A stretch of DNA of 36,299 nucleotides from a virus: positions 1 to 36,299 of the IMG/VR virus record IMGVR_UViG_3300034092_000622, one strand, 5' to 3'. Below are positions 1 through 36,299 of the stretch, piece by piece. The first letter of the stretch is position 1; the number at the start of each line of letters is the position of its first letter. A program made the translations under genes and the position numbers. The notes beneath the pieces were generated by a model. The model saw only the letters and a list, made by a program, of their open reading frames with translations. It made no database searches and was not told the origin of the DNA.

Positions 1-127
1 GATGTGATGGCCTACAAGCGCCAGCACGCCAACCAAAAGATTAACCATGCCGTACTGCACGCCGGCAAGCCTGGCAGTGGTAAGGACACGCTCTGGGCGC
101 CGTTCTTCTGGTCTATTGGCGGCGATC
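1..127. repeat. Terminal direct repeat, left copy
   Basis: These 127 bases are identical to bases 36173-36299. Both copies lie in the primase-helicase gene in the same reading frame, so the window is a circle cut at an arbitrary point. A length of exactly 127 matches a commonly used maximum assembly k-mer, so I read it as an assembly overlap. A packaged terminal repeat inside this gene is less likely. Confidence 0.95.
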
Positions 128-912
128 AGCGCGTTAACGTCACCACGGTGCGCAACGAGGAGCTCAACAGCCAGTGGGGCTACGCGCTGGAGTCCGAGGT
201 CATCGTCATCAACGAGCTGCGACAGGCCGAGGCGCGAGACCGTCGGGCACTCGAAAACAGCCTCAAACCCATCATTGCTGCGCCCCCTGAGTTGCTCACC
301 GTTAATCGTAAGGGCTTACACCCTTACGAGGCGCTCAACCGCGTACTGGTGGTGTCGTTCAGCAACGAGCGCGCTGCGATCAGCTTGCCATCAGACGATC
401 GGCGCTGGTTCGTCGTCTGGTCAGACGCCGACCGGATGCCGCCCGCCGAGGCGCGCGCGCTTTGGAGCTGGTACTACGCGGGTGGCTTCCAAGCCGTCGC
501 CGCGTGGCTCGATGCCCGCGACGTGTCGGCCTTCAACCCTGGCGCCGCGCCGCCGATGACCGAGGCCAAGCTCATTATGATCGAGTCGGCCATGAGTACC
601 GCCGAGTCGTTCCTTGTCGAAATGATCCGCACGCGGCAGGGCGACTTTGCGCGCGGCGTCATCGCCTCGCCTTTCTACTCCATTTGCGACCGTCTGCAAG
701 GCCTCGCGCCGTCTGGCGTCAAGGTCGTACAGGCGGCGCTCATGCACGCGTTGCGTGATGCGGGTTGGGTTGATTGCGGGCGCTTACACTCACGCGAGTT
801 CCCGACCAAAAAGCACGTTTTTGCTCACCCGCAGTTTGCAACCCTTGGCAAGTCAGAGCTGCGACGGATGGCCGAAGGCCTGGAGCCCGTGCTATCAGTG
901 GTCGGAAAATAG
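1..912 (+). CDS. Primase-helicase, C-terminal part (gene continues from the right end)
   Basis: This is the C-terminal 303 residues of a protein that starts at 34790; joining the ends gives 764 aa. It holds the helicase half. A Walker A motif GKPGSGKDT has its lysine at about residue 489 of the joined protein. It is followed by an acidic strand (EVIVINELRQ) and an arginine-rich sensor region (FSNERAAISLPSDDRRWFVVW in outline). This pattern is that of the DUF5906/D5-like superfamily 3 helicases linked to phage primases, which unwind DNA at the fork and give primer synthesis a loading platform. The gene ends with TAG at 910-912 and faces the leftward small-gene operon tail to tail. The helicase class is secure; the family name is from memory. 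Confidence 0.9.
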   Translation, partial: DVMAYKRQHANQKINHAVLHAGKPGSGKDTLWAPFFWSIGGDQRVNVTTVRNEELNSQWGYALESEVIVINELRQAEARDRRALENSLKPIIAAPPELLTVNRKGLHPYEALNRVLVVSFSNERAAISLPSDDRRWFVVWSDADRMPPAEARALWSWYYAGGFQAVAAWLDARDVSAFNPGAAPPMTEAKLIMIESAMSTAESFLVEMIRTRQGDFARGVIASPFYSICDRLQGLAPSGVKVVQAALMHALRDAGWVDCGRLHSREFPTKKHVFAHPQFATLGKSELRRMAEGLEPVLSVVGK

Positions 913-916
913 CCAG

Positions 917-1120
917 TCAAGGATGACGGTCGCGGCGATAGTCAAGAGAAAGTAGATCACGTTGCTTGGCCTTTAGTTGATGGTAGCGAGCGCGTACTGT
1001 GGTGCGCGTACTGGGCGGCGGTGGGCGGTGCCAGCGGGGCCGGCGCGCGTCCTTGCGCGCAAGGTCGATCCATCGACCCAGCCGCCGCCGCCACCATTCA
1101 GTTAGCTCGACTCTGGCCAT
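917..1120 (-). CDS. Small basic hypothetical protein (doubtful)
   Basis: A 67-aa reading frame rich in Arg, Trp and Pro (start MARVELTEWWRRRLGRW). It would be the last gene of the leftward operon. It begins 23 bp inside the end of the 64-aa gene and ends 5 bp from the stop of the oncoming primase-helicase gene. A GGAG lies about 10 bases upstream of its ATG, which is acceptable. I recognise no family, and the composition could also come from G+C-rich non-coding DNA. If it is not a gene, bases 913-1097 are a short convergent intergenic region in which I see no clear terminator. Confidence 0.4.
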   Translation of the reverse strand: MARVELTEWWRRRLGRWIDLARKDARRPRWHRPPPPSTRTTVRARYHQLKAKQRDLLSLDYRRDRHP

Positions 1121-1292
1121 CGTTCAGCCGCTCCAGCGCGCGCCGTGCGATGGCGTGTGCGTCCTCGCACTGGTCGCGGCTCATGTTGGCTATGCGGTGC
1201 AGCGCCGCCTCGTAGTGCAGCAGCTTATACACGGCCTCGGTGTAGAGCTTCACTACACGCGTGAGCTCGTCGCGGTCTACGGGCGCGCTCAT
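1098..1292 (-). CDS. Small hypothetical protein, helical
   Basis: A 64-aa protein (start MSAPVDRDELTRVVKLYTEA) with an amphipathic helical pattern: leucines at heptad-like spacing and many charged residues. Its ATG overlaps the TGA of the upstream DUF3310 gene in an ATGA junction, a sign of translational coupling and good evidence that the gene is real. I recognise no family. It sits in the leftward small-gene operon and is presumably expressed early with it. A role in host takeover is only inferred from location. Confidence 0.65.
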   Translation of the reverse strand: MSAPVDRDELTRVVKLYTEAVYKLLHYEAALHRIANMSRDQCEDAHAIARRALERLNDGQSRAN

Positions 1293-1711
1293 GAGTCGAT
1301 TTCCTGTATCAGTCGGTCGATGAACCAGCGCGCCTTTTTATATTCCTCCGCCCGTGCTGCGTCGTGGTCGCCGTTCTTATGCCCGACGCGGCTCAGGTAC
1401 TTGAGCGCCGACAGGCGCAAGTAACCCTCAAACTCCTCGGGCGTACTCTTAGCGCGCATGTAGTCGATGGTCTCGATGCCGCCGACCTTGTAGTGGTCGG
1501 GCTCGATGGCGTCGCCTACTGCGGGCGCGTGCTCAGGCGTACTGTGGCCCGCGTCGTACTCGCCCAGGATGGCGCGCAGCTCGTCCGTACTGAGCGTGCA
1601 GCGCGCGCGCTCAGGCGTTCTGTACATGGTCTCGGGGTCATCGGGCGGGTCAGGCGGTCGGCCTATGTCGCGTTCAAACTCGATAGCCTCTAGCGTTGTC
1701 AGGTTGTGCAC
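1289..1711 (-). CDS. DUF3310 family protein
   Basis: I start this 140-aa protein at a GTG (1711-1709), preceded by AGAGGG at suitable distance. A longer open frame reaches 1837 but would overlap the 40-aa gene upstream. The C-terminal half has the DUF3310 signature: DHYKVGGIETIDYM, then a leucine-rich stretch, KYLSRVGHKNG, and a KKARWFIDRLI helix. This is the family of T7 gp1.7, a phage nucleotide kinase, and it is widespread in phage early or middle regions. The N-terminal 60 residues are acidic and Pro-rich and not conserved in my memory. The DUF3310 call is firm; catalytic activity for this member is inference. It is coupled by ATGA to the next gene. Confidence 0.85.
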   Translation of the reverse strand: MHNLTTLEAIEFERDIGRPPDPPDDPETMYRTPERARCTLSTDELRAILGEYDAGHSTPEHAPAVGDAIEPDHYKVGGIETIDYMRAKSTPEEFEGYLRLSALKYLSRVGHKNGDHDAARAEEYKKARWFIDRLIQEIDS

Positions 1712-1722
1712 ACTGTTACCCT

Positions 1723-1845
1723 CTACCAATAGTCGCCACCCCAGCGCCGACGTGAGCACGCCCAGTTCGGCGGCGGCACGCGGCGCCACTCGTAGTGGTG
1801 CGCGGCCTCCAGACGACGCCAGAAGCCGCGCAGCCAACGGATCAT
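1723..1845 (-). CDS. Tryptophan-rich 40-aa hypothetical protein
   Basis: A 40-residue frame (start MIRWLRGFWRRLEAAHHYEW) with six tryptophans and many arginines. Two facts support it: its ATG overlaps the stop of the upstream secreted-protein gene in an ATGA junction (1842-1845), and its TAG falls just before the GTG of the DUF3310 gene. The first 15 residues could form a cationic amphipathic helix that lies on a membrane. It resembles no family I know. Confidence 0.55.
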   Translation of the reverse strand: MIRWLRGFWRRLEAAHHYEWRRVPPPNWACSRRRWGGDYW

Positions 1846-2201
1846 CGCAGCGTGTCCCACGTCGGACCCACGGCGGCAGCCTCTAGCTTAAAGTTTTTAA
1901 TAGGCCGACGGCGAATGACGTTTTCAGACGGCCACACCATCAACACGGTTCCGGCCTCATGCTTCCAGCACCCCTCATTAGTGACGCCGGCGCCCGTATA
2001 GTAGAACGCGCGGCGCAGTCCATCTAGGGCGCTTTTATTGGTGCCGAGCGCCAGCGTGTCGAGCTTCTGCGCGCATATCTCAGTCGTCAGCACTACGCGC
2101 CCGTCGCGGTCGTCGGCCATGGGGCCGGTGGCGAACACGTCGGCGTGCGCCGTAGTGGCGAGGGTAGCCACGGCGAGCGTGGCGATTGTTGCAGTCTTCA
2201 T
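1842..2201 (-). CDS. Secreted small hypothetical protein with signal peptide
   Basis: A 119-aa protein whose first 20 residues form a classical Sec signal peptide: basic MKT start, an Ala/Thr/Leu/Val core and a cleavage site after AHA (residues 18-20). The mature part of about 99 residues has just two cysteines (Cys43 and Cys78), consistent with one disulfide in the periplasm. GGAG lies about 10 bases before the ATG. There is no lipobox and no second membrane span. Among cytoplasmic early genes an exported protein is unusual. Superinfection exclusion or modulation of the cell envelope are options, but nothing in the sequence decides. The gene is coupled to the 40-aa gene by ATGA. Confidence 0.75.
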   Translation of the reverse strand: MKTATIATLAVATLATTAHADVFATGPMADDRDGRVVLTTEICAQKLDTLALGTNKSALDGLRRAFYYTGAGVTNEGCWKHEAGTVLMVWPSENVIRRRPIKNFKLEAAAVGPTWDTLR

Positions 2202-2228
2202 GGTCTATGGTCTCCAGTTGGTTATTGA

Positions 2229-2462
2229 TTAACGGTCGAAAGGGTCAGAAACGTGCGGCGCAATGCGGAACGCGTCGCGGGTCGGCATGTCGTCGAGGTG
2301 TCCAGCATCGACTGCCCATTGGCAGTCCCGTAGGTGCTCCGCCAGTGCAGCGTCGGCGTCGCCGTAGCTCTCGAACGTCTCCGGCTGCTCATCAAGCTCC
2401 CAGACGTTTTCCCAATGGTTGCCGATTAGGGTCAGCACTACCCATTGCTGCGCGGCGGTCAT
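2229..2462 (-). CDS. Small acidic hypothetical protein
   Basis: A 77-aa acidic protein (start MTAAQQWVVLTLIGNHWENV) with a Trp-rich beta-like N-terminus and an Ala/Glu/Asp-rich middle. Its ATG overlaps the TGA of the upstream 61-aa gene in an ATGA junction. The upstream gene's last codons supply a strong purine-rich ribosome site (GGAGGAAAAGG). No family recognised. It is part of the leftward early operon. Confidence 0.7.
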   Translation of the reverse strand: MTAAQQWVVLTLIGNHWENVWELDEQPETFESYGDADAALAEHLRDCQWAVDAGHLDDMPTRDAFRIAPHVSDPFDR

Positions 2463-2474
2463 GCCTTTTCCTCC
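2459..2474 (-). repeat. 16-bp repeated gene junction, copy 1
   Basis: The + strand 16-mer TCATGCCTTTTCCTCC occurs here and again, identical, at 2641-2656. On the coding strand it carries a ribosome site, the last codons EEKA of one gene, and the ATGA stop/start overlap with the next, so the same coupling junction is used twice in a row. Confidence 0.8.
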
Positions 2475-2644
2475 TCATAGGTATCTTCGGGACATCCAAT
2501 CGCTTCGAGTAATTCATCGTCCGACATTTCTGCCAATCGCAGAAAGATTGCTTCCCGTACTTCAGTAGGGGTTGTGCGTTCGCCGTCCTCGCTGCTATTG
2601 ATGACCAAAAAGGCGATGGAATACATATGGTTGTAGCGTTTCAT
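2459..2644 (-). CDS. Small hypothetical protein
   Basis: A 61-aa protein (start MKRYNHMYSIAFLVINSSED). I start it at 2644 because that ATG overlaps the TGA of the upstream gene (ATGA) and follows GGGAGGAAAAGG. The open frame runs further upstream but only over that other gene. The sequence has a beta-strand start, then an acidic helical part with the pattern TPTEVREAIFLRLAEMSDDEL, reminiscent of small phage proteins of unknown role. It ends EEEKA, like its upstream neighbour, owing to a 16-bp repeat at both junctions. Confidence 0.7.
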   Translation of the reverse strand: MKRYNHMYSIAFLVINSSEDGERTTPTEVREAIFLRLAEMSDDELLEAIGCPEDTYEEEKA

Positions 2645-2656
2645 GCCTTTTCCTCC
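2641..2656 (-). repeat. 16-bp repeated gene junction, copy 2
   Basis: Identical to 2459-2474. It joins the frameshifted NGWTN-type gene to the 61-aa gene and carries the same ribosome site and ATGA overlap. Confidence 0.8.
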
Positions 2657-2920
2657 CGGTAAGCGTCCATCATGCCCGTGGCAATTTCGATCCAGTTGAC
2701 ATCGGCGAGGAACGCGCGCGCCCATCCTTCCACGGTGCCATTCGGCGAGGTGTCGTCTACATGGTCGCCGATAAAGTTGAGCGCGAATTCTTCCAGCTGC
2801 ACGGCGAGGTTATAGGCGCTGTCGCCCGCAACTTCTTGCGCCCACATGTCGCGCGGGTCGATGCTGTCGAACAATTCGAGGTTGACCTTCCATGTGGGGA
2901 AGTTTGTCCAGCCGTTATAT

Positions 2921-2941
2921 CGGTTGTCGGTTGTCGGTTGT
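2921..2941. repeat. Heptanucleotide tandem repeat, 3 perfect copies
   Basis: CGGTTGT occurs three times head to tail (2921-2927, 2928-2934, 2935-2941), right after the start codon of the leftward gene. Seven is not a multiple of three, so each gain or loss of a copy shifts the frame; two copies restore the conserved frame. Confidence 0.95.
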
Positions 2942-2995
2942 CATGTCGTGAACTCCAGTTTAGTGTATCGAACGAAATAATCTTACAGTCTGTAA

Positions 2996-3148
2996 TCAAT
3001 CGCCGCAAGCCCGCGACACGGCAGCGCATACGGCAGCGAACGTGCCCGCCAGATAGACGGGCATAAAGGCATCGGCGTAGACCCATGGCGCGGCGATCAG
3101 TAGCGGCGCGGCGAGCGTGGCGCAAACGTGAGAGTAACGGTAGGTCAT
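2996..3148 (-). CDS. Small membrane protein, 50 aa
   Basis: Start MTYRYSHVCATLAAPLLIAA at 3148. A longer open frame upstream overlaps the 32-aa gene, so I prefer this ATG. The protein has one clear hydrophobic segment (residues about 9-24) and a second one (about 29-46), so it probably spans the inner membrane twice. The ribosome site is modest (AAGAG, about 10 bases upstream). No family recognised. Confidence 0.5.
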   Translation of the reverse strand: MTYRYSHVCATLAAPLLIAAPWVYADAFMPVYLAGTFAAVCAAVSRACGD

Positions 3149-3179
3149 GGCGTGGTGCTCTTGGTGAGGAGGCGGGCGC

Positions 3180-3278
3180 TTATGCGCCCACCAGATTAAG
3201 AATTGCCAGCGTGAAGATGTAAACAATCGGGCTGGTGAGTAAGAGAATGTACAGCGTGTCGGCGAGTAGGTTCTTCAT
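3180..3278 (-). CDS. 32-aa single-span membrane peptide, first gene of the leftward operon
   Basis: A short frame from ATG at 3278 to TAA at 3180, starting MKNLLADTLYILLLTSPIVY. Nearly the whole peptide is one transmembrane helix. Support comes from a strong GGAGA ribosome site about 7 bases before the ATG (3286-3290) and from its place just downstream of the best leftward promoter. Small membrane peptides at the head of an early phage operon often act on host membrane proteins, but no function can be read from the sequence. Confidence 0.6.
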   Translation of the reverse strand: MKNLLADTLYILLLTSPIVYIFTLAILNLVGA

Positions 3279-3312
3279 GTTGGCGTCTCCGTTTGCGTTG
3301 AACATGGGCGCT

Positions 3313-3341
3313 AGCATGAGCGCGCGCGCATAGGCTGTCAA
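3313..3341 (-). promoter_or_regulatory. Candidate leftward early promoter
   Basis: On the minus strand TTGACA (3341-3336) is a perfect -35 hexamer, preceded by an A+T-rich UP-like stretch (3342-3360). A 17-bp spacer leads to CATGCT (3318-3313), a poor -10. It lies 35 bases upstream of the first leftward gene and is the only good -35 there. Confidence 0.45.
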
Positions 3342-3385
3342 GGATTATTTTACAAATATTAGTGGCTTCCAGCGCGTAGCATTTT

Positions 3386-3492
3386 GTGGGCATTGTGGGT
3401 CATGGTGTGGGTCATGTTTTTCGGGAGAATTGCCCACGCGCAAAGGCCTGAAAACATAGGGCGCGAATGGAGTTGTGGGCATTGTGGGTCAT
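3386..3492 (-). repeat. Iteron cluster, minus orientation
   Basis: Nine-base units GTGGGCATT and GTGGGTCAT stand head to tail at 3386-3403 with a third unit at 3407-3415, and again as a pair at 3475-3492. Read on the minus strand they are ATGACCCAC and AATGCCCAC, the same core as the plus-oriented cluster at 3594-3748. One plus-oriented TGCCCAC lies between them (3431). Confidence 0.85.
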
Positions 3493-3620
3493 CTTTTTCT
3501 TTTTAAGTCAGTAAAAAAAATATACTGTATAAACATACAGCATACAGCGTGCAGCGCTCGCACCGTTGGAGCCGCGCCGATTTTTTTTCGATGACCACAT
3601 TGCCCACATTGCCCACAACT
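3471..3620. repeat. Long imperfect inverted repeat around the A+T-rich core
   Basis: The left arm 3471-3493 (AGTTGTGGGC ... GGTCATC) matches the right arm 3590-3620 (GATGACC ... GCCCACAACT) when reverse-complemented; the right arm has one extra 9-bp unit minus one base. The loop of about 96 bases holds poly-T and poly-A runs and the SOS-like box. Confidence 0.75.
3523..3542. promoter_or_regulatory. LexA (SOS) box-like operator
   Basis: TACTGTATAAACATACAGCA contains CTGT-N8-ACAG and matches the enterobacterial LexA consensus TACTGTATATATATACAGTA at 17 of 20 positions by my count. It lies in the A+T-rich core between the iteron clusters and overlaps a possible -10 (TATACT, 3521-3526). If real, host LexA would bind here and release after DNA damage. 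Confidence 0.6.
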
Positions 3621-3748
3621 CGACTTTGCGCTCGATTGCCCACATTGCCCACAATTCGACTTGTCGGCGCATTGCCCACATTGCCCACACCTGCTAGGCC
3701 GCGCGCCACACCGCCGCGCGCCGCGTGGGTCGTGCCCACATTGCCCAC
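3594..3748 (+). repeat. Iteron cluster, plus orientation, partly with 36-bp period
   Basis: TGCCCAC starts at 3601, 3610, 3637, 3646, 3673, 3682, 3733 and 3742. The units come in pairs 9 bp apart (ATTGCCCACATTGCCCACA). The first three pairs start at exactly 36-bp intervals; the fourth follows after 60 bp. A degenerate unit precedes the first pair (3594-3600), and an isolated TGCCCAC lies at 3960. This is a protein-binding array, not coding sequence. Confidence 0.9.
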
Positions 3749-3808
3749 CACGCCGAGCAAACGGGAATCATTTGCAACTGAGGGGGTGGGCCGGCCCGCG
3801 CGAGGGTT

Positions 3809-3819
3809 GTACCTGGTAC
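3809..3819. promoter_or_regulatory. 11-bp palindrome, possible operator
   Basis: GTACCTGGTAC is a perfect palindrome about the central T. It lies just upstream of the A+T-rich stretch with a possible promoter, so a regulator site is plausible, but the sequence alone does not show it. Confidence 0.35.
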
Positions 3820-3826
3820 GTAGGGA

Positions 3827-3856
3827 TTGCACAAAAATTTTTTTATTTTTTATACC
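3827..3856 (+). promoter_or_regulatory. Weak candidate rightward promoter
   Basis: TTGCAC (3827-3832), 18 bp of almost pure A/T, then TATACC (3851-3856). The hexamers match the sigma-70 consensus at 3 and 4 of 6 positions. It would give a leader of about 220 bases before the small terminase gene. Confidence 0.25.
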
Positions 3857-4029
3857 TGCCAACACTTGCCTTACACGCCGCGCGCAACTATCCTCACGTT
3901 GCGATGTCTGACGTGATGCGCACGTAGCGACCGGGAGGTAGCTGAAGGGCTCACCCCCTTGCCCACCATCTAAGGCAATCTCCGCCCCGGCACACAGGCT
4001 CGACGGATGTTCGAGATCGCGGCCTCCCG

Positions 4030-4044
4030 GCAGGACAATCCTGC
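4030..4044. promoter_or_regulatory. Inverted repeat, possible operator of late genes
   Basis: GCAGGA-CAA-TCCTGC is a perfect 6-3-6 inverted repeat 7 bp upstream of the promoter-like element before the small terminase gene. The stem is too short and lacks a T-run, so I favour a protein site over a terminator. Confidence 0.35.
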
Positions 4045-4051
4045 ACATCGC

Positions 4052-4080
4052 TTGTCATTTCCTTACGCGCACGGTACTGT
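4052..4080 (+). promoter_or_regulatory. Candidate late promoter giving a leaderless mRNA
   Basis: TTGTCA (4052-4057), exactly 17 bp, TACTGT (4075-4080), then 6 bp to the ATG of the small terminase gene, which has no Shine-Dalgarno. Transcription would begin at or next to the A of ATG. The same arrangement precedes the VRR-NUC gene (30912-30876). Confidence 0.4.
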
Positions 4081-4086
4081 TGCGAC

Positions 4087-4569
4087 ATGTTCAAATCGCT
4101 CCCGTATGAGCCCCGCGAGTTAAAGGCCACTGAGGCCCGCCTTCAGGCGATTTATGACGCCGCCGCGCTCGGGCTGAAGGGTGATAGCCTTGCCCTGGCG
4201 GCGGGGATGTTGCCAGCGGAGTTCCGCCGACTATGCCAAATGGACCCCCTCGCCCAGATGGCGGAGGCTAAGGGTCGTGCAGACAGTGAGTTTGAGGCCG
4301 CGAACCAACTGCGTCTGGCGGCTCGCAATGGCGATTCAAAGGCTTCTTTGGCAATCCTCCAGCATGTGCACGGCTGGGTGGCGAAGCAGCAGGTGCAGGT
4401 TGATGTCAAGCAGCAGATCAGCGTCATCGCGGCGCTGCAAGAGGCGGAGTCTCGCGTCATCGAGGGCCGAGTGGTGTCAGATACACCGGCTGCACTGAGC
4501 CACAGTCCCGCACCCACCACCCGCGCGACCCCCGCGCTGACGGCAGAGTATGCAAGTTCCGATATATAG
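4087..4569 (+). CDS. Terminase small subunit
   Basis: A 160-aa protein directly before the large terminase gene, which starts 20 bp inside it. The N-terminal half (residues about 10-60) is helical and reads like a DNA-binding helix-turn-helix (a LALAAGMLPAEFRRL stretch). A central helical part (about 60-115) would form the oligomer. The tail is Pro/Thr/Ala-rich and probably contacts the large subunit. Small terminases bind the packaging site and stimulate the motor. The start ATG has no ribosome site; see the promoter-like element just upstream. The call rests on position, size and fold pattern more than on a diagnostic motif. Confidence 0.75.
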   Translation: MFKSLPYEPRELKATEARLQAIYDAAALGLKGDSLALAAGMLPAEFRRLCQMDPLAQMAEAKGRADSEFEAANQLRLAARNGDSKASLAILQHVHGWVAKQQVQVDVKQQISVIAALQEAESRVIEGRVVSDTPAALSHSPAPTTRATPALTAEYASSDI

Positions 4570-6079
4570 CCCCGAAGACGAGCAGCTCATAATGACGCGT
4601 CTTTGGTCGCCTGCGATCAAGGACGACCCCGAGGCGTTCGTGTTGTTCGCGTTCCCGTGGGGGCAGAAGGGTACGCCACTGGAGCACTTCGCGGGACCGC
4701 GCAAGTGGCAGCGCGAGACGCTGCGCAAGGTCGCCGCGCACATCGCTAAGAACAAGGACGCGACGAGCTACGACGTGCTGCGCATGGCGACAGCCTCGGG
4801 ACGCGGCATCGGTAAGTCGGCGCTGGTGAGCTGGCTGATCCTCTGGATGCTAACGACGCGCATCGGCTCAACCATCATTGTCTCGGCTAACAGCGAGGCG
4901 CAGCTACGCTCGGTCACATGGGCCGAGGTGACTAAGTGGCTCTCACTGCTGCTCAACAGTCATTGGTTTGAGGTCAGCGCGACGCGGGTGATGCCGGCCA
5001 AGTGGCTGGCGGAGATCGTCGAGAGAGACCTGAAGATGGGCACGCGGTACTGGGCAGTCGAGGGACGGCTCTGGAGCGAGGAGAACCCCGACGCGTACGC
5101 GGGCGTGCACAACCACGCGGGCGTCATGCTCATCTTCGACGAAGCGAGCGGTATACCGGACTCCATCTGGGCGGTGTCGGCGGGCTTCTTTACGGAGAAC
5201 ACACCGAACCGCTTCTGGCTCGCCTTCAGCAACCCACGACGCAACGAGGGGTATTTCTATGAGTGCTTCAACGCGAAAAGAGATTTCTGGCAAACGCAAA
5301 ACATCGACGCCCGCCAAGTTGAAGATACGGATAAAGCCGTCTACGAGCAAATCATTGCTGAGTATGGAGCAGATAGTAGCCAGGCAAAAGTCGAGGTCTA
5401 CGGAGAGTTTCCTTCAGACGGCGACGACCAGTTCATTGCTCCGCGAATTGTGGACGAGGCTGTGGCGCGGGCACGGTACAAGGACGAGACAGCGCCACGC
5501 GTTATCGGAGTCGATCCAGCGCGAAGCGGCTCAGACTCCACCGTCATCGTCGTCCGACAAGGGCGCGACATCGTAGCGATCAAGCGCTACCGGGGCGAGG
5601 ACACCATGGCGACCGTCGGACGCGTCATCGACGCGATCGAGGAGTTCAACCCAGCGCTTACAGTCATTGACGAAGGCGGTCTTGGCTATGGCATACTTGA
5701 CCGGCTGAAAGAGCAGCGGTATAAGGTTCGTGGGGTAAACTTTGGCTGGAAGGCTAAGAACCCTGTGATGTGGGGCAACAAGCGCGCCGAGATGTGGGGC
5801 GACATGCGGGAATGGCTACGCACAGCGAGCATCCCGTCTGATCGGCTACTCAAGTCGGACCTGTGCGGGCCGCACGTCAAGCCTAACTCGTCGGGGACGA
5901 TCTTCTTGGAGGGTAAGAAGGAGATGAAGGCTAGAGGTCAAGCGTCGCCCGACGCGGCAGACGCCCTCGCCGTCACCTTCGCCTACCCGCTCGCCAGCCG
6001 TGAGGCCCGCGACGCGCCAAGACGAGTCGTCGCTCGGCAGGGCGGCAACGGCATGGCAAGCAGTTGGATGGGAGCCTGA
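4550..6079 (+). CDS. Terminase large subunit
   Basis: A 509-aa packaging motor (P22 gp2 has 499 aa). ATPase half: a Walker A-type ASGRGIGKSA with Lys89, a Walker B strand MLIFDEAS with Asp197/Glu198, and a SNPRR coupling region. RNase H-like nuclease half: VIGVDPARSGSD with Asp322, VIDEGG with Asp374, and a DAADALA acidic pair (Asp468/Asp471) near the end. Together these motor and nuclease parts pump DNA into the procapsid and cut it. The gene overlaps the small subunit by 20 bp, and its TGA overlaps the next ATG. The motif set leaves little doubt. Confidence 0.95.
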   Translation: MQVPIYSPEDEQLIMTRLWSPAIKDDPEAFVLFAFPWGQKGTPLEHFAGPRKWQRETLRKVAAHIAKNKDATSYDVLRMATASGRGIGKSALVSWLILWMLTTRIGSTIIVSANSEAQLRSVTWAEVTKWLSLLLNSHWFEVSATRVMPAKWLAEIVERDLKMGTRYWAVEGRLWSEENPDAYAGVHNHAGVMLIFDEASGIPDSIWAVSAGFFTENTPNRFWLAFSNPRRNEGYFYECFNAKRDFWQTQNIDARQVEDTDKAVYEQIIAEYGADSSQAKVEVYGEFPSDGDDQFIAPRIVDEAVARARYKDETAPRVIGVDPARSGSDSTVIVVRQGRDIVAIKRYRGEDTMATVGRVIDAIEEFNPALTVIDEGGLGYGILDRLKEQRYKVRGVNFGWKAKNPVMWGNKRAEMWGDMREWLRTASIPSDRLLKSDLCGPHVKPNSSGTIFLEGKKEMKARGQASPDAADALAVTFAYPLASREARDAPRRVVARQGGNGMASSWMGA

Positions 6080-6342
6080 TGGCACGCAAGTCGGTCAGTC
6101 TGTCGGTGGGACGAGGCGAGAAGCAGCCCGTGTCTAAGGGCGCGGGCTTGACGGCCAAGGGCCGAGCGAAGTACAACCGCGCTACGGGCAGTAAGCTCAA
6201 GGCGCCAGCGCCCAGTCCCAAGACTAAGGCAGACGCGGGACGTAAAAAGTCGTTCTGTGCGCGCATGAAGGGCGTGGTGGCTAAGGCCAAGGGGCCAGCC
6301 GAACGAGCAAGGGCGTCGCTTAAACGCTGGAAGTGTGGCTAA
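6079..6342 (+). CDS. Small very basic protein (DUF6321-like)
   Basis: An 87-aa Lys/Arg-rich protein. I start it at the ATG that overlaps the terminase stop (TGATG), giving MARKSVSLSVGRGEKQPVSK. The stretch LTAKGRAKYNRATGSKL, then KSFCARMKG and a final RASLKRWKC, matches a small protein common in aquatic phages that I know as DUF6321. Two cysteines and the basic charge suggest nucleic acid binding, perhaps around packaging or the capsid interior. The family name is from memory; the function is unknown. Confidence 0.7.
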   Translation: MARKSVSLSVGRGEKQPVSKGAGLTAKGRAKYNRATGSKLKAPAPSPKTKADAGRKKSFCARMKGVVAKAKGPAERARASLKRWKCG

Positions 6343-6497
6343 TGGCTAGTAAGAAAGGTCTTTACGCGAACATTCACGCTAAGCGGGCGCGCATCGCAGC
6401 CGGTAGCGGTGAGAAGATGCGCAAACCGGGTAGCAAGGGAGCGCCGACCGCCAAGGCGTTCCGTCAGTCGGCCAAAACGGCCAAAAAGAGGAAGTAA
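6342..6497 (+). CDS. Small basic protein, 51 aa
   Basis: A frame starting MASKKGLYANIHAKRARIAA, with its ATG overlapping the TAA of the gene before it (TAATG). More than a third of the residues are Lys or Arg. Similar 'GLYANIHAKRxRI' proteins are common between terminase and portal genes in uncultured phages; no role is known to me. Its size and charge fit DNA binding. The close packing with both neighbours makes it a real gene. Confidence 0.7.
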   Translation: MASKKGLYANIHAKRARIAAGSGEKMRKPGSKGAPTAKAFRQSAKTAKKRK

Positions 6498-6499
6498 GT

Positions 6500-6640
6500 A
6501 TGCCTCTTGTCAAGTCCGCCAGCAAAGGCGCGTTCCGCAAAAACATCCGCGCCGAAGTGCGTGCGGGTAAGCCTGTCAAGCAGGCCGTGGCGATCGCGTA
6601 TGCGGTCAAGCGTAAGGCACAAGGTAAGAAGCGCAAATAA
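6500..6640 (+). CDS. Small basic protein (DUF6496-like), 46 aa
   Basis: Starts MPLVKSASKGAFRKNIRAEV two bases after the previous stop and ends in the TAATG that opens the portal gene. The pattern SASKxAFxKNIxxExxAGKPxKQAxAIAYxVKRKA is one I associate with DUF6496, a small phage protein of unknown function. It is the third small basic protein in a row between terminase and portal. Confidence 0.7.
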   Translation: MPLVKSASKGAFRKNIRAEVRAGKPVKQAVAIAYAVKRKAQGKKRK

Positions 6641-8808
6641 TGGCAAAAGACCCTACAGGGCTTAGAGGCGCCGCTCGCGTCGCCAACACGCCGACCAACC
6701 GGGGCAAAGCCTCCCGCGACCCAGCCGATGTACTGGCCACGGCGCGCTCGCGCCTGACTATGGCCCTCTCGGCGTACTCTGACAGCCGAGAAGACGAGCT
6801 GGATGACCTGCGTTTCATGGCAGGATCGCCGGACAATCAGTGGCAGTGGCCCCAAGACGTGTTGGCGACGCGCGGCTCGGTGCAAGGACAGACGGTCAAC
6901 GCCCGTCCGTGCCTAACGATCAACAAGCTGCCGCAGCATGTGCGGCAAGTGACCAACGATCAGCGTCAGAATCGGCCTTCTGGCAAGGTCATCCCGGTCG
7001 ATGACAAGGCGGACATTGAGGTTGCTGAGATTTTTGACGGAATTGTCCGTCATATTGAGTACATTTCGGATGCGGATGTCGCATACGACACGGCTTGTGA
7101 CAACCAAGTCACCTACGGCGAAGGGTATTTCCGCATTTTGACGGAATACTGCGACGAAAACACGTTCGATCAAGACCTTCGCATAGGCCGCATCCGAAAT
7201 AGCTTCAGTGTGTACATGGACCCGACCATCCAAGACCCTTGTGGTGCGGATGCGGAGTGGTGCTTTATCACCGAGGACATTCCGAAGGCGGATTTTGAGC
7301 GCATGTACCCCAACGCAGAGCCGATTTCGTCGGTTTTGCAGCGTGGTGTAGGCGATCAGGCGCTATCGCAGTGGATTAACGAAAATACGGTCCGCATCGC
7401 GGAGTATTTCTACAAAGAACACACGCGCGAGACGCTTAATCTGTACGCCGGCAACCAAACGGCGTTTGATGGCTCGCCGGAAGCGCAAGAGCTGGAAATG
7501 CTCGGCCTTCAGCCCATTCGCAAGCGCGAAGTTGACGTAAAACGCGTCAAATGGGTCAAGACTAACGGCTACGAAATCCTTGAAGAAAGCGAGTGGCCGG
7601 GTAAATGGATTCCGGTCATCCGTGTAATCGGTAACGAGTTTGAAGTTGAAGGCCGCATGTATGTGTCGGGTCTTGTGCGCAACGCCAAGGACGCACAGCG
7701 CATGTACAACTATTGGGTATCGCAGGAAGCCGAAATGCTGGCCCTCGCGCCCAAGGCGCCGTTCATCGGCTACGGCGGTCAGTTTGAAGGCTACGAACAG
7801 CAATGGAAGACGGCCAACACAACCAATTGGCCGTACTTAGAAGTTAATCCCGACGTGACAGACGGTCAGGGCGCAGTCCTGCCGCTGCCACAACGTGCCC
7901 CGCCGCCGCTTGCCCAGACGGGCTTGATCCAGGCGAAGATGGGCGCTGCCGACGACATCAAGGCCGCGACCGGCCAGTACGATGCCAGCCTCGGTATGCG
8001 GTCCAATGAGCGCACGGGTCGGGCCATTTTGGCGCGTGAACGGCAAGGCGACACAGGCACATACCACTTTGTAGATAACCTAGCTCGGGCCATTCGCTAT
8101 GGGACGCGCCAACTCGTTGACTTGATTCCGAAGATTTACGATACCCAGCGTATCGCGCGAATCGTCGGCATCGACGGAGAGACCGCAACGGTCAAAATCA
8201 ACCCGATGCAGGCTGAGCCTGTCCGTCGGTTAATGAACGAGACGGGCATCGTGATTGAAAAGATTTACAACCCGTCTGTCGGTAAGTACGACGTTGCGGT
8301 CACGACCGGCCCGTCCTACGCGACCAAGCGCCAGGAGGCGATGGACGCGATGGGGCAGATTTTGCAGGCCAACCCGAACTTGTGGCAGGTTGCAGGCGAC
8401 TTGTTCGTCAAGAACATGGACTGGCCGGGCGCTCAAGAAATCAGCAAGCGGCTCCAAAAGGTCATTGATCCGAAGCTCTTGGCGGACGAGGAAGACCCGG
8501 CGCTCCAGGCGGCCAACCAGCAGATGCAGGTTATGGCGCAGGAAATGCAGATGATGCAAGAGATGCTCCAGCGCGTGCAGCAGTCTATGGAAGCCCGCGA
8601 GGTGCAGATCAAGGAATTTGAGGCGGAGGTCAAGGCGTATAGCGCTGAGACCGACCGCATTAAGGCCGTCGAAAGCGGCTTGAATGAGCAGCAGATTCAG
8701 GACATCATAATGGGCACTTTGGCCGGTATGATGAGCAATGGCGAGCTTGTGCCGCCGACCGCCCAACGGACAATGCCTGAAATGGGCACGGAGTTACCGC
8801 CGCAATGA
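6640..8808 (+). CDS. Portal protein, P22 type
   Basis: A 722-aa protein, almost the length of P22 gp1 (725 aa), in the expected place after the large terminase. Early motifs RFMAGSPDNQWQW and RPCLTINKLPQHVRQVTNDQ are typical of P22-like portals. The middle has mixed alpha/beta with a DPTIQDP segment. The C-terminal part (from about residue 620) is a long glutamine/methionine-rich helix (the barrel), followed by an acidic tail. Portals form the dodecameric ring through which DNA enters and leaves the head. The start overlaps the preceding TAA. Its stop overlaps the next gene by 4 bp. Confidence 0.92.
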   Translation: MAKDPTGLRGAARVANTPTNRGKASRDPADVLATARSRLTMALSAYSDSREDELDDLRFMAGSPDNQWQWPQDVLATRGSVQGQTVNARPCLTINKLPQHVRQVTNDQRQNRPSGKVIPVDDKADIEVAEIFDGIVRHIEYISDADVAYDTACDNQVTYGEGYFRILTEYCDENTFDQDLRIGRIRNSFSVYMDPTIQDPCGADAEWCFITEDIPKADFERMYPNAEPISSVLQRGVGDQALSQWINENTVRIAEYFYKEHTRETLNLYAGNQTAFDGSPEAQELEMLGLQPIRKREVDVKRVKWVKTNGYEILEESEWPGKWIPVIRVIGNEFEVEGRMYVSGLVRNAKDAQRMYNYWVSQEAEMLALAPKAPFIGYGGQFEGYEQQWKTANTTNWPYLEVNPDVTDGQGAVLPLPQRAPPPLAQTGLIQAKMGAADDIKAATGQYDASLGMRSNERTGRAILARERQGDTGTYHFVDNLARAIRYGTRQLVDLIPKIYDTQRIARIVGIDGETATVKINPMQAEPVRRLMNETGIVIEKIYNPSVGKYDVAVTTGPSYATKRQEAMDAMGQILQANPNLWQVAGDLFVKNMDWPGAQEISKRLQKVIDPKLLADEEDPALQAANQQMQVMAQEMQMMQEMLQRVQQSMEAREVQIKEFEAEVKAYSAETDRIKAVESGLNEQQIQDIIMGTLAGMMSNGELVPPTAQRTMPEMGTELPPQ

Positions 8809-9167
8809 AACCAGCCGATTTTGTAGGTCATCTGTTCCTAGCGCGGGATGTCGCCCATTCGGTGCATCTGAACACGCGTAGCTTTGCCAAGCACTCGGCG
8901 TTGGGGACGTTTTACGATGAAATCGTAGATTTGGCCGACACGTTTGCGGAAGCCTATCAGGGCCGTCATGGCCTAATCGGCCCGATTACGTTGCAATCGG
9001 CCAAAAAAACCGGCAACGTGATTGAGTTTTTGCAGGAGTCTTTGGCTGAAATTGAAGCAAATCGCTACAAGTTTTGCGACGAAGATGAGACTGCAATTCA
9101 GAACATTATTGACGAAATTGTGGCTCTTTACTTGAGCACTTTGTACAAACTGCGCTTCTTAGCGTGA
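8805..9167 (+). CDS. Helical hypothetical protein (DUF5856-like)
   Basis: A 120-aa helical protein whose ATG overlaps the portal stop (ATGA). The pattern HLFLARDVAHSVHLNTRSFA-KHSALGTFYDEIVDLADTFAEAY is one I know from cyanophage and other aquatic phage proteins listed as DUF5856; histidines and acidic residues at helical spacing recall ferritin-like folds. No metal role is established. It lies in the virion region, so it could be a minor head component or an accessory protein. The family name is from memory. Confidence 0.6.
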   Translation: MKPADFVGHLFLARDVAHSVHLNTRSFAKHSALGTFYDEIVDLADTFAEAYQGRHGLIGPITLQSAKKTGNVIEFLQESLAEIEANRYKFCDEDETAIQNIIDEIVALYLSTLYKLRFLA

Positions 9168-9176
9168 GGGTAGAGC

Positions 9177-9479
9177 ATGGAACTTCTTAATCCGATGGCC
9201 GATGCCGTATACCCCGGTCGTACGGTAGCGTACACGGGCACGGCGGGGTCAACTGCGACGTGGCAAGCCGGCCCACAGGGCGTGGTGGTGTGGGCAACGA
9301 CCCCAGCATACGTTGTTGTGGGCGAAGGCGTCACTGCGACGACCTCCAGCACTCCGATCCCGGCGTTTACGCCGATTCCGTTTATTGTGCCGCAAGGCAC
9401 TGGCGCGCCCTGGCGAGTAAGTGCGATTCGCGTCAGTTCTGATGGCGACGTGTACGCCAAGCCGATTAACATTCGATGA
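9177..9479 (+). CDS. Small beta-rich hypothetical protein
   Basis: A 100-aa protein (start MELLNPMADAVYPGRTVAYT), rich in Thr, Val, Gly and Pro, with alternating beta-strand patterns and few charges. It looks like a small virion or decoration protein. Its TGA overlaps the ATG of the next small gene. It lies between the portal gene and the tailspike cassette. No family recognised. Confidence 0.6.
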   Translation: MELLNPMADAVYPGRTVAYTGTAGSTATWQAGPQGVVVWATTPAYVVVGEGVTATTSSTPIPAFTPIPFIVPQGTGAPWRVSAIRVSSDGDVYAKPINIR

Positions 9480-9640
9480 GTTGGGGTGTTGCATTGCGAA
9501 ATGGCGTAGCTATTGGCCTTGGGGCCGTAGCCACGTTGTTTTCAGGCACCTACGATACGGGTGGGTCAGTCGGCAATTTGTTGACTGAACTTAGCGATAA
9601 CCTCGTCCAAGAGGACGGCGGCCAACTGCTGCTGGAGTGA
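9476..9640 (+). CDS. 54-aa hypothetical protein
   Basis: Starts MSWGVALRNGVAIGLGAVAT at the ATG that overlaps the preceding stop (ATGA) and ends 3 bp before the tailspike start. The N-terminal 25 residues are a hydrophobic, Gly/Ala-rich segment; the rest is acidic. Small proteins with an 'RNGVAIGLGxxxTL' start often precede fibre genes in uncultured phages. A membrane or virion role is open. Confidence 0.6.
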   Translation: MSWGVALRNGVAIGLGAVATLFSGTYDTGGSVGNLLTELSDNLVQEDGGQLLLE

Positions 9641-9643
9641 TTC

Positions 9644-11596
9644 ATGGCAATTATTAAAATTACCGAACTTCCCGTAGCAACTTCGCCGGTTTCTTCGTCG
9701 GATGTGTTGCCGGTTGTACAGAACGGTATTACTAAACAAGCGGCCATTAACGAACTTGGTTATTTGCCGCCAGGATCGGGCGCAGTTAGCCGCACTATCC
9801 AAGATAAGCTGCGCGAGACCGTCAGTATTCAAGACTTTGGCGGCGTAGGCGATGCTGTTGCAGACGATACGGCTGCTGTGTTAGCGGCTATTGCTGCAAC
9901 GCCCGAGTACGGCACTATTTTGCTGAACAACGGTATTTTTAGAATCACGCAGCCCATCCACATTACCAAGCCGATTAACATTATCGGAACGGGGTTTGAC
10001 TCTGGGTTCTATTTATCGTTGGACACTAACACCAACGGTATCCGGTATGGAAACGTAGAGCTGTTAAGCCAGACGTTGAGTTTGTTCCACACTACGTGGG
10101 AAGACTTCGCCATCTACGGCCTTCAAAATTCTTGCAAAAACGCTTTGGTTTTGACAGGCCTTATTCAATGTGCGTTCAAAAATATACACGTTCAAGCGGG
10201 CACGGCTTCGGGTGGATATGGCGTATACGCTTCGGCGTTGCAGTCGTGCCGTCCGGTTCAATTCAACTCCAATCAATTTTATCAGCGATACCCCGTCCCT
10301 TGCTATTTGCCCGCTAATGGGTTCCGTGTTGCAAAATTAGACGGAACTACCGGAGTTGCCGTTGACTGCGACTTTAACCTTGTCGCTGATGGCGGCATGG
10401 GGTACGGCATTTATATGCAGGGTATGCAGTCCAGCACGTTGTCTGGCTTGTCGGAAGGCAACTCTACGTTTGCCTTGGCCATGTCCAACTGTACATTTAA
10501 CAACATCCGTAATTTTTACGTTGAAGCAGGCGATAACGCGACGGAAATTGTTGATGACAATGGCCAAGGAAACGTATTTGGCCCCGGCATATTCCATTCC
10601 GGCGACGAAATCAGCATTTTCTTGCAGAGTTGCGATAGTTGCGTGGTGGATGGCGTTAACATCAATGTCCTAAACATTGATAGCGCATGTGTTGACACCA
10701 AAATCGGTAACATTAGCTGTTTTGGCCAAGTTGGTTCAAATATTATTGACGCTGGCACAAACACCATTCAAATAAATGGTAACGCGTATGGTTACCAAAA
10801 CAAAAATATAGTAGGCCAGTTTTCTGATTTTAACAGCATCATTAGCAACGGAAATTTAGAGCGATGGATTGACGCTAACACGCCCGCAGGCTCATGGAGC
10901 GCATCGAGCGCAACAATGGCGCGCTCAACCAGCGTTGTTAAGTTTGGTACTTCAAGTTTGAATGTTACTACGTCAGCGGCTTACCCCGCTTCAACGGTTC
11001 GGTTGACCATTCCTTTTTTGCCGACCGCCATTAACGGTGGCCGCGTTACCGTATCGGGTTGGCTGCGAGTTCCTACGTCCGGTGGCGTTGATGTAGGCGT
11101 TTACATTGTGACGGATAGTGGCGCGCAAGTTCGCCCAGTGGGAACGTACTCCCCTAACGATCAGTGGCGGCGGGTTTCATTTAGCACGACCGTTAACTTT
11201 ACGGGTAGCAACACAAGTCTACAAATTTGGTTTGCTACGCCTTCTGGGACAGGTACCTTCTTTTTAGATGGATGGTCTGCCGTTCCCGGCAACGCGGGCG
11301 GATCGGCCTTGTATACGCCCAACGCCAATGAGTTTGTTCGGTATACCGGACAAAAATCATACACTCCCGGCACCATTAACAACGGCGATCAAGTCAGCAC
11401 GACGTTTACTGTGTTGGGCGCGGAGCTAGGCATGGCGGCTACAGTCGGCCCAGGCGTTAACGTAGGTGATTTAATAGTTAGCGCCGCTGTAACTGCTTCA
11501 AGTACAGTGACAGTCGTTGTACGAAACGAATCGGGCGGCTCTGTAACGCTAGGGGCGTCAACGTGGTACGTCAGTGCGCTCAACATAAACGCGTGA
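9644..11596 (+). CDS. Tailspike, right-handed beta-helix, pectate-lyase-like
   Basis: A 650-aa protein in three parts. Residues 1-45 form a small anchor domain (MAIIKITELPVATSPVSSSD) shared with two other proteins of this phage. Residues about 60-400 are a parallel beta-helix: the entry IQDFGGVGDAVADDTAAVLA is the hallmark of pectate-lyase-3/tailspike helices, followed by many short Asn/Gly/Ile repeats. Residues about 405-560 resemble a carbohydrate-binding jelly roll (NGNLERW ... SGWLRVP ... FLDGWSAV), and a beta-rich tail ends the protein. Such spikes bind and often cut surface polysaccharide. The gene is visibly richer in A+T than the head genes around it and sits in an unusual place, between portal and scaffold. 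Confidence 0.85.
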   Translation: MAIIKITELPVATSPVSSSDVLPVVQNGITKQAAINELGYLPPGSGAVSRTIQDKLRETVSIQDFGGVGDAVADDTAAVLAAIAATPEYGTILLNNGIFRITQPIHITKPINIIGTGFDSGFYLSLDTNTNGIRYGNVELLSQTLSLFHTTWEDFAIYGLQNSCKNALVLTGLIQCAFKNIHVQAGTASGGYGVYASALQSCRPVQFNSNQFYQRYPVPCYLPANGFRVAKLDGTTGVAVDCDFNLVADGGMGYGIYMQGMQSSTLSGLSEGNSTFALAMSNCTFNNIRNFYVEAGDNATEIVDDNGQGNVFGPGIFHSGDEISIFLQSCDSCVVDGVNINVLNIDSACVDTKIGNISCFGQVGSNIIDAGTNTIQINGNAYGYQNKNIVGQFSDFNSIISNGNLERWIDANTPAGSWSASSATMARSTSVVKFGTSSLNVTTSAAYPASTVRLTIPFLPTAINGGRVTVSGWLRVPTSGGVDVGVYIVTDSGAQVRPVGTYSPNDQWRRVSFSTTVNFTGSNTSLQIWFATPSGTGTFFLDGWSAVPGNAGGSALYTPNANEFVRYTGQKSYTPGTINNGDQVSTTFTVLGAELGMAATVGPGVNVGDLIVSAAVTASSTVTVVVRNESGGSVTLGASTWYVSALNINA

Positions 11597-11614
11597 ACTT
11601 AAAGGTATATCATT

Positions 11615-12391
11615 ATGGCTGACAAAAAGATTTCTCAACTTGATAGCGCTTCAACGCCGCTTGCGGGCACTGAAGTATTGCCGATTGTGCAAAGCGGCAG
11701 TACCGTTAAAGTAGCAACTGACAATTTAACGGTAAAAAACGTGCGTTCCAACGCTACCAGCGGCATCCTTCAAGTTGCCGGTCCTGCGGCTGCATCAACG
11801 CGCACAATGACCGTACCGGACGCCAACTTCACTGCGGCGCGCACTGATGCGGCGCAGACGTTTACGGGCAATCAGACGTTAAGTACCGGCAACCTCGTTG
11901 TTTCTTCCGGCAAAGGCATCGACTTCTCTGCTAACACCGGCGCGGCTGGCGAGACTAGCTCGCTGCTCAACTGGTACGAGGAAGGTACTTACACACCCAC
12001 TTTGACTTGCGGAACGTCAGGCACAATCACACTAAACACTTCGTTTGATACGCTCGGATATACGCGAATCGGCCGAATGGTGTATGTGCATGGGTACATT
12101 ACCGCTAGTAGCATAGCTAGCCCAACCGGCGAGTTAAGACTTAGCATACCTTTCAACACTTGCACCACAACTCAAGTAGGTGAGCGCGGCTCTTGGGGGG
12201 CAGGCGCAATTAGTATTGGAGGTTCGGCTTCAAGTGTTGTAAACGGTTTTCAGATTGCATGGTCGGACAGTAAATCATACGTCGGCATTTATCTTGCAAC
12301 TGGAAATGGACTTGCCGACGCAGCCGCTCAAATTCAAGGTAGCAGCAATACAGACATTCGCGTTGGGTTTTGGTACCCGTGTTCGGCGTAA
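11615..12391 (+). CDS. Tail fibre / receptor-binding-type protein
   Basis: A 258-aa protein. Residues 1-35 (MADKKISQLDSASTPLAGTE) are the same kind of anchor domain as in the tailspike. Residues about 45-90 are low-complexity fibre with TMTVPDANFTAARTDAAQTF, and the rest (from about 115, LLNWYEEGTYTPTL) is a beta-rich head domain of a kind common at fibre ends. A 30-bp segment (11841-11870) is nearly identical to one in the gene at 17250. Function: a second host-recognition fibre, by inference. The neighbouring remnant at 12398-12672 shows that this cassette has been rearranged. Confidence 0.7.
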   Translation: MADKKISQLDSASTPLAGTEVLPIVQSGSTVKVATDNLTVKNVRSNATSGILQVAGPAAASTRTMTVPDANFTAARTDAAQTFTGNQTLSTGNLVVSSGKGIDFSANTGAAGETSSLLNWYEEGTYTPTLTCGTSGTITLNTSFDTLGYTRIGRMVYVHGYITASSIASPTGELRLSIPFNTCTTTQVGERGSWGAGAISIGGSASSVVNGFQIAWSDSKSYVGIYLATGNGLADAAAQIQGSSNTDIRVGFWYPCSA

Positions 12392-12397
12392 TTAGTT

Positions 12398-12672
12398 ATG
12401 GCACTTACTAAAGCAACATATTCGCAGTAGGGGTAGGCGGGTATCCAGTCAGCACTGTCAGGACAAGTGGGACGCCGACAATCACCAACTTTGTTGACCC
12501 CCATGTTGGGGTGCCATTTACAATTTTGTTTGATGGCGCTACTGTTATACAAGACAATGCAACAATACAGCTATCTGGAGGCACCAATTTTACCGGGTCA
12601 AGCGAAGATGCTTTGACTTTGGTTTATGGAACCGACGGAATATTTAGAGAGATTTCGCGTAGCGTAAATTAA
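12398..12672 (+). pseudogene. Remnant of a second tailspike gene with internal deletion
   Basis: The ATG at 12398 opens MALTKATYSQ, then TAG. That start is typical of beta-helix tailspikes (MALTKxTYS... before a GAxGDG motif). In another frame, open from 12412 to the TAA at 12672, lies a typical spike C-terminus: TPTITNFVDPHVGVPFTILF, then IQLSGGTNFTGSSEDAL, ending EISRSVN. The whole central body, normally several hundred residues, is missing, and the two ends are out of frame. It could be a real deletion or a wrong join between strains in the assembly. The downstream fragment has no good start and probably yields no product. Confidence 0.7.
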
Positions 12673-12713
12673 CCGTACTGGCCCGGTTGACCAGGGATTC
12701 GTAAGGAATCACA

Positions 12714-13490
12714 ATGTCTGAAAACGAAGTAGTAGCGGAACAAATACCCGCGCCGGAACCGGAAGCCACGGCGGCACCGGAACCCGAAGTTGTTGCCCAA
12801 GAGGCAACTCAGCCGGAGGAAAAGCCTGCTAAGACGTTCTCCCAAGAGGAGCTCGACGCACTGGTAGGCAAACGACTTGCACGGGAACGTCGCAAGTGGG
12901 AGCGAGAGCAAGCGCTAAAAGCGCCTGAGCCGCAAGCTCAGACGCCCGCCACGCTGCCTGACCGGGACATTGACCCCGACGCTTACGCGGATGCTTTGGC
13001 AACCCGCAAAGCCGAGGAGTTGCTGGCCAAACGTGAGGCAGACCGGCAGCAGCGCGAGCTGTTGATGGCCTATAAGGAACGTGAGGAAGCGGCTTTTGAC
13101 AAGTACGACGACTTTGAACAAGTCGTGTACAACAAAGCTTTGCCAATCACGAACGTAATGGCCGAGACGATTCAGGCTTCGGATGTTGGCCCCGATGTAG
13201 CATACTACTTAGGTTCCAACCCCCGTGAAGCTGAGCGTATTTCCCGCCTGTCGCCCTACCTGCAAGCCAAGGAGATCGGTAAGATTGAGGTCAAATTAAC
13301 CGACAATCCGCCGGTCAAACGAACAACCAACGCGCCCCCGCCGATTAAGCCTGTGACGGCTAAAACCGTAGGCGCGCCGGCCCGAGACACGACGGACCCA
13401 CGCTCAGTCAAGGACATGAGCACGTCGGAGTGGATCGAAGCCGAGCGCCTGAGACAGATTAAGCAGTGGGAAGCGCGACGTACCCGCTAA
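12714..13490 (+). CDS. Scaffolding protein
   Basis: A 258-aa protein between the tailspike cassette and the coat gene, the usual place for the scaffold. Residues 1-45 are acidic and Pro/Ala/Glu-rich and disordered. Residues about 45-130 are charged helix or coiled coil (RLARERRKWEREQA, AEELLAKREADRQQRELL), and the tail is basic, ending KQWEARRTR. An acidic N-terminus, helical middle and basic C-terminus that binds coat is the scaffold plan known from P22 (gp8, 303 aa). A ribosome site (AAGGAA) precedes the ATG. It is called from architecture and position. Confidence 0.85.
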   Translation: MSENEVVAEQIPAPEPEATAAPEPEVVAQEATQPEEKPAKTFSQEELDALVGKRLARERRKWEREQALKAPEPQAQTPATLPDRDIDPDAYADALATRKAEELLAKREADRQQRELLMAYKEREEAAFDKYDDFEQVVYNKALPITNVMAETIQASDVGPDVAYYLGSNPREAERISRLSPYLQAKEIGKIEVKLTDNPPVKRTTNAPPPIKPVTAKTVGAPARDTTDPRSVKDMSTSEWIEAERLRQIKQWEARRTR

Positions 13491-13511
13491 CTTCTTTTTT
13501 GGAGATTTATT

Positions 13512-14723
13512 GTGGCTAATACACTTCTTACTATTGACATGATTACGCGGAAGGCTCTGGAAATCCTGGAGAACAACCTCGTAATCACCCGTAACGTCAA
13601 CCGTCAGTACGACGACAGCTTCGCTGTCGAAGGTGCCAAGATCGGTTCGACCCTCCGCATCCGTCTGCCGGATCGCGCTCTTGTGACCGACGGCGCTGCG
13701 CTTCAGGTTCAGGACGACAACGAGCAGTTCACCACGCTCACGGTCGCCTCGCAGAAGCACATCGGCGTTAACTTCACCAGCGCCGAAATGGCCCTCCAGT
13801 TGGACGACTTCGCCGAGCGCGTGCTCAAGCCGCGTATCAGCCAGCTCGCCTCTAGCATCGACGCCGACGTGGCGAACTCGTACAAAAACGTGTTCCAGTC
13901 GGTTGGTACGCCTGGCGTCACCCCCGGCACCTCGCTCGTTCTGTTGCAGGCGCAGCAGAAGCTGAACGAAGCTGCCGCTGGCATGGCCCCGCGCTACGCC
14001 ACCGTCAACCCGGCGGCCAACGCTGGCCTCGTCGAAGGCATGAAGGGCTTGTTCAACCCGGTTGATTCGATCAGCCGCCAGTTCAAGAACGGCATGATGG
14101 GCGAAGGCATCCTCGGCTACGACGAGATCAACATGTCTCAGTCGATCAAGCAGCACACCAACGGCTCGGCCTCGCGCGCGGACACCCCGATTGTGAAGAC
14201 CACGCTGACCAACGGTGCGACCAAGCTGACGCTCGACAACGTGACCGACGGCCTTACCCTCGTCCCCGGCGATGTGTTCACCATTGCTGGCGTGTATGCG
14301 GTCAACCCGCAGACCCGCGAGTCCACTGGTGCGCTCCAGCAGTTTGTGGTGCAGAACAGCGTGACCTCGGCCTCGACCGAGTTTGTCGATGTTCAGTTCC
14401 TGCCGGCTGTGTACGGCCCGACGCACGCCCTCGCCACGGTCAGCAAGCTGCCGGCCGCCAACGATGTCGTGACCTACGTGGGCGCCGCTTCCGGTCAGTA
14501 CGCTCAGAACCTTGTGTACCACAAGGATGCGATCACGTTTGCCACCGCCGACCTTCTGCTCCCGCAGGGTGTTGACATGGCGTCGCGTCAGGTCCACAAC
14601 GGCATCTCCATGCGCGTTGTCCGTCAGTACGACATCAACAACGACCGTATGCCCTGCCGTATTGACGTGCTGTATGGCTACTCGGTGATCCGCCCGCAGA
14701 TGGCCTGCCGCATCTGGGGCTAA
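13512..14723 (+). CDS. Major capsid protein, P22 coat type
   Basis: A 403-aa protein with a GTG start and a GGAG 7 bases upstream. The opening ANTLLTIDMITRKALEILEN, then NRQYDDSFAVEGAKIGSTLRIRLP, is characteristic of the P22 gp5 coat family (430 aa in P22), an HK97-fold protein with an inserted domain. It forms the icosahedral shell with the scaffold encoded just upstream. Codon usage here is very G+C-rich and even, as expected for the most highly expressed late gene, and differs from the tailspike genes. Confidence 0.93.
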   Translation: MANTLLTIDMITRKALEILENNLVITRNVNRQYDDSFAVEGAKIGSTLRIRLPDRALVTDGAALQVQDDNEQFTTLTVASQKHIGVNFTSAEMALQLDDFAERVLKPRISQLASSIDADVANSYKNVFQSVGTPGVTPGTSLVLLQAQQKLNEAAAGMAPRYATVNPAANAGLVEGMKGLFNPVDSISRQFKNGMMGEGILGYDEINMSQSIKQHTNGSASRADTPIVKTTLTNGATKLTLDNVTDGLTLVPGDVFTIAGVYAVNPQTRESTGALQQFVVQNSVTSASTEFVDVQFLPAVYGPTHALATVSKLPAANDVVTYVGAASGQYAQNLVYHKDAITFATADLLLPQGVDMASRQVHNGISMRVVRQYDINNDRMPCRIDVLYGYSVIRPQMACRIWG

Positions 14724-14753
14724 TTCTTAACCTTATTCACGGAGTAACTAAAC

Positions 14754-15155
14754 ATGGCACTTCCTAACGGTACTAGTGGTTATCAGGTTGGCGCAGGCAA
14801 CGTCGGTGAGCCGATTATGTTTGCGCAGGGCGCTCCTACGGCGCTGACCGCAGGCGCAACGGCAACCGCCGAGCAGCTTGCGGGCGGTCTTTTCACGTTC
14901 AACGGCACGGCGGGCAACCTTGTCCTTCCGACCGTTGCGTTGTGGGAAGCCGCTTATCCGTCCACCTCAAAAGTTGATGCGGCGTTCGATTTCTTCGTCA
15001 TCAACATTGATGCGTCGGGATCGGATGCGATCACGGTTGCGGTCGGCACGGGCTGGACGCTGGTTGGTGCGGGCGCGGTGGCGGCGGCAACGTCCGGCCA
15101 CTTCCGTTGCCGCAAGACCGGCGACGGTGCGTGGACTGTCTACCGCATCTCGTAA
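14754..15155 (+). CDS. Putative head decoration or structural protein
   Basis: A 133-aa beta-rich protein, rich in Ala/Gly/Thr (start MALPNGTSGYQVGAGNVGEP), directly after the coat gene with its own GGAG site. Position and composition fit a capsid decoration or head-fibre protein. The end, TGDGAWTVYRIS, resembles the beta C-termini of other structural proteins here. The gene is followed by a strong hairpin, so coat and this gene may form the most highly expressed unit. No named family. Confidence 0.6.
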   Translation: MALPNGTSGYQVGAGNVGEPIMFAQGAPTALTAGATATAEQLAGGLFTFNGTAGNLVLPTVALWEAAYPSTSKVDAAFDFFVINIDASGSDAITVAVGTGWTLVGAGAVAAATSGHFRCRKTGDGAWTVYRIS

Positions 15156-15162
15156 TGGCAAC

Positions 15163-15190
15163 GCCCCCTACGGGTCACACCGTAGGGGGC
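15163..15190 (+). terminator. Hairpin after the coat region
   Basis: GCCCCCTACGG (15163-15173) pairs perfectly with CCGTAGGGGGC (15180-15190) around a 6-base loop. The tail ACTCTTTAAG is only weakly T-rich, so it may be a partial terminator or an RNA-stabilising hairpin for the abundant coat message. Confidence 0.6.
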
Positions 15191-15211
15191 ACTCTTTAAG
15201 AGGACTTATTT

Positions 15212-15532
15212 ATGCCGAATACTAAGGCAGTTGGTGTTGCCTTCTCTGACCCCGAGCTTGACGGTGCCGTCATTGGCACCTCTGGTGGTACGGTCGGCTT
15301 TTACGGGACTACGCCCGTTGCTAAGGGTGCAGCGCTTACCACGCAATCGACGACGATTACGTTTACGGCGCCGAGCCCGGCTGACTTCGCAATCCAAGAC
15401 TTGACGCAGACGACCCCGTTTGGCTTCGTTACGAAGAACGAAGGCAACACGGTGCTGGCTGTTATCAAAAACCTTCAGGATCGCGTTGCCGAGCTTGAGG
15501 CTCGTATGCAGGCTTACGGACTGTTGCCGTAA
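15212..15532 (+). CDS. Small structural protein with C-terminal coiled coil
   Basis: A 106-aa protein. The first 80 residues are beta-like and Thr/Gly-rich (MPNTKAVGVAFSDPELDGAV). The last 25 form a heptad coiled coil (VIKNLQDRVAELEARMQAYG), probably trimeric. A good ribosome site, AAGAGGA, precedes the ATG. Position after the coat gene suggests a head fibre or decoration. Next gene follows after 2 bp. No family recognised. Confidence 0.65.
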   Translation: MPNTKAVGVAFSDPELDGAVIGTSGGTVGFYGTTPVAKGAALTTQSTTITFTAPSPADFAIQDLTQTTPFGFVTKNEGNTVLAVIKNLQDRVAELEARMQAYGLLP

Positions 15533-15534
15533 CT

Positions 15535-15729
15535 ATGAACATATATCTTCGCCACCCGGTTCACGGGCTAAAAATCGCCATTTCCGATATGGAGGCGGCT
15601 ATGGACTACGAGCACGGTTGGGAGGAGTATGATCCTTTGGAACCGGCGGCGCAGCAGGATGAACCTGTTGCGTCGCCGGAGCCAAACCAGTTAAAGCGTC
15701 GCCGCAAGGCAGTAACGGCTGAAGCCTAG
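15535..15729 (+). CDS. Small acidic hypothetical protein
   Basis: A 64-aa protein (start MNIYLRHPVHGLKIAISDME) with an acidic middle and a basic tail (KRRRKA). 'IYLRHPVHGxKVAIS' proteins of this size are common in the head region of uncultured phages and have no assigned role. It is tightly packed between structural genes. Confidence 0.65.
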   Translation: MNIYLRHPVHGLKIAISDMEAAMDYEHGWEEYDPLEPAAQQDEPVASPEPNQLKRRRKAVTAEA

Positions 15730-15740
15730 AGGGCTACACA

Positions 15741-16454
15741 ATGGCTGTAACAGCCCAAAGCCTTATCAACAAGTCGTTGCGATTGTTGGGCGTTTTGGCG
15801 TCTGGCGAAACGACGACGGCTGACGAAGCGCAAGATTCGCTCTACAGCCTGAACTCTATTATCGACTCATTCTCGGCCAACCCGCAGTATTACTTCTGCA
15901 CGCAGGCCGAACAGTTTACGGCGTACGCAAACCAAAACACGTATACGATCGGAAACGATCCTGACACGTCGCCTGCGGCTACTTGGGTGACGACGCGCCC
16001 TATTCGTATTGTTGGCGCTTTTGTGCGTAAATCTAACGTAGATACGCCTTTGGCGCTAATTACGGAACAATACTGGACTAACATCCCCGATAAAGCATCG
16101 GTAGGCACACCGACTAAATTGCTTTACCGGCCTAACATCCCATACGGACAAGTCGTGCTGTATCCGACGCCTAACGTATCGGTGCCAATTTTTATCAAAG
16201 CCGAGCGAATGATTGGCAAGTACGCCACGCTTGTTTCGACGCAGTATCTGCCGCCGGGCTACCAGCGCTTGCTAGAGCTGTCGTTGGCGATGGAGCTGGC
16301 ACCGGAGTATGGCTCACAGGTCAAGCCTGAGATTATCGCCAACCTGCGCGCTGACCTTGACAGTTTGATCCGCACGAACATTCAGCCGTTGCCGGTTAAC
16401 AAAACTGATAACGTGCCGAATACGAACACGACGTTTAACATGCCCCCGATTTAG
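15741..16454 (+). CDS. Tail accessory / head completion protein, P22 gp4-like (copy 1)
   Basis: A 237-aa protein. The N-terminal helices QSLINKSLRLLGVLASGE...DSLYSLNSIIDSFS and a C-terminal PPGYQRLLELSLAMELAPEYG are characteristic of the P22 gp4 (tail accessory factor) family, which closes the portal after packaging and starts tail assembly. A paralogue follows immediately. The central part (about 50-170) is beta-rich and longer than in P22 gp4 (166 aa). Confidence 0.8.
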   Translation: MAVTAQSLINKSLRLLGVLASGETTTADEAQDSLYSLNSIIDSFSANPQYYFCTQAEQFTAYANQNTYTIGNDPDTSPAATWVTTRPIRIVGAFVRKSNVDTPLALITEQYWTNIPDKASVGTPTKLLYRPNIPYGQVVLYPTPNVSVPIFIKAERMIGKYATLVSTQYLPPGYQRLLELSLAMELAPEYGSQVKPEIIANLRADLDSLIRTNIQPLPVNKTDNVPNTNTTFNMPPI

Positions 16455-16461
16455 GTGAACT

Positions 16462-17247
16462 ATGGCAACTACCCGTGAGCTTTTGAGTGGTGCGCATCGT
16501 TTGCTGGGGCTTGTAAACTCAGGCAACGTGCTGCCCGAAGCTGTCTATCAAGATAACCTTGTCGCGCTCAACCAGATGATTGATAGCTGGAACACCGAGC
16601 GTTTGGCGGTATTTTGCACGCAAGATCAAACGTATTTCTGGGAGGCAGGTTTCCGTATCCGCACGCTTGGTCCTACGGGCGACTTTGTTTTTCTTTTGGC
16701 TACGGAAACTCCTGAGCCTATCATCACAGAAGACAACGATTACATTGCAGTAACTGCCGCTAATGTGCAGCGTCCGATTCTGCTTGAAGACTCAACGTAC
16801 TTCCGCGATCCGACGACTAACGTGTCGTACGGCATTAAATTTATCAATCAGTTGCAATACAACAACATTGCGGTCAAAACGGTGCAGAGCACGTACCCGC
16901 AAGTGCTGTTCGTTAACAACACGTTTCCGAACATCACGCTGTCGGTTTATCCAGTACCAAACCGCATGCTGGAGTTTCATTTTATTTCGGTGCAGCCGCT
17001 GGCTAATCCGACGACCCTTGAAACAAACTTGGAATTTCCGCCAGGCTATCTGCGAGCGTTTCGATACAACTTGGCTCTTGAGCTTGCGCCGGAATTTAAC
17101 GTGGAGCCTCCCGCCGAAGTGCGCCGAGTCGCCATGTACAGCAAGCGCAACTTGAAGCGCATCAACAACCCGCACGACTTGATGGCCATGCCGTACAGTC
17201 TCATGGCGCGTCGCAACCGTTACAACATCTACGCCGGGAACTTCTAA
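16462..17247 (+). CDS. Tail accessory / head completion protein, P22 gp4-like (copy 2)
   Basis: A 261-aa protein with the same plan as the gene before it: ELLSGAHRLLGLVNSGN...DNLVALNQMIDSWN at the start and PPGYLRAFRYNLALELAPEF near the end. The two are clearly paralogous, although diverged to a level where only the helical ends align by eye. Each may form a different ring of the neck, or one may have become a separate adaptor. The gene ends 2 bp before the next. Confidence 0.8.
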   Translation: MATTRELLSGAHRLLGLVNSGNVLPEAVYQDNLVALNQMIDSWNTERLAVFCTQDQTYFWEAGFRIRTLGPTGDFVFLLATETPEPIITEDNDYIAVTAANVQRPILLEDSTYFRDPTTNVSYGIKFINQLQYNNIAVKTVQSTYPQVLFVNNTFPNITLSVYPVPNRMLEFHFISVQPLANPTTLETNLEFPPGYLRAFRYNLALELAPEFNVEPPAEVRRVAMYSKRNLKRINNPHDLMAMPYSLMARRNRYNIYAGNF

Positions 17248-17249
17248 TC

Positions 17250-17930
17250 ATGGCGACTAAAATCACCATCTCTAACCTTCCGGCTACATCCTCGTCCTCG
17301 GGCGGGGATGAGTTTGTGTTGGTGCAAAGCAATCTAACCAAAAAAATTACCAATACCAATCTGTTTACGAGCGTCACGTTAACTAGCCCCACGCTGGTCA
17401 CACCGGCGCTGGGCGTGGCTACGGCCACTAGCGTCAACAAAGTAGCTATCACCGCCCCGGCTACATCGGCTACATTGACGATTGCGGACGGCAAAACGCT
17501 GACATGTAATAACTCGATTACGTTTGCCGGTACCGACGCGACAACGATGACTTTTCCGTCGTCCAACGCGTCGATTGCTCGCACTGACGCGGCGCAGACG
17601 TTTACCGGCACACAGACCTTTGCGGGTGCCGTGGTGGGTAGCGTGCAGGCGCTCTCGGGACCGGGCGCGGTCAACGTCACGACTTTGACGACTGCGTTTA
17701 CCTCAACGGCGACGGGCAATGCTCTGACGTTGGCGGACGGCGTAGCAGGGCAGCTCAAAGCCATCGTTTATGTGGCTGAAGCTGCTGGCGGTGATACTGG
17801 GGTGTTGACCCCAGCCAACTTTGGTAACGGTACGACCATTACGTTTAACGCCGTAGGCGAGAGCGTGCTGTTGCAGTTCCTCGGCACCGACTGGTGGATT
17901 GTGTCCAACAACGGCGCTACTGTCGCCTAA
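17250..17930 (+). CDS. Fibre-like structural protein
   Basis: A 226-aa Thr/Ala/Val-rich beta protein. Residues 1-35 (MATKITISNLPATSSSSGGD) match the anchor domain of the tailspike and the second fibre. The middle has TMTFPSSNASIARTDAAQTF, very close to the protein from 11615, and the C-terminus (ESVLLQFLGTDWWIVSNNGA) is a small beta domain often seen at the end of phage head or tail fibres. It sits between gp4-like and gp10-like genes, so it is probably a neck or tail fibre. Function inferred. Confidence 0.65.
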   Translation: MATKITISNLPATSSSSGGDEFVLVQSNLTKKITNTNLFTSVTLTSPTLVTPALGVATATSVNKVAITAPATSATLTIADGKTLTCNNSITFAGTDATTMTFPSSNASIARTDAAQTFTGTQTFAGAVVGSVQALSGPGAVNVTTLTTAFTSTATGNALTLADGVAGQLKAIVYVAEAAGGDTGVLTPANFGNGTTITFNAVGESVLLQFLGTDWWIVSNNGATVA

Positions 17931-17933
17931 GCC

Positions 17934-19484
17934 ATGAAGACACCGATTCTCGGGTCATCGTATGTGGTGCGCAGCCCGAACGCGGCTGACGCGCGCATGG
18001 TTAACTTGTACCCCGAGGTCATCCCCGAGGGCGGCAAGGAACCAGCGTATCTTCAGCGTTGCCCTGGCATGGAGCTGATCGCATCCGTGGGCTCAGGCCC
18101 GATCCGTGGCCTGTGGAACCGCGAGAACGACATCTACATTGCCTCCGGCAGTGAGTTGTTCAAAATGACGCCCAGCATTGCCATCACCAAACTCGGTGAC
18201 ATTACCGGCACCGGTCCGGTGTCGATGGCCGACAATGGCTTGCAACTGTTTGTGGCGTGTAACCCAGACGGATACATTTACAACTTTACGACGGGCGTAT
18301 TTGCTCAGATTACCGATCCAGACTTCCCCGGTGCCGTCACCGTGGGGTATCTGGATGGGTACTTTGTTTTCAACGAACCCAATAGCCAGCGCATTTGGGT
18401 GACAAAACTGCTTGACGGCTTGTCTGTTGACCCGCTTGACTTTGCGTCGGCTGAAGGTTCGCCTGACGGCCTTGTTGCTGTGATGATTGACCACCGCGAA
18501 GCGTGGCTCTTTGGCACTAACTCAACCGAAGTTTGGTACAACTCGGGCAACATCGATTTCCCGCTAGAGCGCATTCAAGGCGCCTACAACGAAGTCGGCT
18601 GCATTGCGCCGTACTCGGTCGCCAAGCTCGACAACACCGTTTTTTGGCTAGGGTCGGACGCACGCGGACGCGGGATCGTTTACCGCGCGAATGGCTATCA
18701 GGCCGCGCGCGTATCGACGCACGCCGTTGAGTTTGCTATTCAGCAATACAGCGATATGTCCGACGCGCTGGCGTACACATACCAGCAAGACGGCCACGCA
18801 TTTTACGTGTTGATTTTTCCGTCTGCCGATACGACGTGGGTGTTTGATGCCGCGACTGGCGCATGGCACGAACGTGCCGCGCTCGTTAACGGCGAATACA
18901 AGCGCCATCGGTCTAACTGCCATGCAGCCTTCAACGGCTATCCGACGGTTGGCGACTTCCAAAACGGCAACATCTACCAGTTTAAACTGGACGTGTATTT
19001 GGATGCCGGTGTGGTGCAAAAGTGGCTGCGTCGTTGGCGCGCGCTGCCGACTGGGCAGAATAACCTGACCCGCACGATTCATCACCAGTTGCAGCTTGAC
19101 TGCCAGACGGGTGTGGGCCTTTCGGGCGATGCGTCTTCATCGGCATTAGATTTAATTCTAGCCACCGAAGGTGCGATAGAGATTGAAACCAACCAAGCCG
19201 TAGCACCAAATACGGAACAAACGTCGCTCTACGCGTTAATTGGCCCAAACGTCGGTACGGACCCGCAAGTCATGCTGCGCTGGTCTGATGATGGTGGCCA
19301 CACTTGGAGCAACGAATACTGGCGCGACATGGGGCCGATTGGCACCACGCAAACCCGCGTCATCTGGCGTCGGCTTGGCGCGACGATGAAGTCGCGCGAT
19401 CGCGTGTACGAAGTTTCGGGAACGGACCCCGTTATCGTAGCCATTATGGGGGCGGAGCTAAGTCTTAGCCCGACGACCGCATGA
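17934..19484 (+). CDS. Packaged DNA stabilization protein, P22 gp10-like
   Basis: A 516-aa protein (P22 gp10 has 472 aa). The start PILGSSYVVRSPNAADARMV, then NLYPE and LQRCPGM, is the family signature. The body is a beta-propeller-like series of repeats (e.g. GNIDFPLERIQGAYNEVGC). In P22, gp10 forms a ring below gp4 in the tail and keeps DNA in the head. It follows two gp4-like genes, as expected. The stop overlaps the next ATG by 4 bp. Confidence 0.88.
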   Translation: MKTPILGSSYVVRSPNAADARMVNLYPEVIPEGGKEPAYLQRCPGMELIASVGSGPIRGLWNRENDIYIASGSELFKMTPSIAITKLGDITGTGPVSMADNGLQLFVACNPDGYIYNFTTGVFAQITDPDFPGAVTVGYLDGYFVFNEPNSQRIWVTKLLDGLSVDPLDFASAEGSPDGLVAVMIDHREAWLFGTNSTEVWYNSGNIDFPLERIQGAYNEVGCIAPYSVAKLDNTVFWLGSDARGRGIVYRANGYQAARVSTHAVEFAIQQYSDMSDALAYTYQQDGHAFYVLIFPSADTTWVFDAATGAWHERAALVNGEYKRHRSNCHAAFNGYPTVGDFQNGNIYQFKLDVYLDAGVVQKWLRRWRALPTGQNNLTRTIHHQLQLDCQTGVGLSGDASSSALDLILATEGAIEIETNQAVAPNTEQTSLYALIGPNVGTDPQVMLRWSDDGGHTWSNEYWRDMGPIGTTQTRVIWRRLGATMKSRDRVYEVSGTDPVIVAIMGAELSLSPTTA

Positions 19485-20191
19485 CCGTACCTAACACGAC
19501 CAACATCCCGGCACCTCGCGTGCCGTTTGTGGACGAACGTACAGGCGTCATCTCGCGCGAGTGGTTTCGGTTCCTTAACAATCAGTTCCAACTGACAGGT
19601 GGCGGCACGACCGCTATCTCGCTTGCGGACCTTGAACTTGCGCCATATAGCGACGCTGCGACTGAAGCCGAGCTCGCCGCAGCGCAGACGCGTATTGACG
19701 CGCTAGAGTTAGGGCCGCCCCGGTTAGAGTTTACACCCGTAAGTTTCGGGTCGTTCTTTTCAACCCAGACTCAAGCGGCGACCGTCATTAATACGGCTTA
19801 CGCTATTACGTACAACAATGCTGACACGGCGTATGGCATTTACCGTGATCCGGCGGATAACAGCAAGATTAAAGTCTCGCGGCCTGCCATCTACAACGTG
19901 CAGTTCTCCATTCAGGTGGACAAGACTTCAGGCGGTAGCGGCAAGTTTTATATTTGGCCAGCCATCAATGGCACGGCAGTCGCTAATGCTGGGTCGTTGG
20001 TTCAAATTCAGGGCAACAACGCCGAAATTTTCTCGGCTGCAAACTTTTTCTTGCCGCTGTCCAACGGTGACTACTTTCAGTTATTCTTTTCCGTTGACAG
20101 TCTTGACGTGCAGTTGCAGCACTTCGCGGCGTCTAGCCCTGTGCCCGCCATTCCATCCATCATATTGACCGTGATGCAGGTGTATATATGA
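19481..20191 (+). CDS. Trimeric tail protein with jelly-roll tip (possible tail needle)
   Basis: A 236-aa protein coupled to the gp10-like gene (ATGA overlap). Residues 1-45 are a conserved anchor with VDERTGVISREWFRFLNNQF; about 60-80 are a short coiled coil (ATEAELAAAQTRIDALEL); from about 90 on lies a C1q/TNF-like jelly roll (NTAYAITYNNADTAYGI ... YNVQFSIQVDK). In P22-like phages the gene after gp10 encodes the tail needle gp26, and some needles end in a TNF-like knob. The coiled coil here is far shorter than in P22 gp26, so needle function is only a possibility; a minor fibre is the alternative. Confidence 0.6.
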   Translation: MTVPNTTNIPAPRVPFVDERTGVISREWFRFLNNQFQLTGGGTTAISLADLELAPYSDAATEAELAAAQTRIDALELGPPRLEFTPVSFGSFFSTQTQAATVINTAYAITYNNADTAYGIYRDPADNSKIKVSRPAIYNVQFSIQVDKTSGGSGKFYIWPAINGTAVANAGSLVQIQGNNAEIFSAANFFLPLSNGDYFQLFFSVDSLDVQLQHFAASSPVPAIPSIILTVMQVYI

Positions 20192-20988
20192 CCGTATTCC
20201 TCTCCCCGCTGGCCGGTGCCGGCGCACAGTTCTTCGACGGTGCGGGCAACCCGCTTGCGGGCGGTCGCATCTTTACCTACACGGCGGGCACCACGACGCC
20301 GGAGGCGACCTACACCAGCATCGGTGGCGGTACGGCGCACAGCAACCCGATTGTGCTCAACTCCGAGGGCCGCGTGCCGGCGGAGATTTGGCTGTCCGAG
20401 GCCGTTAGCTATAAGTTCGTGCTGCAAAACGCCGCAGGCGTGCAGATCGGCACGTACGATGACATCTCGGGCGTCAACGATTTGACGATTGCGGGCATTA
20501 GCTGGGCTAACGTCACGGGCACGCCGACCACGCTTGCGGGCTACGGCATTACGGACGCTTTGTCCACCTCAACCGCCGCCGCGACCTACGCGCCGATTGC
20601 AAGCCCTACGTTTACCGGCACGGCGTTGATCCCTGACAACGCACCGAGCAGCACCAATTATCCGGTTGGCTACCGCGACGCGCCGCTAAACAGCAAAACG
20701 ACGGGCTACACGCTCATCGCGTCGGACGCGGGCAAAAGCATTGTTATGAACGGGAGCAGCGTAACGTTGACCATTCCGGCCAACTCCGCTGTGCCCTTTC
20801 CGACGGGAACGGTATTCATTGTTATCAATGTCAATAGCTCAGCGCTATCCATCGCAATTACCTCCGACACCTTGACGCTGGTTAACAGCACCACGACCGG
20901 CACGCGCACACTTGCGCAGAACGGCGTGGCGACCTGTATCAAAATCGGCGCGACCTCTTGGCTCATCAGCGGAGCGGGCTTGACCTAA
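20188..20988 (+). CDS. Tail fibre-like protein
   Basis: A 266-aa protein with the widespread phage fibre start FLSPLAGAGAQFFDGAGNPL...GGRIFTYTAGTTTPEATYT (residues 4-45). The centre has ITDALSTSTAAATYAPIASP, a fibre repeat. The C-terminus (about 170-266) is a small beta domain also found in other phage fibres (GYTLIASDAGKSIVMNG). It overlaps its neighbours on both sides (ATGA and TAATG). It is probably a baseplate or tail fibre. Specific role unknown. Confidence 0.7.
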   Translation: MTVFLSPLAGAGAQFFDGAGNPLAGGRIFTYTAGTTTPEATYTSIGGGTAHSNPIVLNSEGRVPAEIWLSEAVSYKFVLQNAAGVQIGTYDDISGVNDLTIAGISWANVTGTPTTLAGYGITDALSTSTAAATYAPIASPTFTGTALIPDNAPSSTNYPVGYRDAPLNSKTTGYTLIASDAGKSIVMNGSSVTLTIPANSAVPFPTGTVFIVINVNSSALSIAITSDTLTLVNSTTTGTRTLAQNGVATCIKIGATSWLISGAGLT

Positions 20989-21620
20989 TGAGCGGCGCGA
21001 TTCTAGCGGGATTTGTCATAGGCACGACCGGCGGAGCTGGTGCGGGCGTATTTGACTTTTCTGAGCCGGGGTCAGGCTTAGTCACGATTCCATCTGGCGC
21101 GACCGGCGTGACCATTCAAGTTTGGGGCGCGGGCGGTGGTGGTGGATATGGATACTTAGGCGAAATTGCACCGGGCGAGCCTGAAGTGTTCCCCGGCGGC
21201 GGTGGCGGAAGTGGCGGCTACAGCAAGACCATTTTGGTGCTAGGCGGCGGCGACGCTCTCAAAACCATTAACTACCGTGTTGGCACAGGCGGGCCCGGCG
21301 GGTCCGCTTTCTCGCCAAACGGTGAACCCGGCGGCTTTTCCAACGTCTCTAGCGGCTCGTATATCATTACGACCATGACCGCTAACGGCGGTAACGGCGG
21401 TGACTCGGGACAGTTTGCCGCGCAAGGCGCCGGTGGCACGGCTACGGGCGGCAATACGACGAACACGACCGGCAACGGCGGCGCGTTCTTTACGCAGGCA
21501 GGCGCTACAGGCATCGCCGGCGATAGCTTGCTGACGGCAGGTGCAGGCGGTAACGGCGGGTTCTTCTTCGACGGCGACGCGGGGCTTGCGGGCCGCGTGC
21601 GGTTCGTCTTTACATTCTAA
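20988..21620 (+). CDS. Glycine-rich fibre tip / adhesin-like protein
   Basis: A 210-aa protein from the ATG that overlaps the previous stop (TAATG). After a short hydrophobic start come a beta domain with VTIPSGATGVTIQVWGAGGG and many Gly runs (GGGGYGY, GGGGGSGGY, GTGGPGGS, NGGNGGDSG, GAGGNGG). This is the phage glycine-rich domain; in some tail fibre adhesins such runs form packed polyglycine-II helices that carry variable receptor-binding loops. The loops between runs here would be the host-contact surface. Placement after the fibre gene fits an adhesin or tip protein. Confidence 0.65.
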   Translation: MSGAILAGFVIGTTGGAGAGVFDFSEPGSGLVTIPSGATGVTIQVWGAGGGGGYGYLGEIAPGEPEVFPGGGGGSGGYSKTILVLGGGDALKTINYRVGTGGPGGSAFSPNGEPGGFSNVSSGSYIITTMTANGGNGGDSGQFAAQGAGGTATGGNTTNTTGNGGAFFTQAGATGIAGDSLLTAGAGGNGGFFFDGDAGLAGRVRFVFTF

Positions 21621-21628
21621 GGTGACGT

Positions 21629-21964
21629 ATGGCAGTTAGCGTAAGAGTCCTGATCCCGGCAAAAATTGCCGAAAACAGCCAAACAACTCAGTACACAGCG
21701 ACCAATGTGTCGGCCATCATCGACAAGTTTACGGCTACCAACTACAGCAGCGCGGCCGCAACTTTGTCGGTTAACATTGTCACGGCCTTTGACAACGCCG
21801 GCAACCAGAATTTGATCGTCAAGACCAAAACGCTTTTGCCGTCTGAGACGTACACGTTTCCTGAGCTAGTCGGGCAAGTGCTTGCGCCGGGCGGGACGAT
21901 TTCAACGCTTGCTGGCACGGCTACGGCTATCAACATCCGCGCTTCGGGCCGAGAGATTTCGTGA
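21629..21964 (+). CDS. Small beta-sandwich structural protein
   Basis: A 111-aa protein (start MAVSVRVLIPAKIAENSQTT) with regular beta-strand alternation and an end VGQVLAPGGTISTLAGTATA. The look is that of small virion proteins that interact with tails or fibres. It overlaps the acetyltransferase gene by GTGA. No family named. Confidence 0.6.
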   Translation: MAVSVRVLIPAKIAENSQTTQYTATNVSAIIDKFTATNYSSAAATLSVNIVTAFDNAGNQNLIVKTKTLLPSETYTFPELVGQVLAPGGTISTLAGTATAINIRASGREIS

Positions 21965-22419
21965 TCGTCCGCAACGCCATCGCTGAGGACTTGCCGCGCT
22001 ACCTGCCACTCGCGCAGGCCTTTCATGCGGCGTCCCCCATGCACGGCGTTATTCCGTTTGACGTGGACGGCTACTCAGACTTTTACTTACGCGCCATACA
22101 TGACCCGTCGGTAGGCGTTTGGCTGGCTGAAGACGATGGCAAAATTATTGGCATCGCGGGCGCATTGTTCTACCCTATGTACTTCAGCCCGACCAATATG
22201 GTAGTGCAAGAGTTGTGGTGGTGGCTGACCCCCGAAGCACGGGGCAAAGGAGCCGGCCAAGCCATGTACGATACGATTGAATCGTGGGCAATCGCAAAAA
22301 ACGCGACAGCACTTTTTATGATTGCCCTTGAAGATGACCGCGCAGGCAAGATGGCTAGCCTGTATGCACGAAAAGGGTTTCGTCCTATGGAACGCACGTA
22401 TATGAGAGAGGTGGCGTAA
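21961..22419 (+). CDS. GNAT-family N-acetyltransferase
   Basis: A 152-aa protein with a GTG start overlapping the preceding TGA. The GNAT fold is visible: IVRNAIAEDLPRYLPL at the start (alpha1 region), the strand GVWLAEDDGKIIGIAGA, the strand VVQELWWWLTPEARGKGAGQAM with the acetyl-CoA pyrophosphate loop ARGKGAG, and the terminal YARKGFRPMERTYMREV. GNAT enzymes move acetyl from acetyl-CoA to amines. Such genes are common among tail genes of aquatic phages, where the substrate is unknown; a virion protein or a host target are options. Confidence 0.85.
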   Translation: MIVRNAIAEDLPRYLPLAQAFHAASPMHGVIPFDVDGYSDFYLRAIHDPSVGVWLAEDDGKIIGIAGALFYPMYFSPTNMVVQELWWWLTPEARGKGAGQAMYDTIESWAIAKNATALFMIALEDDRAGKMASLYARKGFRPMERTYMREVA

Positions 22420-23186
22420 TGGCCATTGGAACCGCAGCAGCAATCCTTGGCAGCGCCGTTATTGGCGGTGCCGTCGCGTCGCGGGGGGCCAGCAAGGCCG
22501 CCAAAGCGCAGCAGCAAGCCGCCGATCAAGCGGCGCAAGTGCAGCGCGAGACGTTCGAGCGGCAGGTAGAGCTTCAAGAGCCGTTTCGTCAAGCGGGCAT
22601 GGCGTCGCAGAATGAGCTGATGCGTATGCTGGGGCTTAGCGGCGAGCCCGGTACCCCCGGTTACGGATCAATCGGCGCGCCGTTTACGGCAGAGCAGATG
22701 CAAGCCGACCCCGGCTATGCCTTCCGGCTTGCCGAAGGCGAGAAGGCGTTGGAGCGTATGCAGGCCGCTCGCGGACAGTTGCTCGGTGGCGGCGCTATCC
22801 GCGCTGGCGTGCGGTACGGGCAGGAGATGGGCTCGCAAGAGTACATGAACGCCTTCAATCGCGCCCAAGCGTTGATGGGCACACGCCTTGGCGCGCTTGG
22901 CAGCTTGTACGGCGGCGGCTTGGCAACGGCACAACAGGTTGCAGGGCAGGCTGGCCAGATGGGCACCAACGTCGGCAACCTAATGATGGGCGCCGGGCAG
23001 GCTCGCGCGTCGGGCTACCTTGGACAGTCAAACGCACTGGCGCAGGCGCTTGGGCAGGCGGCTACGGGCTACGGCCTCTATCGGGGCGGATATTTTGGCC
23101 CGACTGGCGGCGCGCCTGCGGGTGCCGCAGGACCGTATGGCGGCTCTGCCATACCGTACACCGGCCAATACGGCACGGGGGGTTAA
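22419..23186 (+). CDS. Putative DNA ejection / internal virion protein
   Basis: A 255-aa protein. An N-terminal hydrophobic Ala/Gly helix (AIGTAAAILGSAVIGGAVAS) is followed by a long Gln/Ala-rich amphipathic helix (about 25-60) and a repetitive Gly/Ala/Gln-rich part (GQAGQMGTNVGNLMMGAGQA). This plan, and the position before two more helical proteins, correspond to the P22 gp7/gp20/gp16 set that is ejected to carry DNA across the envelope. The ATG overlaps the acetyltransferase stop (TAATG). Confidence 0.7.
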   Translation: MAIGTAAAILGSAVIGGAVASRGASKAAKAQQQAADQAAQVQRETFERQVELQEPFRQAGMASQNELMRMLGLSGEPGTPGYGSIGAPFTAEQMQADPGYAFRLAEGEKALERMQAARGQLLGGGAIRAGVRYGQEMGSQEYMNAFNRAQALMGTRLGALGSLYGGGLATAQQVAGQAGQMGTNVGNLMMGAGQARASGYLGQSNALAQALGQAATGYGLYRGGYFGPTGGAPAGAAGPYGGSAIPYTGQYGTGG

Positions 23187-23189
23187 GTC

Positions 23190-24422
23190 ATGGCAGTCAT
23201 TGGTGCAACTCAGTTAGAGCCCGTCAACGTCCTTGGCCAGTACGTGCAAGGACTAGAAGCGGGCCGCGCGGCGACTCGACAGCGCGCGGCGGATCAAGCC
23301 GCTATGTTGGAAGCCCAGCGCGCAGCCGAGCTGCGCAACTTTCTTACCGCTACGCCTGATCTGACCACGGCTGAAGCGCAAAACACACTTATGCGATTTG
23401 GCAAGCCTGGCGCCGAAATGGCTGCCTCGTTTGCTGACATCGCAGGCAAGCGCGCTACGGCAGAGAAAACAGGTATGGAAGTTCGCGGCCTTGAAGCCAA
23501 ATTGGCCGACGAAAATTATGGCCGATTCCAAAAGACGCTTGGCGATCTAGCGTACGGCGAAGCGCCACCGACCAAAGATCAAGTGCTTGACCAGTTAGAC
23601 TTTATGATCGCGCAAGGCACCATTGTGCCGCAGTTCCGCGATTATGCTGCTAGCTCGTTGCCGGATGATCCCGTGCAGCTTCAGGCTGCGCTGCGCGGTC
23701 AGTTCCTGTCGCAGATTCCGCCGGCTGAACGAGCCAAGCTGTTTATACCTATGTCGGCTGAAGTCGAGGCGCAGAAGGCTCGGATTGCTGGTGCGGGCGC
23801 GGCTCGCACCACGGTTAACTTGCCGCCTGCCGGCAAGAAGTTCAGCGAAACGCTGGGCGAGACGGCAGGTAAGCGGCTTGATGACTTCCGCACTAAGGCA
23901 GAGTCGGCGGTGTCTTCGCTGCAAAACTCTGAGCAGCTTGCGCCGTTGCTCAACGATCCGAAGTTTATTTCGGGCACGTTGGCTAACGCGCGTCTGGCTG
24001 TTGCTAAGGCGGCGGGTATCGACGTGTCGGCGACGGAGGCTTACTTCGCGGGCGTTGGCCAGCAGGTTGCCGAGCGCATCACGGCGTTTGGCGCCGGTAC
24101 GGGCCTTTCAGATGCTGACCGTGAGTTTGCTAAGAAGATCGCGGCAGGCGAAGAAACGCTGTCGGTTGAGTCCATCCGACGCATCATTCGCATCAACGAT
24201 AAGTCTGCTCAAAACGTCATTGACCGCTACAACAAAGAGCGCGACATGCTGGCTAAGAAAGAGCCAGAAGTTAAAGACTACTACCCTGAAGTTAAGTTTG
24301 AAGGTCGTGCCGCAGCACCGGCTAATTTGTCACGCGAAGATCAGGACGCCCTCAACTGGGCTAACTCCAACCCGAACGACCCGCGCGCGGCGGAAATCAA
24401 GCAGCGACTTGGAGCACGTTAA
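23190..24422 (+). CDS. Putative DNA ejection protein
   Basis: A 410-aa, almost wholly helical protein (start MAVIGATQLEPVNVLGQYVQ). The N-terminal RQRAADQAAMLEAQRAAELR is a strongly amphipathic Ala-rich helix; a central helical domain (about 230-360) contains SEQLAPLLNDPKFISGTLAN, a motif I have seen in phage internal proteins. No membrane span or catalytic motif. Called from position between the other two ejection-type genes and from composition. Confidence 0.65.
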   Translation: MAVIGATQLEPVNVLGQYVQGLEAGRAATRQRAADQAAMLEAQRAAELRNFLTATPDLTTAEAQNTLMRFGKPGAEMAASFADIAGKRATAEKTGMEVRGLEAKLADENYGRFQKTLGDLAYGEAPPTKDQVLDQLDFMIAQGTIVPQFRDYAASSLPDDPVQLQAALRGQFLSQIPPAERAKLFIPMSAEVEAQKARIAGAGAARTTVNLPPAGKKFSETLGETAGKRLDDFRTKAESAVSSLQNSEQLAPLLNDPKFISGTLANARLAVAKAAGIDVSATEAYFAGVGQQVAERITAFGAGTGLSDADREFAKKIAAGEETLSVESIRRIIRINDKSAQNVIDRYNKERDMLAKKEPEVKDYYPEVKFEGRAAAPANLSREDQDALNWANSNPNDPRAAEIKQRLGAR

Positions 24423-24424
24423 TT

Positions 24425-26332
24425 ATGGCCTTTGATCCAGACGCGTATCTGGCGCAGAAAAAGCCTGCTGCTGCATCAGGGTTTGACCCCGACGCGTATT
24501 TGGCTCAACAGCGCCAAGATGTCATGCCGACCGGGCGCACATGGTCGCAGGTCGGACGAGAAGCCATTAGCAACATTCCCGAAAGCGGGATGCAAATGCT
24601 TAAAGGCTTGTACACGGCAGTCACGCGTCCGCGCGAGACGCTAGAAGAACTCGGCGAAGTGTTGACCGGCGCGTATGCTCGGTTCATCCCGCAAGAGTGG
24701 ATGGCGCGACCCGACAAGGCTGCGGAGTTTATTGCAAAAGCCGATGCCGTTGGTGGTGTCTACCGCGACCGTTACGGCAGCGTCGAGGCGCTCAAGAATA
24801 CCATTGCTACAGACCCCGTTGGCTTCGCCGCCGACGTGTCCACGCTAGCGGGCGCAGGTGCCGTCGCGGCGCCGGGACGTGCAGGTCAAGTGCTGGGCAC
24901 GGTCTCCCGCGTTACGGACCCCACACGCGTCATTACGGCACCTGCGGCGGCGGCTGGTCGCGCGGGTATTAACGCGCTGGAACGCGCTGCGATCGGTGGT
25001 AAGGCCAACGTGCTGCTTGAGGCTGCTGAAGGCCGCGCGCCGGAGATCATCAACGCGCTGCGACAGCAGCCGGAGATCGTGCCGGGCGCTACGCCGACGG
25101 CGGGCGAGGCGGCAGCGCCTGTGGGCGCGACGCGCTTTTCGGCGCTGCAAGAGTCGGCAGAGAAGATTCTGCCCTCCGCGTACATGGCACGCCGACAAGC
25201 CCAAGACGCCGCTCGCGCGGCTTCTATCCGCGAGGTGGGCGGCACGCCGATCCAACTTGAAACGGCGCGCAAAGTACGCGACGCCACGGCCAAGACCAAC
25301 TACGGCGCCGCAGGCAAGCAACTTGTAGACGCGGACGAAGTGTTTGCTGATTTGTTGTCGCGCCCGTCCATGGACAAGGTAATGGCCCGCGCGGCTAACA
25401 TCGCCGCCGAGCGCAAGCAGCCGTTTGTGATCGGCAAAGATATGCCCGAGCAACGCATCCCGTCGTCCATTCTTGGACCCGGTGGCGTACCGGCGCGTGA
25501 AGTGGTCGTTCCTGCGCAGGTCGCGCAGTATCCGGTGCAAAGTCTGCACTACATCAAGATGGCGTACGACGACCTTATCCGTGACCCGGCCACGTTTGGC
25601 ATTGGCAAGTCCGAAGCGGCGGCGGTTGCAGGCACCCGCGCTGAGTTTTTGAACTGGTTGGAAGGTAAAGCGAGCAGCTACAAAGGCGCCCGCGAGACGT
25701 TCGCGCGTCAAAGCGGCCCGATCAACCAGATGGAAGTCGGCCAGTACCTCGAAAGCAAGCTGACCTCAGCGCTGCAAGGTGAGCAGAAGCTCCGCCCGGC
25801 AGCGTTTGCGGGCGCGGTCGAGGCTGCGCCGCAGACGATTCAGCGCGCTACCGTGGGCGCGCCGCGCTATGAAAAGCTCTCCGACGTGTTAACGCCGGGG
25901 CAGGTTAAAATCGTTGAGGACATCCGCAAAGACTTGGCGCGCCAGGCGCTCTACCGCGAGCAAGCTCGCGCGGCACGCCCGGCTGGCCCCAGTGCTGAGA
26001 CGGCCGGCACGCAGCTTATGGTTGAAGCAGCAGGCGGCGTGGCGATGCCGACGTTGCTTAACCGCGTCACGACTGTAGCCAACGCGATCCTAAAGCGCTT
26101 GGCTGGCAAGATCGACCGCAAGCTCGCTATTGAAATCGCTACCGACATGCTGCAACCCGAGACGGCTGCGCTTGCCCTTGAGGCCGCGCAACGCCGCGCG
26201 GGGACCGTGCAGGAAATCACCGGCGGTGTCCGTCGTGCGGGCGCAGCAGCGCAGCGCGCGGCAGCTCCGGCGGCTGTAGTAACAAACGCCCTCGCAGGCG
26301 CTGAAGCCCGTCAAAATCAATTAGCTCGATAA
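24425..26332 (+). CDS. Large internal virion / DNA ejection protein
   Basis: A 635-aa helical, Ala/Arg-rich protein and the last of the virion genes. Its N-terminus has a 9-residue motif twice, FDPDAYLAQ at residues 3-11 and 19-27. Next comes a conserved part with REAISNIPESGMQMLKGLYT. The rest is long amphipathic helix with many Arg and Ala. Size and place match the largest P22 ejection protein (gp16, 609 aa). I see no lytic transglycosylase or peptidase motif. The FDPDAYLA repeat is common at the N-terminus of such proteins in aquatic phages and may be a packaging or docking signal. Confidence 0.7.
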   Translation: MAFDPDAYLAQKKPAAASGFDPDAYLAQQRQDVMPTGRTWSQVGREAISNIPESGMQMLKGLYTAVTRPRETLEELGEVLTGAYARFIPQEWMARPDKAAEFIAKADAVGGVYRDRYGSVEALKNTIATDPVGFAADVSTLAGAGAVAAPGRAGQVLGTVSRVTDPTRVITAPAAAAGRAGINALERAAIGGKANVLLEAAEGRAPEIINALRQQPEIVPGATPTAGEAAAPVGATRFSALQESAEKILPSAYMARRQAQDAARAASIREVGGTPIQLETARKVRDATAKTNYGAAGKQLVDADEVFADLLSRPSMDKVMARAANIAAERKQPFVIGKDMPEQRIPSSILGPGGVPAREVVVPAQVAQYPVQSLHYIKMAYDDLIRDPATFGIGKSEAAAVAGTRAEFLNWLEGKASSYKGARETFARQSGPINQMEVGQYLESKLTSALQGEQKLRPAAFAGAVEAAPQTIQRATVGAPRYEKLSDVLTPGQVKIVEDIRKDLARQALYREQARAARPAGPSAETAGTQLMVEAAGGVAMPTLLNRVTTVANAILKRLAGKIDRKLAIEIATDMLQPETAALALEAAQRRAGTVQEITGGVRRAGAAAQRAAAPAAVVTNALAGAEARQNQLAR

Positions 26333-26342
26333 GGAGACGACT

Positions 26343-26549
26343 ATGCCCCCGTCAATTAAAGGTGCGCTTAAATCCAAAACGGTGTGGTGGAACGTCATGC
26401 TGGCGTTGCTCGCTAGCATTGAGATGTTTGCTGGGCACCTGACGACGCTGTTCGGCCAAGACATCGCAGCGTCAATCTTGCTGGTTGGTGCGGTCACGAA
26501 CCTGGTGCTGCGTACGATTACGACGCAGGCACTTGCCGATAAGAAGTGA
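26343..26549 (+). CDS. Holin
   Basis: A 68-aa protein (start MPPSIKGALKSKTVWWNVML) with a strong AAGGAG site. Two hydrophobic spans (about 15-32 and 41-58) and a short basic tail fit a class II-like holin that opens the inner membrane for the endolysin. The 'KSKTVWWN' start before the first span is common to this holin type. It opens the lysis cassette directly after the last virion gene. Confidence 0.75.
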   Translation: MPPSIKGALKSKTVWWNVMLALLASIEMFAGHLTTLFGQDIAASILLVGAVTNLVLRTITTQALADKK

Positions 26550-26725
26550 CGGTTGAAACCAAGGACTTGCGCCTACTGAAGACGGACTATGGCCATAAGG
26601 TCAAGTCCGTTGCCGACCGGGTAGCAAGGCTAGAAAAGCGAATTGATTGGGTCGAAAAGCTGCTGTGGCTGTCGGCGGGAGCGCTGATTAGCTGGCTTGT
26701 CACCCTAGTGCTACGGAGCGTGTGA
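26546..26725 (+). CDS. Small coiled-coil membrane protein (XhlA-like)
   Basis: A 59-aa frame that starts at the GTG overlapping the holin stop (GTGA) and ends at a TGA overlapping the next ATG (TGATG). It has a charged coiled coil, VKSVADRVARLEKRIDWVEK, followed by one C-terminal membrane span (WLSAGALISWLVTLVL). This is the plan of the XhlA family, membrane-bound lysis accessory proteins. It has no good ribosome site of its own and is presumably translated by coupling. Confidence 0.7.
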   Translation: MTVETKDLRLLKTDYGHKVKSVADRVARLEKRIDWVEKLLWLSAGALISWLVTLVLRSV

Positions 26726-26952
26726 TGGACGACGGGCAGATTCTTTTTAACATCATCATAGGAATCGCTGGCTTGTTTGGCGGGTGGATTCTCAACAACA
26801 TTAGCCGCAGCATTGAACGGTTAGACCGCGACGTTCGGCAATTACCGTTGACTTACGTGACCCGTGCCGACTATCGCGCTGACATCGACGAAATCAAAAC
26901 GATGTTGATGCGCATAAACGACAAGCTGGACGACAAAGCGGACAAGCCGTGA
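26725..26952 (+). CDS. Small membrane protein of the lysis cassette
   Basis: A 75-aa protein. I choose the ATG at 26725, 6 bases after GGAG, over the GTG at 26722, which would be too close. It has the reverse plan of its neighbour: an N-terminal membrane span (ILFNIIIGIAGLFGGWILNN, about 6-25) followed by a soluble charged coiled coil. It could be an antiholin or pinholin partner, or a spanin-associated protein. The stop overlaps the endolysin start (GTGA). Confidence 0.65.
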   Translation: MDDGQILFNIIIGIAGLFGGWILNNISRSIERLDRDVRQLPLTYVTRADYRADIDEIKTMLMRINDKLDDKADKP

Positions 26953-27290
26953 CGTTAGGCCAAAAGCAGCGCGTGTTTGCCCGTCTGGTGGCCAAACTTA
27001 TTGAAAAGGCTTACGAGTTGGGCTATGAGGTCTCACTAGGCGACGCCTACAGAGACCCCAGAGTCCACGGCGCTTTAGGCGTACGTAAGTCCTATAGCCA
27101 TCCCAACAGCGCCCATAAGGTGCGTTTGGCTATTGATCTCAACTTGTTCCGAAACGGAGAGTTTCTGGAACAGTCCGAAGACCACAAACCGCTTGGCGAA
27201 TGGTGGGAGCAACAGCATCCGCTTGCGCGCTGGGGCGGGCGGTTTGACGACGGCAACCACTACAGTTTTGAGCACAATGGTGTAAAGTAG
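26949..27290 (+). CDS. Endolysin, M15 family peptidase
   Basis: A 113-aa enzyme with a GTG start. The zinc-site motifs of M15 D-Ala-D-Ala/L-Ala-D-Glu peptidases are visible: SAHKVRLAIDLNLF (His and Asp ligands) and DGNHYSFEH (second His). It cuts peptidoglycan stem peptides. The sequence has the full pattern of the small M15 endolysins of aquatic phages (SLGDAYRDPRVHG). No signal peptide, so it depends on the holin. It is flanked by holin-like and spanin genes. Confidence 0.92.
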   Translation: MTLGQKQRVFARLVAKLIEKAYELGYEVSLGDAYRDPRVHGALGVRKSYSHPNSAHKVRLAIDLNLFRNGEFLEQSEDHKPLGEWWEQQHPLARWGGRFDDGNHYSFEHNGVK

Positions 27291-27751
27291 TGCCTTACTG
27301 GTTACTGAAGTACGCGCCGCATTTGATCTTGACTGCCGGGCTAGGGTTGCTGGCAGTCTACGCGGCACACACATTTCGGGAGCAAGGCCGTGAAGAAATC
27401 CGCCCTCAAGTGGAGCGTCTGGAAGCTGAACTACGGACCGAGCGTGCTAATCGCATACGCGCTGAAATGGCTTCGTCTGCGTACGCATCCGAATTGGCTA
27501 GTCTTGCTCGCCGCCCTGTTCGCAATACTCCTGTCCGGTTGTGCCGTGAGCCCGCCGCAGTGCCAGCCGGTAGCGCCGCCCAAGGAGCTGATGGAGCCGC
27601 CTCCACCACCGGGAGCAGTGCAGGATCGGCTGGAACAAATATTGAACAAGGGCCAGACATCGGGCCCGAGTTACGAGAGCTAGCCGCGCAATGCGACGCG
27701 CAAAACGCAAAACTGCGAGCGCTGCAAAAGTGGGCGCAAACGACGCCGTAA
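27290..27751 (+). CDS. Inner-membrane spanin (Rz-like)
   Basis: A 153-aa protein with a GTG start that shares its G with the endolysin TAG. It has an N-terminal membrane anchor (about 5-26, YAPHLILTAGLGLLAVYAA), then a periplasmic coiled coil (REEIRPQVERLEAELRTERA), a Gly/Ser/Thr-rich link and a final helix (AAQCDAQNAKLRALQKW). This is the i-spanin plan. Together with the lipoprotein gene nested inside it in the +1 frame, it fuses inner and outer membrane at the end of lysis. Confidence 0.8.
   Translation: MPYWLLKYAPHLILTAGLGLLAVYAAHTFREQGREEIRPQVERLEAELRTERANRIRAEMASSAYASELASLARRPVRNTPVRLCREPAAVPAGSAAQGADGAASTTGSSAGSAGTNIEQGPDIGPELRELAAQCDAQNAKLRALQKWAQTTP
27390..27683 (+). CDS. Outer-membrane spanin lipoprotein (Rz1-like), nested
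   Basis: This frame lies wholly inside the Rz-like gene, shifted by one base. It encodes a hydrophobic segment (WLVLLAALFAILLSGC) ending in a perfect lipobox, LSG-Cys, and then a short proline-rich mature part (PPQCQPVAPPKELMEPPPPP), the hallmark of Rz1 o-spanins. A GTG at 27390 has a GGAG nearby upstream but gives a long basic region before the span; a GTG at 27444 would give a more normal signal sequence. I keep 27390 for the record. Confidence 0.82.
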   Translation: MKKSALKWSVWKLNYGPSVLIAYALKWLRLRTHPNWLVLLAALFAILLSGCAVSPPQCQPVAPPKELMEPPPPPGAVQDRLEQILNKGQTSGPSYES

Positions 27752-28047
27752 CACGCGCCGACGGTATCCCACAGCACTTTCAACTTGCCGGCCACACGAT
27801 CAAAGTAAAAGTCATTCCGCCCTCAAAGTGGCGGCATGGCAAAAATTGTGTTGGAATGTGGCTTCCAGACAAATATGAAATCCATATTCTAAGTTCTTGT
27901 AAAGGCACGAATCGCCAACAGGTGTGGGCGCATGAAGCAACCCACGCCATGCTTGACGTGGCAGGGCATGATGACTTGTCCCGCGACGAACAGCTTGTGG
28001 ATCGGCTTGGGCACTTGTTGCAGCAGATGCTAACAACAATGGAGTAA
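27691..28047 (+). CDS. Small zinc metallopeptidase-like protein
   Basis: A 118-aa protein. The motif VWAHEATHAMLDVAGHDDLS contains HExxH (HEATH), followed by DEQLVDRLGHLLQQ, whose Glu could be the third zinc ligand. This resembles the ImmA/IrrE-like and SprT-like small peptidases. The N-terminal 25 residues are basic and overlap the end of the Rz-like gene, so the true start may be a later codon. The gene lies between the lysis cassette and the phosphoesterase. ImmA-type enzymes cleave repressors; here the target is unknown. Confidence 0.7.
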   Translation: MRRAKRKTASAAKVGANDAVTRADGIPQHFQLAGHTIKVKVIPPSKWRHGKNCVGMWLPDKYEIHILSSCKGTNRQQVWAHEATHAMLDVAGHDDLSRDEQLVDRLGHLLQQMLTTME

Positions 28048-28050
28048 ACG

Positions 28051-29124
28051 ATGTATTCACAAGCTACTGATGATGAAATTCTAAAGGCAGTACAAGACGC
28101 TAACGGCATCCGAGCAGTAGCCGCCGCTAAACTGGGGTTACACGAACGAAGCCTGTTGATGCGGCTAAAAAAGATGACAGCCAAGGGATACACAATTCCG
28201 AAGTCAACGTATCGTTCTAACTCTGTAAAACAGCCCGTTGAAAAGCCGGGGTACTCATTTACGCCGCTGCCCGATGACGACGTACCCATTGAGCAGCTTA
28301 TCGAGCACCGCAAACGGCAGTTTGCGCATAAGCGCGACCACGAAGAAGCCTCGAAACTAATTCCAATTCGGATCAAAATACCCGGCGCCATAGGCATCTT
28401 GTTCTTTGGCGATCCGCATGTCGATGACGACGGCACCGACATCGAGGCGCTGGAGCGCCACACGAAGCTCGTCCAAGACACCGAAGGGTTGTTCGCCGTC
28501 AACGTTGGCGACACCACGAACAACTGGGTAGGCCGTCTGGCCAAGCTCTACGGCGAGCAGAGTACGTCAGCGGCGCAGGCCTGGCGTCTTGCAGAGTGGT
28601 TCGTGAACCGATGCAACTGGCTCTGGATACTCGGCGGCAACCACGATTTGTGGTCAGGCTCGGGCGACCCGATGCGTTGGATTGCCAAACAACAGGACGC
28701 GCTCTACAAGTCAAGCGAGGCGCGCATCGCGCTGCGCTTTCCGAACGGGGTCGAGGTGCGCGTCAACAGCCGCCACGACCACACGGGCTCGTCGATCTGG
28801 AACCCGGCTCATGGGCCAATGAAGGCGGCGATTATGGGCACCCGCGACCACATTTACGTCGCGGGGCACAAACACGAATCGGCTTACTCGGTACTCAAAG
28901 ACCCGATTACGGGTATTGCGATGCACACGATGAAGGTCGCCAGCTACAAAGTGTTTGATCGCTACGCCAAGGAGCGAGGCTTCCGCGACAACGCGTTCAG
29001 TCCCTGCGCCCTAGTGACGATCAACCCGAGCCTGCCACCAGACCATCCCGATATGGTCAAAGTCTGGTGGACGCCCGAAGAAGGCGCCGAATACTTACGC
29101 TACCTGCGAGCGCGGGGCGAGTAG
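28051..29124 (+). CDS. Metallophosphoesterase with N-terminal helix-turn-helix
   Basis: A 357-aa protein. Residues about 5-45 (EILKAVQDANGIRAVAAAKLGLHERSLLMR in outline) look like a Fis-type or homeodomain-like HTH. From residue 115 the calcineurin-like phosphoesterase motifs follow: FFGDPHVDDDG (Asp121, His123), NVGDTTNNW, GGNHDLW (Asn197, His198), and VAGHKHESAY. This family is common in phages; members are nucleases or phosphatases, and one with DNA-binding HTH is probably a DNA end or strand nuclease. GGAG precedes the ATG. Its end overlaps the leftward gene at 29095 by 30 bp. Confidence 0.88.
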   Translation: MYSQATDDEILKAVQDANGIRAVAAAKLGLHERSLLMRLKKMTAKGYTIPKSTYRSNSVKQPVEKPGYSFTPLPDDDVPIEQLIEHRKRQFAHKRDHEEASKLIPIRIKIPGAIGILFFGDPHVDDDGTDIEALERHTKLVQDTEGLFAVNVGDTTNNWVGRLAKLYGEQSTSAAQAWRLAEWFVNRCNWLWILGGNHDLWSGSGDPMRWIAKQQDALYKSSEARIALRFPNGVEVRVNSRHDHTGSSIWNPAHGPMKAAIMGTRDHIYVAGHKHESAYSVLKDPITGIAMHTMKVASYKVFDRYAKERGFRDNAFSPCALVTINPSLPPDHPDMVKVWWTPEEGAEYLRYLRARGE

Positions 29125-29292
29125 GGCCATCATCTCAGCCCGCTCGCGTGTCGCGCGCAGGGCGCAGTAACGCTGGTGCAGTCGCTCGACAAAGGTGACG
29201 CGCTGGCGGCCTGCCATCTCGGCGTCAAGAAGGGCTTTGACCTCAGTTTCGGCCATCTGATTCAGTTGTGCGTTTAGTTCGCGCCAGTTCAT
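29095..29292 (-). CDS. Small helical hypothetical protein
   Basis: A 65-aa protein starting MNWRELNAQLNQMAETEVKA at the ATG that overlaps the helicase TGA (ATGA). It is helical, with a basic end (LHQRYCALRATRERAEM). Short 'MNWxELNxxIxxMxxxEVKxLLxxE' proteins beside phage replication genes are common, and their function is unknown. It is last in the leftward replication operon and overlaps the converging phosphoesterase gene by 30 bp. Confidence 0.7.
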   Translation of the reverse strand: MNWRELNAQLNQMAETEVKALLDAEMAGRQRVTFVERLHQRYCALRATRERAEMMALLAPRSQVA

Positions 29293-30626
29293 TTCAGCTC
29301 CCACATTGCTACGTCTGACATGGCGCGCTTGTCATGCAGCGCCGCCCAAATCTTCTCGTCAATCGTCTTGTCCGTTTGCAGGACATAGACCCACACGTCA
29401 TGCCGCTGGCCACTACGGTGCAGCCGTCCGATCGTCTGCTCGTACTCCTCTAGCGACCACGGCAGCGACAGAAACACCATCCGACTGCCGCCGTGCTGCA
29501 AGTTAAGCCCGTGACCCGCCGACTTTGGGTGGATCAGCAGCAGCTCAATTTCGCCTCGGTTCCACGCGTCGATGACGCCCGGTTGGTCAATCGTCGCCGC
29601 TTTCGGATACCAACGCTTCAGCGCTTCCAGTTCGGCTTGGTAATTGTAAACAATTATCGTATTGGCGTGTTGGTTTTCGTCTAGCAAGTCTTCCAGCAGT
29701 TCTAACTTGTGGTCAGAAAACCACACCGTCTTCTGCGTTACGTCAAACTTGCCGGGGCGATCGGATGCCGTGCGGGTCGTGTCGTAGACGAACCCCGAGG
29801 CCATTTGCTGCAACTTGGCCGTAACAGCCGCCGCGTTAGCCGCAATCGCCTGCGCGTCGGGGAACTCCACCATGAAGTCCCGCTTCATCTTCTCGTAGGG
29901 CTCGCGGTCAAGGAGCTCGCAACGTAGCGTTACGGTGTGCAGCGGCGGCAGCTTGTCTTTGTACTCGCCAGGCTCTAGCACATAGGTCGCAGGCTTGATC
30001 CGTGCCATCACCTGCTGTAACGCGCCGGTAGCGGGTGTCCACTCGCCATACTCCCTGTTGAGGCAGATAAAATACTGCTGCAAAAAGGCGCCCTTGCTTC
30101 GCCCGAGTAGGCTTTGGTCGATGATCTTGCATTGCCCAAACACATCCTCTAGGCCGTTTGACGTAAAGCTGCCCGTCAGCCCCCACCGAATCTTGACTGG
30201 CTCCAGCGCCTTTAAAATCGCCTTAAAGCGAACGCCCGACGGATTCTTGAGGCGCGTCAGCTCGTCGAACACCACGCCGTCAAAGTCCATCTTTTGTTTA
30301 GCCAGCCACTGCAAATTATCGTAGTTAGTGACCACCACGCGGGCATTTGACGCCAACGCTTTTAATCGCCAAGAGGGCGAGCCTACAGCGACGGATAAGG
30401 TCAAATCGGGTGTCCATTTGGTTGCTTCGACTGGCCAGACGTGTTGCGCCACACGCAACGGCGCCACAACAAGCCAACGCTTGACAAGCCCTAAGCGTAG
30501 CGCATCGCGCATGGCCGTAAGGGTAAGCGCGGTCTTGCCGGCGCCCACGGGCGCCAGCACCATCGCGCGGTCGTGCTCGTATAAAAAGTCAGCCGCTTGC
30601 TCTTGATACGGTCTCAACGAAAGCAT
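29289..30626 (-). CDS. SNF2-family DEAD-box-like helicase
   Basis: A 445-aa superfamily 2 helicase. Visible motifs: Q-like LRPYQEQAADFL; motif I APVGAGKTALT (Lys about 32); motif II as VVFDELTRLKN (DELT in place of DEAH); motif III WGLTGSF; motif V SAGHGLNLQHGGSR; motif VI QTIGRLHRSGQRHDV. The GRLHRSGQ form is typical of SNF2-type phage helicases, which translocate on double-stranded DNA. It starts at an ATG with AGAGGAAG upstream, 38 bp inside the nuclease gene. A role in replication or recombination is inferred. Confidence 0.92.
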   Translation of the reverse strand: MLSLRPYQEQAADFLYEHDRAMVLAPVGAGKTALTLTAMRDALRLGLVKRWLVVAPLRVAQHVWPVEATKWTPDLTLSVAVGSPSWRLKALASNARVVVTNYDNLQWLAKQKMDFDGVVFDELTRLKNPSGVRFKAILKALEPVKIRWGLTGSFTSNGLEDVFGQCKIIDQSLLGRSKGAFLQQYFICLNREYGEWTPATGALQQVMARIKPATYVLEPGEYKDKLPPLHTVTLRCELLDREPYEKMKRDFMVEFPDAQAIAANAAAVTAKLQQMASGFVYDTTRTASDRPGKFDVTQKTVWFSDHKLELLEDLLDENQHANTIIVYNYQAELEALKRWYPKAATIDQPGVIDAWNRGEIELLLIHPKSAGHGLNLQHGGSRMVFLSLPWSLEEYEQTIGRLHRSGQRHDVWVYVLQTDKTIDEKIWAALHDKRAMSDVAMWELK

Positions 30627-30876
30627 CGACTTCCTCTATGGAATATATGACTTTGTAACGCTGGTTCGTCTGCGCCATTAAAGATGCAAACACTTTCTGT
30701 AACGCCGACAAACGCCCGCGCTCGGCCTTCAGTTCAACAAACCACGTCTGCCCATTCGGCAGGCAGACGATGCGATCGGCGACGCCGCGCTGGCTCGGGC
30801 TTCTAAACTTAAACGTGACGCCGCCTGCGCGCTCCACCGCCCAGGTCAGGTATTCCTCAATCGTCTTCTCTCTCAT
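30589..30876 (-). CDS. VRR-NUC domain nuclease
   Basis: A 95-aa protein starting MREKTIEEYLTWAVERAGGV. It is a minimal VRR-NUC (PD-(D/E)xK) domain: Glu of IEEYL, a KFRSPSQRGVADRI segment with Asp, and WFVELKAERGRLSALQ with the E-x-K pair. Single-domain VRR-NUC proteins are frequent in phages, usually next to an SNF2 helicase gene as here, and are thought to act as a structure-specific nuclease together with it. I choose the ATG at 30876 over a further upstream one because of homology. It lies under a promoter-like element that would give a leaderless message. Confidence 0.88.
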   Translation of the reverse strand: MREKTIEEYLTWAVERAGGVTFKFRSPSQRGVADRIVCLPNGQTWFVELKAERGRLSALQKVFASLMAQTNQRYKVIYSIEEVDAFVETVSRASG

Positions 30877-30883
30877 GTTGAGA

Positions 30884-30912
30884 ATCCTACGTGATAAAAC
30901 AATGCTTGACAA
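30884..30912 (-). promoter_or_regulatory. Candidate leftward promoter giving a leaderless mRNA
   Basis: On the minus strand: TTGTCA (30912-30907), 17 bp, TAGGAT (30889-30884), then 7 bp to the ATG of the VRR-NUC gene. Its -35 overlaps that of the rightward promoter within a perfect palindrome. A weak AGGA could instead be read as a ribosome site of a longer message. Confidence 0.35.
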
Positions 30913-30914
30913 GC
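30904..30914. promoter_or_regulatory. Palindrome shared by two divergent -35 boxes
   Basis: GCTTG-A-CAAGC is a perfect 11-bp palindrome. The rightward TTGACA (30906-30911) and the leftward TTGTCA (30912-30907) both lie inside it, so the two promoters would compete, and one bound protein would shut both. Confidence 0.5.
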
Positions 30915-30934
30915 CAAACGCGCCGGTCTACGCT
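30906..30934 (+). promoter_or_regulatory. Candidate rightward promoter of the replication operon
   Basis: TTGACA (30906-30911), 17 bp, TACGCT (30929-30934; 3 of 6). The start point would lie about 25 bases before the DUF2800 ATG, leaving room for the AAGGAGA ribosome site at 30949-30956. Confidence 0.5.
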
Positions 30935-30963
30935 TGCGCAAACACAGTAAAGGAGAGTCCTCG

Positions 30964-32088
30964 ATGAGTCATAGCAATATCGTTGGCGGGTCCACCGCCA
31001 AGCGCGTGATTAACTGCCCCGGCAGTGTCGCGCTCTGCCAGAAAGTCCCACCGAAGCCGAGCAGCAAGTACGCCGATGAAGGTACGTTGCTGCACAACGT
31101 CATGGCCGAGCTTTTGGGTTCCGATAAGGAACTGCGGCATGTGCTCGACATGGAGTACAACGGCATCAAACTCACCGGCGACCTGCTCGATGAGAAGGTC
31201 CGCCCAGCCATGGACGCCATCAATGAAATCGACCCTGAAGCCCGACTTGAATACGCCGTTGAGCAAACCGTCAGCTTTGGTGATCTTTTGCCGGGCGTAT
31301 TTGGTTCTTGTGATCTTATTGGTCGCATTGGCGACCGCGCTATTGTACTTGATTGGAAGTTTGGCGACGGAGTGGCCGTCGAAGCTGAAGATAACCCTCA
31401 GTTACTATTTTATACGGCTGCGGCGATCCGCACGCCGGCGCTTGAGTGGGTCTTCAAAGATGCTAAAGAAATTGAGTGCATCATTGTCCAGCCGCCGAAA
31501 ATCAAGCGCTGGGTAACATCGTTCGATCGCGTACGTCAGTTTGAGCGCGAGCTAGTCTATGCCGTTAAGCAGTCGGCCAAGCCGGACGCGCCGCTCAAGA
31601 TTGGCGAGCACTGCCGCTGGTGTGCAGCCAAGCCGATCTGCCCGCTGATGACAGGCGCGGTCGATCGCGCCATGCAGACGCAGATTAAAGAGCTAGACGC
31701 CGCGCAGCTCGGGCAGATGCTGGAGCGTGCGGCAGTGCTCGAAGATTGGATCAGCGACTTGCGCGCGCTAGCGATGCAGGTGCTAGAGTCAGGTAATCCG
31801 GTGCCGGGCTATAAGCTCGTCGCCAAGCGTGCCACACGCCAGTGGCGCGATGAGGAGACGGCAAAGGCTGCGCTGTGCGCGCTCTTGCCGATTACGGAAG
31901 TGACCGAGACGAGTTTGATCTCGCCGGCACAAGCTGAGAAGAAGCTCAAAAAGCTGAAGCTCGGCTTGCCGGACGATCAGGTCATCTCGGTCTCAAGCGG
32001 TAACACGATGGCGCCGGAGAGTGATCCCCGTCCCGCCGTGTTGCAAATCGGGTCTCAGTTGACTGCGGCCCTTTCTAAACTAGTGTAA
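30964..32088 (+). CDS. DUF2800 family Cas4/RecB-like nuclease
   Basis: A 374-aa protein from the ATG at 30964 with AAGGAGA upstream (MSHSNIVGGSTAKRVINCPG). Nuclease motifs: EGTLLHNVMAEL (His), FGSCDLIG (Asp), AIVLDWKFGDG (Asp130, Lys132) and a DNPQLLFYTAA motif-IV-like stretch. Cysteines at the N-terminus (CPGSVALC, Cys18) and CRWCAAKPIC (Cys217, Cys220) suggest an Fe-S cluster as in Cas4 and AddB. DUF2800 proteins are phage RecB-like exonucleases that often precede a DNA-binding protein and a PolA-type polymerase, as here. It is probably the 5' exonuclease of a phage recombination pair. Confidence 0.88.
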   Translation: MSHSNIVGGSTAKRVINCPGSVALCQKVPPKPSSKYADEGTLLHNVMAELLGSDKELRHVLDMEYNGIKLTGDLLDEKVRPAMDAINEIDPEARLEYAVEQTVSFGDLLPGVFGSCDLIGRIGDRAIVLDWKFGDGVAVEAEDNPQLLFYTAAAIRTPALEWVFKDAKEIECIIVQPPKIKRWVTSFDRVRQFERELVYAVKQSAKPDAPLKIGEHCRWCAAKPICPLMTGAVDRAMQTQIKELDAAQLGQMLERAAVLEDWISDLRALAMQVLESGNPVPGYKLVAKRATRQWRDEETAKAALCALLPITEVTETSLISPAQAEKKLKKLKLGLPDDQVISVSSGNTMAPESDPRPAVLQIGSQLTAALSKLV

Positions 32089-32099
32089 GGAGTAGAGTA

Positions 32100-32747
32100 A
32101 TGTCCAATATCACAGCGTTCGCAAAAGCAGGATTGCCTGCGGTAACTTCCCTGTCCACCGCCCTTCGTAGCATCGAAGTGGATGTCGGCCCTGCGGGCAC
32201 GGCTATCCTCAAGATGGACAAGACGGGCCACTGGGTGTTCGGCGCGGATCAAACCGAGGCTGAAGCCGAGAGCAAGTGGGCAGTCAATCCCTTCTCGTTT
32301 GTCCACGGCTTTATTGCCTGGGGCGACGGTGAGGTGCTTGGCGAGAAGATGGTGTCGGTGTCACAGCCGTTGCCTGAGCTCGACCCGGCACCGCCGCAGA
32401 GCAAGAAGGGCTGGGAAACGCAGGTCGGCATGAGCTTGAAGTGCATCTCGGGTGAGGACGCGGGCCTTGAGGCTCGCTACAGCACCACGTCGGTGGGCGG
32501 CAAGCGTGCCGTGCAGGCCTTGGCAGCAGCCATTGCCGCGCAGGTCGAGAAGGACCAGAGCAAGCCGGTGCCGGTGGTGCATCTGAAGAAGGAGCACTAC
32601 CAGCACAAGAGCTATGGCCGCATCTACACGCCGGTCTTTGAGATCGTCGAGTGGGTTTCCATGGAGGGAGAAGCCGCTAATGAGCCGGACGGTGGGGATG
32701 ACACTCCGCCGCCAGCCGCTGCGGCCCGTCGGCGTCGCGCTGCGTAA
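32100..32747 (+). CDS. Putative single-stranded DNA-binding protein (DUF2815-like position)
   Basis: A 215-aa protein (start MSNITAFAKAGLPAVTSLST), GGAG upstream. The central part (about 35-180) has beta-strand alternation, with aromatic and basic residues that would suit an OB-fold; the C-terminus is Pro/Ala-rich and ends RRRRAA instead of the acidic tip of cellular SSB. Between DUF2800 and polymerase many phages encode the DUF2815 ssDNA-binding protein. I cannot point to a DUF2815 motif, so the call rests mainly on position. A recombination-mediator role is equally possible. Confidence 0.6.
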   Translation: MSNITAFAKAGLPAVTSLSTALRSIEVDVGPAGTAILKMDKTGHWVFGADQTEAEAESKWAVNPFSFVHGFIAWGDGEVLGEKMVSVSQPLPELDPAPPQSKKGWETQVGMSLKCISGEDAGLEARYSTTSVGGKRAVQALAAAIAAQVEKDQSKPVPVVHLKKEHYQHKSYGRIYTPVFEIVEWVSMEGEAANEPDGGDDTPPPAAAARRRRAA

Positions 32748-32749
32748 AA

Positions 32750-32785
32750 GGAGCGGGGGCGCCTGCGGCCCCCGATCTTTCTATG
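32750..32785 (+). promoter_or_regulatory. Structured ribosome-binding site: hairpin between SD and ATG of the polymerase
   Basis: GGAG at 32750-32753 is 29 bases before the polymerase ATG (32783), too far to work. Between them CGGGGGC (32754-32760) and GCCCCCG (32768-32774) form a perfect 7-bp stem with a 7-base loop. When folded, GGAG stands 8 bases from ATG, the optimal distance. The short tail ATCTTTCT makes it a weak terminator as well. Confidence 0.6.
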
Positions 32786-34738
32786 GCAATACTTTGGCTT
32801 GATTTTGAAACGCGCTCGCGCTGCGACCTACCGTTGGCGGGCGCGTATAACTACGCAAAGCACCCGAGCACTGAGGTGCTCTGCATGTCCTACGCCTTTG
32901 ACGACGGCGAGGTCGAGACGTGGTTGCCCAAGTTCCCGTTCCCTGAGCGCGTGGCGCGCTGGACAGGACAGATACGCGCGCATAACGCTGCGTTTGAGCG
33001 GCTTATCTTTTGGCACGTGCTCGACATCCCGTTCGCGCTGGAGCAGTTCTTCTGCACGTCTGCACAGGCACGGGCCAACTGCCTGCCTGGCAGCCTTGAG
33101 GACATTGGCCGCGCCCTGTCGTCCAAGATGAAGAAGGACTACCGAGGCTCGCAGCTCATCCGGCAACTCTCGATCCCTCGTGCCGATGGGACGTTCAACA
33201 ACGACCCTGAGCTCATGGCCGAGATGATTGCCTATTGCGAGCAGGACGTGCGCGTCATGCGCGAGATTAGCAAGGCCATGCGTAGCCTATCGGATACAGA
33301 GCTTGCCGATTACCACGTCAACGAGCGCATTAACGACCGTGGCGTCGGCGTCGATGTGCCGCTCTGCGAGGCGGCGATCCGTCACGCGGAATCTGAATTG
33401 CAGGACATTGAGCGCTTGGTATGCGAGATCACGCATAACGAGATTACGACCGTGCGCAGCCCCAAGATGCGCGAGTGGGTGCTCGCCCGCGTCGGGCCTG
33501 AAGCCAAGAAGCTGATGACCGTCTACAAAGACGGCGCGGCGAAGTTTAGTATTGACAAGACCGTGCGGGCCAACCTGCTCGCCATGGACAACCCCGATGA
33601 GCTCCCGCCCGACGTGGCTGACGTTGTGCAGTGCGCGGATGACCTGTGGGCGTCGTCGGTCGCTAAGTTCAGCCGCTTGAAGCAGCTAGCCGGGGAGGAC
33701 AGCCGTGTCCGTGGAGCCTTTATATTTGCTGGTGGAAGTGCCACCGGACGCGCATCTAGCTACGGCGCCCAAGTCCATAACTTTACGCGTAAGTGCAGTG
33801 CCGAGCCTGACGCAACCCGTCAAGCCCTGGTACGAGGTCACAGTATCGTGCCCCGATACGGCAAGCGCGTTACGGACGTTCTCAAGGGGATGCTGCGGCC
33901 CGCTCTCGTTCCCAAGCGAGACCATGTTCTCGTCGTGGCCGACTGGGCAGCGATAGAAGCCCGCGCGACGCCGTGGCTCTCCGCTGACCCGCTTGCCGAG
34001 CCCGTGCTTGATGTATTCCGCGCAGGCGGCGACATCTACAAGCGTGAAGCGGCGGGCATCTACAACACCACACCCGAGGCCGTGACGGGCGACCAGCGCC
34101 AGATCGGCAAGGTCGCCATCCTGTCGCTTGGTTTTGCAGGCGGCGTCGGTGCGTTCAGCGCCATGGGCCGCGCTTACGGCGTGCATATGAACGAGCACGA
34201 AGCGCAGCGCATTGTGGATCGGTGGCGTCGGGCGAACTCGTGGGCCGTGCGTTACTGGCAGAAGCTGGAGGACGCCTACACCCGCGCCATGCGAAATGTC
34301 AACCACGAATTCATTGTTGGCCGCGTGGCGTATATGTTTGACGGTCAGCATCTTTGGTACGCGCTGCCGTCAGGGCGCGTGCTATGTTACCCGTTCGCCC
34401 GTCTGGAGTCAGACGGTGTGAGTTATCTCAAGGCAGCATGGAAGCCTGCGCAGGACGCTAAAGAGTGGCCCCGCGCACGGTTATGGAAGGGGCTTGCCTG
34501 CGAGAACATCACACAGGCCACGGCCAATGATTTGTTGCGCCACAGCCTACGCGAGCTGGATCGCATGGGGTTTGATGTCGTGCTGCATGTGCACGACGAA
34601 ATCGTTATCGAGTGTGCGAGCGAGGCGGCGGAGTTCGTCGCCGAGCATTTGCATGAGGTCATGTGCACTGCGCCTGATTGGGCTCAGGGCTTCCCGCTCA
34701 ACGCCGAAGTCAAGGTGATGGAGCGGTACGGGAAATAA
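32783..34738 (+). CDS. Family A DNA polymerase with 3'-5' exonuclease
   Basis: A 651-aa replicative polymerase. Exonuclease domain: ExoI LDFETRS, ExoII AHNAAFERLIFW and ExoIII AYCEQDVRVM. Polymerase domain: motif A VVADWAAIEARATPWL (Asp387); motif B RQIGKVAILSLGF, with Arg439 and Lys443; motif C VLHVHDEIVIE (Asp605). The site equivalent to E. coli Pol I Phe762 is Leu447, and Phe451 replaces Tyr766. There is no 5' nuclease domain, as in other phage PolA. No helix insertions. It starts MAILWLDF, with no near ribosome site; see the hairpin element. It copies the phage genome, with the primase-helicase encoded downstream. Confidence 0.95.
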   Translation: MAILWLDFETRSRCDLPLAGAYNYAKHPSTEVLCMSYAFDDGEVETWLPKFPFPERVARWTGQIRAHNAAFERLIFWHVLDIPFALEQFFCTSAQARANCLPGSLEDIGRALSSKMKKDYRGSQLIRQLSIPRADGTFNNDPELMAEMIAYCEQDVRVMREISKAMRSLSDTELADYHVNERINDRGVGVDVPLCEAAIRHAESELQDIERLVCEITHNEITTVRSPKMREWVLARVGPEAKKLMTVYKDGAAKFSIDKTVRANLLAMDNPDELPPDVADVVQCADDLWASSVAKFSRLKQLAGEDSRVRGAFIFAGGSATGRASSYGAQVHNFTRKCSAEPDATRQALVRGHSIVPRYGKRVTDVLKGMLRPALVPKRDHVLVVADWAAIEARATPWLSADPLAEPVLDVFRAGGDIYKREAAGIYNTTPEAVTGDQRQIGKVAILSLGFAGGVGAFSAMGRAYGVHMNEHEAQRIVDRWRRANSWAVRYWQKLEDAYTRAMRNVNHEFIVGRVAYMFDGQHLWYALPSGRVLCYPFARLESDGVSYLKAAWKPAQDAKEWPRARLWKGLACENITQATANDLLRHSLRELDRMGFDVVLHVHDEIVIECASEAAEFVAEHLHEVMCTAPDWAQGFPLNAEVKVMERYGK

Positions 34739-34740
34739 AA

Positions 34741-34765
34741 AAGCCCGGCGGGTTAGGCCGGGCTT
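34741..34765 (+). terminator. Hairpin after the polymerase gene
   Basis: AAGCCCGGC (34741-34749) pairs with GCCGGGCTT (34757-34765) around a 7-base loop, directly after the polymerase stop. It is preceded by an A-run and followed only by TTAAA. It may be a leaky terminator that reduces transcription into the primase-helicase gene. Confidence 0.65.
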
Positions 34766-34789
34766 AAACACAGGACTGGAGATGTCACG

Positions 34790-36299
34790 ATGAAGTTCGC
34801 TGAATATATTAACAGTATCGCTCCCGAAGGGGAAACAATTTTATTCGTGCGTCAGGTGCCGATCGTCCGCAACGGCGAGCACTTGATGCACAAGGACGGC
34901 ACGCCGCGCTACACCTGGCCTGCGGGCCTCTACGGCAAGTACATGCGCAACCCCAAGGGCGCGTGGTACGCCAACACGGGCTGTTTCATCCTTGACCGCC
35001 TGACGGACGGCGTGTCGGCATCGGCGGCTAACTGCGAGCGCGTGGCGTTCATGGTGCTCGATGACATTGGCACCAAGAGCAAGACGCCGCCCATCGAGCC
35101 GACGTGGAAGCTAGAAACCAGCCCCGGCAACTTCCAGTGGGGCTACACCTTTGGGCTTGACGATCAGCCGACCAAAGGCGAGTTCAGCGCGGCGATTAAG
35201 GCCATGGCCGAGGCGGGCTACACTGACCCTGGTGCGGTGAATCCGGTGCGTAATTTCCGCATCGAGGGCAGCGTTAACTTGAAGGAAGGCCGCGACAACT
35301 TCGCCGCCGTGTTGACTGAGTTCCACCCCGAGCGCGAGTTCTCTTTAACGCAGATCGTTACAGCCTGCGGCGTCACGCCGGGCGAGGTCGATACGGCCTG
35401 TATCCACGGCATCGCCATCGAAGATGACGGCCTCGACAACGTGCTGGAGTGGATACAAGAGCGCGGGCTACTGCTCGCCAAGGCCAACCCCGAGGGTTGG
35501 TACGGCGTCGTCTGCCCGAACCACGCTGAGCACACCACAGCCGACGCGCAGGGGCGGTATCACCCCGTCACGCGCAGCTATACTTGTTTCCACGGGCATT
35601 GCAGCGACTGGAACAGCGAGAAGTTCCTGCGCTGGGTCGAGGCCGAGGGCGGCCCCAAGACGGGCTACGGCCTGCGCGATGACCTGCTCGCCAAGAAGAT
35701 GGAGGCTGCTTTGTCGAAGATCACACCGACCGAAGAATACCCAGATGAAGCCGCCGAGGTCATCAAAGAGGTCGAGCGCCGTGAGCTCGGTCGCGTCGAG
35801 AAGTCCAAGTGGTATGAGCGTTTCGCGTACGTCGTGAGCGACGATGCTTATTTTGATTTAGCCGAGCGCCATGAGATCGCCCGCACGTCGTTCAACGCCC
35901 TGTTCCGCCATGTGACGTGCCACAGCATCCACAACAACCGCCGCATCGAGGCGTCAGTCTGCTACGACGAGAACCGTCAGGCCATGGGCGCGCATGTGCT
36001 CGCAGGCGTCACGTTCGCAGCGGGCGAGTCCATCCTTGTTAGCCGTAACGGTGTCGTCTACGGCAACCGCTGGCGCGACGCTCGACCTACTGTCAGTGCA
36101 GGCGACGTGGGCCCATGGCTCGCCCACGCCGAGCGCATGATCCCAGACCCCGCCGAGCGCGAGCATGTGCTTGATGTGATGGCCTACAAGCGCCAGCACG
36201 CCAACCAAAAGATTAACCATGCCGTACTGCACGCCGGCAAGCCTGGCAGTGGTAAGGACACGCTCTGGGCGCCGTTCTTCTGGTCTATTGGCGGCGATC
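34790..36299 (+). CDS. Primase-helicase, N-terminal part (continues at base 1)
   Basis: Starts MKFAEYINSIAPEGETILFV at the ATG after a GGAG site and stays open to the window end; with bases 1-912 the protein is 764 aa. The first about 230 residues are an archaeo-eukaryotic primase domain of the RepB-like type: strand FMVLDDIG (Asp91/Asp92, metal ligands) and LETSPGNFQW (about 108-117). Then comes a likely zinc ribbon: Cys242-x2-His245, and a CFHGHC group at 266-271. The C-terminal helicase part begins near the window end. It makes primers and unwinds DNA. The gene is missing from one-piece gene calling only because the circle is cut here. Confidence 0.93.
   Translation, partial: MKFAEYINSIAPEGETILFVRQVPIVRNGEHLMHKDGTPRYTWPAGLYGKYMRNPKGAWYANTGCFILDRLTDGVSASAANCERVAFMVLDDIGTKSKTPPIEPTWKLETSPGNFQWGYTFGLDDQPTKGEFSAAIKAMAEAGYTDPGAVNPVRNFRIEGSVNLKEGRDNFAAVLTEFHPEREFSLTQIVTACGVTPGEVDTACIHGIAIEDDGLDNVLEWIQERGLLLAKANPEGWYGVVCPNHAEHTTADAQGRYHPVTRSYTCFHGHCSDWNSEKFLRWVEAEGGPKTGYGLRDDLLAKKMEAALSKITPTEEYPDEAAEVIKEVERRELGRVEKSKWYERFAYVVSDDAYFDLAERHEIARTSFNALFRHVTCHSIHNNRRIEASVCYDENRQAMGAHVLAGVTFAAGESILVSRNGVVYGNRWRDARPTVSAGDVGPWLAHAERMIPDPAEREHVLDVMAYKRQHANQKINHAVLHAGKPGSGKDTLWAPFFWSIGGD
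36173..36299. repeat. Terminal direct repeat, right copy
   Basis: Identical to bases 1-127. See the left copy; one of the two should be removed when closing the circle. Confidence 0.95.

Follow-up and report, generated by a model that had tools for sequence, protein, structure and literature searches.

In bacteriophage CUS-3 (a prophage of E. coli K1), the cargo gene neuO has its reading frame set by a heptanucleotide array in the 5′ part of the coding sequence; the repeat unit is AAGACTC and occurs in 3-53 copies, 20 being the commonest number (PMC13001214). The heptamer loci hmw1A and hmw2A comprise 13-38 units (PMC2651432). Short arrays vary as well: 13 of 59 short tetranucleotide arrays (three or more units) in Staphylococcus aureus genomes differ between strains, tetranucleotide slippage in icaC of the same species is found as sporadic natural alleles (PMC4117637), and a CTGG repeat forms an indel hotspot at position 592 of lacI (PMC3485313). 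As lacI and the S. aureus arrays illustrate, short coding repeats can gain and lose single units without being dedicated switches. Here, we compare with these systems a heptamer array at the very start of a small gene in a viral genome of 36,299 nucleotides (IMG/VR record IMGVR_UViG_3300034092_000622), the whole of which is termed the window in the following. With its three units, the array is located at the bottom of the heptamer contingency range known from neuO.

The heptamer array and the DUF7249-like gene

According to PHROGs assignments, the window represents a podovirus whose head genes (portal, scaffold, coat and head closure) are of the P22 type and which also encodes a DNA polymerase. 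By terminase, the annotated phages closest to it are Podoviridae sp. ctNMl277 and Phage DSL-LC05. Within a minus-strand cluster of small ORFs, three perfect tandem copies of CGGTTGT (ACAACCG on the minus strand) occupy positions 2921-2941, as seen by TRF, which calls TCGGTTG x3.3 with 100% matches at 2920-2942, and by direct reading. They follow an ATG start codon (2942-2944, minus strand) that also serves the relatives and is preceded by a Shine-Dalgarno-like GGAG (2956-2953) at a spacing of 8 bases; the leader reads CTAAACTGGAGTTCACGACATG. Translation from this ATG yields MTTDNRQPI and ends at codon 10 with TAA (2917-2915), such that the truncated frame covers nine codons plus stop at 2915-2944. 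The sequence 3′ of the array, YNGWTNFPTWKVNLELFDSIDP..., remains open for 92 codons (YNGWTNFPTW...) followed by TGA, is intact and spans positions 2641-2919 on the minus strand in a frame that differs from that of ATG 2944-2942. In this remainder frame, a TGA overlaps the ATG, no ATG, GTG or TTG was found upstream of NGWTN, and the earliest start is TTG 2874-2872, downstream of that motif. With two copies of the repeat, the same ATG would open a 98-aa DUF7249-like protein (NGWTN...TW). A sequence-only reading of the window had reported the three perfect copies behind the start codon, the GGAG with its 8-base spacing, the premature end at codon 10 and the 98-aa protein encoded by a two-copy form; our analysis bears out all four statements, and real relatives carry such a two-copy form.

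Homology to accepted DUF7249 members and the NGWTN/TW motif place the remainder in this family. Its match to the DUF7249 profile (PF23907; E 1.3e-4, 23.4 bits) falls short of the curated threshold of 27 bits, while the homologues in L004 and L017 reach the threshold and that of the sister L017 exceeds it. When nine sequences are aligned, with 49-95% identity to L005 in the first row, NGWTN, TW and DVNW are invariant. Viral relatives of the family are very common, since a profile search retrieved at least 385 among 599 candidates (window 2944-2641, L025-L104). A search of the literature library for DUF7249 returned no paper, a tblastn search of 50,697 records found no close homologues in annotated phages, and MW202483 and OR003940, the nearest annotated phages by terminase, gave no DUF7249 match in a search run without a positive control. 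An identical leader, AAAGGACACTACACCATG, is located 5′ of the ATG in diverged DUF7249 genes of L006, L008, L014, L031 and L033-L035.

The stop codon of the DUF7249-like gene overlaps by 4 bases with the ATG of a small downstream ORF (2459-2644, minus strand) encoding 61 aa (MKRYNHMYSI...). This overlap may entail a partial loss of translational coupling, but a polar effect is not required as the downstream ORF has its own GGAGG at 2656-2652. The C-terminal part of another minus-strand ORF (1289-1837) has matches among the phage 'nucleotide kinase' PHROGs, phrog_236 being one of several. Imperfect 36-base repeats made of CATTGCCCACATTGCCCACA reside at 3595-3689 between divergent gene modules and possibly represent operators or origin repeats. 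Motifs of the same kind, GTGGGCAATGTGGGCAA, adjoin an apparently non-coding heptamer array (CGTCAGC x13.7, positions 1249-1344) in contig L031, which is a more typical hypervariable array than that at 2921-2941.

The latter is the sole perfect array with at least three copies and a period of 4-12 in the window, and none of 60 Markov-2 simulations produced a three-copy array of period 7. The fetched loci, which are mostly viral and total 544 kb, contain six perfect arrays with a period of 5-12 and at least three copies, and the array is therefore uncommon, yet not extraordinary. Perfect two-copy 7-mer tandems occur seven times in the window besides the array locus, for example at 23060 and 27699, so that raw material for slippage is common.

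Copy number in relatives and state of the out-of-frame remainder

All eight close relatives with an MTTDNR-type N-terminus carry exactly two copies and are in frame (L003, L004, L005, L006, L007, L014, L017 and L018), with L003-L007 providing the unbiased part of this evidence, as the other three were fetched via the two-unit DNA pattern itself. Their genes read MTTDNRYNGWTN... and encode 98 aa. L003, L004 and L005 are closest to the window (about 90% identity at the locus), the other five being more distant. Since the relatives have two copies, the three-copy form is the derived state: two copies of ACAACCG are the ancestral condition and the third is a frameshifting duplication. Relatives outside this close group have different N-termini and lack a perfect heptamer repeat, as exemplified by L008 with its unrelated, repeat-free MSTNTTHNGW. 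A start just before NGWTN was in frame in all 87 relatives scanned (86 ATG, one GTG); a broken start was found exclusively in the window and its clone-mate L002.

The three-copy form is thus known from one lineage, consisting of the window and the identical L002, the latter being the only other genome found with the exact leader of the window. A one-copy form did not appear in the scan of viral contigs, a four-copy form was not found either, and scans for the conserved start and the exact leader revealed no copy-number state beyond two and three. The sequence-only reading had proposed possible phage phase variation. What holds of the proposal is the frame logic of two and three copies, to which the two-copy relatives conform, but phase variation itself is unsupported because two comparative hallmarks of contingency loci are lacking. 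Copy number does not vary repeatedly among close relatives (two in eight, three in the window and L002), and an array beyond chance length that is kept across the gene family is not evident, as L008 and the remoter members lack a perfect repeat and the window has seven other two-copy 7-mers.

The out-of-frame remainder (2641-2919) is free of stops and indels. Its dN/dS against L003-L005 amounts to 0.13-0.21, compared with 0.09-0.11 among L003-L005, and by a rough calculation neutral drift of the frame in the window can account for no more than some 15% of the branch. Several of the amino acids in which the window differs also occur in L007 or L006, and these differences could be ancestral or due to recombination. 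The break in the frame is either recent or intermittent, and the sequence data fit both.

Origin of the third repeat unit

It could be argued that the third copy does not exist in the virus and that the true genome has two copies, as does every relative other than L002. We consider such an assembly or sequencing artefact very improbable because L002 (IMGVR_UViG_3300044613_002017), a separate IMG/VR contig that is 100% identical to the window over 4515 bp and likely stems from an independent assembly, also has three copies, and because of an exact 127-base terminal repeat in the window (positions 1-127 equal 36173-36299). L002 crosses the ends of the window, which is therefore circular or terminally redundant, and the 127-base overlap, equal in length to a common assembler k-mer, suggests assembly of a circular contig with k=127, which greatly exceeds the array. 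In that case, assembly would have needed reads that span all 21 bp of the array. By inspection, the remaining indels that separate the window from its nearest relatives are mostly net multiples of three or extragenic, and hence a general tendency to frameshift errors is not apparent. The third copy thus probably belongs to the true sequence.

Given a real third copy, the array could be a true contingency locus at which slippage within the phage population turns the DUF7249 gene on (two units) and off (three units). Such a locus appears unlikely to us, although the array 2921-2941 has a unit length that is not a multiple of three and lies at the 5′ end of a coding sequence whose remainder frame is intact, and although neuO of phage CUS-3 switches by this type of mechanism (PMC13001214). 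The position exactly at the start codon, which is typical of contingency repeats, and the intact ribosome binding site weigh against a one-off, ordinary slippage mutation, as does the undecayed frame, which fits intermittent on-switching equally well. On the other side, copy numbers of two and three are all that was found, three is confined to a single clone, the rest of the DUF7249 family is devoid of a perfect repeat, and three 7-bp units are very short compared with heptamer loci of 13-38 units or with neuO and its commonest number of 20; true contingency loci built of heptamers as a rule exceed the array in the window in length. A related idea, which we rate as rather improbable, is a minimal switch (two on, three off) under nucleotide-level selection at the start codon, by which a podophage population toggles a small accessory protein. 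The 15 nucleotides after the ATG are indeed invariant across five lineages whose dS reaches about 1.2, but p is about 0.025 for this five-codon invariance, and equal or longer invariant runs are present elsewhere in the gene, so that the case for selection on the codons of the repeat appears weak and unconvincing. The gene might also be expressed in spite of its third copy. GAC, AAC and CGA recur exactly 7 bases apart, and a 7-base ribosomal hop from one CGA to the next would restore MTTDNR-YNGW precisely; a +1 shift before the TAA is another variant of such recoding, which the low decay of the remainder frame would favour. The three-copy form is not conserved, however, all relatives are simply in frame, and it contains neither an internal Shine-Dalgarno sequence nor a known shift signal, which makes recoding hardly credible. 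Internal restart at TTG 2874-2872, in frame with the remainder, would yield a 77-aa protein lacking NGWTN. It is highly unlikely, as the TTG is not preceded by a Shine-Dalgarno-like sequence and the product would lack the region that is best conserved in the family.

We therefore favour an ordinary single slippage event, from two to three units in a coincidental two-copy 7-mer, as the probable origin of an accessory-gene allele that has recently lost its reading frame. The starting point would have been (ACAACCG)2, carried by the phage group as part of the MTTDNR codons, to which one replication-slippage event, the presumed mechanism, would have added a third 7-base unit. The resulting shift by +7 would terminate translation at codon 10 and, in a single phage clone, silence this small DUF7249-family accessory gene, with probable loss of the protein. 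As the remainder frame is undecayed, the duplication would be recent. Loss of a unit could restore the gene, if rarely, and regular switching at the array does not seem to take place.

Comparison with known repeat loci

If single slippage is indeed the cause, the locus offers a clear natural case in which slippage at a short repeat has disrupted a phage gene, and the relatives establish the polarity of the change. Should switching be true after all, it would add a further phage-borne heptamer switch after neuO, in the widespread DUF7249 family. As matters stand, the main lesson is one of caution, as a short repeat at the start codon of a single assembled genome does not by itself equal phase variation. 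The earlier notion that few contingency repeats are known in phages needs correction, as neuO of CUS-3 is a heptamer switch in 5′ coding position, and the mechanism imagined for the window is thus already known in a phage-borne gene (PMC13001214). The likeness between neuO and the gene in the window extends to a phage-borne location, a heptamer array in the 5′ coding region and a reading frame determined by copy number. They differ in repeat unit and gene, and whereas copy-number mixtures and many switching genomes have been observed for neuO, the locus in the window exists with two or three units and a single deviating clone. The gene in the window shares with icaC a short intragenic array whose frame is disrupted when a single unit is added or removed; icaC, however, is a bacterial gene for which reversion and selection have been demonstrated. 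The CTGG repeat of lacI consists of three copies, (CTGG)3, and lacI likewise resembles the gene in the window in that gain or loss of one unit in a very short coding tandem repeat results in a frameshift, with the difference that lacI represents a mutational hotspot without adaptive role in a bacterial reporter and the window a gene of a phage.
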